Shown here one piece after another: positions 1 to 64,000 of a stretch of 64,000 nt of DNA (within the stretch, counting starts at the first letter, position 1; each line of letters starts with the position of its first letter). Position numbers and translations under genes: made by a program. Source of the DNA: Limnobacter alexandrii (GTDB taxonomy: Bacteria > Pseudomonadota > Gammaproteobacteria > Burkholderiales > Burkholderiaceae_B). The notes beneath the pieces were generated by a model. That model made no database searches and had not been told where the DNA came from. It worked only from the letters and a program-made list of their open reading frames with translations. Location of the stretch: NCBI RefSeq assembly GCF_005871185.1, contig NZ_SWKN01000010.1, positions 124,001 through 188,000 on the forward strand. The letters run 5' to 3'.

Positions 1-52
1 GGAAGGCATCAGCGATTGAACTGATGAAGTCTTCTTGCTTGATGGTGGTCAT
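1..52 (-). CDS. Fumarate hydratase class I, N-terminal fragment (runs off the window)
   Basis: The reverse strand from the ATG at 52 reads MTTIKQEDFISSIADAF and then leaves the window. This matches the usual amino-terminal start of betaproteobacterial class I (4Fe-4S) fumarases, which begin with MT.IKQ.D.IQS.ADA. Only 17 codons are visible, so the call rests on that short similarity. No iron-sulfur ligand or catalytic residue can be seen. The gene lies 34 bases downstream of the YqhA-family gene on the same strand and could be co-transcribed with it. Confidence 0.5.
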   Translation of the reverse strand, partial: MTTIKQEDFISSIADAF

Positions 53-86
53 GAACTGCTCCTGATCGGTTGGTGTGCTTGTCTGT

Positions 87-626
87 TTATTTTAGATGGC
101 TTTTGGGATGTGCTGATTCATTCAGCAGCTTATCGCAGTACGCAATTGCCACAGCAGACAGCAGGAAAATGACGTGAATCGAGGCTTGGGCAATGATGGT
201 TTTTTCGTCGTACTGCTCAGCGTTGATAAACGTTTTCAGCAGGTGGATGGACGAAATCCCGATAATTGCCATGGCCAGTTTTACTTTTAACACCGACGCG
301 TTGACGTGGTCCAGCCACTCGGGTTGATCGGGATGGTTTTCCAGGTGCATTCGGCTTATAAATGTCTCATAGCCACCCACGATTACCATGATCAGCAGGT
401 TGGAAATCATGACCACGTCGATCAGCCCAAGCACGATCAGCATGATGCCGGCTTCCGACAAGGTGTGTTCGATCGCGCCGCCGACCAGGTGCCACAGTTC
501 AATCAGGAAGTGGTACACATAAACGGCTTGCGCAACGATCAGGCCCAAATACAGGGGTAGTTGCAGCCAGCGGCTCATGAAAATGAGACGCGCCAAAGGA
601 GGGGGAAGTTTTTTGTGTTGTTCCAT
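87..626 (-). CDS. YqhA / UPF0114-family membrane protein
   Basis: A 179-residue integral membrane protein with about four hydrophobic helices (roughly residues 20-45, 58-85, 112-132 and 142-165). It has the UPF0114/YqhA hallmark around residues 70-100: a helix ending VMISNLLIMVIVGGYETF followed by a polar loop. Family function is unknown; members are inner-membrane proteins of about 160-180 residues, so this is full length. It starts at the ATG at 626 and lies just upstream of the probable fumarase on the same strand. The 200 bases to the divergent acs gene hold the promoters of both, but I could not assign them with confidence. Confidence 0.85.
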   Translation of the reverse strand: MEQHKKLPPPLARLIFMSRWLQLPLYLGLIVAQAVYVYHFLIELWHLVGGAIEHTLSEAGIMLIVLGLIDVVMISNLLIMVIVGGYETFISRMHLENHPDQPEWLDHVNASVLKVKLAMAIIGISSIHLLKTFINAEQYDEKTIIAQASIHVIFLLSAVAIAYCDKLLNESAHPKSHLK

Positions 627-828
627 TTTGTGACAAGTGTGCAGTGCAACAATGGTTGATCGGATGATGGCGCAAACTATAGCAGAACCAAGTCAGGCTG
701 GCGCTACTCCCACCAAGCTGGAACGCGAATTGCTGTGGTGCGCCATGGTGTAAGGTGAGAGTAAGAGCTTTTGCCTATTGTTTATGCAAATAAATTAATA
801 GAAAACTAAGTAACCCTTGGAGGACAGG

Positions 829-2811
829 ATGTCATCGATCGAATCAGTGTCACACGAAACGCGTGTGTTTGAGCCCAGTGCAGACTGGCAGCGCAGTGCT
901 GCAATTGGCGGCATGGATGCTTACAAGGCCTTGTGCAAGGAAGCTGAAACGGATTTCGAAGGTTTCTGGGCACGTTTGGCCAAAGAGAACCTGCAGTTTG
1001 CCAAAGCCTACAGCCAGGTTTTGGATGAATCCAACCCCCCGTTTTACAAATGGTTCACGGGCGGCGAGCTGAACGTGTCGGCCAACTGCCTGGACAAGAA
1101 TGTGGATGCTGGCTTGGGCGACAAGGTTGCGCTGATTTTCGAAGCCGACGGCGGTGAAGTGACCAAGGTGACTTACAAGGAACTGTTGGGCAAGGTAAGC
1201 CGCATTGCCAATGGCCTGAAAAGCCTGGGTGTGAAAAAAGGCGACCGCGTGGTCATTTACATGCCCATGAGTGTGGAAGGCGTTGCAGCCATGCAGGCTT
1301 GCGCGCGCATTGGCGCCACGCATTCTGTGGTGTTTGGTGGCTTCTCAGCCAAAGCCTTGCAAGACCGTATCGTGGACACCGGCGCAGTGGCCGTATTCAC
1401 CGCCGACCAGCAAGTGCGTGGTGGCAAGCAGTTGCCGCTGAAGGCGATTGTGGATGAGGCGCTGAGCCTGGGCGGCTGCGAGGCCGTGAAAAATGTGATT
1501 GTGTACAAGCGCACCGGTGCCGATGTGGGCATGCAAGCTGGCCGCGATGTGTATTTGCATGAACTGGCTGACAAGCAAAGTGATGTGTGCGCCCCTGAAA
1601 TGGTGGATTCCGAACACCCACTGTTCATCCTTTACACTTCAGGTTCGACAGGCAAGCCCAAGGGCGTGCAGCACAGCTCGGCAGGTTATCTGCTGTGGGC
1701 CATGTTGACCATGAAATGGACCTTCGACATCAAGCCCAATGATGTGTTCTGGTGTACGGCGGACATTGGATGGATTACCGGCCACACCTACATTACCTAT
1801 GGCCCATTGGCAGTAGGCGCGACACAAATTGTGTTTGAGGGTGTGCCCACTTATCCCAACGCTGGCCGTTTCTGGGAAATGATTCAGCGCCACAGCGCCA
1901 CCATTTTCTACACCGCACCCACAGCGATTCGTTCATTGATCAAGGCCTCTGAGGCGGACGAGAAAGTTCATCCCAAGAGCTATGACCTGTCGAGCCTGCG
2001 CTTGATGGGTTCGGTGGGCGAGCCCATCAACCCGGAAGCCTGGATGTGGTACTACAAGAATGTGGGTGGCGAGAAGTGCCCAATCGTAGACACCTTCTGG
2101 CAAACAGAAACAGGTGGCCACATGATTACGCCGCTGCCCGGCGCAACACCATTGGTGCCTGGCTCATGCACCTTGCCTTTGCCTGGCATTATGGCTGCGG
2201 TGGTGGATGAAGTGGGTGGCGACCTGCCCAATGGACAGGGTGGTATTTTGGTGGTGAAGCGCCCATGGCCTTCCATGATCCGCACCATTTGGGGCGACCC
2301 CGAGCGTTTCAAGAAAAGCTACTTCCCGGAAGAATTGGGTGGCAAGCTTTACCTGGCTGGCGACGGTGCAGTGCGAGACAAGACAAGTGGCAACTTCACC
2401 ATCATGGGCCGTATCGATGATGTGTTGAACGTGTCGGGACACCGCATGGGTACCATGGAAATTGAAAGCTCCCTGGTGGCCAATGAACTGGTGGCCGAGG
2501 CTGCTGTGGTGGGCCGCCCAGACGATGTGACCGGTGAAGCGATTGTGGCTTTTGTGGTGTTGAAGGGCGACCGCCCCACTGGCGAAGCAGGGCAGAAACT
2601 TGCCATGGACTTGCGCAACTGGGTGGGCAAGGACATTGGCCCGATTGCCAAGCCCAAGGAAATTCGCTTCGGTGACAATTTGCCGAAAACCCGTTCAGGC
2701 AAAATTATGCGCCGCTTGCTGCGCAGCCTGGCCAAGGGCGAGCAAATTACGCAAGACACTTCAACCCTGGAGAACCCGGCTATTCTGGATCAATTGGGCA
2801 AACCGCTTTAA
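829..2811 (+). CDS. acs: Acetyl-CoA synthetase (AMP-forming)
   Basis: Activates acetate: acetate + ATP + CoA to acetyl-CoA + AMP + PPi, in the cytoplasm. The 660-residue length is standard for Acs. The P-loop-like adenylation motif [12 protein letters not shown] is near residue 270, WQTETGG near residue 425 and [13 protein letters not shown] near residue 530. The C-terminal [10 protein letters not shown] near residue 622 carries the lysine that is acetylated in known Acs enzymes. I chose the ATG at 829 because TTGGAGGA lies at the right distance in front of it; the in-frame TTG at 817 is part of that ribosome site. A hairpin terminator follows at 2832-2863, then a solute symporter likely to import acetate or another small carboxylate. 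Confidence 0.96.
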
Positions 2812-2831
2812 TTGAACCGGCCTCTTCTTCG

Positions 2832-2863
2832 AACCAGTTCCACTTCGGTGGACTGGTTTTTTT
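2832..2863 (+). terminator. Rho-independent terminator after acs
   Basis: A hairpin with arms AACCAGTTCCAC and GTGGACTGGTT around a TTCG tetraloop (one bulged T), followed by a run of seven T. It lies 20 bases past the acs stop and 35 bases before the symporter, so it should separate or attenuate the two genes. Confidence 0.85.
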
Positions 2864-2897
2864 CGTTTGAAAGCATCGAGACAACTGGAGTGCACTT

Positions 2898-4952
2898 ATG
2901 AGTTTCACGCTCAGCCTGACCCGGTTTTTCTCGGTGCTTACTTTCGGCTTTCTGGTGTGCATTGCCGGTGCGGCCATCATGGAAGACTATGGCATTGGCC
3001 GCCAGTGGATCGGTTATTTCTTCATCTTCGTCACGCTGGGTGCTTATGCCGTAATTGGCTTGCTCAGCCGCACCTCGGACATGCATGAGTATTTTGTGGC
3101 CTCGCGAACGGTGCCTGCGGTGTACAACGGCATGGCCACAGCCGCCGACTGGATGAGCGCAGCTTCCTTTCTTGGCGTTGCAGGCACGCTGTTTTACAGC
3201 GGGTTTGAAGCACTAGCGCTGTTGGTGGGTTGGACCGGCGGTTTTGTTTTGATCGCCTTGCTGATTGCGCCTTACCTGCGCAAGTTCGCGTTTTTCTCGG
3301 TGGGCGATTTTCTGGCGGCGCGTTATGCGGGGGCTGACAAGGGCAGAACAGTTCGGTTGATTTGCGTGCTGGTCACAGTCAGTATTTCTTTCGTGTATGT
3401 GATTGCGCAAATTTATGCAGTGGGTTTGATCACATCGCGTTTTGCGGGCGTTGAATTTGGCATTGGCGTGTTCTTCGGGCTTGCAGGTATCTTGGTGTGC
3501 TCGTTTTTGGGCGGTATGCGTGCGGTAACCTGGACTGCGGTTGCGCAATACATTGTCATGATTGTGGCCATGATGGTCAGCGTGGTGGCCTTGATCGGTT
3601 TTACGGGCAAAGGCAGCAGTGAACGGTTTGTGGATGGCGGGCCCACCAGCTTTCCTGAATATGTGCGTGCGCAGGAGCGCAAGTTTTTTGCAGACCCTGC
3701 TGAGGCAGAAGTTCGCAGTGTTTATCTGCGGGAGGCAGACCGCTATCAGTTGTTGATTGATACCCTGCCGTCGTCTTGGGCAGAAGGGTATGAAGCGCGT
3801 CGCAAGAATCTGGAATTGGCCCGATACGATGGCTCGACTTTTCAGGAAATCAAGGCGGCTGAGCGGGTGCTGACCAGTTACCCCAAAGACCCTCAGGACG
3901 CCAAGCGAAAATGGAGTCAGGAAAAGCAACGTTACCTGGACAAGGTCAAAGCCAGCGTGCCGCATTTTGGCTCGGTGAAAGATGATTCAGGTTTGTCGAA
4001 TTCACGGGCCTTGGTCAGTTTTCTGGCGGTGGCTTTCACTTTGATGTGCGGAACCGTGGCGTTGCCACACATCATTATGCGGTTTTACACCACGCCGAAT
4101 GCATCCCAAACCCGTTGGTCGGTGGTGTTTGCCTTGGGCTGTATTTTGGTGATTTATTTGGCCTCGCCGTGGCTGAGCGTGATTGCCAAAGTGGTGGTGT
4201 ATGAAAACCTGGTGGGCCTGAGTTACAACGAAATTCCGAACTGGATTGCTGCGTGGTCAAGGGTTACACCCGGCTTGGCTACCTTGCAGGATGTGAATCA
4301 GGACGGGGTAGTGCAATTCGCTGAAATTGGCTTGAGCCCCGATATTTTGGTGCTGATTACGCCTGAAATTGCAGGCATGCCGTTCTTCCTTTCCGGCTTG
4401 ATTGCAGCCGGTGGCCTGGCTGCTGCACTGTCGACCGCTGACGGCCTGTTGCTGGCGATTGCGGGCAGTCTCTCGCACGACCTGTACTACCGTGTGCTAG
4501 ACCCGGAAGCCACGGCACAACGCCGTGTGACCATGTCGAAAATCGCGCTGCTGAGCGCCGCTTTGATGGCTGCCTGGATTACCAGCTTGCAACCCGGCAA
4601 TATTGTGGTGCTGGTGGGCTCTGCATTTGCTTTGGCGGCTTCAAGCCTGTTTGTGCCCCTGGTAGCAGGTATTTTCTGGAGCGGTGCCACACGCCGTGGT
4701 GCCTTGTGGGCCATGGGCACCGGCTTCGTCAGTTCAAGCCTTTGTTTGGCGCTGACCAATTCATCGTTCATGGCCCTGTTTAACCTTGATGCGGTGCAAA
4801 TTGGTGGTTTAAGCGGTGTGGCCAGTGGGGTGTTTACCATTCCCCTAAGTGCGCTGGCCATGGTTGTGGCTTCTTTGGCGGGTGGTCGCAAGGATGAAGC
4901 GCCCGGTGTAATGCGTGTGCTCCGCTTGCCTGAATCGGAAGGAAAAGTGTAA
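2898..4952 (+). CDS. Sodium:solute symporter, VC_2705 subfamily (ActP-like)
   Basis: A 684-residue secondary transporter of the SSS family, inner membrane, with about 13 hydrophobic segments. The core signatures EYFVASRTVPAVYNGMA (about residue 58) and LIAAGGLAAALSTADG (about residue 495) match the VC_2705/ActP branch, whose members are usually linked to acetate metabolism. A hydrophilic insert of about 130 residues (roughly 235-370) lies between two membrane segments and explains the extra length over ActP. Just before the SSS signature is DVNQDGVVQFAE (about residue 464), which fits an EF-hand calcium loop and is common in this subfamily. The substrate is inferred from the acs neighbour, not proven. 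Confidence 0.9.
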   Translation: MSFTLSLTRFFSVLTFGFLVCIAGAAIMEDYGIGRQWIGYFFIFVTLGAYAVIGLLSRTSDMHEYFVASRTVPAVYNGMATAADWMSAASFLGVAGTLFYSGFEALALLVGWTGGFVLIALLIAPYLRKFAFFSVGDFLAARYAGADKGRTVRLICVLVTVSISFVYVIAQIYAVGLITSRFAGVEFGIGVFFGLAGILVCSFLGGMRAVTWTAVAQYIVMIVAMMVSVVALIGFTGKGSSERFVDGGPTSFPEYVRAQERKFFADPAEAEVRSVYLREADRYQLLIDTLPSSWAEGYEARRKNLELARYDGSTFQEIKAAERVLTSYPKDPQDAKRKWSQEKQRYLDKVKASVPHFGSVKDDSGLSNSRALVSFLAVAFTLMCGTVALPHIIMRFYTTPNASQTRWSVVFALGCILVIYLASPWLSVIAKVVVYENLVGLSYNEIPNWIAAWSRVTPGLATLQDVNQDGVVQFAEIGLSPDILVLITPEIAGMPFFLSGLIAAGGLAAALSTADGLLLAIAGSLSHDLYYRVLDPEATAQRRVTMSKIALLSAALMAAWITSLQPGNIVVLVGSAFALAASSLFVPLVAGIFWSGATRRGALWAMGTGFVSSSLCLALTNSSFMALFNLDAVQIGGLSGVASGVFTIPLSALAMVVASLAGGRKDEAPGVMRVLRLPESEGKV

Positions 4953-4992
4953 AGCGCAGAGAATGCACTGGATACCCAGGGTGATTCTTTGC

Positions 4993-4998
4993 TATACT
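4993..4998 (+). promoter_or_regulatory. Probable -10 element of the tRNA-Ser promoter
   Basis: TATACT lies 14 bases before the mature 5' end of the tRNA, with a GC-rich discriminator (CGCGC) typical of stable-RNA promoters. The -35 region is poor; CTGGAT at 4968-4973 is the nearest candidate. Confidence 0.5.
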
Positions 4999-5012
4999 CT
5001 CGCGCTTACCGC

Positions 5013-5103
5013 GGAGAGATGGATGAGTGGTTTAAGTCGCACGCCTGGAAAGCGTGTATAGGTTAATAGCCTATCGGGGGTTCGAATCCCCCTCTCTCCG
5101 CCA
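5013..5103 (+). tRNA. tRNA-Ser (anticodon GGA), prophage integration site
   Basis: A 91-base class II tRNA with acceptor GGAGAGA paired with TCTCTCC and an encoded CCA. The anticodon stem is CACGC/GCGTG with loop CTGGAAA, giving anticodon GGA, which reads UCC/UCU. There is a long serine-type variable arm, and the T arm is CGGGG GTTCGAA CCCCC. The gene is intact: the phage brought in a copy of the 3' 41 bases. The tRNA's own terminator is no longer adjacent and is now found beyond attR at 43691-43722. Confidence 0.97.
5063..5103 (+). repeat. attL core, 41-bp direct repeat
   Basis: The last 41 bases of tRNA-Ser (from TTAATAGCC in the variable arm to the CCA) recur exactly at 43642-43682. The flanks differ on both sides (AGG/AGC before, CAGT/GAAA after), so the repeat is exactly delimited. 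Together the two copies define a 38,579-bp integrated unit. Confidence 0.95.
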
Positions 5104-5143
5104 CAGTATCCATGCGGGTTTCAAGGCAGTTTCAGAAATCCAA

Positions 5144-5173
5144 TTTCCTATAAGTGCAATTCTTTCCTATTCA
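5144..5173. promoter_or_regulatory. Candidate integrase arm-type sites, left arm
   Basis: TTTCCTATA at 5144-5152 and TTTCCTATTCA at 5163-5173 lie 41-70 bases inside attL. The exact 11-mer recurs only near attR (43515-43525 direct, 43577-43587 inverted). Paired outlying repeats near both att cores are what lambda-type integrases bind with their N-terminal domain. This is inferred from position and repetition. Confidence 0.55.
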
Positions 5174-5177
5174 AATT

Positions 5178-5210
5178 GCTATTTCGCAGGTTTTTTGCCT
5201 CGACTCTTAG
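5178..5210 (-). pseudogene. Remnant of an integrase 3' end
   Basis: On the reverse strand this stretch reads TKSRGKKPAK followed by a TAG stop at about 5180. The ATTTCGCAGG context matches the 3' end of the live integrase at 6879, which ends in IKPAK. Only about ten codons are recognisable. It looks like the tail of a second integrase gene left when the cassette at 5379-6853 was added or when an earlier element recombined out. Confidence 0.45.
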
Positions 5211-5378
5211 TACAAATATCCTTTCTCTGATGCAACTCTCAAGTTCAATCAGACACCATTGGCTGCCTAAAGTAATTGTTTGGTTCCCCCCAATTTGAGT
5301 CCCTGTCCGCGCGTTGACAGATGATGATTATGTGTAGATCATCGGGCAAGCTTAAATCGTTCGGGATGTAAATAATAA

Positions 5379-6353
5379 ATGTCTAACAGCACTTCAAAAA
5401 AAACTGTTTTGTATCGTCGCGCAGAGTTTTCAGCACCGCAGAAGACAACCTTGCAAGATATGTTGACCAGAGGTTTGTCGAGTAAGTTACTGGTTGAGGA
5501 TCGAATGCAGGCTGACGGTCCAAGTGCTTCATCATTTAGGTTGATTTCTTATAAAGGAGCTAAAAACAAAGCGCTCATCGCTCGCTTGAACTTCGTAGAT
5601 GACGAGGCGGTTCCTGCGGTTTTAGATAAGAATCCTAAAGCGCAAACGCTAACACTGGAGGCAATGTCTGTGCCCACAGGTAAGCAATTAGCTGTGGGGA
5701 GTCTTTATTTTGTGGTGGTTGATAATCACGTGGCGATTGTGCAAGGCTTGGGTTTGAGGGCTGCCGCCTTAGAAGATCACCTGGCTTGGTTTCTAAGGGA
5801 CTGTTGTTCGTTAATTCCAAAGACAGTCGGTTTTGCTTTAATCGACGAGCCGCAAAAAGCAACCAAAGAAAAAATTCGCAAAAGTCACGTAAAAAGTATT
5901 CAGATTGGAAAGCCCTTGCTTGAGGAAACGCAAATAGCCAATCCAGATCCTCAAAAGACAAATTCATTAACAAAATTTATTCCTTCAGGTCCTATGATCA
6001 GCATGATCAAGGATATCGCTGGAAGTGCATTTAAAGATTTACAACTCGAAAATAGTATCCTCGATGGGAACCTAGAGGTTTGGATTGAAATTAGATATCC
6101 TAAAAGAACTAGGTCGCAGGAACTGGATGCAATTAAACTACTGGACAATCTGGCCTTGTCGCTTAGGGATTTGGAGGGGGACGAGGCTAGGCTTACTTTG
6201 ACTGATGGAAGTATTGTCAGGGGTCATGAGTTGAAGCTGAGTTCTGTTCTTAATGTGCAGATGTCTGGGAAACTTGTTGTAGAAAGTTTGCTTTTTGATC
6301 AGATGCACGATTGGTTAGCTGAGTTGGCTAAGAATGGGGCAATTACTGGATGA
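5379..6353 (+). CDS. Unrecognised 324-residue protein, first gene of an accessory cassette
   Basis: I do not recognise this protein. It is soluble, with no signal peptide or membrane helix. Residues 1-145 look mixed alpha/beta, with a hydrophobic strand then VDNHVAIVQG (114-123) and the helix LEDHLAWFLRD (about 131-141). A basic linker follows near 155-175, then a second alpha/beta half. The DNA is clearly AT-richer than the host genes beside it. It overlaps the following membrane-protein gene by four bases (ATGA), so the two are translationally coupled and probably work together. TTGACA at 5314-5319 is a possible -35 box without a clear -10. Lying between attL and int, it is not needed for the phage skeleton, so a cargo role such as exclusion or defence is an inference. 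Confidence 0.75.
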   Translation: MSNSTSKKTVLYRRAEFSAPQKTTLQDMLTRGLSSKLLVEDRMQADGPSASSFRLISYKGAKNKALIARLNFVDDEAVPAVLDKNPKAQTLTLEAMSVPTGKQLAVGSLYFVVVDNHVAIVQGLGLRAAALEDHLAWFLRDCCSLIPKTVGFALIDEPQKATKEKIRKSHVKSIQIGKPLLEETQIANPDPQKTNSLTKFIPSGPMISMIKDIAGSAFKDLQLENSILDGNLEVWIEIRYPKRTRSQELDAIKLLDNLALSLRDLEGDEARLTLTDGSIVRGHELKLSSVLNVQMSGKLVVESLLFDQMHDWLAELAKNGAITG

Positions 6354-6853
6354 TTCAGGTTTTTCTGGGCGCTTTTCTAGTGATGATCGTAACTGGGGTA
6401 TTCCACCTCTCTGGAAAGTATATGCCTGATATCTTTGACGGTGAAACACTTTCTTTTTTGCTTTTGATAGTTGCGGCTATGTGGGCAGGTGCCATTTTTT
6501 TAATTAAAGAAATGGATGGCATTGAGGATCTTGAGGGTCTAAGTTCTAGAGAGCAGTTACGAGCAAGGGTGTTAATGAACTCCCTTCGGCCAAAAGTCAT
6601 TGTGATGGGTTTGATTGCCTTATTGTTTGGAATCATTTTTTACATCACCTATAGCCAGGCATTCAAGGCCCTTGTAAGCGACGACTTTTTGCCATATCTG
6701 CCAGCTCTGTGTGGTTTTATATATTCAATCTTAGTTTTTCTTAGTTTGAAATTATTAAGCTGGGTTTTGCAAATTCGAGCTTTTGCGCGAGTTGTAAAAC
6801 AAAGAAACAAAGACAAAGCAAATCATCAAAGCACTATCGGGAGTTTTATTTAA
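6350..6853 (+). CDS. Four-helix membrane protein, second gene of the accessory cassette
   Basis: A 167-residue inner-membrane protein with hydrophobic segments at about 2-22, 34-53, 86-105 and 117-142. The loop between helices 2 and 3 is acidic then basic (MDGIEDLEGLSSREQLRARV), and the C-terminal tail is basic. No family is recognised. Its start codon overlaps the stop of the upstream gene (ATGA). A soluble protein paired with a small multi-helix membrane partner resembles the layout of several phage-defence pairs such as Kiwa, but no sequence homology can be claimed. No terminator is visible before the convergent integrase gene. Confidence 0.75.
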   Translation: MIQVFLGAFLVMIVTGVFHLSGKYMPDIFDGETLSFLLLIVAAMWAGAIFLIKEMDGIEDLEGLSSREQLRARVLMNSLRPKVIVMGLIALLFGIIFYITYSQAFKALVSDDFLPYLPALCGFIYSILVFLSLKLLSWVLQIRAFARVVKQRNKDKANHQSTIGSFI

Positions 6854-6878
6854 TAAGAAAAAGATTGTCTTTTGGTTA

Positions 6879-7916
6879 TTATTTCGCAGGTTTTATCACC
6901 GCGACTTTGCGCCTGTAGTGCTTCCTCGTAACCGCTGTTGTTGAGTGCCCCAAAAGCTGGGCAGCACGCTCATCAGACTCAGCATCGCTACCCACCTTGC
7001 CCCTCAAATCATGCTCGGTGAAGTGTTCCACCACCGTCTCTTCCTCGTTCACCCGCGCAATAAAATCTTTCCACAAGCTATCAAAGGCACCAGTACGGCC
7101 AACCTCGTTCACCATGCACAGCCCGCGCCTGGTACAAAACAAGTACTTGCTCAATGCTGGCCGGGCCTGCAATGCCTCATCAACAGCCTCGCGCAGCAGC
7201 GGGGTCCATTCAAACAGAATACCTTTGCCGTTTTTGTGAGTCGGGCTGAACAAGCCATCATCGCGAATGTCGCTCATTGAAAGGCGCAGCATGTCGGCCT
7301 TGCGCAAGCCTGTGAGCAACTTCAGCTTAATGTACGCCTTGCACATTTTTGTGCCGTAGTGGCTGCTGTCTTCGTGGGCCAATAGGGCCAGAATTTCTTC
7401 ATCGGTTACATAGCGGTCGCGCTTGGATACGCCCACCTTAAGCTTCACATCCTTCAATGGATGCATGCGAATGTCCCCCCAGCCAATTGCGTACTGCAGG
7501 GCTGATTTCAATATCGCAATTTCATGCTTGCCCGATACCTTGGCAGTTCGCTTGTCCAGGTACTGGTAGCAGTTGATTGGCTCAAGATCGCTGATCAGCA
7601 TGTCGCCAAACACCTTGCGGATTCTTGTTAAGTAGTGTTGCTGTGATCGCTGCGTAGTCTTTGCCAAGCCAGGCATCACCCGAATCAAGTACTTGTCCAG
7701 CAGCTGCGCAACGGTCTGGATGCTGCCGTTTGACTGGCCAACTTTCAGCGCAAATGTTCGGTGCGCCTCTTCAAGGCTGTTGCCGAGTTTGAATTCCGTT
7801 TTGTGATCCCAGTGATGCTCCGCACCCTTGGGCACCTGGTAGTAGTAGGCCTTGCCTTTCATGCGCCAACGGCTGGGCAGGCCACGGTTTTCAATATTGC
7901 GCTTTCTGGGTGCCAT
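6879..7916 (-). CDS. int: Tyrosine-recombinase phage integrase
   Basis: A site-specific recombinase that inserts and excises the prophage at tRNA-Ser. It has 345 residues: a small N-terminal arm-binding region, a SAM-like core-binding domain (about 68-150) and a catalytic domain (about 165-335). Catalytic residues visible are R205 (TGLRKADMLRL), a lysine in the beta-hairpin (228 or 231), H302/R305 (EHDLR), H324 (LLGHST) and the nucleophile Y334 (KHYRRK). It is the last gene of the leftward early operon, one base after the DUF4224 gene. The usual place next to att is occupied by the two-gene cassette, which separates int from attL by 1.8 kb. Confidence 0.95.
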   Translation of the reverse strand: MAPRKRNIENRGLPSRWRMKGKAYYYQVPKGAEHHWDHKTEFKLGNSLEEAHRTFALKVGQSNGSIQTVAQLLDKYLIRVMPGLAKTTQRSQQHYLTRIRKVFGDMLISDLEPINCYQYLDKRTAKVSGKHEIAILKSALQYAIGWGDIRMHPLKDVKLKVGVSKRDRYVTDEEILALLAHEDSSHYGTKMCKAYIKLKLLTGLRKADMLRLSMSDIRDDGLFSPTHKNGKGILFEWTPLLREAVDEALQARPALSKYLFCTRRGLCMVNEVGRTGAFDSLWKDFIARVNEEETVVEHFTEHDLRGKVGSDAESDERAAQLLGHSTTAVTRKHYRRKVAVIKPAK

Positions 7917-7917
7917 G

Positions 7918-8130
7918 TCAGTTCACCAATTCAAGTCGAGGGCTGGTCTTGCGTTTCTCGCGGCTGGCGGGGTCGCAACCCAACACAGCTTCCACGTGGG
8001 CGCTGCCCACGATCAGTTTGCCACGCCCGTTGACCTTGTAGGTTATTCCCATTTGTCGCAGTTGCTTTGCTTGTGAGCTCGGGTTCTTCCGGCCAGTCAG
8101 TGTTTCCACTTCTTCTTCAGTCAGGAACAT
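7918..8130 (-). CDS. DUF4224-domain protein, possible excisionase-type partner of int
   Basis: A 70-residue protein starting MFLTEEEVETLTGRK, the hallmark of DUF4224, with a short helix-turn-helix-like body (SSQAKQLRQMGITY). Such proteins are typically found directly upstream of phage integrases, and a recombination-directionality role is suspected but unproven. The ATG at 8130 is preferred because AGGAGG lies just before it (TCAGGAGGACAAG-ATG); the longer frame to 8175 has no such signal and would cover the inverted repeat at 8147-8174. Confidence 0.75.
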   Translation of the reverse strand: MFLTEEEVETLTGRKNPSSQAKQLRQMGITYKVNGRGKLIVGSAHVEAVLGCDPASREKRKTSPRLELVN

Positions 8131-8146
8131 CTTGTCCTCCTGATGG

Positions 8147-8174
8147 TGTTTAATTTGTTGTCGTGTATTAAACA
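8147..8174. promoter_or_regulatory. Inverted repeat TGTTTAAT-N12-ATTAAACA
   Basis: A perfect 8-bp inverted repeat in the 56-base gap between the leftward DUF4224/int genes and the rightward gene at 8187. The second arm abuts the latter's ribosome site (AAAAAAGGAAATC-ATG). It is a plausible operator for an unidentified regulator controlling one or both directions. It does not match the TAGGCATGCCTA operators of the CI region. Confidence 0.5.
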
Positions 8175-8186
8175 AAAAAGGAAATC

Positions 8187-8771
8187 ATGGAAAATGGATC
8201 GGATTGGGCAACGGTAGTTCAAGCCGCAGCGAGTGTAATTGCACTGGCTTTGGCTGTGTTCATGCCTAGAATTCAAAAAGCTGCGGATCGGCGTGAAAAC
8301 GGCCTTGCCATAGTGCGAATTTTTAAACTCTCTATTAGGGAAATTCATACTCACGTGATCGCTATGGGCGATGTTTTGTCGCGTCGTCAAGCTTTCAGAA
8401 TGGCCTATGGAGTAAATCAACAAACTGAGTCGGCGGAAATAATATTGAAGGAGGTTGAGCATGTAGTCGAATCTCAGATTAGACTCTTGAGCTCCGTAGG
8501 AGCGACAGACTTGCCAGTGCCTGGTATGGCCGTGATGGGGACAGCTCTTCAAAGAAGTTTCATCATGCTTAAGAGCGCCGTTGGGCAAGCTATCGAAGAA
8601 GAGCAGGGTTATGAATTTGTATTTAAGATCTACCTGCAACAGCGTAAGATGTTTCACGATGTGATCGTGGAATGCGACCGAGCTTTGGATAAAATCGAAA
8701 AAGACCTGAGACCAAATCCGATGCTTGCGAGAGTCAATCAATTTTTTTCTCGAATTGGCTCTCTTAACTAG
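8187..8771 (+). CDS. Unrecognised protein with an N-terminal membrane helix, against the operon
   Basis: 194 residues with no recognised family. One hydrophobic helix (about residues 8-24, TVVQAAASVIALALAVFM) is followed by a long helical cytoplasmic part with heptad-like spacing (residues 40-185). A good ribosome site (AAAGGAAATC-ATG) supports the start. The gene is transcribed opposite to the surrounding leftward early operon, between the methyltransferase and DUF4224/int. Independent opposite-strand genes in such a place are typical morons expressed in the lysogen; that is inference. Confidence 0.65.
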   Translation: MENGSDWATVVQAAASVIALALAVFMPRIQKAADRRENGLAIVRIFKLSIREIHTHVIAMGDVLSRRQAFRMAYGVNQQTESAEIILKEVEHVVESQIRLLSSVGATDLPVPGMAVMGTALQRSFIMLKSAVGQAIEEEQGYEFVFKIYLQQRKMFHDVIVECDRALDKIEKDLRPNPMLARVNQFFSRIGSLN

Positions 8772-8791
8772 CGCTGATTTTAATGAAAAGT

Positions 8792-10633
8792 TCACGCTGC
8801 AATCTCCTTTCTCATTTCCACATAGTTGGCCCGCACTAACGCCTCGGCCAGTGGTGGGCAAACGCTGTTGCCGCATCGGGCGACCTGAGCGGTTTTGGTG
8901 AATATCTTTCCTTTGCCATCGTGCTCAATCACGTAATCCAAAGGAAAACCTTGTGCTGTAAACAGTTCGCGAGGGGTCAGCATGCGCAAGCCGATGTCGA
9001 CGATGGCGTACAGTTCACCGCGCACTGTTACAAGGGCAAATCGATCCTTTGTTGTGATGGTGTGTAAGGGTTGGCAAAGCTCGGGGTCTTGGTCGGTGCC
9101 GTAGTATTTGATCAAAAACGCTCGCACCTCGGCATGGTGGGTGCCTTGGGCGCTGATCGTGTGGAGAGGTTCATCGGCCCCGCTGCCCACGTTGTCGCCA
9201 CGCAGCTTCACCATATGGCTGGTGACAAGGCCAGCGGTCGCGCCGCTTGCAGTCACTGTGTTCAATGGTTTGCCAACGCCACGAACCCCATGACTAAATC
9301 GTTTTCCGCCTTTTTTACCTTCGCCGTGGCCAAGGTGAACTAAATTGACTGCCACAACGCCTTGCGTGATCGCCGTACCTGGTCGGGCCTGCTCGCCACC
9401 TGCCGTAATGGTGTGCATTGGGCTATAGCATTCAAACCCTACGCTGCCGGTGTTGAACTTGGTCATGAATGCGGTGATAAGACTGTGATGGTCTACGCCG
9501 GTAACCGTGCCCAAAGGGTCATTCAAATCGCTACCAACTACGCCTGTGTAGTGCTTGGCTATAAACGCACCGACCAGCGCATGCTTGCCTCCACTGGCCA
9601 CTATTGTGCCCAATGGTTTATCCAAACCCGGTACGCGGGGCGACTGGCCTTCTCTCTCGCCATATCCAACCTGAATTAATGTCGGGGCTGCTACGGCAAA
9701 GCCGGGCGATGATGTAACCGTGCGTAGTGGTTCATTGAGAGTCCAAGCGTTTTTTCCCCGACCGGTAGTTTTCGAATTGGCAGTGTTCACAATGAACGGT
9801 TCGGTGCTGTTCACCACGTACCGCATAATTCCTTTCGCAATACGCCTGCATGTGGCATCGGCCAGTGGCTTCTTTCGTTCAAAGATTGAAGGGCAGGGCA
9901 CTGACCAATCAATGCACTCAGCCGCTGTGCGCCATGGTTCCAGTTTGCCTGCCTTCACTTCGGGGCTTGCGGCGTCACCATGGGTGGGCTGTGGCCACAC
10001 AATTGGCATGCCATCGCATCGGGCAATCAGAAACAGGCGTTTGCGAATGGTGGGTGTGCCGTAGTCGCATGCACGCAGTTCTTTCCATTCCGCCTGGTAG
10101 CCGTAGCTTTTGAGCATCTTTACAAAGTTTTTGAAGGTGCGGCCTTTGCGCTTTGGGCATGGGTAGAAGTCACCTTCGGGGCTGGGTGACAGTGGCCCCC
10201 AGTCTTGGAATTCCTCAACGTTCTCCAGCATGACAATCCGAGGTTTTACCGTGGCCACCCAGCGCCGAACCACCCAAGCCAGCCCACGGATGTTCTTTTC
10301 AACAGGCTTACCACCACGTGCTTTGCTGTGGTGTTTGCAGTCTGGCGAAAACCACGCAAGCCCAACTGGTCGCCCCTGACAAACTTCAAGCGGGTCTACA
10401 TCCCACACCGATTCACAGAAGTGTCTGGTGTGAGGGTGGTTCACCTCGTGCATGCGCACCGCATCGATGTCATGGTTGATCGCAATATCCACCTGCCGAC
10501 CAGTAGCCATTTCAATGCCCATGCTGGCACCGCCACCACCTGCAAAGTTGTCGATGATTAGTTCATCGAAATTGAATGGGACTTGCGGGTTGCTGCGATA
10601 CAAAGTGTGCTTTTGCAGTGAAATACTACGCAT
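8792..10633 (-). CDS. DNA (cytosine-5) methyltransferase with a repeat-built recognition region
   Basis: Transfers a methyl group from SAM to C5 of cytosine in DNA. It has 613 residues, longer than most stand-alone C5 enzymes. Motif I is FAGGGGASMG (30-39), the catalytic motif is SPDCKHHS with C99, motif VI is LENVEEF (136-142), motif VIII is IRKRLFLIA (196-204), and the C-terminal motifs are LTPRELFTAQGFP and CGNSVCPP. Between motifs VIII and IX, residues 300-530 hold seven copies of a PL-x-T-V/I-T unit at about 302, 340, 373, 405, 456, 489 and 522, in place of a compact target-recognition domain. It belongs to the leftward early operon. It probably protects phage DNA from host restriction; no cognate endonuclease is seen. 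Confidence 0.93.
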   Translation of the reverse strand: MRSISLQKHTLYRSNPQVPFNFDELIIDNFAGGGGASMGIEMATGRQVDIAINHDIDAVRMHEVNHPHTRHFCESVWDVDPLEVCQGRPVGLAWFSPDCKHHSKARGGKPVEKNIRGLAWVVRRWVATVKPRIVMLENVEEFQDWGPLSPSPEGDFYPCPKRKGRTFKNFVKMLKSYGYQAEWKELRACDYGTPTIRKRLFLIARCDGMPIVWPQPTHGDAASPEVKAGKLEPWRTAAECIDWSVPCPSIFERKKPLADATCRRIAKGIMRYVVNSTEPFIVNTANSKTTGRGKNAWTLNEPLRTVTSSPGFAVAAPTLIQVGYGEREGQSPRVPGLDKPLGTIVASGGKHALVGAFIAKHYTGVVGSDLNDPLGTVTGVDHHSLITAFMTKFNTGSVGFECYSPMHTITAGGEQARPGTAITQGVVAVNLVHLGHGEGKKGGKRFSHGVRGVGKPLNTVTASGATAGLVTSHMVKLRGDNVGSGADEPLHTISAQGTHHAEVRAFLIKYYGTDQDPELCQPLHTITTKDRFALVTVRGELYAIVDIGLRMLTPRELFTAQGFPLDYVIEHDGKGKIFTKTAQVARCGNSVCPPLAEALVRANYVEMRKEIAA

Positions 10634-10715
10634 AAAACCTCACGCGCTGGTTGACGCCCAAAAACAGTCCCGTCATGATTAAATCTCGTGTTTTCAGAAT
10701 TGAAAGGGTGTTTTG

Positions 10716-10886
10716 ATGGCCGATGATCCAAAAAAGAAGAAGCAGGATTCCAAGCTGGTTTCCAAGCAAAAACATGAAATTGACTACGTTGCTAAAAAGC
10801 TCAAAGTCAGTGTTGACGCTGTAAAAAAGGCCCAAAAGGAAGCCGGCCCCTCCAGAAAGGCAGTGGAGAAAAAGCTGAAAAAGTAG
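10716..10886 (+). CDS. DUF3606-family small protein (56 aa)
   Basis: The ATG at 10716 opens a 56-residue frame, MADDPKKKKQDSKLVSKQ..., ending at the TAG at 10884. Residues 20-54 (HEIDYVAKKLKVSVDAV... and GPSRKAVEKKL) fit DUF3606, a small helical family of unknown function in proteobacteria. AAGGG seven bases upstream is a good ribosome site. It runs against the leftward operon in the gap between the methyltransferase and the 86-residue gene. The protein is extremely lysine-rich (about one residue in three), which would suit nucleic-acid contact. The overlapping reverse-strand frame 10626-10904 is its shadow. Confidence 0.7.
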   Translation: MADDPKKKKQDSKLVSKQKHEIDYVAKKLKVSVDAVKKAQKEAGPSRKAVEKKLKK

Positions 10887-10904
10887 CTTCACAATTGAGC
10901 TCAT

Positions 10905-11165
10905 TCAAATCGCCTGGTGTTTCGCAAATTGCCTTGCGTCTTCAAGCAGCGACTTCACACGCTGCTTGCGTTCGTCACTCAGTACCTCGGTGATTGCATC
11001 CAGCACACGAGCTTTTACAAGCAGTTCCATAAGAACTTGATCGCGGTGTTCGCAGCAGGCAGCCCATGCTTCAGTGGCTGTTTCCGCAAAGCCAGATTTG
11101 GGTAGAGCACCACTGCGTTTAATAAAGTCATCCAATGCAGCTTGGTCTTTCCGGTCCAGCATCAT
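10905..11165 (-). CDS. Hypothetical early phage protein (86 aa)
   Basis: Not recognised. A helical soluble protein (MMLDRKDQAALDDFIKRSG...) with two adjacent cysteines (about 36-37, AACCEH) and no membrane segment. Its ATG overlaps the stop of the upstream FtsK-gamma-like gene (ATGA), which fixes the start and shows translational coupling within the leftward operon. Confidence 0.7.
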   Translation of the reverse strand: MMLDRKDQAALDDFIKRSGALPKSGFAETATEAWAACCEHRDQVLMELLVKARVLDAITEVLSDERKQRVKSLLEDARQFAKHQAI

Positions 11166-11866
11166 GTCGCCTCCGCACCCACCAGTTGCCTAAACCCGCG
11201 CTCATCAGGCGCGGTCACCACGCCATTCATCTGCATGAAATCGAGCAGTGTTTTGGCCTTTTCTGAACCAATGCCCAGCTGCTTTTGCAGGAAGTTCACT
11301 GAGGGCCGTTCTTCAGCGATAACCGCAGCAACAGCTTGGTCGTAAAGCTCGGTCAGTTCCTCGGGCATGGCTTCGTCTTCAAGGTCTGTGTCAGGCAAGC
11401 CACTGGCACCTTCAGCACCATCCGCACAATCGGCTGCCCCTTCCATTCCTTCACCGTCCGAGTTCGGTTTGTATTCATGGCCAAGGTCAAGCCCACGCTG
11501 ATCGTCTTGGCCTTTAATGTCGAAGATGCCTTTCAGTTCTTCACCAGCATTGGCAACCACCAAAGCCACAGCTTCGCCCTGGCATTCAAAAAGGCGAGAA
11601 AGGCCGGGGCAGTTTTTGCCGATCACTACGCCTGCGCGAACACCGCTCTTGATTGTGATTTGCTCTAAGGTGCCGATCACATGCACGCGGTCGCGGGCAG
11701 CAATCAGCTCGACAGCCTGTTTCACATGTTCCTGCACGCCTGCGCGGATTGCATCGAGCGTGTCATCCTGTTGGTGCTTGCTCATTTGTGCCCAAGGCTT
11801 TTTCAGATCTTGTGCATGTTGAATAAACAGCTTCATCAGGGATGTGCCCACCGTGTCGATGGTCAT
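11162..11866 (-). CDS. Phage protein with C-terminal FtsK-gamma-like winged helix
   Basis: 234 residues from the ATG at 11866; a TTG at 11890 with GAGG upstream would add eight. Residues 1-120 form a compact helical/beta domain of unknown role, and about 120-172 is an acidic, low-complexity linker. Residues 173-234 (ELYDQAVAAVIAEERPS..., LGIGSEKAKTLLDFMQMNGVV) match the winged-helix gamma domain of FtsK, which in the host translocase reads KOPS sequences and contacts XerD. There is no motor domain. Related small proteins in betaproteobacterial phages are often labelled FtsK-like. It may bind KOPS-like DNA or interfere with chromosome segregation, but only the domain match is visible. Confidence 0.75.
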   Translation of the reverse strand: MTIDTVGTSLMKLFIQHAQDLKKPWAQMSKHQQDDTLDAIRAGVQEHVKQAVELIAARDRVHVIGTLEQITIKSGVRAGVVIGKNCPGLSRLFECQGEAVALVVANAGEELKGIFDIKGQDDQRGLDLGHEYKPNSDGEGMEGAADCADGAEGASGLPDTDLEDEAMPEELTELYDQAVAAVIAEERPSVNFLQKQLGIGSEKAKTLLDFMQMNGVVTAPDERGFRQLVGAEAT

Positions 11867-11914
11867 TTCTTTCAATTCTTGCTTTTCCAATTTGGGCCTC
11901 GCGTACAGTGGGTT

Positions 11915-12436
11915 TTAAATGTGAGCTTCGTCGGCTCGGGCACCGGCCCGAATGGCTTGCTCTGGTTTCAGGCGTTTAAACTCAAGGTCAATCAGCTCGG
12001 TGTTCACCAGCGACTTCACCTGGTACACATCCATGTTTCGGTAGGCCGTGCGGCACTGGTCGATCAGGCTGCGGCACAGGTCCACATGCGCTTCGTTCAC
12101 TGGCATGCCAGCGTCCAGCTTGTTACACAGCTTCAACACAGGGGTCAGGTCAATCTCAAGTTGGTAGTGCGCGGTAATCCGCTCAAACGCTGAAACAAAA
12201 CCGCGCACAGCTGGCGTGGCTTCGTACAGGTCGCCTTCCATGTCGCTGAACACGGGTGCACCAGCTTTGGTGCAATACACAAAGCCTGTAATCAACTGGC
12301 GAAGAAACCTGTCGATGGGTGCAAACACCTGTTCAACTTCGTGCAGCATGGGGCGGTTGATCTTGGCCCAGTTGCGCCGTGGCTTCATTTCCATGCGCTT
12401 GGCGCGTGCGGCTTCACGCCTCATTTGTCTGTTCAT
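11915..12436 (-). CDS. Hypothetical early phage protein (173 aa)
   Basis: Not recognised. The N-terminus is very basic (MNRQMRREAARAKRMEMKPRRNW), followed by a helical domain (about 30-150). There is no membrane helix or zinc motif. The start overlaps the end of the upstream membrane-protein gene by 23 bases, as expected in the packed leftward operon. Similar basic-start proteins are frequent in phiE125-like early regions, without known function. Confidence 0.7.
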   Translation of the reverse strand: MNRQMRREAARAKRMEMKPRRNWAKINRPMLHEVEQVFAPIDRFLRQLITGFVYCTKAGAPVFSDMEGDLYEATPAVRGFVSAFERITAHYQLEIDLTPVLKLCNKLDAGMPVNEAHVDLCRSLIDQCRTAYRNMDVYQVKSLVNTELIDLEFKRLKPEQAIRAGARADEAHI

Positions 12437-12710
12437 TGAATGCTCCCAATTTGCGCTTGCGGGCCCAGCCTGCGTAGCGCTTGAAAAGAATCATGCTGGT
12501 CCAAATTCCAAATGGCCCGCCCAGCAAATAGGCCGCAATTTCAAGGCCCGATGCATCGGGCGCAAGCTTGAACAACACCAGGTTGCTGGCACCAATCACC
12601 AGCGAATTTGCAAAGGCCATGAAGGGGTGCCCGTTGTTAACGAACTGGCTTTGCAGGCCCAAGGCCAACACCAGTACGAAGGTTGAAACGAAAAGCAATG
12701 CGGCATTCAT
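12414..12710 (-). CDS. Small phage membrane protein (98 aa)
   Basis: Hydrophobic segments at about 3-21, 31-52 and 58-78 and a basic C-terminus (KRYAGWARKRKLG) suggest an inner-membrane protein with two or three helices. The family is not recognised. Its ATG shares one base with the stop of the upstream gene (TGATG). Confidence 0.7.
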   Translation of the reverse strand: MNAALLFVSTFVLVLALGLQSQFVNNGHPFMAFANSLVIGASNLVLFKLAPDASGLEIAAYLLGGPFGIWTSMILFKRYAGWARKRKLGAFNEQTNEA

Positions 12711-12991
12711 CAGGCGGCTCGCAACTCTGCACTAGAACATTCGATTCGATCCCGCAATTCCCGAATCTCATTCAAGCGGCGGTCCACCAAATTCAATGCA
12801 TCATCAATGTTGAAACCGGCCACGCCACTTGCCGCACGTTTGCACAGCGCCATTCGGTAGCGGTTCAGCAGCGTCTCGATGGTGTTCACATCAACATTGC
12901 CCTCGACAATTGCGTGCGAGCCCAAGCCGTTGATGAAATTCGTTTCGTCGCGCTGGCTCCAGGCCGATTCGCTTTTCTTTTCAGATCCCAT
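12710..12991 (-). CDS. Hypothetical early phage protein (93 aa)
   Basis: Not recognised. Charged and helical (MGSEKKSESAWSQRDETNFINGLGSHA...), with a C-terminal helix rich in Asn, Glu and Arg (LNEIRELRDRIECSSAEL). The start overlaps the upstream gene by 11 bases. Confidence 0.65.
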   Translation of the reverse strand: MGSEKKSESAWSQRDETNFINGLGSHAIVEGNVDVNTIETLLNRYRMALCKRAASGVAGFNIDDALNLVDRRLNEIRELRDRIECSSAELRAA

Positions 12992-13226
12992 GGATTTCCC
13001 CTTTGCGGTGTAGTGGTTTCACGTTGCTTGGCACCGGGCCAATGTATTTGTCGTTCGCATGCGCGCGCTCAAAGTTGATCAACAGCAGCTTCACAGGCAT
13101 GTCGATCACTTTCACGCCCGCCTTCAATTCGCTTTGCGGTTTCCATCCGAACTTGCGCCAAGTGGCTTGCACATCGGTGTGCTGTGGGTTTGTGTATCCG
13201 CTGACTGTGATTGAAGGGGTTCGCAT
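12981..13226 (-). CDS. Hypothetical early phage protein (81 aa)
   Basis: Not recognised. A small protein beginning MRTPSITVSGYTNPQHTDVQATWRKFG. GAGGAG lies six bases before its ATG, a strong ribosome site. Its first 103 bases overlap the end of the upstream membrane-protein gene in another frame. That is unusual, but both frames have good start signals. Confidence 0.6.
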   Translation of the reverse strand: MRTPSITVSGYTNPQHTDVQATWRKFGWKPQSELKAGVKVIDMPVKLLLINFERAHANDKYIGPVPSNVKPLHRKGEIHGI

Positions 13227-13435
13227 GGTTTCTCCTCATCAAGATTCGATTTCACAAACACAGCAAACCCACCCCACACCAGCATCACAATGGCCAGTGC
13301 AAAACTAAGTTCGCGGTCAAGGCTGCGCAGGTTTTGTTCGCGCTCAAGGCGGCCAGGGCAGGTGTCGCTTTGATTACAGTTTTGGTTGCAGGGTGGGCAC
13401 TTTGGGTGGGGCAATGGCTTTTTGGGCTTGATCAT
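13124..13435 (-). CDS. Cysteine-rich small phage membrane protein (103 aa)
   Basis: The N-terminus carries CPPCNQNCNQSDTCP (about residues 14-28), a possible metal or disulfide cluster. A single helix (about 44-65, LSFALAIVMLVWGGFAVFV) and a polar tail follow. The ATG overlaps the stop of the upstream gene (ATGA), supporting that the frame is used. The tail overlaps the following gene by 103 bases. Confidence 0.6.
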   Translation of the reverse strand: MIKPKKPLPHPKCPPCNQNCNQSDTCPGRLEREQNLRSLDRELSFALAIVMLVWGGFAVFVKSNLDEEKPCEPLQSQSADTQTHSTPMCKPLGASSDGNRKAN

Positions 13436-13650
13436 GACTCACCCGCTATCGGTTTGACCTTATTGCGCTGGTGCTCAAGACTTACCATCGCTGCTAGTGC
13501 GGCAACAAATTCAAGTCGATGTTCATCTGTGAGTGCTTGGTAGTACCGTAATAAATATTCTGGCCCATGCCCAAAATTGAGGGCTTGGCGAATGGTCTTA
13601 TCTTGGGCTACGATCAAACGCCCTGTGTCAACACGAGAGACTTCAAACAT
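13432..13650 (-). CDS. Hypothetical early phage protein (72 aa)
   Basis: Not recognised. A short helical protein (MFEVSRVDTGRLIVAQDKTIRQALNFG...). The ATG at 13650 has AAGGTGG in front; a GTG at 13659 is an alternative. Its start codon and that of the divergent DUF4145 gene (13649) share the palindrome CATG, so the two 5' ends overlap and neither gene has a private leader on this side. Confidence 0.6.
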   Translation of the reverse strand: MFEVSRVDTGRLIVAQDKTIRQALNFGHGPEYLLRYYQALTDEHRLEFVAALAAMVSLEHQRNKVKPIAGES

Positions 13651-14281
13651 GGCCGCCACCTTTCAACATGACTGCCCGCATTGCAAAACCCGTAGCTGCC
13701 TTTTCATGGCAACTGCTTGTTCTAAGAATGAAAGGTTCACAGATAAAATTCACGTTGATGCGATCTTTAGATGTGCCAACTGTGGTGGTCAGATTTTTGT
13801 TTCTTACTCCACTACACACGCTAACTACGAGAATGTGCATTTCATTCCGGGCGCGATTTATCTTGATCCTCTGGTGAAAATTAGGGGGGTTTTGCCACAA
13901 GTGAATCCGGTTGATGTTCCTGAGCACATCCCTGATCGAGTGGCTGAACTTTTCAAAGAAGCTGAAGACAATCGCGCTGATAAAAGACTCGAGTCTGCAT
14001 CGGCCAGTTACCGTAAGGCCCTTGAGTTGGCTCTCAAGGTGCACACTCCTGACGTAGAGGCTTTCAAGCTTGAAAAGAGAATCGATAAGCTTTTTTCGCA
14101 AGGCAAAATTACTGAGTCTTTGAAAGACTGGGCCCACGATGTTCGTTTGATTGGCAACGATGGTTTGCATGACCTTGAAAAGCCCGAGGTTCATGAAGTC
14201 GAGCAAATGGCGCTGCTGACCAAGTACCTCTTGATTTATCTCTACACGCTTCCTGAAAAGGTTCGGATTTCCAGACAATAG
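13649..14281 (+). CDS. Zinc-ribbon plus DUF4145 protein, against the operon
   Basis: 211 residues. A two-CxxC zinc ribbon (C9/C12 and C42/C45) is followed by a beta segment. The C-terminal helical domain matches DUF4145: ASYRKALELALKV (about 130), RIDKLFSQGKIT and LKDWAHDVRLIGNDGLHDL (about 170-190). DUF4145 is widespread in mobile elements and is often fused to or encoded beside restriction and other defence enzymes; its own biochemical role is unknown. The gene is transcribed against the leftward early operon, so it is probably expressed independently, a moron-type cargo gene. The longer frame from 13577 has no good start signal. Confidence 0.8.
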   Translation: MAATFQHDCPHCKTRSCLFMATACSKNERFTDKIHVDAIFRCANCGGQIFVSYSTTHANYENVHFIPGAIYLDPLVKIRGVLPQVNPVDVPEHIPDRVAELFKEAEDNRADKRLESASASYRKALELALKVHTPDVEAFKLEKRIDKLFSQGKITESLKDWAHDVRLIGNDGLHDLEKPEVHEVEQMALLTKYLLIYLYTLPEKVRISRQ

Positions 14282-14292
14282 GGCAGCATCAT

Positions 14293-14418
14293 TCATTTGC
14301 TCAGTCTCACTGTCTGCACTTTCCCCTCTACCTGGGCATTCTCTTGCCCAGCCCAGTAGCCAATGGCAAAGCCCATTACCAAAACGTAAAAAATCACGGT
14401 GACTCTCTTGATCTTCAT
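14293..14418 (-). CDS. Single-helix small phage protein (41 aa)
   Basis: The reverse strand from the ATG at 14418 reads MKIKRVTVIFYVLVMGFAIG..., a basic start, one membrane helix (about 6-22) and a polar tail ending VRLSK before TGA. The ATG overlaps the stop of the upstream 14415-14852 gene (ATGA), which supports translation. The function is unknown. Its 3' end lies 11 bases from the convergent DUF4145 gene. Confidence 0.6.
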   Translation of the reverse strand: MKIKRVTVIFYVLVMGFAIGYWAGQENAQVEGKVQTVRLSK

Positions 14419-14852
14419 GCAGCCACCTTCTCGGGGTAGAGGGTGGGCTTCAGTTCTTCAAACTTCGCCAGTACGGCCAAGCGTTCATGCGACCTTGTGT
14501 GCCTTGGCCCAACAATTCCGCTGCGTTCATTGGCTACAGCCCAAGCCGTTTTCTGTTCGTCGCTCATCAAGTTGAGCGTCATTTGAATCAGCTTGTGGCA
14601 GTGCTTCAGGTGCCGGATGGTGTCGCGTAGGTAAATGCGGCGCATGGCTTCCATGCGGTTGATCGCTTCCTGGCGGCGAAATGAATACCCGATGGTTCCG
14701 TCTGCTGGCATTTCGTGCACGCACTGCTCGGCCAAGCGCTGGCGCTGCTGCACTGTGAGCGTACGAATGCCGTTGGTTGCAATGGTGTTGGCTGCCTTCA
14801 GTTCTGCAAAGGCGCAGTCTGAAAGCCAGTTTTTAAGTTGGTTTGAAGGCAT
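14415..14852 (-). CDS. First gene of the leftward early operon, hypothetical (145 aa)
   Basis: Not recognised. A helical, arginine-rich protein (MPSNQLKNWLSDCAFAELKAAN...), without membrane helices. I chose the ATG at 14852 rather than 14894 because the promoter -10 box and an operator occupy 14883-14900, placing transcription start near 14876. The only ribosome-site candidate, GTGAG, lies inside the 3' arm of the inverted repeat at 14857-14880, so its translation may be controlled by that hairpin. By position it corresponds to lambda N, but no sequence similarity is visible. Confidence 0.65.
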   Translation of the reverse strand: MPSNQLKNWLSDCAFAELKAANTIATNGIRTLTVQQRQRLAEQCVHEMPADGTIGYSFRRQEAINRMEAMRRIYLRDTIRHLKHCHKLIQMTLNLMSDEQKTAWAVANERSGIVGPRHTRSHERLAVLAKFEELKPTLYPEKVAA

Positions 14853-14856
14853 CGAT

Positions 14857-14880
14857 GTCTCACATGCGTTGATGTGAGAC
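14857..14880. promoter_or_regulatory. Perfect 9-bp inverted repeat in the PL leader
   Basis: GTCTCACAT-GCGTTG-ATGTGAGAC lies between the PL -10 box and the first start codon (four bases further on). In the transcript it would form a stem holding the likely ribosome site; in DNA it could be an operator at the start point. Either would control the first gene of the leftward operon. Confidence 0.6.
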
Positions 14881-14882
14881 AG

Positions 14883-14924
14883 ATTATTAGGCATGCCTTA
14901 CTTTAAAGTCAATAGGTAAGCCTA
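14883..14924 (-). promoter_or_regulatory. PL promoter with OL1 and OL2 operators
   Basis: Leftward promoter: -35 TTGACT (14912-14907), an 18-base spacer, -10 AATAAT (14888-14883). The operator TAGGCATGCCTT (14888-14899) fills the spacer and reaches the -10, and TAGGTAAGCCTA (14913-14924) abuts the -35. Both match the operators at the cI/cro boundary with the same 25-bp spacing, so CI and Cro should repress this promoter. Confidence 0.8.
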
Positions 14925-14946
14925 ATATTTTAGTTTTGTCAAAAGA

Positions 14947-15681
14947 TTAATCGAGATTGATCTTTTTCCAATTTTTTTGCAAATAGAGCATGTCAGCTAA
15001 GGCATGCGCTGCGTCATCGCTGATATGCGTTGTTTCAGAGTATTTGCCACTTAGTCTTACCACTTTCTTATCGGGGTTTTTTGAAATGCAGGTAGCCAAT
15101 TCCCTAGCTTTGCCGCTAAGGGGAACGTCAATCGATTCATAAACACTACCTCTGCCGACGTCTCGGTATGCGTCCTTGTAAGGTAAAGAAAGTACAAAAG
15201 TTTTCTCTCCGCATCTAGCGTGAATTTCTTTAAAAAAAATCCAGCTTTCGCCGGTATATCCTGTGCTGAGATAAAACTTAGGTTTTCCGTTTACTGTTTC
15301 AAGTTTGATTTCAAGGGCATAGAAAAGGCTTGGCACATCTTTGTGTCTGTAGAATTTTGAATCTGTAATTGGATCTTGGTAGTAAAGCTCTAGGCTATTT
15401 TTGGACGGTGCAGGTCTAACATTGGCAACTGGATTTAATATGCTTTCGATGCTACTTCCTTGCAGAAGCAAATTGGCGATGTTGGCAGCTTTCCCGCCCT
15501 CTTCAGTTCCAGGGTACCTATCTCTGACAAGCATTGCCTGAGCGGTTATTGCATCTCGACTGTGCACATTCGTGCTAGAAAGCATGCTTTGTAATTTTTT
15601 AAAATCTTCGGAAGCACTTTGAGCCAAAGCTGCATTTATCCAAAAAGCGAATCCAATAAAAACAAGTGTTTTTTTCAACAT
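14947..15681 (-). CDS. Secreted protein encoded directly behind cI (244 aa)
   Basis: Not recognised. A clear Sec signal peptide (MLKKTLVFIGFAFWINAALA, cleavage before QSASE) predicts a periplasmic product. The mature part is mixed alpha/beta with two cysteines (about 170 and 209) that could form a disulfide. The ATG at 15681 follows GAGGA, which overlaps the cI stop codon, so it is translationally coupled to the repressor and made in the lysogen. It occupies the place of lambda rexBA, between cI and OL. Lysogenic conversion or superinfection exclusion is therefore the leading guess, but nothing in the sequence proves it. The DNA is AT-rich. Confidence 0.75.
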   Translation of the reverse strand: MLKKTLVFIGFAFWINAALAQSASEDFKKLQSMLSSTNVHSRDAITAQAMLVRDRYPGTEEGGKAANIANLLLQGSSIESILNPVANVRPAPSKNSLELYYQDPITDSKFYRHKDVPSLFYALEIKLETVNGKPKFYLSTGYTGESWIFFKEIHARCGEKTFVLSLPYKDAYRDVGRGSVYESIDVPLSGKARELATCISKNPDKKVVRLSGKYSETTHISDDAAHALADMLYLQKNWKKINLD

Positions 15682-15689
15682 GAAGTCCT

Positions 15690-16418
15690 CTAAAGTGCTC
15701 GACCGTTCCACGCCCATACCACCCGACCGTGCACGGTAACCTCGTGATTCCCATTAAGCACGTCTACGGTTTTAACTGTTGGATTATCGCTGCTGACTTC
15801 AAAGCTGCCATCCATTCGTTGTCGCACTCTTTTAATAAAAAGCCGCTCATGTGCACTCAGTACATAGACCCCGTCAATGTCTATTTTGGATTTTGAAACA
15901 TCAACTAAAAGCAAATCGCCATCTAAAAAAGTTGGCTGCATGCTGTCCCCAGCTCCAGTGATTACTCTTAGGTTGTCTGGCCTGGCCTTTACGTTGCGCT
16001 CTAACCAATATCGACTCACTGGTAGGACATCGATTATCTGATCGCCATCGTAATTTAATGGCTCACCGCCCCCCATGGACGGCATCGCTGCGAGAACCGG
16101 TATTTCTATTTTTCCCGAATGCTCGGCACAGCTAGCCTTAATAAGGTTTTGTGTTAGATCTTGGTGTACGTGGTTGATTGGATCAATATGTTCAGTGCCC
16201 AGCCGCATTGGGCCTCTTCCGGTTGCCAGCCAATCAGGCGTCACATTTAAAAATCGTGCAGCTTTTATCAAGTTGCTGGCTTCAATGGTTTTAGTTTTGC
16301 CAGAAAACCAGTCATTTACCGATGGCGTGCTAATACCTACGGCGTCAGCTATTGATTTTTTTGTTTTCCTTGGAGGGCCAAGCCTGGCTTGTTCCAAACG
16401 CTCTGCTAGTGATTTCAT
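15690..16418 (-). CDS. CI/LexA-type prophage repressor (HTH plus S24 peptidase)
   Basis: 242 residues. An N-terminal XRE helix-turn-helix (about 8-65; KKSIADAVGISTPSVNDWFSGK) binds operators. The C-terminal S24 domain carries the nucleophile S159 (GDSMQPTF) and general base K196 (RLFIKRV), so RecA-stimulated self-cleavage and SOS induction are expected. The region near residue 110 (VLAAMPSMGGGE) is where the cleavage bond would lie, but it is not the classic Ala-Gly pair. Divergent from cro, it is followed by a coupled secreted-protein gene. A 12-bp operator (16419-16430) covers its own ribosome site, suggesting autoregulation. Confidence 0.93.
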   Translation of the reverse strand: MKSLAERLEQARLGPPRKTKKSIADAVGISTPSVNDWFSGKTKTIEASNLIKAARFLNVTPDWLATGRGPMRLGTEHIDPINHVHQDLTQNLIKASCAEHSGKIEIPVLAAMPSMGGGEPLNYDGDQIIDVLPVSRYWLERNVKARPDNLRVITGAGDSMQPTFLDGDLLLVDVSKSKIDIDGVYVLSAHERLFIKRVRQRMDGSFEVSSDNPTVKTVDVLNGNHEVTVHGRVVWAWNGRAL

Positions 16419-16483
16419 TAGGTAATCCTAACGTATGTAGGATTAGGTATGCCCTTGACATAAATGATAGGCATGCCTAATAT
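16419..16483 (+). promoter_or_regulatory. OR region: three operators and the PR promoter
   Basis: PR: -35 TTGACA (16455-16460), a 17-base spacer, -10 TAATAT (16478-16483). Operators: TAGGCATGCCTA (16468-16479) between the boxes, TAGGTATGCCCT (16444-16455) just upstream of the -35, and TAGGTAATCCTA (16419-16430) directly in front of the cI ATG. Centre spacings are 24-25 bp. TAATCCTA-N7-TAGGATTA (16423-16445) is also a perfect inverted repeat that would form a hairpin over the cI ribosome site. Confidence 0.82.
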
Positions 16484-16513
16484 TTGTGGGTGTTCAAATA
16501 TTGAAATCATCAA

Positions 16514-16771
16514 ATGAGCCCAGACAAAATTATTGATGAACTAGGTGGAACGACCGTAGTAGCCAGTTTTTTTGGAATTCGTCCACCCTCTGTTTCTGAG
16601 TGGAGATCGAACGGCATCCCAAAAGACCGGCTCATCTGTCTGGCTGCGATGTGTGAAAGCAAGGGCATTTCATCTCGAAAGGAGTTGTTTCCTAACGAGT
16701 GGCATTTAATTTGGCCAGAGTTGAAAAATGTCGCCATGGATCCACCGGAAAGGAGTTCCTCACTTGTCTAG
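16514..16771 (+). CDS. Cro-like repressor
   Basis: 85 residues, a single Cro/YdaS-type helix-turn-helix: IIDELGGTTVVASFFGIRPPSVSEWRSNGIP (about 6-36) aligned with Cro-family regulators that sit divergent to CI. It is the first gene of the PR transcript and would shut off cI by binding the shared operators. The start follows PR by about 25 bases; no strong ribosome site is visible. The 3' end overlaps the next gene by 44 bases. Confidence 0.8.
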   Translation: MSPDKIIDELGGTTVVASFFGIRPPSVSEWRSNGIPKDRLICLAAMCESKGISSRKELFPNEWHLIWPELKNVAMDPPERSSSLV

Positions 16772-17075
16772 TCAAGCCTTGATTTCGATTTTTAGCCCGG
16801 CCAAGTCCGCATTTGTTATCGAGCCTGATGGAACCGCCAGCATGGGCCTGTGGTTCTGGTTGCGTTGCGACCTGCACTGCGTGTGGGTTCAATTGGTTAC
16901 CGATTTCACATCCAGCGGGCAGCCAATTGGCTACGCAAAACTCATCAACACCGGCGAGGTCGAGAACGGCTTGTTTGCCTACTGGCTGTCCGCCGTGGTG
17001 CCCAATTTGCCCGAGGGAGAAAGTCTCAGCTCCGCAAAAGAGTTCATCAACATTCAAGGGGTAGGGCATGGCTGA
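16728..17075 (+). CDS. Hypothetical phage protein (115 aa)
   Basis: Not recognised. A mixed strand/helix protein with several tryptophans (MGLWFWLRCDLHCVWVQL). It overlaps cro by 44 bases at its start and the next gene by eight at its end. Of three open frames here this one has the most protein-like composition and the best chaining with its neighbours. Confidence 0.6.
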   Translation: MSPWIHRKGVPHLSSQALISIFSPAKSAFVIEPDGTASMGLWFWLRCDLHCVWVQLVTDFTSSGQPIGYAKLINTGEVENGLFAYWLSAVVPNLPEGESLSSAKEFINIQGVGHG

Positions 17076-17331
17076 TTTAGATCTGAAGCTAAAGCCGCAG
17101 TTGGATGAAGAGGCGGTTATTTCGACTCTCAAAGAGCTGACGCGACTTTTCGAGTTGTTTCCCGAAGAAAAAATTGAGTTTCGAAAAAGATTCAACTGCA
17201 TTTCTGACGTGATGGTCATGGCTGAGCCGGAAATGCAGGGTGATTCAGTCCTTTCATATCGAATCCAGGTTAATCCAGAAATCGAAGCTCTCATCAAGAC
17301 CCTCCAGAAAAAAGAGGCTAAGCATGGCTAA
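17068..17331 (+). CDS. Hypothetical phage protein (87 aa)
   Basis: Not recognised. Acidic, helical, soluble (MADLDLKLKPQLDEEAVISTLKELTRLF...). Both ends overlap neighbours by eight bases, typical of the PR early operon. Confidence 0.65.
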   Translation: MADLDLKLKPQLDEEAVISTLKELTRLFELFPEEKIEFRKRFNCISDVMVMAEPEMQGDSVLSYRIQVNPEIEALIKTLQKKEAKHG

Positions 17332-17590
17332 GCGATACGCAGAAAGGTTTGTTCCAGCGCTTGAGCCAACAATTAAATGTTTGAAAAAGCCAACCCAATC
17401 TGATTTGGAATTCCGCTCAAGGATTGATTTGATGAATTCTAGGCTACGAGAACAAGGGCTTAAGTATCGTGATTCCCATCTTGAGCTCCAGCGTTCAATG
17501 TGTCGATTAATGCGCGAAGAGAGGCAGCGTAATCGGCCTTGGAATCGTCTTCTTCGATGGATTCGAGGTGTATTTGTAGCCCGGCAATGA
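17324..17590 (+). CDS. Hypothetical basic phage protein (88 aa)
   Basis: Not recognised. Very basic, helical (MAKRYAERFVPALEPTIKCLKK... ending RWIRGVFVARQ), about a quarter Arg/Lys. The internal ATG at 17324 follows AAAGAGG and overlaps the previous gene by eight bases; the upstream in-frame start at 17240 would lie deep inside that gene. The 3' part overlaps a convergent gene on the other strand. Confidence 0.6.
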   Translation: MAKRYAERFVPALEPTIKCLKKPTQSDLEFRSRIDLMNSRLREQGLKYRDSHLELQRSMCRLMREERQRNRPWNRLLRWIRGVFVARQ

Positions 17591-17723
17591 CAGCGTTTAA
17601 CCGAGGAACCTGCATAGCTATGAAGGTCGTCAGTACTTGTAAAGCCGATACCTGGGCGAGCAGCCGAATGTTCTGCTTTTCCATTAAATCTAACAAGGCT
17701 AAATATTTTTCTGAATCGTTCAC
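17460..17723 (-). CDS. Hypothetical helical protein, convergent to the early operon (87 aa)
   Basis: Not recognised. Reads as an amphipathic helical protein (NDSEKYLALLDLMEKQNIRLLAQ...). The GTG at 17723 is preferred because AAGGAG lies six bases in front of it; longer starts at 17801 or 17819 lack such a site. It lies antisense to the last 131 bases of the 17324-17590 gene. The pairing of two plausible frames on opposite strands is odd, so confidence is moderate. Confidence 0.5.
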   Translation of the reverse strand: MNDSEKYLALLDLMEKQNIRLLAQVSALQVLTTFIAMQVPRLNAVIAGLQIHLESIEEDDSKADYAASLRALIDTLNAGAQDGNHDT

Positions 17724-17858
17724 AGGTAGCTCCTTGTGTGCATTGAGGGGTGTGGTGTTCCCAGTGTGCCATGGAGTTACCGCCTTTTTTAAGTTTTGCA
17801 TGGGCTCAGTTTGGCTCAAGCACTTTTGAATGTCAGCTTCAAACCAAGGGAGATATTG

Positions 17859-18131
17859 ATGTCAGATCAAGTTCCAAATAATCAAAGCAGAAAACGAAAG
17901 GAAATAACTTTCACTGAGCTTCAGCAGGAATTTAATTTCCTGAAAATCAGACAAGCCTTGCTTGAGCAATGTGCCGCGCTTACACGCCAAATTGAACAAC
18001 TTGAGCTTATCCGCAATGACCCCAATCAGTTGGCGCAGTTTATTAAACAGGAATCAAAACCAAGCGATCGAGAAATTTTGCTTTCGATTGATTCTTCTTT
18101 GAAGAAGTTGGTGTTGATGCATCGCGTTTAA
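17859..18131 (+). CDS. Hypothetical coiled-coil phage protein (90 aa)
   Basis: Not recognised. Residues 15-60 (FTELQQEFNFLKIRQALLEQ...) form a strong heptad-like helix. AAGGGA precedes the ATG at 17859. It lies between the early hypothetical genes and the CII-like regulator. Confidence 0.65.
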   Translation: MSDQVPNNQSRKRKEITFTELQQEFNFLKIRQALLEQCAALTRQIEQLELIRNDPNQLAQFIKQESKPSDREILLSIDSSLKKLVLMHRV

Positions 18132-18158
18132 GTTTTTTTAAGTTTTGGAGGGGAGTAA

Positions 18159-18695
18159 ATGAATATCGACGATGTAAACCATGGCTTGTCGGTTCGCGAT
18201 GCGGCTTACCACACGGTTCACGATTACCCAGGCGGTGCCATGGCCTTGGGTATTCGCATGGGCGTAAATGGCATGACATTGAGCCACCAGGTGAACCCAA
18301 ACAATGTGGGAAAGTTTCACTTAAGCATTGAAAAGGCCACTGACATACAGGCTTTATCGCAAGATTATCGAATTCTTCACAGCATGGCCCGTGAACTTGG
18401 CCATGTGGCTATCAAGGTTGACCAGGCTGAAGAAGAAAACGTACTGGCCAGCATTGCAGATACGGTTAAAGAGTTTTCTGGATACCTTACTTCGGTATCA
18501 GACGCTGTGGCTGACAGCCGGGTAACCGATAACGAACTTCGTGAAATCGATGAGCACTTGTGTGAAATGGTGCAGCAGGCCAACCAATTGCGCGCTGTTG
18601 TCGCTCACATGAACGATCAGCTAAAGCAGCGGGTTGTTGACCTTCACGGCAAAGGAAAAGCTATTACCGCCAAAATCCGCAAGGGCAGGGGATAA
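18159..18695 (+). CDS. CII-like phage regulatory protein (phage CP76 family)
   Basis: 178 residues. Residues 10-75 (SVRDAAYHTVHDYPGGAMAL, VNPNNVGKFHLSIEKA, YRILHSMARELG) match the phage CP76/CII-type regulators that choose between lysis and lysogeny in many proteobacterial phages. The C-terminal half is a long helical region likely to oligomerise. GGAGGGG lies upstream of the ATG. It is placed in the PR operon after cro, as expected for a CII role. Confidence 0.8.
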   Translation: MNIDDVNHGLSVRDAAYHTVHDYPGGAMALGIRMGVNGMTLSHQVNPNNVGKFHLSIEKATDIQALSQDYRILHSMARELGHVAIKVDQAEEENVLASIADTVKEFSGYLTSVSDAVADSRVTDNELREIDEHLCEMVQQANQLRAVVAHMNDQLKQRVVDLHGKGKAITAKIRKGRG

Positions 18696-18698
18696 CCC

Positions 18699-18950
18699 AT
18701 GGCTCGCCCGCTTTCAGATCACGCAAAAAAGTTGATTGACTACCTTGATGCCAAACCGGCCACCTTGGCAGCAGCTGCACGTGATTTGGGCATTGAATAT
18801 AAGGCTGCTGACAAACTGATTAATCGTTTGAGATATGCCGAGCGGGTTTTGGTTTTAAAGAAAGAACGTTTTGCTCATTGCCGCAAGCCAGTTGCCTTGT
18901 ATGCCACACCGCAGTGGTGGGAGCGCAATAAGGACAAGGAGGCTGCATGA
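18699..18950 (+). CDS. Small winged-helix-like phage protein (83 aa)
   Basis: MARPLSDHAKKLIDYLDAKPATLAAAARDLGI... has the pattern of a compact HTH: a helix, a turn and KAADKLINRLRYAERVLVL, a possible recognition helix and wing. Just upstream of the replication-type gene with a four-base overlap (ATGA), it may act in replication or control. No specific family is recognised. Confidence 0.65.
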   Translation: MARPLSDHAKKLIDYLDAKPATLAAAARDLGIEYKAADKLINRLRYAERVLVLKKERFAHCRKPVALYATPQWWERNKDKEAA

Positions 18951-20026
18951 GCGATGCTGTTGATCGCGAAGCGCAAGCGCAGCTGGTGCAGCAAATTAAA
19001 GCGTTGCCCGACAATGACCGGCGCGAGGCCCTTGAAGAGTTTGAAGAAATCTACGGGCGTTCCCGCGCTGAAAGCCTGCGCAAGGAAATTGAAACACAGA
19101 TCGCCGTCGATGCTGGCCGCTTGGTGGGGTGGGATGGTGAACAGTTCACCAACCTGTCCCCTGAAAAGCTGGCTGCATGGAAGCGTGCATACCCTGGTGT
19201 TGCCATTGATAGGGAAGTAGCCAAAGCCACAGCCTATTTGCAGGCCAATCCTGGTGCAGTTAAAAGCCGGTATGAACGGTTTATGACCAACTGGCTGAAT
19301 AAGGAATTGAGCCGCTCTGTGCGCACCAGGCGTAGGGAAGGAAAGGTGAGCATGTCGCAACTGCACATCATGTTTTTGCAGCAACACGACGCCACACGCA
19401 TATGCCCAGCCAATGAACTGATTGAGCACCTAAAGCGCAGCCCTGTGGGAATGCGCTACGTGGTCGACTGGTTGTTCGACCGGATGATCAACATATGGGG
19501 CTCTGCATTCTCATCGAAGTGGGCCGGCCTTGATGTTGCTCAAATGAAAAACGAGTGGTGCAGCGACCTGCACAAGTTAACCATTGATGAGATTAAAACG
19601 GGTGCAAGGCGCATTAAGGAGGAATGCACATTCCCAGTGTCCCGCCCCGAATTCATCCAGTTGTGCCGACCCACTCAAAGCATTGAAACCACATTCATGC
19701 AGTGCGCAAGCCTTGCAGCCAGGCACCTGCATGACCATGCAACGCCATGGCCCGGTGCTGTGGAGTACTGGACAGCACAGCGCTTTGGCATGGCCGCACT
19801 GGCTCAATCCACCTGGGTTGCTGCCAAGGCGCAATTCACAGGTATTTATCACGATTGCCTTACCCAGCAAGAGGAGGGCGTTCTGCCCGCTTTGCCGCCA
19901 GCTGTACCGCGCATAGTTGGCCCTGCTGAGAAGGTGCGTACTGATGCAGGCAGCGCCGCCCTGGCGCATGCACGAGCCTTGCTGAAAGGCAAGGGAATGC
20001 AGCAAAGCCATGGAGGCCGTATGTAA
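18947..20026 (+). CDS. Probable phage replication protein
   Basis: 359 residues, soluble. The N-terminal half is highly charged. The segment AVKSRYERFMTNWLNKELSR (about 103-122) and the helical domain around 150-250 (WLFDRMINIWGSAFSSKW..., TIDEIKTGARRI) resemble phage helicase-loader / replication P-type proteins, which often have a W-x-R-M/D-R-M motif here. Position after the CII-like gene and before the Q-like gene also fits the lambda O/P slot. No initiator (O-type) gene is obvious, so the preceding HTH protein may serve that role. Function is inferred mainly from context. Confidence 0.55.
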   Translation: MSDAVDREAQAQLVQQIKALPDNDRREALEEFEEIYGRSRAESLRKEIETQIAVDAGRLVGWDGEQFTNLSPEKLAAWKRAYPGVAIDREVAKATAYLQANPGAVKSRYERFMTNWLNKELSRSVRTRRREGKVSMSQLHIMFLQQHDATRICPANELIEHLKRSPVGMRYVVDWLFDRMINIWGSAFSSKWAGLDVAQMKNEWCSDLHKLTIDEIKTGARRIKEECTFPVSRPEFIQLCRPTQSIETTFMQCASLAARHLHDHATPWPGAVEYWTAQRFGMAALAQSTWVAAKAQFTGIYHDCLTQQEEGVLPALPPAVPRIVGPAEKVRTDAGSAALAHARALLKGKGMQQSHGGRM

Positions 20027-20382
20027 GCCGCAGCCAAACCGCCTGCTGGCTTTACGGGCTCGACACATTTTTCCAGCGGGTGTACGCACTAAAAAGAGCG
20101 CAAGGTGCAAGCGTGGGGGCGAAGGTCCAGAGCGCGCGCGGGGAGGGTTTTGCCTCCAAAAGTCTGGACCAGTAATGGAGCCAACACGCTGCCATTACCC
20201 GCAAATCGACCGACCGACTGACGGGCAAACGATTTTTTAAGCGGCACGCCTGAACCTGCAACTTGCCGTGCGGGTTTGGGGGAGCTATGCCGCTTTACTC
20301 CCTCACTTCCATCGAGGCAAATGGTTTTAAACCAAGCAGGTGATTAAACGAATTATTTAAGAAAACAGAAGGGGGAGAAATT
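20027..20382. other. 356-base gap between replication and Q-like genes
   Basis: No convincing gene. The left half is GC-rich with short CGAC reiterations near 20204-20222; the right half is AT-rich just before the Q-like gene. A 76-codon frame (20010-20240) has poor composition. A strong GGGGGAG precedes a tiny 18-codon frame at 20287-20343 (MPLYSLTSIEANGFKPSR), possibly a leader peptide. The region could hold regulatory or origin sequences, but no iterons are visible. Confidence 0.4.
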
Positions 20383-20799
20383 TTGCGGGCGAACCACTTT
20401 GATGAAAAGCTGAAGAACTGGGGCGAATGGATGCGCAAGGGCAAGGAAGGCGGGCTGGGCTTTCGCAACAGTCAACTGGCCGGGTTGATGGGCCGAAGTG
20501 AGCGGGCCGAGGCAGGCTGCATTATTCCGATTGACGATGTAGATGCCAGCCGTATCGATGATGCTGTGCGGTCGCTACCCATTGAGCTTCAGCGCATAGC
20601 CATGGCCTGGTATGTAGAGGGCTTAAGTATTCGTCAGTGCGCAAAAAAGCTGAGCTGCAGCACCACCACTGTGCCTGTACGGGTTGATGACTTGTGCCGT
20701 GGCGTTGAAGTTTGGTGGTCCAATATGCGGGCAAGAAAAGAAAGTTTTTCCCGCGATGGGAAAAAAAGAGTTTCGGCGATTAATACACTTTGTGATTAA
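20383..20799 (+). CDS. Q-like late antitermination protein
   Basis: 138 residues from a TTG start at 20383, chosen because GGGGGAG lies six bases upstream. Residues 60-115 (SLPIELQRIAMAWYVEGLSIRQCAKKLSCSTTTVPVRVDDL) have the helix-turn-helix arrangement of phage antitermination Q and related sigma-like regulators. It is the last gene before the terminator at 20872 and the HNH/terminase late operon, the expected position for a late-gene activator. The exact Q subfamily is not certain. Confidence 0.65.
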   Translation: MRANHFDEKLKNWGEWMRKGKEGGLGFRNSQLAGLMGRSERAEAGCIIPIDDVDASRIDDAVRSLPIELQRIAMAWYVEGLSIRQCAKKLSCSTTTVPVRVDDLCRGVEVWWSNMRARKESFSRDGKKRVSAINTLCD

Positions 20800-20871
20800 A
20801 TCAGCTATGCTTCGCGAAAGCTTTGTCTCCTCCTCCTTGAAGTTGTTTTCGCAAGCTGAAGCAAAGTGTTG

Positions 20872-20911
20872 AAAACCCCGTAAAGCCTAGCTCTGCGGGG
20901 TTTTCTTTTTT
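20872..20911 (+). terminator. Terminator in front of the late operon
   Basis: AAAACCCCG and CGGGGTTTT pair across a 15-base loop, followed by CTTTTTT. It lies between the Q-like gene and the HNH gene, so late transcripts must read through it, as lambda Q does at tR'. Confidence 0.8.
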
Positions 20912-20921
20912 GGAATCGGTT

Positions 20922-21239
20922 ATGCATGAAGAAAGAAAGTCAGCCGCAGCGCGAGGTTATGGCAGGGCTTGGCAAAAGTATCGGCTCACCTTTCTTCGAG
21001 AGCATCCACTGTGCCAAATGCACCTGGCAATTGGTGGCGTTGTACAGGCCACAGTTGTTGACCACATTATTCCTCACAAGGGTAATCAATCGCTGTTTTG
21101 GGATCCAAAGAATCATCAGGCGGTTTGCAAACCATGCCATGACAGGCACAAGCAGCGGCTTGAAAAGTCGGGCGTTTTGGTTGGGTGCGATGAAAGTGGG
21201 TTGCCGTTTGATCCCGGCCATCATTGGAACAAGCAGTAG
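20922..21239 (+). CDS. HNH endonuclease (terminase-associated)
   Basis: 105 residues. The HNH motif is complete: VVDHIIPHKG, then WDPKNHQAVCKPCHDRHKQ, with a CxxC zinc knuckle formed by the C-terminal pair and an earlier cysteine (PLCQMH). In HK97-type phages this enzyme lies directly before the terminase genes and helps packaging-site cleavage. The ATG at 20922 is used; the upstream TTG has no ribosome site. Confidence 0.9.
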   Translation: MHEERKSAAARGYGRAWQKYRLTFLREHPLCQMHLAIGGVVQATVVDHIIPHKGNQSLFWDPKNHQAVCKPCHDRHKQRLEKSGVLVGCDESGLPFDPGHHWNKQ

Positions 21240-21353
21240 GCAGGGGGGGCGGGTTCAATCTCTAAGACCTCTCGGCTGTAGACCGATCCCGAACCTTTAT
21301 TTGCACAACCGCGAAATGAATAGGGGGTACCCCCTCAGGAATTGGAGAAGGAT

Positions 21354-21857
21354 ATGGCAGGTAGACCACCCAAGCCATCCGCATTGAAACTTGTGGAAGG
21401 TAATCGCGGCAAGCGCGCCACCACCAAGCAAGAACCCGATCCAGATTATCTGTTTGACCTCACCGCGCCGCAATGGCTGCCTGCCCGTGCCAAGTTGGTG
21501 TGGGAAGAAGTGGCGCCGCAACTTTCGCGCGCAAAACTATTGACCGAGGTTGATGTCCAGGCGCTGGCCATGGGCTGCGTGGCGATTGCGCAGTATCGGG
21601 CAGCGGTGGCCAAAACAGGCGAAGACTTGATCAAGTCGAAAGTTGAACTGAACGATGAAGGCAAAGAAGTGGTTGTTGGAGAACACATCAACCCGTGGGC
21701 ATTGATTCAATCAATGACATTTAAGCAAGCCATGGTGATTTTTCAGCAGTTTGGAATGTCCCCAGCTGCGCGCACTCGAATCGCGGTGAACCCGCAAGGC
21801 AGTTTATTCCCGAATGACAACTCGCAAAGCAAAGCAGGCAAGTACTTCCAGACGTGA
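21354..21857 (+). CDS. Terminase small subunit, P27 family
   Basis: 167 residues starting MAGRPPKPSALKLVEGNRGKR, the standard start of P27-family small terminases. It recognises the packaging site on the phage genome and loads the large subunit. GGAGAAGG precedes the ATG at 21354. It overlaps the large-subunit gene by 44 bases. Confidence 0.9.
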   Translation: MAGRPPKPSALKLVEGNRGKRATTKQEPDPDYLFDLTAPQWLPARAKLVWEEVAPQLSRAKLLTEVDVQALAMGCVAIAQYRAAVAKTGEDLIKSKVELNDEGKEVVVGEHINPWALIQSMTFKQAMVIFQQFGMSPAARTRIAVNPQGSLFPNDNSQSKAGKYFQT

Positions 21858-23529
21858 TCCTGCGTCCGCCTTTGCCCAAAAAGTTGTTGCTGGAAAAATT
21901 GTTGCTGGTCCCCATGTTCGCGCAGCGTGCAGTCGCCACCTGAAAGACCTTGATACAGGCCACCTCCGTGGGCTGAAGTTTGATACGGATTCTGCAAGCA
22001 GGGCGATTGGCTTTTTTGCTGATGTGCTGCGATTAAATGGGGGCGAGTACGAAGGCAAGCCTTACGAATTGCTTGACTGGCAGTGCTTCATTGTTGGCTC
22101 GCTGTTTGGTTGGATGGGCCCCGATGGCTACCGTCGATTTCGCGTTGCTTACGTTGAAACTGCTAAGGGTTCAGGTAAATCGCCACTGGCTGCTGGCATA
22201 GGCTTGTATGGGTTAATGGCCGATGGTGAGGCGGGCGCTGAAATTTATGCAGCGGCGACCAAAAAAGACCAGGCCATGGTTTTGTTTCGCGATGCCGTGG
22301 CCATGGTTGATCATTCGCCGGAGCTGTCTGCTCGAATCACAAAATCGGGCACTGGTCTGAATGTTTGGAATTTGGCCTGGCTGCAGACACGTAGTTTTTT
22401 TAAGCCGATAGCGTCTGATGATGGTCAGTCTGGGCCGCGCCCACACATTTCGCTTTTGGATGAATTGCATGAGCACAAGGATGCTTATGTCATTGAAATG
22501 CTGAAGGCTGGGCAGAAAAGCCGAAGGCAGGCTTTGCAGCTCGCGATCACAAACAGCGGTACCAACAAGCAAACAGTGTGTTGGGATTATCACGAGTACG
22601 GTGCCAAGGTTAGCGCCGGTAGCCTGCAAGACGATACGTTTTTTGCATTCATCTGCTCGCTGGATGAAGGCGACGATCCATTTAAAGACGAGAAGTGCTG
22701 GTACAAGGCCAACCCGAGTTTGAGGTTTGGTTTACCAGGCCTGAGGTACTTGCGCGAGCAGGTTTCGCAGGCGCGTGGCATGCCCAGCAAGGAAAGCATT
22801 GTTCGAAGACTTAACTTTTGCCAGTGGGTAGAGGCTTCATCGCCGTGGATAAGTGGCGATGTTTGGTTTGCCTGTAAAGACAGCGACTTTGATGTAGAAA
22901 GCCTGCGTGGCCGCAAGTGCTACGGCGGGCTGGATTTGTCCAGCACCCAAGATTTAACCGCCTTGGTACTGCATTTTGAACCAACAGAAAATGACCCGCG
23001 CTGGCGGCAATTGGAGTGGTTTTGGCTGCCAGGTGATGGCTTGCATGAAAAGGGTGACAAAGATCGCGTGCCTTATACCCGCTGGAGGCAAGAGGGGCAC
23101 CTTGAAGCGCTGCCTGGTAAGGCAATCAACAAACTTGCGGTGGCTCGAAGAGCCGCTGAAATTGCTTCTATCTATGACTTGAAAGCCTTGGCTTTTGACC
23201 GTTGGCGAATTGAAGACTTTGTCATGATTTGCGAGCAGGAAGGCATTGATTTGCCTTTGCAGCCCTTCGGCCAGGGTTTTAAAGACATGGCCCCGGCTGT
23301 GGATGAATACGAGCGTCGCTTGATTGGTGGTGAGTTGGCACATAGGGGTAATCCGGTTATGACCTGGTGCGCGGCCAATGCTGTTGTGATGAGCGACCCA
23401 GCCGGAAATAGAAAAGTTGCAAAGGAAAAGGCAACTGGCCGTTGCGACGGAATTGTCGCGGGAATTATGGCTGCAGGGGTTTCCATTACAGCCCAACAGG
23501 ATTCGGAAGTTTCGTTCTGGGATAGCTGA
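21814..23529 (+). CDS. Terminase large subunit (HK97 type)
   Basis: 571-residue packaging motor and nuclease. The ATPase has Walker A ETAKGSGKSP (about 114-123) and Walker B ISLLDELHEH (about 212-221). The RNase-H-like nuclease half begins near GGLDLSSTQDLTAL (about 372) with acidic residues continuing at AFDRWRIEDF (about 465). The length is normal for this family. It translocates DNA into proheads through the portal encoded 2 kb downstream. Confidence 0.95.
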   Translation: MTTRKAKQASTSRRDPASAFAQKVVAGKIVAGPHVRAACSRHLKDLDTGHLRGLKFDTDSASRAIGFFADVLRLNGGEYEGKPYELLDWQCFIVGSLFGWMGPDGYRRFRVAYVETAKGSGKSPLAAGIGLYGLMADGEAGAEIYAAATKKDQAMVLFRDAVAMVDHSPELSARITKSGTGLNVWNLAWLQTRSFFKPIASDDGQSGPRPHISLLDELHEHKDAYVIEMLKAGQKSRRQALQLAITNSGTNKQTVCWDYHEYGAKVSAGSLQDDTFFAFICSLDEGDDPFKDEKCWYKANPSLRFGLPGLRYLREQVSQARGMPSKESIVRRLNFCQWVEASSPWISGDVWFACKDSDFDVESLRGRKCYGGLDLSSTQDLTALVLHFEPTENDPRWRQLEWFWLPGDGLHEKGDKDRVPYTRWRQEGHLEALPGKAINKLAVARRAAEIASIYDLKALAFDRWRIEDFVMICEQEGIDLPLQPFGQGFKDMAPAVDEYERRLIGGELAHRGNPVMTWCAANAVVMSDPAGNRKVAKEKATGRCDGIVAGIMAAGVSITAQQDSEVSFWDS

Positions 23530-23562
23530 TCAACTCACCCCGCTCCAGGCGGGCTTATTGAC

Positions 23563-23787
23563 ATGACATCACAAAAATTCAGCATGAAAGAAGAGGTTGT
23601 AAGCGCATCGCTTAAAGTTGCCCCGCCATTGACTGTGTCTGGCCTAACCGCAGGGGGCGTGACCATGCAGGACTGGGTCTACATAGGAACGCTGATTTAT
23701 TTGGCATTTCAAATTTTCGTGATTATTCGCGACAAGATTATTCGTGAATGGTCCGCTTCCAAAAACAAAAAGGAACGCGACAAATGA
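23563..23787 (+). CDS. Small one-helix phage protein, class II holin-like (74 aa)
   Basis: Residues 20-60 (PPLTVSGLTAGGVTMQDWVYIGTLIYLAFQIFVII) match the pattern of T7-type class II holins: a glycine-rich segment then one long hydrophobic helix and a charged tail. It sits between terminase and portal rather than with the lysis genes at 40.5 kb, which have their own holin candidate, so a second holin or a different membrane role is possible. Confidence 0.55.
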   Translation: MTSQKFSMKEEVVSASLKVAPPLTVSGLTAGGVTMQDWVYIGTLIYLAFQIFVIIRDKIIREWSASKNKKERDK

Positions 23788-23954
23788 ACGTTGTTGTTCG
23801 GGTGTTTAAGGCTTATGTGTCCGATGCGTTTTTGTTGGGCGGCGCTTCTCTGCTCAGTTACGGGGTTTATCTGTTCGATGACCGGCTGGGCCTGATGTGT
23901 ATGGGTGCCTTTTGTTTGGTCGCTGGTGTATTGATTGCGAAAGGTGAGCGTTAA
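23784..23954 (+). CDS. Small two-helix phage membrane protein (56 aa)
   Basis: MNVVVRVFKAYVSDAFLLGG... with hydrophobic segments at about 15-30 and 35-52. The ATG at 23784 overlaps the previous stop (ATGA), and its own stop touches the portal start. Family not recognised; the tight coupling suggests it works with the preceding holin-like protein. Confidence 0.6.
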   Translation: MNVVVRVFKAYVSDAFLLGGASLLSYGVYLFDDRLGLMCMGAFCLVAGVLIAKGER

Positions 23955-25177
23955 TGGGACTTCTTTCAAAGGCTTTTGAGAGCAAAGCCCGCGAGCTTAC
24001 CTACGATCAGATTGCTGATTTGATTGATGGCACAGGCGAGCGCATGGTGGCTGGTGTTGCGGTGAATGACAAAACCGCATTGCAAGTTTCAACTGTGTTG
24101 GCCTGCGTGAAAATCATTGCCGATGGTTGCGCTACTCCAAAGCTTCATGTGTTCAGAGAAAAGTCTGACATGACGCGGGAAAAGGCCACCAATATTCCTG
24201 AGTATCGTTTGCTCTCGCGCCGCCCCAATGAATGGCAAACCAGTTTTGAATGGCGCAGACAAATGACCATTCATGCAGCCTTAACGGGTACCGGCCTTTC
24301 AATTAAGGTGCGCGGCGACAATCGTCGAGTTCGAGAATTGATTCCGGTACAACCAGGACGCTGGGATGTTACCAAGGTTGGCCGCTATGAATTGCGGTAC
24401 CGCTGCTGGGATGAGTTTGGGCTAATTGGTGAATTTGAGCCCGATGATGTGTTTTTGTTAAATGGTGTTCAGTGGGATTGGTGCTCCAGCCTGAACGCTG
24501 TTCATCTTGCGCGGCACGCAATCGGCCTGGCCATTGCAACTGAGAAAAGCCAGTCAGCCATGCATAAAAATGGCTTACGTACCAGCGGTGTTTACTCAGT
24601 AGATGGCACTTTAACTGCTGAGCAACATCAGCGGCTTACAGAGTGGATTGACAAGAAATCTGGGCCATCAAAAGTTGGTACCCCGTTAATTCTCGACAAG
24701 GGAGCAAAGTGGTTGTCCACCGCGATATCCGGTGTTGATGCTCAGCACGTTGAGACGCGCAGATTGCAGGTTGAGGAAATTTGCCGATCCTACGGCGTGT
24801 TTCCAATCATGGTGGGGCACTCGGACAAATCTGCCACATTTGCCAGTTCTGAAGCTTTTTTCTCTGCGCACCTTATTCACTGCCTTGCCCCATGGCATGC
24901 AGCTTGGGCCCAGCGTTTTGACGAAATGCTTTTAGATGGTGCCGGCCCTTTATTTACCGAGTTCGATACACGTTACATGCGCGCCGGTTCTATTAAAGAC
25001 CGCGCTTTGTACGCTCGAACGATGATTGAAATGGGCTTGCTTAATGCCAATGAATACCGCGATGAAGAGGGCAGAGACCCGCGCCCTGGTGGTGATGAGT
25101 ACCTAAAGCCAATGAATATGTCCAGCAGCCAGACTCAAGGAAGCAATGATGAAAACGAAGACGAAAAACCCAGCTGA
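23954..25177 (+). CDS. Portal protein (HK97 family)
   Basis: 407 residues. It forms the dodecameric ring at the head vertex through which DNA passes. The sequence follows the phage_portal (HK97 type) pattern: VAVNDKTALQVSTVLACVKIIADGCA near the start, LIPVQPGRWDV (about 136) and a C-terminal domain with IDKKSGPSKVGTPLILDKGAKW and ICRSYGVFPIMVG. The length is typical. It lies just before the prohead protease, as in HK97. Confidence 0.93.
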   Translation: MGLLSKAFESKARELTYDQIADLIDGTGERMVAGVAVNDKTALQVSTVLACVKIIADGCATPKLHVFREKSDMTREKATNIPEYRLLSRRPNEWQTSFEWRRQMTIHAALTGTGLSIKVRGDNRRVRELIPVQPGRWDVTKVGRYELRYRCWDEFGLIGEFEPDDVFLLNGVQWDWCSSLNAVHLARHAIGLAIATEKSQSAMHKNGLRTSGVYSVDGTLTAEQHQRLTEWIDKKSGPSKVGTPLILDKGAKWLSTAISGVDAQHVETRRLQVEEICRSYGVFPIMVGHSDKSATFASSEAFFSAHLIHCLAPWHAAWAQRFDEMLLDGAGPLFTEFDTRYMRAGSIKDRALYARTMIEMGLLNANEYRDEEGRDPRPGGDEYLKPMNMSSSQTQGSNDENEDEKPS

Positions 25178-25910
25178 ACGCCAGGCTACAAAGAACCCAA
25201 ACAAGCCGGTTTGGCCAGCAAGCCCGATGAGTGCGCCTGAGAAAAAGGACACGGGTGGTGGGCGGGAGGTTCGTTCCTTCGCGCTTGAAATCAAAGTGGC
25301 TGGTGATGATGGCACGGTGGAAGGATACGGTTCGGTTTTCAACTTTCGTGACAGCTATGACGATGTGATTGCACCCGGAGCGTTTCTTCAATCGCTCAAA
25401 GAGCATCGCGACGCTGGAACCATGCCCGCAATGCTTTGGCAGCACAGTTCGGATTATCCAATCGGAATTTGGACTGAAATGGTCGAAGACGCCAAAGGGC
25501 TGCGCATTAAAGGCCAGTTGGCTTTGGATACCGTCAAGGGCAAGGAGGCCTATTCCTTGTTGAAGATGGGTGCCATTAACGGCTTGTCCATTGGCTTTAT
25601 GACCAAGCAGGCCACTTACGACCGTGACACCGACGTTCGGGTGTTGACTGAAATTGATTTGTGGGAAGTGTCTCTGGTGACATTCCCCGCCAATGGTAAG
25701 TCGAGAGTGACAAATGTGAAGTCGTCAGATGATCTGGCGACTCCAAAGGGTGCTGAGCGAATCCTGCGTGATGCCGGGTTTAGCAAACAAGATGCGACAG
25801 CTTTTGTGTCGCGCGTGATGCGTATGGGTGAATCGCGGAGAGAGTCTGCTGAATCAATTCCAACGGTAATGAAGTCAGCTGACCGGCTGATCAATCTTCT
25901 CAAAAACTAA
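25146..25910 (+). CDS. HK97-family prohead protease (U35)
   Basis: 254 residues. It cleaves the capsid delta domain during head maturation. Visible elements are VEGYGSVFNFRDSYDDVIAP (about 58-77), the catalytic histidine in WQHSSDYPIG (about 98-107) and the serine in NGLSIGF (about 145-151), with a conserved glutamate in LWEVSLVTFPAN (about 175). The N-terminal 35 residues are polar and probably removed. The start is ATG-ATG with AAGGA upstream; either could be used. It overlaps the portal gene by 32 bases. Confidence 0.92.
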   Translation: MMKTKTKNPAERQATKNPNKPVWPASPMSAPEKKDTGGGREVRSFALEIKVAGDDGTVEGYGSVFNFRDSYDDVIAPGAFLQSLKEHRDAGTMPAMLWQHSSDYPIGIWTEMVEDAKGLRIKGQLALDTVKGKEAYSLLKMGAINGLSIGFMTKQATYDRDTDVRVLTEIDLWEVSLVTFPANGKSRVTNVKSSDDLATPKGAERILRDAGFSKQDATAFVSRVMRMGESRRESAESIPTVMKSADRLINLLKN

Positions 25911-25917
25911 GGAAACT

Positions 25918-27321
25918 ATGATGAAAAATTCGATTATGGCCGTCATGGCCTTGCACATGGCTGCGTTCGCTGCAAAAGCTCAACTTGTGGCTGGTGCGTA
26001 CGAAAAGCGTGATGAACCCTCAATTAAGTCTGTTGGCGAAGCATTGGACAAAATTGCCAATGCCTTTGAGGAATACAAGAAAACAAACGATGCTCGCCTT
26101 GAAGCCGTGAAGGCTGGTAAAGGTACCGAAGATCTGGATGCGAAGTTGGCCAAAATTGATGCCGTAATTGACGGCTTGAATGAGGCCAAAGGCCGACTGG
26201 AAAAAGTTGAGCTTAAACTGGCACGTCCTGGTGCCATGGACGGCAAGAAACAAGACGGTGAAAGCCGCGAAGCTGCTGAATATCGCAATGCATTCATGAG
26301 CTGGATGCGTAACCCCTCTGACCCCGAGCGCCGCATGGCTTTGCAGCAGCGTTCCAAGGAATTGAAGAAGGTTCAGGATGCTGCCTTTGGTGGCGATGAT
26401 GGCTGGGAAACACGTGCTGCACAAACCGTAACTGGCACAGGTTCTGCCGGTGGTTTTGCATTGCCTGAAGTAATTGAGCGGCAAATTGCGCGTTTGTCTG
26501 TTGATATCAGCCCAATTCGTCAGATTGCAACTGTGCGCACAGTGGGTAGCCCGGACTACAAAGAATTGTTTGATGTGAACGGATCTGGGTTTGAGTGGGT
26601 GGGTGAGACCGATACCCGAAATCAAACCAATACACCTGACCTGGCTGAAGTTGCCCCTACCTTTGGTATGGCCAGCGCAAAGCCTCAAGCTTCTGAAGAA
26701 TCGCTTGATGATTTGTTCTTCGATGTTGAAAACTGGTTGATCATGTCCGCTGTTGAAGCCATCACCCAAGGTGAGGGTGCAGCCTTTGTTGCTGGGGATG
26801 GTACTAAAAAGCCCACAGGCTTCTTGGCTGGCCCTGCGCCAGTGGCAACAGCTGACGCTGCGCGTGCTTTTGGCACTTTGCAGTATGTTGCTTCTGCTCA
26901 AGCTGCAGCAATGCCAACCGATCCCGATTTGTTCTATGACCTGGTTTACAGCCTGCGTGCCCGCTACCGCAATAATGCGCGTTGGGTAACCAACAAGCTG
27001 GTGTTGGCAACCTTGCGCAAGTACAAAACAGTTGATGGGCATTACCTGTGGCAACCCGCTGTAGCTGCTGGCCAGCCTCCTACTTTCATGGGCTACCCAA
27101 TTACCGAAGCTGAAGACATGCCAGCCGTGGCTGCCAATTCTTTCCCCTTGGCGTTTGGTGACTTCCGTGAGGGTTACTTGATCGCCGACCGTGTTGGCAT
27201 GCGCATTACACGCGACGAGATCACTGCGCCTGGTTTTGTGAAATTCTATGTGCGCAAGCGCGTAGGTGGAAAACTGCGTAACACCCAGGCAATCAAGCTG
27301 TTAAAAATTGCAGCAGCTTAA
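25918..27321 (+). CDS. Major capsid protein (HK97 fold)
   Basis: 467 residues. The N-terminal delta domain (about 30-140) contains a predicted coiled coil (LDKIANAFEEYKKTNDARL, LDAKLAKIDAVIDGLNEAKG). The shell domain follows with the family segments GGFALPEVIERQI (about 178), SPIRQIATVRTVGS and the C-terminal GDFREGYLIADRVGM (about 415). Processing probably occurs near residue 135-160. It follows the protease by seven bases and is followed by a hairpin terminator at 27335, usual for a highly expressed head gene. Confidence 0.94.
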   Translation: MMKNSIMAVMALHMAAFAAKAQLVAGAYEKRDEPSIKSVGEALDKIANAFEEYKKTNDARLEAVKAGKGTEDLDAKLAKIDAVIDGLNEAKGRLEKVELKLARPGAMDGKKQDGESREAAEYRNAFMSWMRNPSDPERRMALQQRSKELKKVQDAAFGGDDGWETRAAQTVTGTGSAGGFALPEVIERQIARLSVDISPIRQIATVRTVGSPDYKELFDVNGSGFEWVGETDTRNQTNTPDLAEVAPTFGMASAKPQASEESLDDLFFDVENWLIMSAVEAITQGEGAAFVAGDGTKKPTGFLAGPAPVATADAARAFGTLQYVASAQAAAMPTDPDLFYDLVYSLRARYRNNARWVTNKLVLATLRKYKTVDGHYLWQPAVAAGQPPTFMGYPITEAEDMPAVAANSFPLAFGDFREGYLIADRVGMRITRDEITAPGFVKFYVRKRVGGKLRNTQAIKLLKIAAA

Positions 27322-27334
27322 TTTGATGTTTAAC

Positions 27335-27362
27335 AAAGGCCCCTTAAGTGGGGCCTTTTTTA
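27335..27362 (+). terminator. Rho-independent hairpin after the capsid gene
   Basis: AAAGGCCCC and GGGGCCTTT pair across a six-base loop, followed by a T run. It probably sets the capsid transcript end or protects its 3' end while letting part of the transcription continue. Confidence 0.85.
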
Positions 27363-27374
27363 TTGGAGTAAATC

Positions 27375-27587
27375 ATGAAGCTTGTTGCACTGAAAGGTTT
27401 TTCTTGGGCGCATGCTGGTGTGCGAATTGAAGAGTTTTCAAAAGACCAGGTAATCGAAACCGAAGACGAAGACTTGATTAAAGTGGCCACGCAGGAAAAA
27501 TGGGCTAAGCAGGCGGGTAAGAGCGAATCGAAAGGCAAGGAAGAAAAGCCTGAAACTCCACCAGTAAACCCAGACCCTGAGTTATAA
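27375..27587 (+). CDS. Small phage head protein, hypothetical (70 aa)
   Basis: Begins MKLVALKGFSWAHAGVRIEEF with a beta-rich first half and a charged, Pro/Glu-rich tail. Small proteins of this type lie between capsid and connector genes in phiE125-like phages; their role is unknown. GGAG precedes the ATG. Confidence 0.7.
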   Translation: MKLVALKGFSWAHAGVRIEEFSKDQVIETEDEDLIKVATQEKWAKQAGKSESKGKEEKPETPPVNPDPEL

Positions 27588-27591
27588 AAAC

Positions 27592-28206
27592 ATGGCCAAG
27601 CATGTTTTGAAGCTTGAGCCAACAGAGGGTCAAGAACCTTTGACCCTGAGCTTGGCACGCTTGCATTTAAAACTGGATGCAGAGCTTGAGGGCGAACAAG
27701 CGTTGCACCCAGACGATGCCTTGGTGAGTGTGTTGATATCGGCGGCGCGTGAGCATGCCGAAAACTTTACCGGGTTGAGCTTGGTTAACCGTGATCACAG
27801 CTTTTCTCTGGATGAGTTTCCCTGCTCCTATATTGACCTTCAGGTGTGGCCAGTTACGGCAATAACTGAAGTGAGCTATGTGGATGAAAACGGTGACATT
27901 CAGCTTCTAAGCAGTGGGCAGTATCGCTTGGACAACGTGAGCAGGCCTGCACGGTTGTATCCAGCCGTGGGCAGTTGGCCAAAAACCAAAAGCCAAGAAA
28001 ATGCGGTCACTGTGCTATTTGATGCCGGGTTTGATGATGTCATTCCAATTCCTAAAACGCTGAAGCAAGCGATGCTTTTGATCATTGGGCACTTGTATGA
28101 AAACCGACAGGATGTGATTCACACAGCAAGATCGGGCGGTCAATTGGAGTTACCAATGGGCTCGGTTTTCTTGATGACGCCCCACAGAATCAACATGAGA
28201 TTGTGA
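27592..28206 (+). CDS. Head-tail connector, phiE125 gp8 / gp6 family
   Basis: 204 residues. The adaptor ring attached to the portal. Family features visible are LVSVLISAAREHAENFTGLSL (about 45-65), a central beta region (VWPVTAITEVSYVDENGD) and PIPKTLKQAMLLIIGHLYENR (about 150-170). The length and position after the capsid gene match. Confidence 0.85.
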   Translation: MAKHVLKLEPTEGQEPLTLSLARLHLKLDAELEGEQALHPDDALVSVLISAAREHAENFTGLSLVNRDHSFSLDEFPCSYIDLQVWPVTAITEVSYVDENGDIQLLSSGQYRLDNVSRPARLYPAVGSWPKTKSQENAVTVLFDAGFDDVIPIPKTLKQAMLLIIGHLYENRQDVIHTARSGGQLELPMGSVFLMTPHRINMRL

Positions 28207-28553
28207 TGATAGAAATTGGGCGCCTTGATAGGCGAATAAGTATCGAATCGCTGAGTGAAGCTGAAGACATTTACGGGCAGGACACTGGTGATTGGTCGTT
28301 GTTTTGCAGGGTGTGGGCAAATGTAAAGCCAGTTAATGTTCGCGAGCAGGTTCAGGCTATGGCAATGACAGGCAATGTGACGCACACGATTGCGATTCGT
28401 TACCGCGCCAGCTTGAGCGACCCCAAGGTGGTGGCAGCAATGAGGGTTAAATACGGAAGCCGAATATTCAACATTGTTGGTTGCCGTGATCACGAAGAGG
28501 CTCACAGATTTCTGATTCTGGCGTGTGTTGAGGGTTCCGTTGATGGCAAGTGA
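28206..28553 (+). CDS. Head closure protein (SPP1 gp16 / HK97 gp9-like)
   Basis: 115 residues starting MIEIGRLDRRISIESLSEAED, a typical start for head-tail joining proteins, with a beta-barrel-like body (WANVKPVNVREQVQAM... TIAIRYRASL). It closes the head after packaging. The ATG at 28206 follows a possible GTG; the gene overlaps its neighbours by a base or a few bases. Confidence 0.82.
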   Translation: MIEIGRLDRRISIESLSEAEDIYGQDTGDWSLFCRVWANVKPVNVREQVQAMAMTGNVTHTIAIRYRASLSDPKVVAAMRVKYGSRIFNIVGCRDHEEAHRFLILACVEGSVDGK

Positions 28554-29055
28554 GGTAAAAATCGCTGGCTTGGCCGAGCTGAATAAAATGCTTCAGCAAC
28601 TGCCCGCCAACATAGAGCGCAATATTTTGCGCGGTGGGTTGCGTGCTGGCCAAAAGGTTTTTCAGCAACTGGCCTTGGCCAATATTTCACCGGTGATGGA
28701 CGATCTACGTCGAAGCTTGAAAATTAAAACGAGTGGCAAAAATGGCGTTGCAAGCGCGGTACTTACCGCAGGTGACCGGTTTGCTTATTACGCCCACTGG
28801 GTTGAATACGGCACAGCAAGCTATTACCAGGGTTCAGGTAGTACTGTGGGCGCACCTTACAAAATTCGAGCACGCCGCAAAAAGGCATTAAAGATGGGTG
28901 AGCGAAGCTTTACGGCAATAATTCACCCTGGGGTAAAACCTGCCCCATACATGCGGCCAGCTGCCGATAGCGGCATGGAACAAGCATTGTTTGCTGTTCG
29001 TGATTACCTGAAGTTGCGCATAGAAAAAGAAGCCATGAAGGTGAAAAAAATATGA
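28543..29055 (+). CDS. HK97 gp10-family tail completion protein
   Basis: 170 residues from the ATG at 28543, which overlaps the previous gene by 11 bases. IAGLAELNKMLQQLPANIERNILRGGLRAG at the start and the central YAHWVEYGTASYY match the gp10 family, which joins head and tail. The length is slightly above the family average because of a basic C-terminus. Confidence 0.85.
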   Translation: MASEVKIAGLAELNKMLQQLPANIERNILRGGLRAGQKVFQQLALANISPVMDDLRRSLKIKTSGKNGVASAVLTAGDRFAYYAHWVEYGTASYYQGSGSTVGAPYKIRARRKKALKMGERSFTAIIHPGVKPAPYMRPAADSGMEQALFAVRDYLKLRIEKEAMKVKKI

Positions 29056-29453
29056 CCCCTCAACGCCTCATTGCCACTTGGTTACAAGATTCCAGCATTA
29101 CTGACATCGTCGGTTCACGTAAGGCATTGGGCAGATTAAAGCAGGGTTCGACTTACCCAGCGCTGGTTTATCAAATTATCACTGGTAAACCACAGCCCAA
29201 TGTGGATTACAAAAATGGGCCGCAGTTGGCGAGGTTCCGGGTGCAGTTCAATCCCATGGCGTTGAAAATTACAGACGTTGAATTGATTGCTGCTGCCATA
29301 AGGCAGTTGATGGACTTTAAGCACCAAGTGATGGTTGGGCAAAACAAGGTGGTAAGTTCGCGACTGGATAACGTTGGCCCGATAGAACCGGACCTCGATG
29401 ATGCATCTATTTACACCCAGCCCATTGATTACATAGTTTGGTATTACGAGTAG
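29052..29453 (+). CDS. DUF3168 tail terminator-like protein
   Basis: 133 residues. MTPQRLIATWLQDSSITDIVG..., YPALVYQIITGKP and the C-terminal DDASIYTQPIDYIVWY fit the DUF3168 family, tail terminator/completion proteins (gpU/gp17-like). The start overlaps gp10 by four bases. Confidence 0.82.
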   Translation: MTPQRLIATWLQDSSITDIVGSRKALGRLKQGSTYPALVYQIITGKPQPNVDYKNGPQLARFRVQFNPMALKITDVELIAAAIRQLMDFKHQVMVGQNKVVSSRLDNVGPIEPDLDDASIYTQPIDYIVWYYE

Positions 29454-29472
29454 GTTTTTTCTTCAAGCATTC

Positions 29473-29520
29473 AGCCACCTTCGGGTGGCTTTTTTTATGC
29501 CCGCGCCCTGCGGGTTTTTT
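29473..29520 (+). terminator. Two consecutive hairpin terminators
   Basis: AGCCACC-TTCG-GGTGGCT followed by T7, then CCCGC-GCCCT-GCGGG followed by T6, between the tail-terminator gene and the tail-tube gene. Confidence 0.75.
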
Positions 29521-29541
29521 ATTTTCTGAGAGGAAGCAATC

Positions 29542-30018
29542 ATGGGTAAACAGACCACCGCAGGGGCTACTCTGCAAATTTCGCTGGTAGCGCCAGCAAC
29601 ATTTGATGCCGCTGGCTACGGCACATTGTTCGATGGCCCTCCTGCCAAACCAGTGGTGGGTGAAATCACTGATTTTGGTGAATTTGGCCGAGAGTACAAC
29701 GAGGTTACTCATAACCCAGTGGCCACACGTGGAACTCAAAAGTTCAAAGGTTCATTCAACGAAGGGCAAATGAGTTTGCAAATGGCCCTGGATAACGAAG
29801 ACCTTGGCCAGATTGACATGAAAACCGCTTTGAACTTGGATGACGATGCGTACTTTCAAGTGACTTTGCAAAACGGCGATGCGTATTGTTTTGCAGCCAA
29901 GGTGATGTCATTCAAGACGGTTCTTTCCAATGTGGATTCCATGACTAATGCAAGTTGCATGTTGTCCCTAACCACCACCGCTGGTGGTGTAGGCATCGTA
30001 GAAATTCCTGCAGCCTGA
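29542..30018 (+). CDS. Major tail tube protein
   Basis: 158 residues beginning MGKQTTAGATLQISLVAPATFDAAGYGTL, an N-terminal pattern of the siphophage tail-tube family. The body is beta-rich (VGEITDFGEFGREYNEVTHNPV..., RGTQKFKGSFNEGQ). It polymerises into the tail tube around the tape measure. AGAGGAAG precedes the ATG. It is placed between the tail terminator and the G/GT chaperones, as in HK97. Confidence 0.85.
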   Translation: MGKQTTAGATLQISLVAPATFDAAGYGTLFDGPPAKPVVGEITDFGEFGREYNEVTHNPVATRGTQKFKGSFNEGQMSLQMALDNEDLGQIDMKTALNLDDDAYFQVTLQNGDAYCFAAKVMSFKTVLSNVDSMTNASCMLSLTTTAGGVGIVEIPAA

Positions 30019-30126
30019 TTTTAACTTTCGCCAGTAATGGCAACCCGGCACCGACCCTGCGCTTGACCCCACTTTCGCGGTGGGGCAGCGCGGGGCACGG
30101 GCATTTTAACCGCGAAGGAAAAAGTG

Positions 30127-30585
30127 ATGAGTAAAGAAAAATTGGATGTACCAAGCAACACTGAACTACAGGTGGATGATTTTGAGCAGTTCTACCTAGA
30201 AGAAACTGCCATGATCGATATTCACTTGCCGGATGGTAAAAAGACCCCCATGGTTTTTAAAGGCAAACCGGTTCGAATTGAATTGTTTGGACCAGCCACA
30301 GAGCAGCATGCACGCGCATCTGCAAAGCTAAATCGTTTTGCCAGTGAAACCTACTTGAAGTCAATGCAGGTTCAGGACAAACCTGATCCTGATCTGCAAG
30401 CCGAGGCAGAAGAGGCAGCCAACCTTCAATTTTTGGTTGATGTGACAAAGGAAATTCATAACTTCCCCTTCCCTGGTGGGCCAAAGGGCGTGTACAGCAC
30501 TCGCAGATTGCTTTACATGGCTAACCAGGCACGAACTGGTTTACAGAAGCTTGAAAATTTTTTCAAGGGCGGGAAGACGCAATAA
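30127..30585 (+). CDS. Tail assembly chaperone G
   Basis: 152 residues from the ATG at 30127 (a GTG at 30124 is in frame). Acidic N-terminus, central conserved stretch RIELFGPATEQHARASAKLN, C-terminal helix ending LENFFKGGKTQ. Together with the frameshifted G-T product it chaperones the tape measure during tail assembly. The last codons contain the slippery site A-AAT-TTT at 30555-30561, so part of the ribosomes shift into the next frame instead of stopping at 30583. Confidence 0.82.
   Translation: MSKEKLDVPSNTELQVDDFEQFYLEETAMIDIHLPDGKKTPMVFKGKPVRIELFGPATEQHARASAKLNRFASETYLKSMQVQDKPDPDLQAEAEEAANLQFLVDVTKEIHNFPFPGGPKGVYSTRRLLYMANQARTGLQKLENFFKGGKTQ
30555..30561 (+). other. Programmed -1 ribosomal frameshift site A-AAT-TTT
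   Basis: In the G reading frame the codons are GAA AAT TTT, giving the canonical XXXYYYZ heptamer AAATTTT. A -1 slip here enters a frame that stays open through 30588 and on to 31010. No stop lies between the slip and the T frame. This is the standard mechanism for siphophage tail chaperones. Confidence 0.8.
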
Positions 30586-30587
30586 GG

Positions 30588-31010
30588 TTGTATGCCAGGC
30601 AAGTTGCCTGGTTTCACTCCTGCCCAGAGCACCTAAAGGGTAAGACCCGGGGTCAAAACATTATTGACCTGGGTGGGAAGCCACTGATGCCACCAATTGG
30701 CCAAGAAAAATACCTGATATGTATTTGGGACGAACTTGGCCAATCTGGTCGCTCTATGGATGGGCCAACAGCGTTTTCCCCTACAGAAGTAAAAGCGTGG
30801 TCTGAAATGTCAGCAACACCATTGAACCCATGGGAGTTCAAGGTTTTGCTTCGAGCGTCGAGAGACTACTGCAACCAGCTAGTGGCTGGGCGTGAAAAAG
30901 ACTGTCCCGCACCGTATGGAAGTCCAACCCTGATTTTTGATCGAGGCTGGCTCAGCCGCAAATTGCGAGTTGAGTTTAAGGCTTTGATAAAGGCGAGTAA
31001 GCGTAAATGA
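30588..31010 (+). CDS. T part of the frameshifted G-T tail chaperone
   Basis: 140 codons from the first possible start (TTG at 30588), but this has no useful ribosome site. The frame is open back to the slip site at 30561, so the product is more likely the C-terminal 149 residues of a fusion of about 294 residues (30127-30561 joined to 30561-31010). The sequence (WFHSCPEHLKG, LICIWDELGQSG, FSPTEVKAWSEM, NPWEFKVLLRASRDY) resembles T domains, which contact the tape measure. Its stop overlaps the tape-measure start. Confidence 0.78.
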   Translation: MYARQVAWFHSCPEHLKGKTRGQNIIDLGGKPLMPPIGQEKYLICIWDELGQSGRSMDGPTAFSPTEVKAWSEMSATPLNPWEFKVLLRASRDYCNQLVAGREKDCPAPYGSPTLIFDRGWLSRKLRVEFKALIKASKRK

Positions 31011-34000
31011 CCACTGTTGCTGAGTTGCAAATCAAAATGGCCGCCGATGTAGTTCGGTTGCAAAGGGATGTAAACCAGTTACGTTCGACTGTTGACCGTG
31101 GTATGGCGCAGATTGAGCGCCGTGTTCAGCGCGCAATGAATGTGGTAAGTGGAATTGCCTCTGGCTTTGTGTCGGTTCAAACGATACGAGCTGTGGGACA
31201 AATGACCGATGAGTACACAAAATTCACTGCTCAGTTGGAATTGGCGACTGACACCCAAAGCGCATACCGTCAGGCTTATCAGCGATCAATTGAAATTGCT
31301 GAGCGTAGTCAAGGTTCGCTATCAGCAGTTGGAACTTTGTATTCACGTTTAAACAATTCGTTGCGGGACAACAAAGAGCTGCAAGCGGAAACCGGCGATG
31401 TTGCTGAAGTCGTTTCGCTGGCCTTGAAGGTGCAGGGAGCTAACGCAGCGGAGTCAGCATCAGCCATGTTGCAGCTTGCCCAGGCATTTGGCTCAGGCCG
31501 ACTGGCTGGTGAGGAATTTCGTGCCATTAGCGAATCGGCTCCCAACTTGTTGCGTGCATTGGCAGAATCGCTTGGCGTACCCACTGGCGCGTTAAAGGAA
31601 ATGGCTGCCGAGGGTAAATTGACCACCGAAGTGCTTACCCAGGCATTTGGCGATGATCGTTTGCTTGCTCAGCTGCGCGATCAAGCTCAGGGCTTTGTGA
31701 CTATTTCTGGTTCTACTCAGGTATTTAAAGATGCATTAATGCAAACGGTGGGTGAGTTGGACAACACCTATGGTGCATCGAGTGCTGTAGCAGGCGGCAT
31801 TACCAGCGTTGCGGAATCAATCAAGCAAATTGGAACAATCATGCCAGTGCTGGAGCCATTCTTTGCTGGCGGGGCTGTGGTTGGTGGTTTCCTTGCGTTG
31901 AATTCAATAATGAATGTGGTTGCAACAACTGCAACAACCAGACTCCTTCCCGCGCTTTTAACTTTTGGGCCAATTGTTGCGACTATTGTGGCTGCTGCAG
32001 CTGCGATTGGTTACATCGATAGTGCCAGTAAAAAAGCACAGCAGCCCATGGAACGATTGAATCGACTTTTGCAAACGCAAGCTGAGTTGCAAGCAAAGAT
32101 TGCTGAGAACGGTGCTGATTTTGTTGGTTTTACTGGAGGTAAGAATCTCGGAGACCAGCTGGCAGCAGTCCAGGCCAATATCGCGGGTACGCGGCGAGAA
32201 ATTGAGGCTGTTGCTGATTCATCAGCTTGGGAAGATATAGCTCAAGAACTTAAAGTTCTTGAAGAAAGTTGGAAAAATTCAGATAAACCTGCTGGTAAGG
32301 TAATAAAGCTTACGAAGGAGCAGATAAATGCCTTAGACGAATTGGCAAAGAAGCAAAAAGCAATGAATGACGCGTTGATGGAGGCCGAAACGCTGTCACG
32401 ACAAAACATTGCACAGCAGTTTGAAAACGCTGAATCCATTCGTGAGCAAGTACGTCAGGTGCGTGAACAGACATTCGCCTACGGTGCCAACGAAAAAGAG
32501 CTTCGCCGCCTTGAGCTGGCTAAGCTTGATGATCAAATTGCAACCGTGCAGCAGGCCTCAGCAAGGGCAATGCTCGATGGCGGTAATGCGCAACTGCTCG
32601 CGGCTTATCAAGAAGAAATCAATGCGCTGCGCGACCTGAAAGCCGCCAAAGAAGGCTACTACGACAAGAAGGCTGTGGTCGACCAAGCGGCCACTGTTCA
32701 GGAATCGTTCAACAAGATTTTCGCGGACATATCCACCGGCCTGACCGATGCGCTGATTCGCGGTTTCGACAACGGCAAGGGCTTGGTTGAAAGCTTCTTT
32801 GATTACCTGAAAAACTACGCCAAATCACTGTTGGTCAAAATCCCGGTGCAGTACATCACCAGCGGCATTGGTGGGTTTTTGGGTGTGGCTGGTGCCGGTA
32901 CGGCCAACGCAGCTGAAATGGGCGGGTTTGGTGGCCTTGGTGGGGCGGGTAACAGTTTCCTTTCGGACCCGGTAGGCGCAATCAAATCGGCATATTCCGC
33001 GCTGACCGAGGGCGCAAGCCTGTTGACTGCAAACTCAGCCGCAGAGTTCACCAGCTTGATCAGCGACTTTGGGTTTGATCTGGCTGCTCAGGGCGGTTTC
33101 CTTCGCGATTTCGGCACCTCGGTTTTCAACAACGCAGAGACGCTCGGCCAGTTGAGCCAAGCGGCTGGTGTGGCCTTCACCGCCTTGTCGGCCTTCGATG
33201 CTTTGAAGGATGGCCGCTACGTGACCGCAATTGGTACCGGCGTGGGTTACGCGCTGGGTGGCACTATTGGCGCAACTTTGGGCAACATTGTTGGTGGCTT
33301 TGTTGACAAGGTTTTTGGCTTCGGTGGTGGTGGCGGTCGCAACGCATTCGGTACCTTCGACACCCGCACTGGCATGAACGTGGGCACTGAGGCCCGCTTC
33401 CGTGGCGAAGCGGATTATGACGGCACCATTGCCACCTTCGGCCAAGCCTTTGAAGCCCAGTACCGCCAAATTGTTGAAACTCTTGGTGGCTTACCGAACG
33501 ATATTGCCAGCTACATTCGTGTGAAAACCGATGTGGGCGGCGACAGCCCAAGCGATGCGTACTTCAGCACTTACATCGATGGCCAGTTGGTCGCAGCGCT
33601 GGGCCGTGGTGGCATTGGCCGCAGCAGCGAAGAACTGCAGGCTGCGCTTGAGGATTACGCCAAGCGTAACCTGGTAGCAGCCTTGGCCAACAGCAATTTG
33701 GATGTTGAATTCCGCAGCTTGTTTGCCTCAGTAAATGTGGCCACTGCCAGCATTAAAGAATTGGAGGCGGTGCTTGAAACCGCCAACAAATTGATCGAGG
33801 CACAGGCTCGTTTCACAGCGTTATTCGGTACCGACACAGAAAAGCTGGCGGCTGCGCAAAGGAACTTGAACACCCAGTTTCTGCAGCTTGGCCAACAAAT
33901 GCCCAGCAACATCGACCAGTTCAAGGCGTTGATTCTGGCGCAAGACCGCACCACCGATTCTGGCCGCAACACTTACCTTGGCCTGTTGGACTTGGCTGAG

Positions 34001-35818
34001 CAGTTTGCCCAGTTGGTGAATGCGCAAGACCAGCTGCAAGCGGCATTCGACAACACAAGAACCAAGACTGAGCAGTACCTTGCAATTCTGGGCGGGCAGA
34101 CACAAACCACGCTGCAGCAGGTGGCCAACCAAATGGTGGCGCTGAACAATCAGTTGGCATCGACCACCGACCCCAGCCAGCGGATTGCCCTGGAAAGCCA
34201 ATTGTCGGATTTGATCTTCCAGCGCTACCAGGCTGAAGTTGAAATGCTGGGGGCTGTGCTGGCCAAGACCCAAGAATTGTTCGCCGGCATTGAGTCTGAG
34301 CGCTTGGCTGTGAGCAATGCTCGCGCCACCATCAGCGGTACCGGCCCGGGTGTAATGACTGCGGCGCAAATTCGGGCTGAGATTGCGCAGGCGTCGGCTT
34401 TGGGGGCTTTGCCCACATTGGATTACACCTTGGCAGATTCGTTGGCCGGGCAAGCAGACAACTTCGCCGCCCAGGCGCAGGCCAAACAGGCCATGCGCAA
34501 TGCCGAGCTAAGTGCCATCGCCCAGAAGCAGGCCGACTTGTTGTTGAAGTCGACCAATGCGCGTGCTGCGTTTGACATGAAAAATCAGGAAGTTCGTAGT
34601 TATCAAGGCGGGTACTTGCTGAACCTTCCACAAGGCGGTGCCAAGTTCAATAACCGGCTTGAAGAGCTTGAAAATGGCCTTGTGAAGTTTGTTCGTGATT
34701 ACAACGTTCGCTACACAAGCGATGTAGTGAACATTGTCGATAGGGTATTGATCGGTGGTGCAAATGGTTCCAATGCTTTGGGCGCTGCTGCTGCCAAGAC
34801 AATCAACGATTACCGCAAGGCGTTGGAAGCAAACCCTACAACAGCGCAAGGTGATATCGACCGGCTTGTGAAGTTGGCTGCAGACACTGAGGCGAAAGCC
34901 GAAATGGAGCGGGTGAAAGCTCAGGAAGCGTTTGCTGACCAAATTTCAGAATTTGTGGTTGATGCTGGCAAGGCGGTAACCCGACTTTCACGCCTGCGTG
35001 AAGAAACGGTGAAGTACTACGAAGCGCAAGAGCGTTTGGCCCAGTTAATGGGCAGCAGTGCCAGTGGGCTGCGAGGTGCAGTTGACCAGGTTCGATTTGG
35101 CGACATGAACGCTGTTCAGCAGTTGCAAAGCCTGCAGGCTGATTTTGCGCAGGCGTTTGCCTCAGCACAGGGCGCAAGTGGTGAAAGCCTTGCTGGTTAT
35201 GGAAACACCATTACCAGCTTGATCGATCCAATCTTGCAGAAGGCTGCCGAGGTGTACGCCAGCGGCCCGCAGTTCCAGGCGATCAAGGAAGCAATTCTGA
35301 GCCAGGCGCTCACTGTTGCCGATCGATTGGAAAGCCTGCAGCCCAAAAATTACCAGATGGAATCGCTGGGCCTGCTTGACACCATCGACACCACACTGGA
35401 ATTGATTGAGGCCAACACCAAAAGTGCGGAAGCGCTGATTGTTGCTGCAATCAATGAAAGCAAAATGGCCACCAGTACTCGCCTTGAAGCAGTGCTTGCG
35501 GCCATCCAAGGCAATCCCATTCCGGGCTTTGCCAACGGCGGCATGTTTGGTGGTGGTATTCGCATGGTGGGCGAGCGGGGCCCTGAAATTGAATTGACGG
35601 GTGCCAGCCGCATTATTCCCAACAATCGCCTGAATGACATGTTCCGTCCATTCGATACGCGCGGTATTGAGGAGCGCCTCGATATGATTGCTCGCGACAC
35701 TGCCGCCCAGGTGCGTGTGCTGACTGCCGGCATGATGCAGCAAAGCAAGCAGATCGACATGCTGATTGATGAAAACCGCATGCTGCGCAAAAAGCTGAGT
35801 CTTGAGGCCGTGAAGTGA
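31007..35818 (+). CDS. Tail tape measure protein
   Basis: 1603 residues; sets tail length and threads the tube. The TIGR02675-type tape-measure domain is at about 165-210 (EEFRAISESAPNLLRALAESLGVPTGALKEMAAEGKLTTEVLTQAF). Hydrophobic segments lie at about 285-345, long helical/coiled regions occupy much of the rest, and a C-terminal GMFGGGIRMVGERGPEIEL motif is typical. At about 1.5 angstrom per residue a tail near 240 nm is expected. Base composition changes inside the gene: the stretch from about 32.45 to 34.55 kb is visibly GC-richer than both ends, suggesting mosaic assembly. Confidence 0.93.
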   Translation: MTTVAELQIKMAADVVRLQRDVNQLRSTVDRGMAQIERRVQRAMNVVSGIASGFVSVQTIRAVGQMTDEYTKFTAQLELATDTQSAYRQAYQRSIEIAERSQGSLSAVGTLYSRLNNSLRDNKELQAETGDVAEVVSLALKVQGANAAESASAMLQLAQAFGSGRLAGEEFRAISESAPNLLRALAESLGVPTGALKEMAAEGKLTTEVLTQAFGDDRLLAQLRDQAQGFVTISGSTQVFKDALMQTVGELDNTYGASSAVAGGITSVAESIKQIGTIMPVLEPFFAGGAVVGGFLALNSIMNVVATTATTRLLPALLTFGPIVATIVAAAAAIGYIDSASKKAQQPMERLNRLLQTQAELQAKIAENGADFVGFTGGKNLGDQLAAVQANIAGTRREIEAVADSSAWEDIAQELKVLEESWKNSDKPAGKVIKLTKEQINALDELAKKQKAMNDALMEAETLSRQNIAQQFENAESIREQVRQVREQTFAYGANEKELRRLELAKLDDQIATVQQASARAMLDGGNAQLLAAYQEEINALRDLKAAKEGYYDKKAVVDQAATVQESFNKIFADISTGLTDALIRGFDNGKGLVESFFDYLKNYAKSLLVKIPVQYITSGIGGFLGVAGAGTANAAEMGGFGGLGGAGNSFLSDPVGAIKSAYSALTEGASLLTANSAAEFTSLISDFGFDLAAQGGFLRDFGTSVFNNAETLGQLSQAAGVAFTALSAFDALKDGRYVTAIGTGVGYALGGTIGATLGNIVGGFVDKVFGFGGGGGRNAFGTFDTRTGMNVGTEARFRGEADYDGTIATFGQAFEAQYRQIVETLGGLPNDIASYIRVKTDVGGDSPSDAYFSTYIDGQLVAALGRGGIGRSSEELQAALEDYAKRNLVAALANSNLDVEFRSLFASVNVATASIKELEAVLETANKLIEAQARFTALFGTDTEKLAAAQRNLNTQFLQLGQQMPSNIDQFKALILAQDRTTDSGRNTYLGLLDLAEQFAQLVNAQDQLQAAFDNTRTKTEQYLAILGGQTQTTLQQVANQMVALNNQLASTTDPSQRIALESQLSDLIFQRYQAEVEMLGAVLAKTQELFAGIESERLAVSNARATISGTGPGVMTAAQIRAEIAQASALGALPTLDYTLADSLAGQADNFAAQAQAKQAMRNAELSAIAQKQADLLLKSTNARAAFDMKNQEVRSYQGGYLLNLPQGGAKFNNRLEELENGLVKFVRDYNVRYTSDVVNIVDRVLIGGANGSNALGAAAAKTINDYRKALEANPTTAQGDIDRLVKLAADTEAKAEMERVKAQEAFADQISEFVVDAGKAVTRLSRLREETVKYYEAQERLAQLMGSSASGLRGAVDQVRFGDMNAVQQLQSLQADFAQAFASAQGASGESLAGYGNTITSLIDPILQKAAEVYASGPQFQAIKEAILSQALTVADRLESLQPKNYQMESLGLLDTIDTTLELIEANTKSAEALIVAAINESKMATSTRLEAVLAAIQGNPIPGFANGGMFGGGIRMVGERGPEIELTGASRIIPNNRLNDMFRPFDTRGIEERLDMIARDTAAQVRVLTAGMMQQSKQIDMLIDENRMLRKKLSLEAVK

Positions 35819-37326
35819 GGGTCTACCTGGTTGAAATAACGGCCAAGGTGGATGCGCTGGGTACCACGGAGGTGTTGAGGTATTCCGACAAGGGATACAC
35901 CACAAAGCCATCGGAAACGCCTGCGAATGCGCACTATGAAGCACGGTTAAAGCAACCCGCCTTGGTGCGCCGCGATATGTTCAGGCCCGGTACCACCTAT
36001 GGCGAAAGCCAGGTGGGAATTGGTGAGTTGGTATTGGCCAATCAAGACGGTGAACTGGATGAACTGGCCGATTATGGGTTTGATGGGCAGCAGCTGCGCT
36101 TGCTGGTGGGGGAAGACACCGACCCTTACAGCGCTTTTGTTGAGGCTTTGGTGGGCACCATGGATTCGGTTGAGGTGACCCAGCGAGACCTGACCATTCG
36201 TGTACGCGACAGGCAAGCAGAGTTGCGTGAGCCGATTCAAACAGTTCGCTACGCGGGCACAGGTGGGCTTGAAGGCAATGGGCTGGACATTAAAGGGCGC
36301 GTGAAGCCCTTGGTGTACGGCAAGGTGTTCAACGTGATCCCGGTAACTGTAAACCCAACCCTGTTTATTTATCAGGTGGCCAGCAACACGATTGCCAGTA
36401 TTCCCGATGTGTACGACCAAGGCGTGGCATTGGCGCAAGGCGCGGACTACCCCGACGAAGCCACCATGCTGAGCACGCCACCCAGTGCCGGGCAGTATCG
36501 CCGCTTTGGTGGCTACTTCCGTTTGGGGTCAAGGCCTGTGGGGGTGCTTACTTGCGATGCCGTGGAAATTGCTACGGCTGCGGATAACACTGCAGGGCAA
36601 ATATTAAGGCGCATGGCCCTGCAACTGAATATTGATGTTGGCGATATTGATGATGTGTCGATTGATGCGCTGGACTTTGTAAATTCAGCTGAGTGTGAGC
36701 TGTTCATTGATGCAGATAGACCTGGCACTGAATGCATGGATGAGATTGCAGCTTCGGTAGGTGGTTATTACGGTTTTGACCGTTTTGGCAAATTCAGGGT
36801 AGGGCGACTGGAGGCACCTGGCACGCCCATTGCCACGCTGGATGAAGTGAACATTCTTGAAATCGAAAAGGTGACTAGCCGTGATACCGAGCAGGGCATT
36901 CCTGTGTACCGCGTGAATCTGGATTATCAGCGCAACTACACCCTGCAAGACCAAAGCACGCTGGCGGCCAGTGTTGCAGAAAGCAGGTTGGCTGAGCTGC
37001 AGCTTGAATACCGCAAGGTGGTTGCCGAAGACCTGAGCGTGTTGAATAAGCACAAACTGGCGCCGGAACTGAACCGTACCACCCACCTGATTGATTCCAC
37101 CGATGCAGAAGATGAGGCCGACCGATTGTTGGCTTTGTACAGCGTGCGACGCGAGGTGTTTGATGTGCGCGTTCGACTGGATGAGGGCTTAATCAATCAG
37201 CTTGATATTGGTGTGACCTTGGCTGTGGATTATTACCGGTTTGGCCTGAACCCGAAAAATTTTGTGGTGATTGGCCTGGAGCTTGACGCCCAGGTGAATC
37301 GCGCTTCTTTAACTTTGTGGGGTTGA
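35815..37326 (+). CDS. Tail tip / baseplate hub protein
   Basis: 503 residues from a GTG start overlapping the tape-measure stop (GTGA). The protein is beta-rich with repeated short domains (VGTMDSVEVTQRDLTIRVRDR, AGTGGLEGNGLDIKGRVKPLVYGKVFNV). Position directly after the tape measure and size fit the hub protein that plugs the distal tail. No lysozyme domain or catalytic motif is visible. Family assignment is by context. Confidence 0.7.
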   Translation: MRVYLVEITAKVDALGTTEVLRYSDKGYTTKPSETPANAHYEARLKQPALVRRDMFRPGTTYGESQVGIGELVLANQDGELDELADYGFDGQQLRLLVGEDTDPYSAFVEALVGTMDSVEVTQRDLTIRVRDRQAELREPIQTVRYAGTGGLEGNGLDIKGRVKPLVYGKVFNVIPVTVNPTLFIYQVASNTIASIPDVYDQGVALAQGADYPDEATMLSTPPSAGQYRRFGGYFRLGSRPVGVLTCDAVEIATAADNTAGQILRRMALQLNIDVGDIDDVSIDALDFVNSAECELFIDADRPGTECMDEIAASVGGYYGFDRFGKFRVGRLEAPGTPIATLDEVNILEIEKVTSRDTEQGIPVYRVNLDYQRNYTLQDQSTLAASVAESRLAELQLEYRKVVAEDLSVLNKHKLAPELNRTTHLIDSTDAEDEADRLLALYSVRREVFDVRVRLDEGLINQLDIGVTLAVDYYRFGLNPKNFVVIGLELDAQVNRASLTLWG

Positions 37327-37327
37327 T

Positions 37328-38185
37328 GTGGGTAATTGCATATTGGCTTATCCAAACCGTGGCGACGAATGCACGCTGAGCGGTGGCAGTTGGTCTGCCT
37401 CATTACCATTGGCCAACCTTCAAAATCGGCGAGTTAAAAGATTTGCCCGAACCACAAATGCGGCAGATGGTTCCTTCTCGGTGATTGGTGATTTCGGCAA
37501 GCTTAGGCCAGTGAAGCTGGTGGCCTTGGTAAATCACAACTTCACCACTGGAGCCCGCTTTCGGTTTCGCATGTACAGCGATGCAGGCCTGACCAGTTTG
37601 CAATATGACTCGGGCGAGCAGGAAGTATTTCGTGTGCTGTTCAGTGAGGTGTCTGAAGACTGGGACAGCGGCAATTTTTGGGATTTGACCATAAGTGCTG
37701 AAGAGCGAGAGGGTCTAGCAGCCACATTGGTATTGGTGCTTGATCAGCAAATTACAGATCGCTACTGGAAGCTGGATGTAATGGACAGTGGCAACCCTGC
37801 AGAGTACTTGCAAGCTGGTCGTTTGTTCATTGGGCCCGCCTGGACACCCGTGATCAACATGGACACCGGTGCATCAATGGGTTACGAGCCGCGCGATTTG
37901 ATTGATGAATCGATTGGTGGCGCTGAGTTTTTTGAAGAACGACCAGCCCCCCGCGTTGCGCGCTTCAGCCTGCCGTATATGGAAGACGCTGAAGGTTGGC
38001 AGGTAGCGTTTGACTTGATGCGCAAGCAACTGACCACGCGTGATGTGTTCTACATGTGGGACCAAGACGACGTAATCAATGTGCTGCGCCGGTCATTTCT
38101 CGGCCGTCTTCGCCAGCTCTCTCCCATTGAAGTGCCGTACTTCGACAAAACAGCAACAGCCTTTGAAATCAAGGAGCAAATTTAA
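37328..38185 (+). CDS. Tail protein, hypothetical (285 aa)
   Basis: Not recognised as a named family. Beta-rich, with a concanavalin- or galactose-binding-like start (SASLPLANLQNRRVKRFARTT, FGKLRPVKLVALVNHNFTTGARFRFRMYSD). This is typical of distal-tail proteins that sit between hub and fibre. It starts at a GTG one base after the previous gene, and its stop overlaps the fibre start. Confidence 0.65.
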   Translation: MGNCILAYPNRGDECTLSGGSWSASLPLANLQNRRVKRFARTTNAADGSFSVIGDFGKLRPVKLVALVNHNFTTGARFRFRMYSDAGLTSLQYDSGEQEVFRVLFSEVSEDWDSGNFWDLTISAEEREGLAATLVLVLDQQITDRYWKLDVMDSGNPAEYLQAGRLFIGPAWTPVINMDTGASMGYEPRDLIDESIGGAEFFEERPAPRVARFSLPYMEDAEGWQVAFDLMRKQLTTRDVFYMWDQDDVINVLRRSFLGRLRQLSPIEVPYFDKTATAFEIKEQI

Positions 38186-40068
38186 TGGCAACTGTAACCT
38201 TCCCGATTGAACTGGGCGGCAGTGGCTTGGTGGTGTCTGATGACACAGACCCAACCACGGGCCTGCGTAACGGCGGCTACCTGACCCGCTTTGTTCCAAC
38301 TCTGCAGCAAACCGTTGCAGTGGCCGGGTTTGTGGTTGGGCAAGTGAGTAACGCTGCGGCAAGTGCGAGTGCCGCTGCTGGCAGTGCATCTGCAGCCTCC
38401 TCCAGCGCATCGAGCGCAGCAAGCAGTGCTGCCTCGGCAGCCACGCTGTATGACCAGTTTGATGATCGCTACCTGGGCCCGAAGGCGTCCAACCCGACCG
38501 TTGACAATGACGGGAATGCGCTGTTGGTTGGGGCGATGTACTTCAATACCGCAGCCTTAGAGACCCGGGTGTGGAATGGCACTACATGGCAAACCGCTAG
38601 CGTGAATGGCGGGACCGTTAACAGTTTGATTGTGACGGGAGCTCTGCAATATCAGGGAACCCTCACAGGTGGGACTGGGGTGATCAATATTGGGAGTGGG
38701 CAACTAGTAAAAGATACAGTAGGCCACATAGGCTTTGGGGTGAATCCGAATGCCTGGAGTGGTTTGGTTAGAGCGGTTCAGGTGGCTAATGTTGCATCCC
38801 TTTCTGGGAGAACGGGAGGCAGCGGTGTATATCTAAGTGACAACTTGTATTTTTCGGGCGACCCTGCCGGTACAGCTAGCAACGGAGTCTACATCAACTC
38901 CACTTTCGCAACCGCTTATCAGCAATTTGGAGGTGCCCATAGGTGGTTCAATGCTCCCTCCGGCACAGCAGGAAACCCGATTACGTTTACTCAAGCAATG
39001 ATGGTCACGCAAGGCGGGAATTTGCTGGTCGGTACTACGACTGATGCCGGTGGTCGATTGGTAGTTAATGGGGGCGCTGCAACAGCTATAGCAAGGTTTA
39101 CTGGTTCCGTTGCCGGAAGTACCAATGTTGATTTTTACAACGATCAGGGTGGTAACTCGGCTTCAAATATTGGATTGCGGTTTTTTATCGGCGCAACAAA
39201 CACAGCTTCAATTATTAGTAGGAATAACGCCGGGCCGGCGCCAACATTGGAATTTATCAACAACAGCATTGAACGCGCGCGAATCAGTTCAGCGGGCTAC
39301 GTTAAAGCATCGAACACCGGCAGCTATATTGGAAATAATGCTACGGATCTCAGTACAGCAGCACAGCATCTCTTTTTAAACAATGCGGCGGCACCAGTCG
39401 TTGTATCAAGTTCCACATCCACAGCAGTTGGGTCATATTGCTATGTCGCAGACTTACCAACTGCAGCAGCGGGGCAGTTGTTTCGAGGTACTAGCAACAA
39501 TACCACTGTGGTTTACCAAGTCCTTGCCAACGGCAACGTACAGAACACCAACAACAGCTACGGTGCGATTTCTGACCCCAAGCTCAAAGACATCATTGGT
39601 CCCAAATCCTCAACTTGGGAAAAAACCAAGCAGTACAACTGGATTGAGTACTACCTGAAATCGGATACAGAGCACACTTTCAAAATGCTTGGCCTCAATG
39701 CGGAAGAAGCAGCAGCCATTTCCCCGGGTGTTGTAGATGAGTCTCCTGATCTTGTTGAGGTGACCAAAGTTCGCCAAGTGCCAGTGCAGATCGTTCGTCT
39801 CGATGAAAACGAAAGCCCCGTGGTCGATGAAGAGACTGGTGAAGTGATCTACGACGAGGTGATGGTCGATGAGGAGTACACAGAGTGGGAGCCAAACGGC
39901 GAATTCACCAAGTCGGTAAAGTACTCAGTTGTGTCCATGCAGTATCACCGCACCACTCAAGAATGCCAGCAGCGCATTGAAAGCCTTGAGGCAGCCAAGG
40001 TTCAGGCTGACGATTTGATTCAGCAAATTATTGCCCGTGTGGCCGCATTGGAGTCAGCTTCAGCCTGA
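38185..40068 (+). CDS. Tail fibre with C-terminal S74 intramolecular chaperone
   Basis: 627 residues. The N-terminal attachment part has an Ala/Ser-rich helical stalk (about 55-88) followed by YDQFDDRYLGPKASNPTVDNDG, a common siphophage fibre motif. The middle (about 150-450) is low-GC, beta-repeat-like and probably binds the host. From about residue 458 the peptidase S74 domain begins (YGAISDPKLKDIIGP; S of ISD would be the self-cleaving serine and the following lysines the catalytic base), ending with a coiled coil (CQQRIESLEAAKVQ). The chaperone folds the trimer and is cut off. Confidence 0.85.
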   Translation: MATVTFPIELGGSGLVVSDDTDPTTGLRNGGYLTRFVPTLQQTVAVAGFVVGQVSNAAASASAAAGSASAASSSASSAASSAASAATLYDQFDDRYLGPKASNPTVDNDGNALLVGAMYFNTAALETRVWNGTTWQTASVNGGTVNSLIVTGALQYQGTLTGGTGVINIGSGQLVKDTVGHIGFGVNPNAWSGLVRAVQVANVASLSGRTGGSGVYLSDNLYFSGDPAGTASNGVYINSTFATAYQQFGGAHRWFNAPSGTAGNPITFTQAMMVTQGGNLLVGTTTDAGGRLVVNGGAATAIARFTGSVAGSTNVDFYNDQGGNSASNIGLRFFIGATNTASIISRNNAGPAPTLEFINNSIERARISSAGYVKASNTGSYIGNNATDLSTAAQHLFLNNAAAPVVVSSSTSTAVGSYCYVADLPTAAAGQLFRGTSNNTTVVYQVLANGNVQNTNNSYGAISDPKLKDIIGPKSSTWEKTKQYNWIEYYLKSDTEHTFKMLGLNAEEAAAISPGVVDESPDLVEVTKVRQVPVQIVRLDENESPVVDEETGEVIYDEVMVDEEYTEWEPNGEFTKSVKYSVVSMQYHRTTQECQQRIESLEAAKVQADDLIQQIIARVAALESASA

Positions 40069-40129
40069 CTCAAACCTGTTTTATCCACAGCAGTACCCAT
40101 TCCCTCAACCCTGAAAAGGAAACCGCGAA

Positions 40130-40432
40130 ATGACTCAAGCTCAAAACGAAGCAATGCCAGAAAAAATCACGTACACACTCGGCGGCCTTGAGCCTCGGGA
40201 AGTACAGTTTTTGGTCGATATGATTGCCACCGTACCGCAACCTATGGTGGTGACCCAGCCAATTTACGCCAAAATCACCGGTCAGATTCAAGCTCAAGAC
40301 CAAGCTCGAGAAGCTGCCAAGAACCAAAAGAAAAATGCACCAAGCGGAGCTGATCAGCCAGCTGCAACAAAGCCGCCTGCATCGCCCCAACTACCAAAAC
40401 CCAACGCTGCACGCCGCAGCAAAACCAAGTAA
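40130..40432 (+). CDS. Hypothetical phage protein after the fibre (100 aa)
   Basis: Not recognised by name. The first 55 residues (KITYTLGGLEPREVQFLVDMIATVPQPMVV) look structured; the rest is charged, Pro/Ala/Lys-rich. Small proteins of this shape follow fibre genes in several siphophages, perhaps in fibre assembly. GGAAA precedes the ATG. Confidence 0.6.
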   Translation: MTQAQNEAMPEKITYTLGGLEPREVQFLVDMIATVPQPMVVTQPIYAKITGQIQAQDQAREAAKNQKKNAPSGADQPAATKPPASPQLPKPNAARRSKTK

Positions 40433-40454
40433 AGGCCCTTCGGGGCCTTTTTTT
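40431..40454 (+). terminator. Rho-independent terminator after the fibre module
   Basis: AAAGGCCC-TTCG-GGGCCTTT followed by a T run, between the small fibre-associated gene and the lysis genes. Confidence 0.85.
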
Positions 40455-40468
40455 ATGGAGCAATCAAA

Positions 40469-40672
40469 ATGATTGATACCTTGAAGAAGTACTGGCGCTC
40501 GCGCACGGTGAAGGCTGCTGTGTTCACCATGATTCTTGGCGTGGTGGAGTATCAAACCAAAGCGTTTGTGACCACCTTGGGTGGTGAAAACGTTGGCTTA
40601 ATTGTCACTGCTTTGGGTGGCGCATTCCTGGTGCTGCGTGCCATCACCACTGAAGCGATTTCCGACAAATGA
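40469..40672 (+). CDS. Holin-like membrane protein of the lysis cassette (67 aa)
   Basis: Two hydrophobic segments (about 14-30 and 40-60, GLIVTALGGAFLVLRAITT) and charged ends. Its place four bases ahead of the endolysin (ATGA overlap) makes a pinholin/holin role likely: pinholins trigger SAR endolysins by depolarising the membrane. Assignment rests on position and topology. Confidence 0.65.
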   Translation: MIDTLKKYWRSRTVKAAVFTMILGVVEYQTKAFVTTLGGENVGLIVTALGGAFLVLRAITTEAISDK

Positions 40673-41181
40673 AAAAGTCGCTGACTTTCAAACAGAAGGC
40701 GGGTGGGGCGGTGTTAGCTGCCTCGGCCACGCTGGTGGGCACCGTGGCCATGTGGGAGGGCACTGAGTATGTGCCTTACCGCGACATTGTTGGAGTGCTC
40801 ACCGTGTGTCAGGGTTACACAGGCCCCGGCATTGTGCCTGGCAAGGTGTACACCAAGGCCGAGTGCGATCAGCTGCTGGTGCAGGAACTGACCCAACACG
40901 GTCAGGGTGTGCTCAAGTGCACCAAAGTGCCGCTCAACCAGAACCAGTACGATGCGATGGTTTCCTTCACCTACAACGTGGGGGTGGGTGCTTACTGTGG
41001 CAGCACACTGGTTCGAAAGCTGAACCAGGGCGATTACACCGGGGCTTGCAATGAGCTTCGCCGCTGGGTCTATGCAGGCGGGAAACGGGTTCAGGGCTTG
41101 GCCAACCGTCGAGAGGCTGAGCGGTCGCTGTGCTTAAAACCCATGCCCTTACCTGAACCTGCTGAGGTGGTCACATCATGA
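40669..41181 (+). CDS. SAR-type endolysin (GH24 muramidase)
   Basis: 170 residues. A weakly hydrophobic, Ala/Gly-rich N-terminal segment (about 9-28) is a signal-anchor-release (SAR) helix. The T4-type catalytic triad follows with the right spacing: E30 (WEGTE), D39 (YRDI) and T45 (VLTVC). Conserved NQYDAMVSFTYNVG is at about 99-112. The enzyme cuts peptidoglycan after the helix leaves the membrane. It overlaps the holin-like gene before it and Rz after it. Confidence 0.92.
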   Translation: MKKSLTFKQKAGGAVLAASATLVGTVAMWEGTEYVPYRDIVGVLTVCQGYTGPGIVPGKVYTKAECDQLLVQELTQHGQGVLKCTKVPLNQNQYDAMVSFTYNVGVGAYCGSTLVRKLNQGDYTGACNELRRWVYAGGKRVQGLANRREAERSLCLKPMPLPEPAEVVTS

Positions 41182-41648
41182 AGCTGCCCAGCTCGTTCAC
41201 GGCCGTGGTGTTCATGGCCATACCCGTTGCGCTTTTGCTGCTGGGTTTTTACGCCGGCGTGAAAGTGGAAGATGGTGCCGCTGCTAAGGAAAAGTTGGAG
41301 CTGCAGGAGCAACACACCACCCAGTTGGCCAAGGCCTTTGAAAACTACCAGGCCAAGATCGTGGCCCAACGCAAACGAGATAAAGAGGTGATTGATGTAT
41401 ACCTTACCGAAATGGCTAAAGTCGACAGCCGGTACCGTGAGCTTACTCGCACTGACCGCCTGCGCCTCCCCCGGTCAGTCTGTGATCCAGATCCCGTGCC
41501 CACCGGCTCCCCAGATGAACCCAGCATTGCAAAAGGAACTGCCCCAACCGTTGTACTTCCAGAACGAGTTGAAGCGGATCTTCGACAGCTCGCACGAAAA
41601 GCCGATGAAGTGACTGCGCAGTGTAGGGCAGCCATACACTTGAATTAA
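41178..41648 (+). CDS. Rz-like inner-membrane spanin
   Basis: 156 residues with an N-terminal signal anchor (about 8-26, AVVFMAIPVALLLLGFYAG) and a periplasmic helical part (residues 35-90). It fuses inner and outer membranes at lysis together with Rz1. It overlaps the endolysin by four bases, and the Rz1 gene is nested inside it in the +1 frame. Confidence 0.85.
   Translation: MKLPSSFTAVVFMAIPVALLLLGFYAGVKVEDGAAAKEKLELQEQHTTQLAKAFENYQAKIVAQRKRDKEVIDVYLTEMAKVDSRYRELTRTDRLRLPRSVCDPDPVPTGSPDEPSIAKGTAPTVVLPERVEADLRQLARKADEVTAQCRAAIHLN
41395..41613 (+). CDS. Rz1-like outer-membrane lipoprotein spanin, nested in Rz
   Basis: 72 residues from the ATG at 41395 (GAGGTG upstream), entirely inside the Rz gene in the +1 frame. 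The lipobox LTAC puts the lipidated cysteine at residue 23. The mature part is proline-rich near its start (IPCPPAPQMNPAL), as usual for Rz1. Nested Rz/Rz1 genes are a known architecture, so the two frames support each other. Confidence 0.88.
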   Translation: MYTLPKWLKSTAGTVSLLALTACASPGQSVIQIPCPPAPQMNPALQKELPQPLYFQNELKRIFDSSHEKPMK

Positions 41649-41713
41649 ATTCTAGGGTGTTCGTGAACTGACTGTGTATTATTGCGCTATTCGTTCCAAG
41701 GTATTAACTTTTA

Positions 41714-42799
41714 ATGAAAAATATTAGTAAACGACCGCACAGATCACATCCTGGGCTAATACCTGAAGAACTAATCGGGTTGAAAAAAGTTTGTCCATTT
41801 TGTAATTGTGAGACTGAAATACCTTGGCTTGAAAAATTGCAGTTTCCTAAATTTCCCATAAAATCTAATGATGGAAATTGTTACTGGGCTCCTGTCAGCT
41901 TTCCCCTAACTTGTTCATCATTAGTTTGTAATAAAGTTTTTGAGGTCAAGATCCCTGTTTTGCCAAACCACAATCGCTGGTCGTTGTATGGGGATGAGGC
42001 AGGTAGATATATCACCCAGCCTGCAATTAAATACTCTTCGAGGCCACTAAATTTTTACTGCATTACCCTTGTTGGTTTGCATGCTTCCAAACATGATCGA
42101 GTGCGCAAACAGGTTATGAATCTTAAGAGGCTGATCCGACCAAATGATGATCCGGAGTCTTGGGCACATCATTTCACCAGGATTTGGGACAGTAAACCTG
42201 AGTCCAATCAATTTAATCTTTCCTCTAAAAAAGAAAAAATAGAATACGCAAAGCGATTTGCTAAAGTGGTGAGGGAGGCTCGCCCTCATTTAGTGTCTTT
42301 TAATTTTTCAAGTTGTTTTGTAGATCCCGAGGAAAAAGGTCAGAGGCAATCGCTTTTAAAGCATCAGAAGGAAACATTATTTTCTGAGTCTATATTGGGC
42401 ACTCTAGTGGAGCTTAGAAGGCAAGATAAAAGTGTTAGGTGGATCTTCGATAATATTCAAGATACTAGCCTCGGAGATAAAATTGAAGGATGGGCTTCGG
42501 AGCGATTTTTGGGTTTGCAGTACACACGTTTATTCTGTTGGCTTTCTTCGGGTTCGGCTGTCCTTGAGCCGTCTTTTGTGCGTCCAGGCTCACACTTTCT
42601 TTTAGAAGTGGCTGATTTTATAAGTTACTGCGTAGCCAGAGATTTTTTTATGGCGATCATGGAAAAACCTTCCGAGTTTCCATCTTCACTATTGGGTAAA
42701 GGTTTTTACCAGGGTACTTTCGGCGATGGGGATGTTGAGAGTACCTCGAGTCTTGGACTGCCCATCAAGAAATTTTATGGCGTTCAGCCAACGCGCTGA
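41714..42799 (+). CDS. Zinc-finger plus DUF3800 (RNase-H-like) protein near attR
   Basis: 361 residues. A putative zinc finger (C27, C30, C32 with C67 and C72) precedes the DUF3800 domain: YGDEAG (D94/E95), a central acidic FDNIQD (about 243) and LEVADFISYCVAR (D301), matching the three acidic positions of this RNase-H-like family. DUF3800 proteins are frequent in mobile elements and defence-related loci, but their substrates are mostly unknown. The gene lies past the lysis cassette, is clearly AT-richer than the late genes and has its own leader, all typical of right-end cargo. Nuclease activity is inferred from the fold. Confidence 0.75.
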   Translation: MKNISKRPHRSHPGLIPEELIGLKKVCPFCNCETEIPWLEKLQFPKFPIKSNDGNCYWAPVSFPLTCSSLVCNKVFEVKIPVLPNHNRWSLYGDEAGRYITQPAIKYSSRPLNFYCITLVGLHASKHDRVRKQVMNLKRLIRPNDDPESWAHHFTRIWDSKPESNQFNLSSKKEKIEYAKRFAKVVREARPHLVSFNFSSCFVDPEEKGQRQSLLKHQKETLFSESILGTLVELRRQDKSVRWIFDNIQDTSLGDKIEGWASERFLGLQYTRLFCWLSSGSAVLEPSFVRPGSHFLLEVADFISYCVARDFFMAIMEKPSEFPSSLLGKGFYQGTFGDGDVESTSSLGLPIKKFYGVQPTR

Positions 42800-42887
42800 C
42801 CGACGCCAGTACTGCTGAATGACTTGCTCAATTTATTGCTTTTTGATTTGATCTAAGCAACATTAGATAGGTGATCGACTAACCGTT

Positions 42888-43136
42888 GTGCTAAAAATGA
42901 GAGATTGGATGTTTTATTGGATGAAATCCAGCTATTTGATGGTTGTAGTTCTGTGTGCTGGCTTGGCTTTTATTTTTGCTGACTTGAACGTTGGATTGTG
43001 GCGTGGTTTGGATGTTCGAGCGCACTGCGAGCTTGATTATCAAAAGTTCAATGTTCAAAACTATGACTTAAAAACTTGGACGTCGATGTGTGTTGCCGCT
43101 GGTGGTGGTGAGGCGCTATTGCGTCAGGGCAGATGA
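42888..43136 (+). CDS. Small membrane protein in the right-end cargo region (82 aa)
   Basis: Not recognised. One hydrophobic segment (about 17-35, YLMVVVLCAGLAFIFADL) and a polar C-terminus with two cysteines (47 and 68) that would be periplasmic if it inserts as expected. The start could be GTG 42888 or ATG 42897; neither has a good ribosome site. AT-rich. Confidence 0.5.
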   Translation: MLKMRDWMFYWMKSSYLMVVVLCAGLAFIFADLNVGLWRGLDVRAHCELDYQKFNVQNYDLKTWTSMCVAAGGGEALLRQGR

Positions 43137-43149
43137 AAGTAGTTTGGGC

Positions 43150-43184
43150 GGAGACCAACTGAGTATGGGTTTCGGTTGGCCTCC
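43150..43184. terminator. Hairpin between convergent right-end genes
   Basis: GGAGACCAAC and GTTGGCCTCC (9 of 10 pairs) form a stem, followed by a second one (GACCAT/GGTGGTC). It lies between the rightward gene ending at 43136 and the leftward one ending at 43239. No strong T run, so termination is only suggested. Confidence 0.35.
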
Positions 43185-43238
43185 ATGACCATCTGACGGG
43201 TGGTCACAAACTGAGTGCAGTTGCTGGTTCGAAAGTTC

Positions 43239-43466
43239 CTACCCCTCAATGCCTGGTTCGCGCATGTACCAGGGGCAGCCATGATTGACTGTGCTGTACT
43301 TGTGTAGATCGCACCACCATGAGTTCAGCAACTGTTCGCCGCCGTATTCCCTGCTGTTGAATTGAGGTCGGGCGTGGGTGCAGAACTGGCAGGTACCAGG
43401 GCGGTCCTTCCAATAGTCTTGACCATTGAAAATTTGGAAATCGTTAGCCACAAAAATACTGATCAA
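43239..43466 (-). CDS. Small Cys/His-rich protein next to attR (75 aa)
   Basis: Not recognised. GTCQFCTHARPQF and NSWWCDLHKYSTVNHGCPWY supply four cysteines and several histidines, consistent with a small zinc-binding fold. It is the last gene before attR and runs leftward, against the late region. Confidence 0.55.
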   Translation of the reverse strand: MISIFVANDFQIFNGQDYWKDRPGTCQFCTHARPQFNSREYGGEQLLNSWWCDLHKYSTVNHGCPWYMREPGIEG

Positions 43467-43514
43467 ATGAACAGTATTGAATGCTAGTCGATCGCGGCGA
43501 AAGCTGTCAAAAAC

Positions 43515-43587
43515 TTTCCTATTCAGAAAACACCGTCATTGATTTAAAAGGCTTTTTTCTGCTTTGCATCTGACAATGAATAGGAAA
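43515..43587. promoter_or_regulatory. Candidate integrase arm-type sites, right arm
   Basis: TTTCCTATTCA at 43515-43525 and its exact inverse TGAATAGGAAA at 43577-43587, 55-127 bases inside attR. The same 11-mer occurs beside attL (5163-5173). The surrounding sequence is AT-rich, as in IHF-bent att sites. Confidence 0.55.
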
Positions 43588-43641
43588 AATAAAACGCTAA
43601 GCTATTGATATATTGATAAAAAAGACTATTCCGTCATTAGC

Positions 43642-43682
43642 TTAATAGCCTATCGGGGGTTCGAATCCCCCTCTCTCCGCCA
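43642..43682 (+). repeat. attR core, 41-bp copy of the tRNA-Ser 3' end
   Basis: Identical to 5063-5103. The 5' part of the tRNA is absent here, so this is the chromosomal remnant, not a second functional tRNA. Confidence 0.95.
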
Positions 43683-43690
43683 GAAATTCT

Positions 43691-43722
43691 AAAAAGCCCT
43701 GAACTTGGTTCAGGGCTTTTTT
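43691..43722 (+). terminator. Original tRNA-Ser terminator, displaced by the prophage
   Basis: AGCCCTGAAC-TTG-GTTCAGGGCT with a T run directly after attR. Before integration it would have followed the tRNA by a few bases. Confidence 0.85.
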
Positions 43723-43734
43723 CATTTCAGGGCG

Positions 43735-43850
43735 GCGGAGAAGCAAAGTCCCAGTGGACTTTGCGTGGGGGATTCGAAGCTTTTCGCCTGTGAGCGAAAA
43801 GCCGGGAGAATTGACACTACCAGTGACGCGTAAGCGGCGCGCAGGAGTGG
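43735..43850. repeat. Paired hairpin element beside attR
   Basis: Two strong stems, GCAAAGTCC-CAGT-GGACTTTGC and GCTTTTCGC-CTGTGA-GCGAAAAGC, are joined by GTGGGGGATTCGAA, which resembles a T-arm fragment, and followed by GC-rich sequence. No gene is convincing here. It could be a REP-like intergenic repeat or debris from earlier integrations into the tRNA. Confidence 0.35.
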
Positions 43851-43859
43851 CATGGTTTT

Positions 43860-44174
43860 TTATACTTCAGCCAATTTATCGACAGTGTCCGGGAATTTTT
43901 CAACCAACCGAATCAGCAATGTTGCTTGCGCATTTGGTTTTGCACGCCCCTGTTCCCAATTTTCCAGGGTTCTAGGATTGGTTCGCAAATAACTCGCAAA
44001 GACGGGACGGGACAGATTCAGACTTTCACGCAGGGCCACTAACTCTCCGGCGCTGATATTCAGCGTAGATTGAGATTCGACTTTGTGGGTACGTAAAGTC
44101 TTTTTGCCTGCTCGCTCCTTTGCCAGCGATTCAAGCCCTTCTTGTAGCTCAGCAAATAAACTTCGTTTGCTCAT
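43860..44174 (-). CDS. HigA-like antitoxin
   Basis: 104 residues. The C-terminal XRE helix-turn-helix (about 45-95; ISAGELVALRESLNLSRPVFASYLRTNPRTLENWEQGRAKPN) is typical of HigA2/NadS antitoxins. The N-terminal 40 residues probably wrap the toxin. Encoded after the toxin with a four-base overlap, the order of the HigBA group. The antitoxin should repress the shared promoter upstream of 44509. It lies just outside attR, so it is host or older-island DNA rather than part of this prophage. Confidence 0.85.
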   Translation of the reverse strand: MSKRSLFAELQEGLESLAKERAGKKTLRTHKVESQSTLNISAGELVALRESLNLSRPVFASYLRTNPRTLENWEQGRAKPNAQATLLIRLVEKFPDTVDKLAEV

Positions 44175-44509
44175 TTTCTCACCTCGAGTTCCGCTTTTAA
44201 CATCGCCTTGAGAATAGCCTTCTCGGGAGCAGTTAGATCATTCATCTCGTTTTTGTTGTAACAGGTAAAGAGCCAGAATTGACTCTTTTCCGCCCACCAG
44301 AAATAGATTATTCGCAAGCCGCCTCGTTTACCCTTGTTACGCTTTGAGTCTGCATAGCGCAATTTGCGTAAACCGCCAGTGCCTTGAACGATTACTCCGG
44401 CCTCTGGGCTGGTGAGTAAAAACGTTTGCAGCAATTTGAATTCATCGTCAGTCAGATAACTACTTCTCTGGCGTTGAAACGGCGGTAGTTCAACAAAAAC
44501 AGCTTTCAT
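44171..44509 (-). CDS. RelE/HigB-2-like toxin
   Basis: 112 residues: LTDDEFKLLQTFLLTSPEAGVIVQGTGGLRKLRYAD (about 19-54), GLRIIYFWWAEKSQFWLF and a C-terminal helix ending KAMLKAELEVRK follow the HigB-2 branch of RelE-type mRNA interferases. Family members cut mRNA at the ribosome. Catalytic positive residues would be among R48, K49, R51 and R65. First gene of the pair. Confidence 0.85.
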   Translation of the reverse strand: MKAVFVELPPFQRQRSSYLTDDEFKLLQTFLLTSPEAGVIVQGTGGLRKLRYADSKRNKGKRGGLRIIYFWWAEKSQFWLFTCYNKNEMNDLTAPEKAILKAMLKAELEVRK

Positions 44510-44707
44510 CTAAAGTGTACGTAAGTTGCGGATATTTTTCAAGTTGGAAGTAAATTTGCGATAAGCCGCAAATCTCGATCAGTTTTGTCGTTCAACTGTG
44601 AGATTGAGTGACCCTCAGCCAGTATTGGTTCAGCGGGGTGAAGTCAAGCGTTCCTCTGGGTGTCTCTCGGCTAAAATCTACAAAGCTGTTTTACAGAGAG
44701 GTACCCC

Positions 44708-45316
44708 ATGTCTACCCCCAATCCCAAACCCGTCAAAATTCAGGTTTGGACCGATTTCGTGTGTCCGTTCTGCCTGCTTGGTGAAACCATCATCGAGAAA
44801 GCCATTGAAGGATCGAATGTTGAACTGGAGTGGATGCCGTTTGAGTTGCGCCCTTTTCCTACCCCCACCTTAAAGCCTGAAGATGAATACCTGCCGCGTG
44901 TATGGAAAGCGTCGGTCTACCCCATGGCAGAGCGTCTTGGTGTACCCATCAAACTGCCCACGGTGTCGCCACAGCCCTACACACGCAAAGCATTTTTGGG
45001 TTTGCAGTATGCCAAGCAGCAGGGCAAGGGCAATGCTTACGCCACATCAGTGATGAAGGCCTTCTTCCAGCAAGACCAGAACATCGGTGAAGATGAAGTG
45101 TTGAAAAGTATTCTGAAAAACCTGGGTTTGAACCCTGCTGGGCTGGATGAATTCGTGAATTCCCCTGAGGCGAATGCCCGGCACGATGCAGACCTTCAAC
45201 TTGCGCAACGCGTGGGTATTCAGGCCGTGCCATCCATGTTGGTCGGTGATCAGTTTTTCTCGGGTGAGCCGAATGTGGAAATGCTGAACAAGGCCATTGA
45301 GAAAGCAGCCAAGTAA
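44708..45316 (+). CDS. DsbA-family oxidoreductase (FrnE-like)
   Basis: 202 residues with the thioredoxin-fold active site CPFC at 19-22 (WTDFVCPFCLLGE) and the helical insertion of the DsbA/FrnE group; the cis-Pro loop appears as VQAVPSML-like VGIQAVPSMLVGDQF (about 168-182). There is no signal peptide, so it acts in the cytoplasm, as FrnE proteins do. AGAGAGG precedes the ATG. It probably handles dithiol/disulfide exchange; the substrate is unknown. Confidence 0.88.
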   Translation: MSTPNPKPVKIQVWTDFVCPFCLLGETIIEKAIEGSNVELEWMPFELRPFPTPTLKPEDEYLPRVWKASVYPMAERLGVPIKLPTVSPQPYTRKAFLGLQYAKQQGKGNAYATSVMKAFFQQDQNIGEDEVLKSILKNLGLNPAGLDEFVNSPEANARHDADLQLAQRVGIQAVPSMLVGDQFFSGEPNVEMLNKAIEKAAK

Positions 45317-45341
45317 CACAGGGCGGGCAGTCAGGCCCGTC

Positions 45342-45695
45342 TCAAACCTGCAGGCTCATCAATTCTTTCGCCCAATCCTGGTCTTCACCTTTCTCGAGAA
45401 ACATGATCAAGCCCAGGCTCATTCTGCTCAGGAGCAAGCCCTCACGTCGCGCGGCAGAGTGACAAACAATCTGAATGGATTGGGCGTGTTCAAGTAAAAA
45501 ATGTGCGGTGTCGATGGCATCAGAGTCTGGCAGGCGCAGATCAGAAATCAAGAGGTCCGCGTCCAGGCCATTCGCCTTCAGGTCTTCAAGCCGTTCAAAC
45601 AATTGAATGGATACCGGTTTGTACATATGGTGCAGAAGGTCTGCAAGCGCTTGAGCAAGGGGTTGATGGTCTTCAAGAATCAAAATGCGCTTCAT
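45342..45695 (-). CDS. Stand-alone response-regulator receiver
   Basis: 117 residues, a single CheY-like domain: acidic pair E8/D9 (ILEDHQPL), phospho-acceptor D52 (LLISDLRLPD) and K102 (FLEKGE). No output domain follows. The position of the usual Thr/Ser is S80 (CHSAAR). The cognate kinase is not in this window. It may act as a phosphate sink or bind a partner protein. Confidence 0.82.
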   Translation of the reverse strand: MKRILILEDHQPLAQALADLLHHMYKPVSIQLFERLEDLKANGLDADLLISDLRLPDSDAIDTAHFLLEHAQSIQIVCHSAARREGLLLSRMSLGLIMFLEKGEDQDWAKELMSLQV

Positions 45696-45818
45696 TGGAA
45701 TTGCCTATATTGGCGTGGGTTTGACATGACCAACAGAACGGAACCATGAACCTTTAACTTACCACATGCTACTTAAAGTCTGTAGACCCAAATTGGTCAG
45801 AAATAGAACCTTTCGTGC

Positions 45819-46064
45819 ATGGCAAAATCCCGGTCCAAGCACTCCAAATTGCATCCTTTCCAATCTCGTCTGGTCTTCGCGCTCCGTTTGCGCGAGGCCC
45901 GTCAGTGCCTGGGAATTTCCCAAGAAGTTCTTGCCGAACGCGCTGAACTGCATCGCACCTACATTGGGCAGGTTGAACGCGGGGAGCGAAATATCTCGGT
46001 GGACAACATGGAAAAACTGTCCCGGGCTGTGGGCTTCGAGTTGTGGGAAATGCTCAAACCGTGA
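45819..46064 (+). CDS. Small XRE-family regulator
   Basis: 81 residues, nearly all helix-turn-helix (about 18-75; LREARQCLGISQEVLAERAELHRTYIGQVERGERNISVDNMEKLSRAVG), similar in size and sequence to controller-type regulators. The adjacent frame 45766-46068 is a shadow. No restriction genes are nearby. Divergent from the receiver gene. Confidence 0.82.
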   Translation: MAKSRSKHSKLHPFQSRLVFALRLREARQCLGISQEVLAERAELHRTYIGQVERGERNISVDNMEKLSRAVGFELWEMLKP

Positions 46065-46148
46065 TTAGGGATAGTTCGGGTTTTGTGGCGTCAGCACTCG
46101 AGGTAATCTGAATTCATTTAGCGCGTTCACCCTATTCACAAGGCATTC

Positions 46149-47483
46149 ATGAATTTATTCTCCAAGCTTCAGCAACGTGCTGCTGAGGGCAAGCCCCTGC
46201 GCGTCGGCATGATCGGTGCGGGCAAGTTCGGCTCTATGTATCTTTCCCAAGTGCCACGTTCACCCGGCATTCAGATGGTGGGCATTGCAGATTTGTCACC
46301 CGATCGAGCGCGTGCAGCGCTGAAAAACGTGGGCTGGAAAGAGGAGGCCTACAACTCAGCCACCCTGGAACACGCTGCGAAACAAGGCAATACAGCAATC
46401 ATTGAAGATGGCATGAAGCTGATTGAGTCGCCTTTTGTCGACATCATCATCGATTCCACTGGCAACCCCGCTGTGGGCATTGCCCATGTGCTGGCCTGTT
46501 GCGAATTCAAAAAACACATTGTGATGGTGAATGTGGAGGCTGACGCACTTGCAGGCCCCTTGCTAAAACGCAAGGCCGATGAAGCAGGCATTGTGTACTC
46601 GCTGGCGTATGGCGACCAGCCCGCACTGATTTTCGAAATGGTGGACTGGGCGCGTGCTGCAGGATTTTCGGTGGTGGCCGCAGGCAAAGGCACGAAGTAT
46701 TTGCCCACCTATCACGAGAGCACGCCTGACACCGTGTGGAACCACTACGGTTTGACTGCCGAAGATGCAGCCAAAGGTGGCATGAATGCGCAAATGTTCA
46801 ACAGCTTTCTGGATGGCACCAAAAGCGCGATTGAAATGGCGGCAGTGGCCAACGCAACCGGCCTGGCCGCGCCCAGTGGTTTGAAGTTTCCGGCAGTGGG
46901 TGTCGATGATTTGGCGAGGATTTTAAAGCCGCGTGAACATGGTGGCATTCTGGATCAGCGCGGGCAGGTGGAAGTGATTTCAAGTGTTGAGCGCGACATC
47001 CGCCCGGTGTTTCGCGACTTGCGTTGGGGCGTGTACGTCACCTTCGCAGCCGACAGTGAATACGTGGCCCGTTGCTTCAAGGAATATGGCTTGATCACCG
47101 ACCCCAGCGGGCAGTATTCCAGCATGTACAAGCCCTTTCACTTGATTGGTCTGGAACTTGGCATTTCAGTGGCATCCATCGGTGTTCGTGGCGAGGCCAC
47201 AGGCGCGCCCATCTGCTGGCATGGCGATGTGGTGGCCACAGCCAAACGCGATTTGCAGGCTGGTGAAATGCTGGATGGGGAAGGTGGCTACACCGTGTAT
47301 GGCAAGTTGCTGCCTGCAAAGGAATCGTTGGCCTTGGGCGGTTTGCCCTTGGGCTTGGCGCACGGTGTGAAGTTGTTGAAACCCGTGAAAGCCGGGCAGG
47401 CCGTGGGTTGGAATGATGTGGCGTTTGATGCGAATTCCACGGCGGTGAAGTTCCGCCGTGAAATGGAACGTACTTTTAACTAA
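46149..47483 (+). CDS. COG4091-type dehydrogenase with C-terminal SAF domain
   Basis: 444 residues. The N-terminal Rossmann fold (VGMIGAGKFGSMYLSQVPR, about 19-37) resembles homoserine dehydrogenase. A central catalytic domain and a C-terminal SAF domain (about 375-440) follow. The family (predicted homoserine dehydrogenase-like oxidoreductases) is linked to sugar-acid and amino-acid catabolism in various bacteria, but the substrate here is not determinable. It stands alone, convergent with the VOC gene. Confidence 0.82.
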   Translation: MNLFSKLQQRAAEGKPLRVGMIGAGKFGSMYLSQVPRSPGIQMVGIADLSPDRARAALKNVGWKEEAYNSATLEHAAKQGNTAIIEDGMKLIESPFVDIIIDSTGNPAVGIAHVLACCEFKKHIVMVNVEADALAGPLLKRKADEAGIVYSLAYGDQPALIFEMVDWARAAGFSVVAAGKGTKYLPTYHESTPDTVWNHYGLTAEDAAKGGMNAQMFNSFLDGTKSAIEMAAVANATGLAAPSGLKFPAVGVDDLARILKPREHGGILDQRGQVEVISSVERDIRPVFRDLRWGVYVTFAADSEYVARCFKEYGLITDPSGQYSSMYKPFHLIGLELGISVASIGVRGEATGAPICWHGDVVATAKRDLQAGEMLDGEGGYTVYGKLLPAKESLALGGLPLGLAHGVKLLKPVKAGQAVGWNDVAFDANSTAVKFRREMERTFN

Positions 47484-47486
47484 CGC

Positions 47487-47930
47487 TCACTTCGCGAAAA
47501 TTTGATCCATGTTGGCAAAAGCCTTGAATTCAAGCGCATTGCCACATGGGTCCATGAAGAACATGGTGGCCTGTTCTCCCACCTGGCCTTTGAATCGAAT
47601 ATACGGCTCAATCACAAACTTGGTGTCCGCAGCTTTCAGCCTGTCGGCCAATTCATTCCACTGATCCATCGTCAAAATCACACCGAAATGTTTGGCCGGT
47701 ACGGCGTGGCCATCTACGCTGCTGTTGGCCTTGCAGCCCACTTCTTCGGGTGCCAAATGCGCCACAAGCTGGTGGCCGTAAAAGTTGAAATCTACCCAAT
47801 GCGGGGCGCTACGGCCTTCTTCACAGCCAATCACTTCGCCATAAAACTTGCGGGCTACTTCGATGTCTGTGACAGGGAATGCGAGGTGAAAGGGCTGAAG
47901 CGTGCTGTGTTTGGCTTGAACTGTGGACAT
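47487..47930 (-). CDS. VOC-family (glyoxalase/dioxygenase superfamily) protein
   Basis: 147 residues with two beta-alpha-beta-beta-beta modules: PFHLAFPVTDIEVARKFYGEVIGC (about 13-36; metal ligand H15) and a second half ending MFFMDPCGNALEFKAF (E about 136). HFGVILT (H about 81) gives another ligand. Probably a metal-dependent dioxygenase or isomerase of unknown substrate. Confidence 0.85.
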   Translation of the reverse strand: MSTVQAKHSTLQPFHLAFPVTDIEVARKFYGEVIGCEEGRSAPHWVDFNFYGHQLVAHLAPEEVGCKANSSVDGHAVPAKHFGVILTMDQWNELADRLKAADTKFVIEPYIRFKGQVGEQATMFFMDPCGNALEFKAFANMDQIFAK

Positions 47931-48016
47931 GTGAGTTACCAGTGAATGTGCAATTGATCATTCACACACTATAGGGTTGTTCGGGTTTCCCGGCCAATCG
48001 TGGAAACCCGAATCTT

Positions 48017-49987
48017 TTACGGCGTCACAATGTTGAAGTTGCCTGTCGCCTTTTCCAGCATGCCGAAAAACTGACCCAGCTTGATCGTGCTGCCATCAAT
48101 TTTGGTTTGGTCTGAAAACAGCAAATCGGTTGCACCAGCCTCACCCGTCATCATGTTCAAGAAGAAAGGTTTGCTGAGCGTCAATGTGGCTGCAGAATTC
48201 TCCTCGGGTTTGCCTGCGCGGTGGTGCAGCACACTGTTGTTGATTCGCAGTACATAGCTTTCTTGGGTGTCGGAGAACACGAGGTTGATTTGAATGTCTT
48301 CCCCTTCCGCTTTCTCGCTGTTCAGTGCTGCGGCCATGGCTTCCAGAAAACGTTCTGTGGGTGTGTGTTTCAGCATGTCGAGAAAGGCCGTGCGTTTGAA
48401 GCCTTCTGTGTAACCGCCTTCGCGCAATTCAAGCGCACCCGTCAGGTAAAAATTGCGCCAGGGCGCAGACTCGGCCATGTAGCCCATCTGGTCGAAACTT
48501 TGGGCCAACAAGCCTTTGGCGCGCGCATTCTCTGGTTCTGCATACACGGCATGTTTTAACAACTCGGCTGCCCAGCGGTACTCGCCTTTGTTCACAGCAT
48601 CTTCGGCCTTGGTCAGCAGCGCATCCATGCCGCCCGCCACGTCCACATACCGGTTGGCAGCTTCAACCGGGGGCAGGGGGTTCAGGTTGGCGGGGTTGGC
48701 ATCGAACCAGCCCATGTAAAACTGGTACACCGCTTTCACGTTGTGCGACACCGTGCCGTAATAACCGCGACCGCTCAGGAAGTTGTTCAGGGCTGGTGGC
48801 ATTTTCACCTGTTCTGCAATTTCCGTGGAGGTGTAACCCGCGTTCATGTGGCGCACGGTTTGATCGTGAATGAAGCGGTACACATCGCGCTGCTTTTCCA
48901 TGAAGCTGCGCACGTTCTCGGAACCCCACACGGGCCAGTTGTGCTGGTGAAACATCACTTCGGCATCGCCTGCGTAGGCAATGGCCTCATCCATGTAATT
49001 GGCCCATTTCAGCGCATCGCGTACCTTGGCGCCGCGCGGGGTGTACAGGTTGTGCAGTGTGTGGCCAAACAGTTCTGCGCTGCCAAATGCTTTCAGCGTG
49101 GGCAGGTAAAACACGAACTCGGAAGGTGCTTCGCTGCCGGGTACGTTGTGGAACATGAATTCAAGCCCGTCGAGCACATGGGTTTCTTTGGGCTCTTTCA
49201 CCACCAGTGTGGGCGGTAATATGCCCACTTTGCCATAGGCCACGGCCTTGCCCAAACCGTTGTCGATCAGGCCTTCCGGGCTGCGCGGCAGGCGTTTGCC
49301 GTACATGTAAATGGAACGGCGCGCCATGGCCATGCCCACCAGCAGGTTTTCACTGGTGGCCTCTTCCATGAAGCCGATTGGGGCCACCACAGGCACATTG
49401 CGTGCTGCCACTTCTTCAGCGCTGAGCACACCCAGTGCACCGCCGAAATGGTCCACATGGCTGTGAGTAAACACAATGGCTGTCACTGGTTTGTCGCCCA
49501 AATGTTCGCGCGCAAAAGCCATGGCAGCGCGCGCAGTTTCTTCGCTGGTGAGCACATCCACCACAATCCAGCCGGTGTCGCCTTCAATCAGGGTCATGTT
49601 CGACAAATCGAAACCGCGCAATTGGTAAATGCGATCGGCCACTTTGTACAGGCCAATTTGATTGTTCAGGCTGGCCTGGCGCCACAGGCTAGGGTTCACT
49701 GTGGCAGGGGCCTTGCCATCAATGAAATTGAATTCGTCGTAATCCCAGATAACCTCACCTGCGTCGTTTAACACCTTGCCAGTGGGCTTGGCGATCAAGC
49801 CTTTGCGCGCATCGGCATTGTTGGCGGTGTCCACCAAATCGGTGCTTTCTGCAACTTCGGCATGGAAGGCTTGTGTGAATTCGCTGGCTGCGCTGTTGGG
49901 GTCGATGGGTGCTGGCGCCTTTGAACAGGCGGCCAACAAGGCGATTGAAAGCAAAGCAGGGGTAGGCCATGCGGTGAATGGATTCAT
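48017..49987 (-). CDS. Alkyl sulfatase, BDS1/SdsA1 type (lipoprotein)
   Basis: 656 residues. Hydrolyses primary alkyl sulfates such as SDS to alcohol and sulfate using two zinc ions. Lipobox LLAAC puts the lipidated cysteine at 21. The metallo-beta-lactamase motif HSHVDHFGG is near 175; HNWPVWG (about 353) gives a further conserved region; an alkylsulfatase dimerisation domain and a C-terminal SCP2-like domain (about 535-656) complete the family layout. Export to the cell envelope as a lipoprotein is somewhat unusual, as SdsA1 is secreted. No regulator of the SdsB type is adjacent. Confidence 0.9.
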   Translation of the reverse strand: MNPFTAWPTPALLSIALLAACSKAPAPIDPNSAASEFTQAFHAEVAESTDLVDTANNADARKGLIAKPTGKVLNDAGEVIWDYDEFNFIDGKAPATVNPSLWRQASLNNQIGLYKVADRIYQLRGFDLSNMTLIEGDTGWIVVDVLTSEETARAAMAFAREHLGDKPVTAIVFTHSHVDHFGGALGVLSAEEVAARNVPVVAPIGFMEEATSENLLVGMAMARRSIYMYGKRLPRSPEGLIDNGLGKAVAYGKVGILPPTLVVKEPKETHVLDGLEFMFHNVPGSEAPSEFVFYLPTLKAFGSAELFGHTLHNLYTPRGAKVRDALKWANYMDEAIAYAGDAEVMFHQHNWPVWGSENVRSFMEKQRDVYRFIHDQTVRHMNAGYTSTEIAEQVKMPPALNNFLSGRGYYGTVSHNVKAVYQFYMGWFDANPANLNPLPPVEAANRYVDVAGGMDALLTKAEDAVNKGEYRWAAELLKHAVYAEPENARAKGLLAQSFDQMGYMAESAPWRNFYLTGALELREGGYTEGFKRTAFLDMLKHTPTERFLEAMAAALNSEKAEGEDIQINLVFSDTQESYVLRINNSVLHHRAGKPEENSAATLTLSKPFFLNMMTGEAGATDLLFSDQTKIDGSTIKLGQFFGMLEKATGNFNIVTP

Positions 49988-50067
49988 GCTGTCTCCGGAA
50001 TAATTTTGGTTTTTCCCTATTACAGCACAAAAAGTGGCACTTTGCGTGCCAGTAATCTAGCCTGCCA

Positions 50068-51465
50068 TCAACTGAAAAACTTGTTGATGACAGTAACCAC
50101 AAATACGGTGGCCAGAATGGCGGGAATCCAGAATGCGATGGCGGCGTGGGTGTATCGCTCCAACCAGCCTGTTGCGCCACCGCTTGCCATTTCCGCTGCC
50201 ATGTTGTGGCGTTTCCATTGCCACACCACCAGCAAGCAAATTAATAAACCGTTGAAGGGCAATATGGTGTCGTAAAACACATCAACCAGCACGTCGAACA
50301 ATGACTTGTTCATGCCCGAGTAAAACGCGAATTCCGACAACCATTTCACCTGTCCGAATGACAAAGCACTGAATACTGCGCCCAGCAACACCCCGGTAAT
50401 GACCACTGTCAGCGCTTTGTTGCGAGTCTGCTTGCTCTCTGCTTTCAAAGCCGCCACCGGCACTTCAATGATGGATACCAGTGAGGTTATTGCAGCGACA
50501 AAGGCCAGCAGAAAGAAAGTGGCTGCAACAAAGCTGGCAGCCAAGTAACCAAACTTGGGAACCATGGCCATGAAAATATTGGGGAAAAACGAGAAGATCA
50601 AACCCACGGAGGAGTCGCTGAGTTCACCGGGATTGGTGCTGGGGTAAATTGCAAAAATTGCGGGCAGGGTCATTAGGCCTGCTACCAGTGCAACACCAGT
50701 GTCGGTGCAGGCCAGCATTTTTGCTGATTGAACCAGGTTGTCTTGCTTGCGCAAATACGAGCCGTAGGTAATCAGGATGCCCATGCCCAGCGACAGGGAG
50801 AAAAAGGCCTGCGACAAGGCCCCGTTGACCACGCTCCAGGTAATTCGGTCCAGCTGCGGGGTGAAATAAAACTTCAGGCCTGCCGCAGCGTTGGGCAGCG
50901 TGAGTACAAACACGGCCAAACCGATCAGCATGATGAACAGCATGGGCATGAGCAGTCGCGCTGCTTTTTCAATGCCGTCGCGGACACCACCTTTCAACAC
51001 CAGAACCACCATGCCAATAACTGCCGCCAAGTATGCAAATATCCATGGGCTGGTAATAAAACCACCGAAATACACTGGTGTGGCCAATTCGTCCAGGCGA
51101 CCCGAGAGCACTTGCAAAAAGTACCCCAGCAACCAAACGGTGAGTACACTGTAGAACACCGCGATCATGAACGGCGTGATGAGGGACAAGGCCCCTGCAA
51201 ATGCCCAAATTTTGCTGTTTTTGGAAACCTGCTTGAACGCGCCCAGTGGACTTTGCCCGGTTGCGCGGCCCAGGCTAAGCTCGGCTAGAATTAGCGGCAG
51301 GCAGATGGCCACCACGAAAAAAATGTAAAGTAGTAAAAATGCGCCGCCACCATTTTTCGCAGCCGCTACCGGAAAACCAACCAGGTTTCCGATGCCAACA
51401 GCCGATCCTGCTGCTGCAAGCACAAAGCCAATTTTGGAACTGAATTGATCCGGATTGTTGTGCAT
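50068..51465 (-). CDS. Sodium-dependent transporter (NSS/SNF family)
   Basis: 465 residues with about 11-12 membrane helices. The N-terminal SSKIGFVLAAAGSAVGIGNLVGFPVAAAKNGGGAFLL (about 9-45) is the sodium/substrate-binding helix 1 signature of neurotransmitter:sodium symporters, with the expected unwound GSAVGIGN. Bacterial members take up amino acids such as tryptophan, tyrosine or leucine; the substrate here is unknown. Confidence 0.9.
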   Translation of the reverse strand: MHNNPDQFSSKIGFVLAAAGSAVGIGNLVGFPVAAAKNGGGAFLLLYIFFVVAICLPLILAELSLGRATGQSPLGAFKQVSKNSKIWAFAGALSLITPFMIAVFYSVLTVWLLGYFLQVLSGRLDELATPVYFGGFITSPWIFAYLAAVIGMVVLVLKGGVRDGIEKAARLLMPMLFIMLIGLAVFVLTLPNAAAGLKFYFTPQLDRITWSVVNGALSQAFFSLSLGMGILITYGSYLRKQDNLVQSAKMLACTDTGVALVAGLMTLPAIFAIYPSTNPGELSDSSVGLIFSFFPNIFMAMVPKFGYLAASFVAATFFLLAFVAAITSLVSIIEVPVAALKAESKQTRNKALTVVITGVLLGAVFSALSFGQVKWLSEFAFYSGMNKSLFDVLVDVFYDTILPFNGLLICLLVVWQWKRHNMAAEMASGGATGWLERYTHAAIAFWIPAILATVFVVTVINKFFS

Positions 51466-51501
51466 GGTGGTGTTGTTTCCTCAATAAAAAGGTAGAAAAA
51501 A

Positions 51502-52137
51502 TTGGGACTGTTTGCTGAATTATACGATCGCCACGTGTTGCCCACCTTGCTTGATTTTGCGTGTGGAATGAAAGCGATCAACAGGCAGCGCCAGAAGGTG
51601 GTGCCCAAAGCCACCGGCCGGGTACTGGAGATTGGCATTGGCACTGGCTTGAACATGCGCCATTACGATGCTACCCGAGTAGAGAAGATAATTGGTTTGG
51701 ACCCTGCCACGCAAATGCACCGACTGGCGAAAAAGCGCATTGCAAAAACCGGGCTGAGTGTGGAGTTGTTGGGTTTGCCTGCCGACAAGATTCCTTTGCC
51801 CGATGCCAGTATCGACACCATTGTGATGACTTACACCCTGTGCACCATTCCCGAACCCGTGCCGGCTTTAAGAGAAATGCGACGCGTGCTTAAGCCGGGC
51901 GGGAAATTGTTGTTTTGTGAGCATGGCGTGGCGCCTGATGAAGCGGTGCGCAACACACAAAACCGCTTACAGCCTGTGTGGGGGAAGCTGGCTGGAGGGT
52001 GCCACTTGAATCGCGATATTCCGGGATTGTTGAAGGAGGGTGGGTTTCAGGTGAATGAAATTGAAACCATGTATGTGCCTGGCCCCAGGGCATTCACCTA
52101 CAACTACTGGGGCGCGGCGTATTCCGAGACGGCTTAG
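51502..52137 (+). CDS. SAM-dependent methyltransferase, class I
   Basis: 211 residues. The SAM motif VLEIGIGTGLNMRHY (about 41-55), acidic GLDPA (about 65) and post-motif II MTYTLCTIPEPVPALREM (about 114-131) place it near the UbiE/phospholipid N-methyltransferase type. TTG start with AAGG upstream. The substrate is unknown. It converges on copZ with a four-base overlap of the 3' ends. Confidence 0.82.
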   Translation: MGLFAELYDRHVLPTLLDFACGMKAINRQRQKVVPKATGRVLEIGIGTGLNMRHYDATRVEKIIGLDPATQMHRLAKKRIAKTGLSVELLGLPADKIPLPDASIDTIVMTYTLCTIPEPVPALREMRRVLKPGGKLLFCEHGVAPDEAVRNTQNRLQPVWGKLAGGCHLNRDIPGLLKEGGFQVNEIETMYVPGPRAFTYNYWGAAYSETA

Positions 52138-52334
52138 GACTTCACCTGGGCAGGATAGCCCGCTTCGCTGATTGTTTTGGCCAAAGTGGCTGCAGGCAAG
52201 TTGCTCTGAATCTGAACCAGCTTTTGCGTCAGGTCAATTTGCACTGTTGCGGTCACGTCTTGCGCTTTCACTGCGCGTTCCACATTGGCGGCACAGCCGC
52301 CGCATTTCATTTTTTCAACTGTGAGTTCAATCAT
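52134..52334 (-). CDS. copZ: Copper chaperone, HMA domain
   Basis: 66 residues with metal-binding MKCGGCAANV (C11 and C14). Delivers Cu(I) to the P-type ATPase encoded divergently. It starts MIELTVEKMKCGG. Its promoter carries a CueR-type box (52373-52393), so it should be induced by copper together with copA. Confidence 0.88.
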   Translation of the reverse strand: MIELTVEKMKCGGCAANVERAVKAQDVTATVQIDLTQKLVQIQSNLPAATLAKTISEAGYPAQVKS

Positions 52335-52372
52335 TCGAATGCTCCATTGGTTTGATCACCATTGTAGTCTGA

Positions 52373-52424
52373 ACCTTCCAATCATGGTAAGGTCAAGGCC
52401 TTGACCTTGACATCATGGCAAGGT
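52373..52424. promoter_or_regulatory. Divergent copZ/copA promoters with two CueR boxes
   Basis: Box 1 (52373-52393, ACCTTCCAATCATGGTAAGGT) serves copZ and box 2 (52404-52424, ACCTTGACATCATGGCAAGG followed by T) serves copA. Each is flanked by TTGACC as -35 (52396-52391 and 52401-52406) with the 19-base spacer typical of MerR-family promoters. The two -35 boxes stand back to back, making the palindrome GGTCAAGGCCTTGACC. Confidence 0.85.
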
Positions 52425-52458
52425 TGAAAATGCTTCAATCAAATCGAAGAGAGCAGGC

Positions 52459-54690
52459 ATGAACAACATATCATCCAACACCATCGACATTGCCGTGGGC
52501 GGCATGAGTTGCGCTTCTTGTTCTGGCGCAGTTGAAAAGGCCCTGCTGGCCACACCCGGTGTGATCAGCGCCACGGTGAACCTGGCCACCGAGAAAGCAC
52601 GCGTTCAACTAAGCAAACCAGAATTGCTATCCGCAGCGTTGGCTGCAGTTGAAAAGGCTGGTTATGAGGCCAGGCCGATTCTGGACACACCGCAGTCACC
52701 GCAAGTTACAGCCGGCGCAACAGCACAAAAGCAGGTCGACAAAGAAGGGCAGATGGTGCTTTGGGGTGCTTTGCTAACGCTTCCGCTGGTCTTGCCCATG
52801 GTGGGTATGTTGTTTGGTAAGCACTACATGTTGCCGGGTTGGGTGCAATTGCTGCTGGCCAGCCCAGTGCAGTTCTGGTTGGGTGCCAGGTTTTACCGTG
52901 GGGCACTAAAGGCCATCCAGAACCGTACCGGCAATATGGATTTGCTGGTGGCCATTGGTACCTCGGCGGCATTCGGCTTGTCGGTTTACATGGTGGGTGA
53001 GGGCAATCCCCACCTGTATTTTGAGGCTTCGGCGGCGGTGATTACCTTGGTCATGCTGGGCAAGTGGCTGGAGGCCCGCGCCAAACGGCAAACCACCGCA
53101 GCCATTGCGGCTTTGCAGGCCTTGCGGCCTGACACGGCCACAGTGCTTGAACATGGACAGGAAAAGGTGCTGCCAATTGCCAGTGTTACGGTGGGTATGC
53201 ATGTGGTGGTGAAACCCGGTGAGCGCATTGCGCTGGATGGCCGGGTGCTGGAGGGTGAGAGCCGTGTGGATGAGGCCTTGATTACCGGAGAAAGCCAGGC
53301 GGTTGAGAAATCACCAGGCAGTAAAGTCACCGGCGGTGCAGTGAATCTGGACGGACGCTTGGTGATTGAGGTGGGCGCAGTGGGTGCTGAAACCACCTTG
53401 GCCAAAATTATTCGTTTGGTTGAAGACGCGCAAGCCGCCAAGCCGGATATTCAAAAGCTGGTGGACAAGGTAAGCGCAGTGTTTGTGCCGGTGGTGTTGG
53501 TGATTGCAGCATTCACGCTGATTTATTGGATGTGGATTGCACAAGGCGGCAATCTGGAGTTGGCCATTGTGAATGCTGTGGCTGTGTTGGTAATTGCCTG
53601 CCCCTGTGCCTTGGGCTTGGCCACACCTACGGCAATTATGGCGGGAACAGGCGTGGCAGCACGCCACGGAATTTTGATCAAAGATGCGCAAGCGCTTGAG
53701 ATGGCGCACCGAATCAACACGGTGGTATTCGACAAAACAGGTACGCTTACGGAGGGCAAACCCTCGGTGGTTGCTGCGGTACCATTCGACTCCAATGGTC
53801 TGAGCCACTTCCTTGCCAGCGCATCGGCAGTTGAAGCCGGTAGCGCGCACCCGCTCGCATCGGCAGTGCTGTCCTACGTGCAAGCGCAGGGGATTCAATG
53901 GCCTGCAGTAACTCAACTGCAAGATCAACCAGGGCGGGGGGTGAGCGGCTTTGTAAACGGTACACGTGTATATGTGGGCACTGCGCGGTGGATGCGTGAG
54001 CTGGGTGTATCAGATTCGGCCCTGAACGCAGTGATTGAACAACTGCCAGACGATGCGCCTACCCATGCGTGGGTGGCTGAAGAAAACAAAGGATCGGTGG
54101 CCCTGCTTGGTGTGATTGGCTTTGGCGATGCATTGAAACCAGGTGCTAGCCTTGCAGTAAGCAGTTTGCAGGCCATGCGGGTGAAGTCTGTGTTGCTGAC
54201 TGGCGATTCAACACTCAGCGCACACCGGGTTGCACAGGCTGTGGGTATTTCCGAAGTGCAGGCTGAGCAGTTGCCCCACAACAAAAGTCAAGCCGTGGCG
54301 CATTATCGTCAACAAGGCGAGGTGGTGGCCATGGTGGGCGATGGCATTAACGATGCCCCGGCACTGGCCGCAGCCGATGTCAGTTTTGCGATGTCCAGCG
54401 GCACCGAGGTGGCCATGCACGCTGCCGACATTACGCTGATGCGACCCGATCCGGTGCTAGTGGGGCAAACCATCGATATTTCCAGGCGCACTTACAACAA
54501 GATCAAGCAGAACCTTTTCTGGGCATTTGTTTACAACGCCGTGGGTATTCCTCTGGCAGCCATGGGCTTGCTCAGCCCGGTGGTTGCTGGTGCAGCCATG
54601 GCGCTCAGTTCAGTCAGTGTGGTCAGCAATGCGCTGTTGCTGACGCGCTGGAACCCGAAAGTATTTAAACCTGAAACGGTGGAGAAGTGA
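52459..54690 (+). CDS. copA: Copper-exporting P1B-type ATPase
   Basis: 743 residues. Exports Cu(I) from the cytoplasm at the cost of ATP. One N-terminal HMA domain ([11 protein letters not shown]18/C21), membrane metal site [10 protein letters not shown] (about 379), phosphorylation motif DKTGTLTEG (about 423), ATP-binding region and [12 protein letters not shown] (about 625). TACIDs with a single HMA are common in proteobacteria. Followed directly by cueR. Confidence 0.95.
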
Positions 54691-54692
54691 TT

Positions 54693-55112
54693 ATGTACGC
54701 GGAATGGACACGCAAGGAATGGTTCACGATTGGTGAAGCGGCCATGGAGTCGGGCATCACAGCCAAAATGATTCGCCACTATGAGCAGGTGGGTTTGTTG
54801 CCCGAGGCCAATCGCACCGATGCGGGCTACAGGCTGTACAACAGTCGCGACCTACACTTGCTGCGTTTTATTCGACACTCACGTGATCTCGGGTTTTCAA
54901 TCAAGCAGATCGAGGAATTACTCGGTTTGTGGCAAGACAAAAGTCGCCCCAGTCGGGAGGTGAAAAAACTGGCGCAATCGCATTTGAATGCGCTGGAGTC
55001 GAAAATTCGTGAACTGAATGCGATGAAGTCTGAGCTTGAGCGTTTGGTGCATTGTTGCAAAGGCGACTCCCGCCCGGATTGCCCAATTCTTGATGGCTTG
55101 GCCGCGCAATAA
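54693..55112 (+). CDS. cueR: Copper-responsive MerR-family regulator
   Basis: 139 residues. N-terminal MerR winged helix (about 8-75; FTIGEAAMESGITAKMIRHYEQVGLL), dimer helix (90-120) and the metal-binding tail HCCKGDSRPDCPI. The two cysteines with the CueR spacing indicate Cu(I)/Ag(I)/Au(I) sensing. ATG 54693 follows GGAG at the right distance. It should act on the twin boxes upstream of copA and copZ. Confidence 0.92.
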   Translation: MYAEWTRKEWFTIGEAAMESGITAKMIRHYEQVGLLPEANRTDAGYRLYNSRDLHLLRFIRHSRDLGFSIKQIEELLGLWQDKSRPSREVKKLAQSHLNALESKIRELNAMKSELERLVHCCKGDSRPDCPILDGLAAQ

Positions 55113-55144
55113 TGCCCGGCGATGCCGGGCTTGCTTCATGGGTG

Positions 55145-55744
55145 TCAGCTTTGAAGCATTTGCTGGATGACGCTTTTCAACACGCGGGCAATGTCATCGG
55201 CCTTCATGTTCGGGTCGCGTATGGCCCGAATTTGAAGTCCATCGAACAGGGCCATCAGAATGGTTGATTTGGCTGCAAGATTGAGTTCGCAGGGTTGCGA
55301 GTCTTTTAAGGGCTGAATGCCTTTGATCAGATTCGTGACCTTTTCGCGAATCACTGAATCGGTGCCTTGAACCGTGGCTGCAATTTTCGGATTCCGGGCG
55401 GCCTCGGCCAAAATTTCAGTGTCCAGTTCGCTGCGATCAATGCGCCGCTGAACACCTTCATCCACCGTGCCAAGCATGGCTTTCAGTATGTCTTTCTCAC
55501 CCTGAATTTTAGCGATCCGCTCAAGCGCCTGGTCAAGATCGCGCTTGACCATGGCTTCGATAATGGCTTCCTTGCTTTCAAAGTAATTGTAAATATGGCC
55601 CGCACTCATGCCAAAAGATTTTGCAATCTCGGACATGCTGGCACCGTGAAAACCACTTTTCCTGAAGCACTCGGCCGCAGCATCCAGAATTTGCTGGCGG
55701 CGAAGTTCCGCTTTGCTGGTCATGGTTTTAGCCTCGTTGATCAT
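55145..55744 (-). CDS. TetR-family repressor of the RND pump
   Basis: 199 residues from the ATG at 55744, which follows GGGGGAAG; the frame extends further upstream without a start signal. N-terminal HTH (about 14-60; [47 protein letters not shown]) and a helical ligand-binding domain. It is the last gene of the acrA-acrB-tetR operon and overlaps the pump gene by 17 bases. It probably binds the palindrome AATGAACGTTCATT upstream of the operon (60136-60149). Confidence 0.88.
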
Positions 55745-58700
55745 TGCTGCTTCCCCCCGATTGGTCGTTGCTAGCCAGGTTGGCGTTTTTCTCAGCCTGT
55801 TTTTTGCCAAACAAGCGAGTAACCACCACAAAGAACATGGGTACAAAGAAAATGCCCAACACGGTTGCGGAAATTGTGCCGCCCAACACACCGGTACCAA
55901 TCGCGTTTTGACTGCCTGAACCCGCACCTGTCGAAATGGCCAAGGGCACCACACCCAGACCAAAGGCCAGCGAGGTCATGATGATGGGGCGCAAACGCAT
56001 GCGCACTGCATCCAGCGTTGCTTCCAGCAAATCACGGCCCTGGTCAAATTGCTCTTTGGCAAATTCAACAATCAGGATCGCGTTTTTTGCGGACAAGCCC
56101 ACCGTGGTCAGCAAGGCCACCTGGAAGTACACGTCGTTGGCCAGGCCGCGGCCACTGGCTGCAAGCAGGGCACCCACCACGCCCAAAGGCACAATCAGCA
56201 TGACCGCAAACGGAATGGACCAGCTTTCATACAAAGCAGCCAAACACAGAAAAACGATCAAAAGCGAAAGCGCATAAAGCAGGGGGGCTTGCGAACCGGA
56301 TTGCCGTTCTTCGTACGACAAGCCAGTCCACTCAATGCCCATGCCATCTGGCAGGTTTTCGGCAATCGCTTCCATGGCGTCCATGGCATCGCCTGAACTC
56401 ATGCCCGGTGCAGCTTGCCCCTGAATTTCAACCGCAGGCAAGCCGTTGTAGCGCTCAAGGCGTGGTGATGCCATGGACCACTCAGCTGAGGAGAAGTTGG
56501 AGAAGGGCACCATTTCGCCATCGTTGTTGCGCACATAGAAACGATTGAGGTCTTCAGGCAACATGCGGAATGGTGCATCGGCCTGCATGTACACGCGCTT
56601 GACCCGACCCCGGTCGAGAAAGTCGTTGATGAAACTGCCACCCCAGGCAGAAGTAAGCGTGTCGCTGATTTCCGAAACACTGACACCCAAGGCACCTGCT
56701 TTGGCATTGTCAATGTCAAGCTGGTATTGCGGCGTGTCGGCGGTGGCGTTGGGGCGAACACCAGCCAACACCGGGTTTTTTGCGGCTTCGCCAATCATGC
56801 TGTTTCTGGCCTGCAAAAGGGCATCTCGACCCAAGCCAGTGCGGTCTTGAATGAACAGGTTGAAGCCCGACGCATTGCCCAATTCCCGAATGGCAGGCGG
56901 CGCGAATGCAAAGGCTTGTGCTTCTGGCCAGCTTGCAAATTCTTTGGATGCGCGCTGAACGATGCCTGCCGCAGAATTTTCTTTGCCAGGGCGTTCGCTC
57001 CAGTCGCGCAGGCGCACAAAGCCGATGCCCGAGTTTTGACCGGTGCCGGAGAAGCTGAAACCTGCCACGGTGAACAGGGACTTCACATTGCCACCTTCCT
57101 CGTTCAGAAAGTAGTCTTCCATTTTGGCGAGTACTTGCAAGGTTTGTTCTTGTGTGGCCCCTGCTGGCAACTGCACCTGCGTGAAAAACACGCCTTGGTC
57201 TTCGTCCGGCAGAAATGAGGTGGGCAGTCGGGTAAACATAAATGCGGCAACCGCAAGCAAGCCGCCGTAAATGATCAGGTAGCGCCCCGACTTGTGAAGC
57301 ATGCGCCCCACTGCGCTTTGGTAACGCGCATTGCTTGAATCAAACTTGCGATTGAACCAGCCGAAGAAGCCCTTTTTCTCGTGGCTGTGGCCTTTCTCAA
57401 TGGGCTTTAGCATGGTCGCGCACAGGGCGGGTGTAAGCACCAGCGCGACCAGCACCGACAAGGCCATGGCTGACACAATGGTGATTGAAAACTGTTTGTA
57501 AATAACGCCCGCAGAACCCGGGAAAAATGCCATGGGCACAAACACGGCCGAGAGCACCAGGCCAATACCGATCAAGGCACCGGTAATTTGGTCCATGGAT
57601 TTTCGTGTGGCTTCCAAGGGCGACAAACCTTCCTCGGCCATCACACGTTCCACGTTTTCCACCACCACAATGGCATCGTCCACCAGCAAGCCAATGGCCA
57701 ACACCATCGCAAACATGGTCAGTGTGTTGATTGAAAAACCAAACGTGGAAAGCACTGCAAATGTACCCAACAACACCACGGGCACCGCAATGGTGGGAAT
57801 CAGCGTGGCGCGGAAATTTTGCAGGAACAGGTACATCACGAGGAACACAAGAATGATCGCCTCGATCAGGGTTTTGACCACGCCTTCAATGGAAATTTTC
57901 ACGAAAGGTGTGGTGTCGTAGGCCACATCCCATTCCATGCCTTCCGGGATCAAGGGCGTAATTCGCTCCATTTCGGCGATCACGCCTTCAGCCGTGTCAA
58001 GCGCATTCGCGCCCGAAGCCAAGCGGATACCGATACCCGAGGCGTTTCGACCATTCCAGCGCGGCAAAATATTGTAGTTTTCACTGCCGTAATCAATGCG
58101 CGCGACATCTTTCAGTCGCACGGTTGCGCCGTCGTTTGTGGTTCGCAAAATGATCTGCTCGAAATCCTCGGGTGTTTCAAGCAAGGTTTGCGCGGTGATG
58201 GTTGCAGTCAAAGTTTGACCTTTCACAGCGGGTGCACCACCCAATTCACCGGCAGACACCTGTGCATTCTGGGCTTGCACAGCACTGCGAATATCGCCGG
58301 GTGTGACCTTGAACTGGTTCATTTTGTCGGGGTTCAGCCAAATGCGCATGGCATAGGGGCTGCCGAACACCTGTACCTCGCCTACGCCGTTCACACGGCT
58401 GATGGTGTCTTGCACATTGGTGGTGATGAAGTCGGCCAGTTCTGTGGAAGTGTAGGCACCATCGACTGCCGTAAACGCAATGACCAACAAATAGCCCGTT
58501 GCGCTTTTGGTCACTTGAATACCTTGTCGTTGCACCGCATCAGGCAACAAGGGGGTGGCCAAACTCAATTTGTTCTGAACTTGAACCTGTGCAATGTCCG
58601 GGTTGGTGCCGGGCTCAAAGGTTAGCTCAATGCGAAGACGACCGGTGGAGTCACTGGTGGACTTCATGTAGCGGAAGCCATCCAGGCCAGTCATGCGTTG

Positions 58701-58898
58701 CTCAATCACCTGGGTGACCGAGTCTTGCAGGGTCTCGGCAGAGGCACCGGGGTAGGTGGCTTGAATGGTGACTGCGGGCGGTGCAATTGCCGGGTACTGC
58801 GCCACGGGCAAGTTGAAAATGGCCAATGCGCCGGCCAGCATGATCACAATGGCGATCACCCACGCAAAAATGGGGCGATCAATAAAAAATCGAGACAT
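55728..58898 (-). CDS. RND multidrug efflux transporter, AcrB/MexB (HAE1) type
   Basis: 1056 residues, inner-membrane trimer that exports drugs and other toxic compounds with proton antiport. Starts [23 protein letters not shown]; the central TM4 [17 protein letters not shown] (about 405) holds the two proton-relay aspartates. Two periplasmic loops and 12 helices make the normal length. Second gene of the operon after the membrane-fusion protein; no outer-membrane factor is encoded here, so it must use a shared TolC-like channel. Confidence 0.94.
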
Positions 58899-58922
58899 GG
58901 TACTACTCCTGCCAGGCGTTGA

Positions 58923-60083
58923 TTACTTGTTCTCTGAGTCGGAAAGGATTTCTACTTCCTGACCGGCGCGAACTTTCTGAATGCCTTCAACAATCAGGCG
59001 ATCACCTGCTTGAAGGCCTTTTGCAATCAGCCATTGGTCGCCAATGGCTCTGGCAGTTTCAACGCTTCGTTTTTCAACTTTGTTGTCCTTGTCGATGACA
59101 AATGCCGAGGGGGCACCGGTCGCGTCGCGCATGATCCCTTTTTGTGGCACCAAAATGCCGTCATCACGCACGCCTTCTTCAAGCGAGGCACGCACATACA
59201 TGCCGGGCAACAGTTGCAATTTCGGATTGGGAAATACCGCGCGCAGCGTGACCGTGCCGGTATTTTGGTCGACAGTGACATCGCTGAATTGAAGTTTGCC
59301 CTCTTGCGCATAGCTGGAGCCGTCTTCAAGTTTCAAGGTGACCTTGGCGGCGTCTTTGCCTGCACTTTTCAATACACCACTTTCCAGGTCGCGCTTGAGT
59401 TGCAACAGTTCAGTGGTGGATTGGGTCAGGTCGACATAGATGGGGTCCAGTTGCTGGATGGTGGTCAGCGGGTTGGCTTGCCCTTGCTGTACCAAGGCAC
59501 CAGCCGTAATGCTGGAGCGACCAATTCGGCCACTGATGGGGGCGGTTACCTTGGTGTAGTTCAGGTTGATTTGTGCAGATTGAACTGCCGCTTTGCCCGA
59601 GGCCACATCCGCTTCGGCCTGCTTCAGCGCTGCAAACGCATCGTCACGTTCCTGTTGGCTGACTGCATTGAGCTTGGCCAGTTCCTGAAAGCGATCATTT
59701 CGAATTTTCGCACTGGTGAGGTTGGCCTCAGCTTTTTCAAGCATGGCTTTGGCACTGGCGTATTCAGCCTGGTAAGTGGAGGCATCAATTTGATACAGGG
59801 ATGTGCCTGCTTTTACATCGCCGCCTTCCTGAAACTGACGAGCCTTGATAATGCCATTCACCTGTGGGCGAACTTCAGCGATCAGGTAAGGGCTGGTTCG
59901 GCCTGGCAATTCGGTGTAAAGCGACACAGGCTTGGCAGCCACTTCAAACACACGCACCTTGGGCAGGGCGGGTGCGGCTGCAGCATTTGCACCGCCTTCT
60001 TGACTGCCGCAGCCGGTCAGGGTCAACGTGCCAACAGTCAACAAGGCGCTGATGCCCAGCGCCGTTTTTCTTTGATTAATCAT
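58923..60083 (-). CDS. RND membrane-fusion protein (AcrA type), lipoprotein
   Basis: 386 residues. Lipobox LTGC (C25). The lipoyl halves surround a coiled-coil hairpin (about 95-165; YASAKAMLEKAEANLTSAKIRNDRF, ALKQAEADVASGKAAVQSA), followed by the beta-barrel domain. It links the RND pump to the outer-membrane channel. First gene of the operon. Confidence 0.93.
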   Translation of the reverse strand: MINQRKTALGISALLTVGTLTLTGCGSQEGGANAAAAPALPKVRVFEVAAKPVSLYTELPGRTSPYLIAEVRPQVNGIIKARQFQEGGDVKAGTSLYQIDASTYQAEYASAKAMLEKAEANLTSAKIRNDRFQELAKLNAVSQQERDDAFAALKQAEADVASGKAAVQSAQINLNYTKVTAPISGRIGRSSITAGALVQQGQANPLTTIQQLDPIYVDLTQSTTELLQLKRDLESGVLKSAGKDAAKVTLKLEDGSSYAQEGKLQFSDVTVDQNTGTVTLRAVFPNPKLQLLPGMYVRASLEEGVRDDGILVPQKGIMRDATGAPSAFVIDKDNKVEKRSVETARAIGDQWLIAKGLQAGDRLIVEGIQKVRAGQEVEILSDSENK

Positions 60084-60135
60084 GGTACTACCTCGAAATT
60101 AGCGATGCGGGAACAGTGAATAGACAAGAGACCTG

Positions 60136-60149
60136 AATGAACGTTCATT
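60136..60149. promoter_or_regulatory. Perfect 14-bp palindrome, likely TetR operator
   Basis: AATGAACGTTCATT lies 53 bases upstream of the acrA-type start, in the divergent gap to the NADH dehydrogenase gene. It has the symmetric form of TetR-family operators. Direct binding by the operon's own TetR is inferred. Confidence 0.7.
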
Positions 60150-60269
60150 TTTTCATTGAAGAATTTTTATGTCAATTCAGGGTAAACACCTGCGCAGGAA
60201 CGGGATTTGCTCCAAATCCATGTTGGGTTTCTAATGTGACAAGCGTGTTTTATTTCAGGGAGAAGTTTT

Positions 60270-61574
60270 TTGGATCTTTCATCAATCGTGATTGTGGGTG
60301 GTGGTGCAGGCGGGCTGGAGCTGGCCTGCAAATTGGGGCGAAAGCTTGGTCCGGACCGGGTTACCTTGGTCGATGCCAAGATGTACCACATCTGGAAACC
60401 TTCGCTGCACGAGGTGGCAGCCGGTACGCTGGACATTCATCAGGAGGGCTTGTCCTATCCCATGTTGGCCCACAACAATGGTTTTAATTTTGTGCTGGGC
60501 GCCATGGAAGGCCTGGATGTACAGACCAAGCAACTTGAAATTGCTGCTGTTCGGGACGATGTGGGCGACGAAGTATTGCCCAAGCGAATGTTGCAGTTTG
60601 GAACGCTTGTGATTGCAGTGGGCAGTCAATCCAATTATTTCGGCGTGAAAGGTGCGCAAGACTTCACCATTTCTCTGGATGGACCGCAACAGGCCGAAAG
60701 TTTTCGTCTCAAAATGCTGAAACAATTGGCCACGCTTGATTTGCGGAAAAAACTGGACCCATCTGCGAGTCTGGACATTGTCATTATTGGTGCAGGTGCC
60801 ACGGGTGTTGAGCTGGCCGCCGAACTGCGCGAGGCCAGCCATGTGCACAGCCGCTATGGATTCAGCCGAATTGACGCAGCCAACGATGTGACCATCACCA
60901 TCTTGGAAGGCGCACCAAGCATATTGCCGGTGTTGCCCGAAAGTGTCTCCAGCGCCGCTTTGCGTTTGCTGGAGCAACGGCACATTAAGGTGGTCAACAA
61001 TTGCAGGGTGGTTGAAATTTCAGCCAAGCAGGTGGAGGACGCCAGTGGCAATCGCTACAAGGCCGATTTGTGCGTGTGGGCAGCCGGTATAAAAGCGCCA
61101 GCGTGGCTGGCCAGTTTGGGTTTGCCGGTGAACCGCAACAACCAGCTGGAAGTGCAGGGCGATTTGCGTGTGAAGGGCGAACAACACATTTTCTCGCTTG
61201 GTGATTGTGCCGCCTGCATGCAACCCGATGGCAGCATGGTGCCGCCACGCGCGCAATCAGCCCACCAGCAGGCTGACTACATTTACAAAACCATCATGAA
61301 TGCAGAACGCGGCAAAGCAGCTTTGGAAAAGCCTTACCTGTACAAGGACCATGGTTCTCTGGTGTCGCTGGGTTCACGCAGCTCGGTGGGCAGTTTGATG
61401 GGCGGTTTGTTCAAGGCCAGCAGCATGTTTGTAGAAGGTTTTTTTGCGCGCAGCATGTATGCCAGTTTGCACTTGATGCATCACTACGCGGTGCTGGGTG
61501 GCATGAAAACCTTTTTACTGGCCATGGCGCGTTTTCTGCTCAAGCGCGCCACACCGTTGGTGAAACTGCATTAA
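60270..61574 (+). CDS. ndh: Type II NADH dehydrogenase
   Basis: 434 residues. Oxidises NADH and reduces quinone without pumping protons, at the inner face of the membrane. FAD motif IVIVGGGAGGLELA (about 6-19), NADH motif IVIIGAGATGVELAAEL (about 170-186) and FSLGDCAAC (about 309-317). A C-terminal amphipathic region with ARFLLKRATPLVKLH suits membrane attachment. The TTG start at 60270 is supported by GGGAGA upstream. Confidence 0.92.
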   Translation: MDLSSIVIVGGGAGGLELACKLGRKLGPDRVTLVDAKMYHIWKPSLHEVAAGTLDIHQEGLSYPMLAHNNGFNFVLGAMEGLDVQTKQLEIAAVRDDVGDEVLPKRMLQFGTLVIAVGSQSNYFGVKGAQDFTISLDGPQQAESFRLKMLKQLATLDLRKKLDPSASLDIVIIGAGATGVELAAELREASHVHSRYGFSRIDAANDVTITILEGAPSILPVLPESVSSAALRLLEQRHIKVVNNCRVVEISAKQVEDASGNRYKADLCVWAAGIKAPAWLASLGLPVNRNNQLEVQGDLRVKGEQHIFSLGDCAACMQPDGSMVPPRAQSAHQQADYIYKTIMNAERGKAALEKPYLYKDHGSLVSLGSRSSVGSLMGGLFKASSMFVEGFFARSMYASLHLMHHYAVLGGMKTFLLAMARFLLKRATPLVKLH

Positions 61575-61581
61575 AAATGAA

Positions 61582-62313
61582 TCAGTGGGCACGCAGATCG
61601 TCTACGGCGAGTTTTCCGAAACTCGGGCTGAGCATGTAGCGCACCAAGCGTTCACCCGCCACATCCGGGTTGCTCAGTGAATTGCTGTTTTTCAACTGGA
61701 CGAATCGTTCTTTGTTGGGAAACAGCAATTCATCCGTTTCACGAATTTGTGTTTGCATTCCCGTGTCGATGACGCCGGGTGCCAGGCTACAGATTGCCAC
61801 ATTGGAAAGCTGGTCTTCCTGTACTGCGCGGGCATGCATGTCGAGCGCTGCCTTGGTGGCGCAATACACACTCCAGCCCGGGTAAGCGCTTTGCGAGGCA
61901 CCACTGGACACATGCAGTATTCGAAGTTGTTGATGCTCTTGAATGGTCCGGGTAATCATCGCGCTCAGCGCCAAGGGCACTGCAATGTTGAGCTGAACGC
62001 TGCGAGAAATGTCGGCTGTGGATTGGGCACTCAATGGCCCTATTGGCGACACCAAACCCGCGTTGTTAATTAAAAGCAATTGTGTTGCGTTTGCAATGAA
62101 TTCATCCAGCTGTGCGCTGGCTTCAAGCTGCTCCAGTGCCATGGATTGACCCAAATCAAGGCTTATTTGCTGCAGCTTGTCGTTGTATTGGTGCTGAAGT
62201 TCAACATGGTGTGATCGGGAAATGCCCAGCACCGCATGTCCTTGTGACAACAATGCGCGGGCAATGCCCAAACCAAGCCCCTTGCTGTGCCCAGTCAAAA
62301 TTGCTTTGATCAT
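61582..62313 (-). CDS. Short-chain dehydrogenase/reductase
   Basis: 243 residues from the ATG at 62313. Cofactor motif TGHSKGLGLGIA (about 7-18), NNAG (about 85) and catalytic YCATK (Y about 152, K 156) with a serine at about 139. Closest in style to the sepiapterin reductase-like group. The long upstream frame to 62670 has no start signal. The gene overlaps the SemiSWEET gene by four bases. Confidence 0.88.
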   Translation of the reverse strand: MIKAILTGHSKGLGLGIARALLSQGHAVLGISRSHHVELQHQYNDKLQQISLDLGQSMALEQLEASAQLDEFIANATQLLLINNAGLVSPIGPLSAQSTADISRSVQLNIAVPLALSAMITRTIQEHQQLRILHVSSGASQSAYPGWSVYCATKAALDMHARAVQEDQLSNVAICSLAPGVIDTGMQTQIRETDELLFPNKERFVQLKNSNSLSNPDVAGERLVRYMLSPSFGKLAVDDLRAH

Positions 62314-62576
62314 GGTTTTTCTTGATTCAGTTTCAGATAAAGAATGGAGCTGGCCAGCAGCAAAGTAACCGCATTGGCCACCACCACAGGCCATTGCTGT
62401 ACCAACAAACCGTAAACAAGCCAAAGAAGCACACCCAAACAAAAACACGCGTACATGCCCAAAGAAATACTTCGAGTGTCGCGTGTTTTCCAGCAATAAA
62501 CCACCTGCGGAATGAATGAGAAGGTGGTGAGTGCTGCGGCCACAAAGCCCAGGGTTTGGGCCCAGTCCAGCTGCAT
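62310..62576 (-). CDS. SemiSWEET / PQ-loop transporter
   Basis: 88 residues with three helices (about 8-28, 38-58 and 64-84) and the PQ-loop TFSFIPQVVYCWKTRDTRSIS at about 18-38, as in bacterial SemiSWEETs that dimerise to move sugars. ATG at 62576 overlaps the stop of the upstream gene by one base (TGATG). Confidence 0.88.
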   Translation of the reverse strand: MQLDWAQTLGFVAAALTTFSFIPQVVYCWKTRDTRSISLGMYACFCLGVLLWLVYGLLVQQWPVVVANAVTLLLASSILYLKLNQEKP

Positions 62577-63529
62577 CAATCGGCCTGTATTTTCTGGGCT
62601 GTTTCTTTGTAGGCAGCAATGCGCCCACCGCCGATGGCAATCGCTTTGTTGATTGCTGCACGGGCTTCATTCTTGCGGTCCAGCTTGATCAATGTTTCAG
62701 CCAGGTTGTTCCAGGCGTCTGCCATGTCGGGGTACACGCCCACTGCTTTGCGGTAGTGTTGCTCGGCTTCAACATAATTGTTGGCGCCGTATGCCAGGTT
62801 GCCCAAGCCGAAGTGAAACCAGGGCTCGGTGGGCCAGGTTTTTGCCCCTTGCTGGTAGGCTTGCCCGGCTTTTTCCGCGCTGGATCGTTCCAGTGCCACT
62901 GCAGAATTCAAATAACCTTGTGCATTCACGTAGGCCGGTGGCTCAACAGTGGTTTTGATCACTGTAAAGCCCCAGTTCTGGGAGCGCTCCCAAAGTTTCA
63001 GGAAGGTGGCCACCGGGATCAATTCCCTTTCCTTGGGACCAGAGCGCAAAATCATGCTGTTGCTGCCTGGTTCGTAACCCACCACCACGGCGTAATGCCA
63101 CTGCGGGGCAACCGGCAATGAAAGGTTCAACAAAACCACCACGGGCGCGCCAGCATTCAGTGCATCGAACAGGGCGGGCAGTTTGGGTTCTATTTGGTAA
63201 CTGAGGTAGCCAAGCCTGCGCGGGGCGGCCAGCATTTCAAGTTGCAAGCTGCCTTGGCGACCTGGCAGGTACACCAGTTCAGCCAGTTTGTTGGGCTCAG
63301 TATTTTCACCGGCATGGTTCAGCACCATGGCCAGCGTGGACGGGCCGCAATAAAACTCTTCCTGTGCGAAAAACGGCACATTCTTGAGTTCAACAGGGGC
63401 TTGGGTCTGGACTGTGTTTTGAAGGTCTTGCGGGACTGTCGGCAATATTGAACAAGAGGCCAACAGCGCTGCAAGTACTGCTGAGCCCGCCAAGCGGGCC
63501 CAGGCGGTACTAGGAAAACGTGATTTCAT
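62576..63529 (-). CDS. PA2778-family lipoprotein cysteine peptidase with TPRs
   Basis: 317 residues. Lipobox LLASC (C26). C39-like peptidase domain with QEEFYCGPSTLAMVLNH (C about 61) and catalytic histidine in WHYAVVVGY (about 144-152). C-terminal tetratricopeptide repeats (about 215-310). The gene always tends to travel with the small PA2779-type gene found directly upstream, forming a conserved pair of unknown substrate, possibly a peptide processing or export function in the envelope. Confidence 0.88.
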   Translation of the reverse strand: MKSRFPSTAWARLAGSAVLAALLASCSILPTVPQDLQNTVQTQAPVELKNVPFFAQEEFYCGPSTLAMVLNHAGENTEPNKLAELVYLPGRQGSLQLEMLAAPRRLGYLSYQIEPKLPALFDALNAGAPVVVLLNLSLPVAPQWHYAVVVGYEPGSNSMILRSGPKERELIPVATFLKLWERSQNWGFTVIKTTVEPPAYVNAQGYLNSAVALERSSAEKAGQAYQQGAKTWPTEPWFHFGLGNLAYGANNYVEAEQHYRKAVGVYPDMADAWNNLAETLIKLDRKNEARAAINKAIAIGGGRIAAYKETAQKIQAD

Positions 63530-63909
63530 CGAACGGAACGGGTGAACGGAAATACCTTGGTCAGGCCAAGAATGTCAGTTACCAACAAAATAATGAAGAC
63601 AGTAAATAGTACACCAACAATACCGGCACCTGCAGGTGCGTTCTCAATGTGGGCTGCCAGCTTCTGTGCTTCTTCTTCTGTCATGGAATCCACACGTGCC
63701 TTGGCCACTTCAGGGCTTACGCCGTGTGCCTGCAGTGCCTTGGAGATGTCTTCACGGTCAAAGAATTGTTTGAGTTCGGAGCGGTCTTGTTGATGCATGG
63801 CCACCGCTTCTTCGGTGCTCACAATTGCTGCGTGGGCCGGTGCCACGATAAAGCTGCTTGAAAAGCTCAACAAAACTGCCATTGCCGTTGCGCGCATAGT
63901 TTTAGTCAT
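63526..63909 (-). CDS. PA2779-family protein
   Basis: 127 residues. Signal peptide (MTKTMRATAMAVLLSFSSSFIVAPAHA), acidic helical middle (about 40-90) and a C-terminal membrane helix (GIVGVLFTVFIILLVTDILGL, about 98-118). Partner of the PA2778-type peptidase gene, which it overlaps by four bases. Role unknown; perhaps the membrane anchor or substrate of the peptidase. Confidence 0.88.
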   Translation of the reverse strand: MTKTMRATAMAVLLSFSSSFIVAPAHAAIVSTEEAVAMHQQDRSELKQFFDREDISKALQAHGVSPEVAKARVDSMTEEEAQKLAAHIENAPAGAGIVGVLFTVFIILLVTDILGLTKVFPFTRSVR

Positions 63910-64000
63910 TTTATTACTCCATCATTCTTGTGTGTGGGAAAGACCATCATAGGGTTAAACGAGCTTTACTGCTCATTTATTCCGAGTCAACCAAACGAAG

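Follow-up and report, generated by a model that had tools for sequence, protein, structure and literature searches.

The window analysed here, a 64,000-nucleotide stretch of the Limnobacter alexandrii genome, very probably carries a lambdoid repressor switch whose operators are placed like those of phage P22, as indicated at the level of sequence by its sites, promoters and genes and by its recurrence in relatives. In this locus, a cI gene and a cro gene diverge from common operators that lie between them on the rightward promoter PR, and a second operator set of the same sequence type lies on a leftward promoter, PL, beyond cI.

The five 12-bp operators proposed in the earlier note were all found in the sequence exactly where it had put them. 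As read from the sequence, OL1 (TAGGCATGCCTT, 14888-14899) is located inside the PL spacer and OL2 (TAGGTAAGCCTA, 14913-14924) adjoins the PL -35 box. On the other side of cI, OR3 (TAGGTAATCCTA, 16419-16430) adjoins the cI start codon. OR2 (TAGGTATGCCCT, 16444-16455), with two mismatches to the operator pattern, is the weakest site, and its final base is the first base of the PR -35 box; OR1 (TAGGCATGCCTA, 16468-16479), a perfect palindrome, lies inside the PR spacer. PR (16455-16483, + strand) is composed of a TTGACA -35 box (16455-16460), 17 bp and a TAATAT -10 box (16478-16483). PL (14884-14912, - strand) has the same geometry, with TTGACT (14912-14907), 17 bp and TAATAA (14889-14884); the version given by a promoter scanner has an 18-bp spacer with AATAAT. 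Start-to-start spacings are 25 bp at OL and 25 and 24 bp at OR, in agreement with the 24-25 bp put forward previously, and OL and OR are 1.5 kb apart. Four of the operators, OR1, OR2, OL1 and OL2, sit on a TTGAC promoter, as the earlier note proposed for every site; OR3 does not, and adjoins the start codon of cI.

The CI-type repressor (15690-16418, - strand, 242 aa) comprises an HTH_3 domain, with the recognition helix TPSVNDW, and a Peptidase_S24 domain (Pfam E 2.3e-16). S159 and K196, which we take to be the catalytic pair of the S24 family, are present and are both kept in the relative L002. CI can thus be read as an S24 repressor with a Ser-Lys pair, for which self-cleavage is predicted. 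The Cro-type repressor (16514-16771, + strand, 85 aa, helix PSVSEW) is P22_Cro-like, with an E value of 1.6e-5 and a score of 25.1 bits, below the Pfam cut-off of 30.2; its BLASTP alignment with P22 Cro (E 1e-6) extends over only 31 aa. It also matches PDB 8co2/8c7k, named Cro antirepressors, which presumably derive from the CP-933P system (paaR2/ydaS). No clear ribosome site was seen by eye in the PR leader, from the -10 box to the cro ATG (16484-16513). Between cI and OL, a gene of 244 aa (14947-15681, - strand) has a signal-peptide-like start by eye and found no match in Pfam and PHROG searches. From its position, it would hold the slot of a lysogen-expressed cargo gene, as rexAB does in lambda. 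The length of this slot differs among relatives, as for lysogen cargo. The first gene of the PL transcript (14415-14852, - strand, 145 aa) probably begins at the ATG at 14852, to judge from its position after the PL leader; searched as the longer ORF 14415-14894, it gave a weak match to phrog_11952 (unknown function) and none in Pfam.

The surrounding region is read as a prophage having early genes in lambdoid order, with a CII-like regulator (18159-18695), a protein that matches lambda P very weakly (E 0.05; 18947-20026), a likely Q-like antiterminator (20383-20799) and a terminase (21342-23529). The left arm of the prophage encodes a 613-aa DNA methyltransferase-like protein (phrog_116, 1.2e-97; 8792-10633, - strand). 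An ORF at 6879-7916 (- strand), tyrosine recombinase-like by eye, lies near a tRNA-Ser (5013-5103), and the two are perhaps the integrase and the attachment site.

Recurrence in relatives is the independent proof of the operator array. Sequences having an operator cluster at most 15 nt from an ORF of at least 120 aa were collected, giving 61 loci, near-identical phages included. Three OR and two OL sites of the TAGG/TAGC type are present in 46 of them. The remaining 15 comprise seven with three OR sites and no OL found, six two-site clusters, among them L020, which was caught at its OL, and two with three sites of each kind. The window and its copies are absent from the 61 loci because their OR2 falls below the threshold; locus L001 carries a copy of the phage found in the window. 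Once near-identical entries had been discarded and the window included, the set comprised 28 OR and 43 PL regions. In 40 of these 43 PL regions, the two OL sites are spaced by 25 bp, and TTGA directly follows OL2 in all 43, many of which were found via a pattern containing TTGAC. The distance from OL to OR ranges from 475 to 5442 bp across loci. In the nearest distinct relative, L002, CI is 64% identical, the layout is kept and the spacer bases have changed, with OL and OR 3.4 kb apart, as against 1.5 kb in the window. Thus, the switch described in the earlier note, in which shared operators flank cI on divergent promoters of one geometry, does recur in other phages.

The array has been found in varied sources. 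Among loci from named bacteria, the whole array is present in 6/11 (Pseudomonas sp. M47T1, Laribacter MAG, Castellaniella MAG, Ca. Glomeribacter, Pelomonas MAG and a Lysobacteraceae strain); L014 has the OR sites only, and L015, L018, L021 and L022 are without the full array. A Betaproteobacteria-1 sRNA (RF02932, 71.1 bits) was observed in the Pelomonas MAG locus (L019, 641-765, - strand), about 5 kb from cI. Three of four named phage records picked by HTH or Cro likeness have the array, namely Pseudomonas phage F_TK1718sp/PAK and the Acinetobacter phages Ab1656-2 and vB_AbaSI_1; it is absent from the fourth, MW202674. The pattern of an operator pair with a promoter matches at least 120 viral contig stretches. 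The array is absent from the six records examined (L156-L161) of 381 phages alike in the whole CI; among these six, the S24 part of CI is no guide to the operators. Among relatives from the same genus and family, the searches matched a single genome out of 16 at E up to 1e-20 and a single one out of 268 at E up to 1e-25, in both cases the genome of the window itself. Across the class, the exact pattern of operator pair with promoter occurs in two genomes out of 369, including the one that contains the window, and its reversed control showed no match among the matches listed for these 369 genomes.

What sets the sites apart is their tie to promoters, not the single matches. In the whole genome (3.49 Mb), the operator pattern gives 16 rows, corresponding to 15 places, and the reversed control gives 19. 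Thus, of the genome scan suggested in the earlier note, it can be retained that five of the 15 places are here, whereas single sites are not special, the reversed control having no fewer. When up to one mismatch is allowed, the window has 18 matches against a shuffle mean of 10.75, and as many are reached in 2/100 shuffles. A blind scan of all 256 half-sites, with one mismatch allowed, yields no three-site chain in the window; it misses the OR triple because OR2 has two mismatches. Applied to shuffles, the same scan finds a three-site chain for some half-site in 22/200, a 3+2 set in 3/200 and a TAGG three-site chain in 0/200. Site pairs 22-26 bp apart with TTGA ending the first number two in the window, one per strand, compared with a single such pair and no divergent set across 1000 dinucleotide shuffles. 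This last test was devised with the sites already known, and the main weight is therefore placed on the recurrence in relatives.

The placement of the operators was compared with those of lambda and P22, each measured on its own record, by counting the bases from each operator centre to the A of the start codon. In the window, the centres are 6.5, 31.5 and 55.5 bp upstream of the cI AUG. In lambda, they are at 19, 42 and 66 bp. In P22, the values are 9.5, 34.5 and 57.5 bp before the start codon, and the message is annotated to start at 4, which puts the centres 5.5, 30.5 and 53.5 bp from the annotated transcription start. It should be noted that OR of P22 is annotated as one block, within which the three sites were placed by match to the 18-bp P22 operator consensus, a fourth, poorer match at 19.5 being set aside. 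The positions thus match P22 and not lambda. The lambda-style reading of the earlier note had to be abandoned as regards placement, a lambda geometry being rejected once the two records had been measured. OR2 at -42 from the PRM start, a lambda-type feature, is absent from the window, taking the predicted start at the cI AUG. The P22-type feature, an OR3 next to the start codon of the repressor with the PRM -10 box inside it, is present, the -10 box here being a predicted one. P22 C2 activates PRM from OR2, and CI might do likewise here. In the P22 immunity region (c2/cro), OR3 likewise adjoins the start codon of the repressor and holds the -10 box TAAGAT; the fusion of OR3 to a -10 box was accordingly dropped as a novelty, P22 having the same plan. 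Moreover, the HTH part of CI pairs with P22 C2 in BLASTP (E 5e-5). P22 nevertheless differs in its operators, which are 18 bp long and of ATTTAAG type instead of 12-bp TAGG-N4-CCTA, in the three OL operators named in its record, against two OL sites here, and in its annotated message, which starts 4 nt before the ATG. With lambda, the locus shares the gene order, the divergent early promoters and three OR sites (23-24 bp apart in lambda). A leaderless cI, predicted here, is also described for lambda in the available parts of two reports (PMC4488713, PMC8630535). However, the lambda operators are 10.5-12.5 bp further from the AUG and 17 bp long, lambda has an OL3, BLASTP gives no match between the Cro proteins, and the two CI are alike only in the S24 part.

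OR3 adjoins the cI ATG in 51/61 loci as well as in the window. On the cI strand, the sixth base of OR3 is a T in all 28 non-redundant rows, whereas the same base is T in 3/28 at OR2 and 2/28 at OR1, the spacing there varying by one base. The search patterns had left this base free. It is again T in 30/30 rows of a second collection in which contact with the ATG was not required, including six rows (L035, L040, L053, L069, L081, L122) where cI seems to start further downstream. The simplest reading of this conservation is that OR3 would provide the PRM -10 box, TAGG(A/C)T or TAGCCT, with transcription starting right after it. The predicted PRM core of the window would then cover 16418-16430 (- strand), with the -10 box TAGGAT at 16430-16425 and transcription beginning with the first base of the cI ATG (16418). 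Wherever the ATG directly follows OR3, the cI message would be leaderless. A G at -14, as in an extended -10 box, is found in 21/28 non-redundant rows; in place of the TG of such a box, the window has CG at -15/-14, and TG is present in 15/30 rows. No -35 box of PRM is conserved across the 28 non-redundant OR regions.

The earlier note had seen in OR3 a site covering the ribosome site of cI, and OR3 could in principle be chiefly translational, its AGG serving as the Shine-Dalgarno sequence of cI. Indeed, AGGA stands 7 nt from the ATG in the window. Yet 6/28 non-redundant rows have TAGCCT and hence no AGG, so that a role as ribosome site is not general. In addition, the T at base 6, constant in both collections, is not demanded by a ribosome site. 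Finally, Acinetobacter-like rows (L163, L164, L035, L050) keep TAGGAT despite a GAGGAT or AAGGAT downstream, before a later ATG. The translational role is thus the weaker reading and appears very improbable.

The two OL sites bear on how far the lambda mechanism may apply. The best candidate for a third OL site in the window scores only 5 of 8; the three OL sites needed for an OL3-OR3 pair, another lambda-type feature, are thus absent and that pair is unavailable here. Elsewhere, a third OL-like site (score at least 7, 17-32 bp upstream) was found in 13/70 PL-type rows, against a background of 1.1%. Three of these 13 (L056, L146, L093) were judged to be OR regions because CAT adjoins the third site; the ten that remain include rows like the Acinetobacter phages, in which the spacing is 19-21 bp. 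Looping could still involve OL1-OL2 and OR1-OR2. In phage 933W, the loop reportedly has no role at PRM, to go by the title of one study. The full lambda mechanism, in which PRM is activated by CI bound to OR2 at -42, octamers bridge OL and OR by a loop, and an OL3-OR3 pair turns PRM off, would agree with the common gene order, with a spacing of 24-25 bp close to the 23-24 bp of lambda OR, and with the 1.5 kb between OL and OR; furthermore, a study of lambda loops, as far as its available text goes, compares a pair of three-operator sets with a pair of two-operator sets (PMC5880393). It is made improbable by the centre of OR2, 31.5 bp and not 42 bp before the cI AUG, by the lack of a third OL site in the window, and by the example of 933W, itself devoid of OL3 according to the accessible part of its description (PMC5977221).

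The question of which repressor reads these operators was addressed by covariation, using 44 CI N-termini at most 90% identical. The fifth residue of the CI PSVxxW motif is acidic in 26/28 loci with TAGG-only OR1 and OR2 and in 0/16 loci with a TAGC half-site. The TAGC loci form one clade, with a single split in the CI tree, and therefore count as one event, not 44. This covariation supports the view that CI may be the reader of the operators. A covariation of Cro with the operators, striking in a first, smaller set, was not borne out in the fuller set (helix acidic in 13/27 vs 4/12, p 0.49; no Cro helix found in 5/44 loci). In the window, and in most of the rows compared, the recognition helices of CI and Cro both have the PSVxxW form, which suggests that the two proteins may have the same target. 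This last observation speaks against a mode of action like that of the telomere phages, in which CI binds all five sites and Cro OR3 only. Such a mode would be in keeping with the Cro helices, which do not track operator changes, and with phiKO2, for which the part of the source available describes three OR sites, two OL sites and a Cro that binds OR3 only (PMC4997575). It is considered rather unlikely. Nevertheless, since phiKO2 has the same 3+2 plan, binding of Cro to all five sites is not to be assumed.

The two early leaders differ. A perfect 9-bp hairpin, GTCTCACAT-loop-ATGTGAGAC (14857-14880, - strand), lies close to where the predicted PL transcript begins. Compared with shuffles, 65 non-redundant PL leaders have a mean folding z of -1.52, with 34% below -2, versus a mean of -0.02 and none below -2 for 30 PR leaders. 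The boxA core GCTCTTT is present in 8/65 PL leaders (background 1.6%) and in 0/30 PR leaders; in the window, no boxA (Nus) site was seen close to PL or PR. A common RNA fold of PL leaders is weak in one class and was not found in another, and at Rfam gathering scores no leader was covered in nine loci or in positions 5000-45000 of the window. Together, the PL leader hairpins and boxA might represent an antitermination element of the nut or put kind.

For the switch as a whole, with its P22-like placement, a mechanism is proposed in which occupancy, cooperativity, the start point of PRM, self-cleavage and the binding of Cro are all predicted. In the lysogen, CI dimers would occupy OR1 and OR2 as well as OL1 and OL2, neighbours lying about 25 bp apart, and would thereby cover PR and PL. 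PRM, with the left half of OR3 as its -10 box, would make a cI message beginning at its AUG. Filling of OR3, by CI at high level or by Cro, would cover the -10 box and start of PRM and stop cI. Upon SOS induction, self-cleavage of CI through its S24 domain would free PR and PL.

Several elements of this layout have counterparts in known systems. The telomere phages N15 and phiKO2 (immB) also have five operators, three at OR and two at OL, so that two OL sites are not new as such. Within the available text, they differ in their 16-bp sites with TA-N10-TA, in their plasmid prophages and in a CB repressor without self-cleavage residues (PMC4997575). The cryptic prophage CP-933P (paaR2/ydaS) resembles the locus by a leaderless repressor gene and by repeats overlapping PRM and PR, whereas the repeats are 18 bp long and of another sequence, and the system drives a toxin-antitoxin operon, as the portion of the report at hand indicates (PMC8630535). 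Leaderless repressor messages are already known, according to the accessible parts of the sources, for lambda, PY54 and paaR2 (PMC4488713, PMC8630535). Other close counterparts are F_TK1718sp/PAK, Ab1656-2 and vB_AbaSI_1, which have the same operator type and layout and a CI HTH 53-60% identical; Ab1656-2 and vB_AbaSI_1 differ by a third OL site 19 bp away and by a leader, containing a purine-rich stretch, ahead of the cI ATG. No description of the TAGG-N4-CCTA operator code and its spread was found in titles and the beginnings of abstracts, which does not imply that it is absent from print. The work likeliest to hold the code is that of Hall, Lefevre and Cordes in 2005, where operators were reportedly predicted from Cro helices.

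It can tentatively be proposed, with somewhat less than even confidence, that TAGG-N4-CCTA is common to a large, apparently undescribed immunity group, comprising phages whose hosts are Pseudomonas, Acinetobacter and further beta- and gammaproteobacteria. Repressors of phages from unrelated hosts would then cross-bind and could confer cross-immunity. In the same proposal, the code would have changed once, by descent, to TAGC half-sites, in connection with the replacement of Asp by Gly in the CI recognition helix. What was a guess made by eye has become a switch backed by about thirty non-redundant relatives, with the layout of P22 and not of lambda. It predicts that the cI message begins at its AUG, that repressor is bound at -31 of PRM and that an Asp-to-Gly swap in the CI helix shifts the preference from TAGG to TAGC. 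Should the common code prove functional, short DNA motifs would allow cross-immunity to be predicted among phages that infect different hosts.
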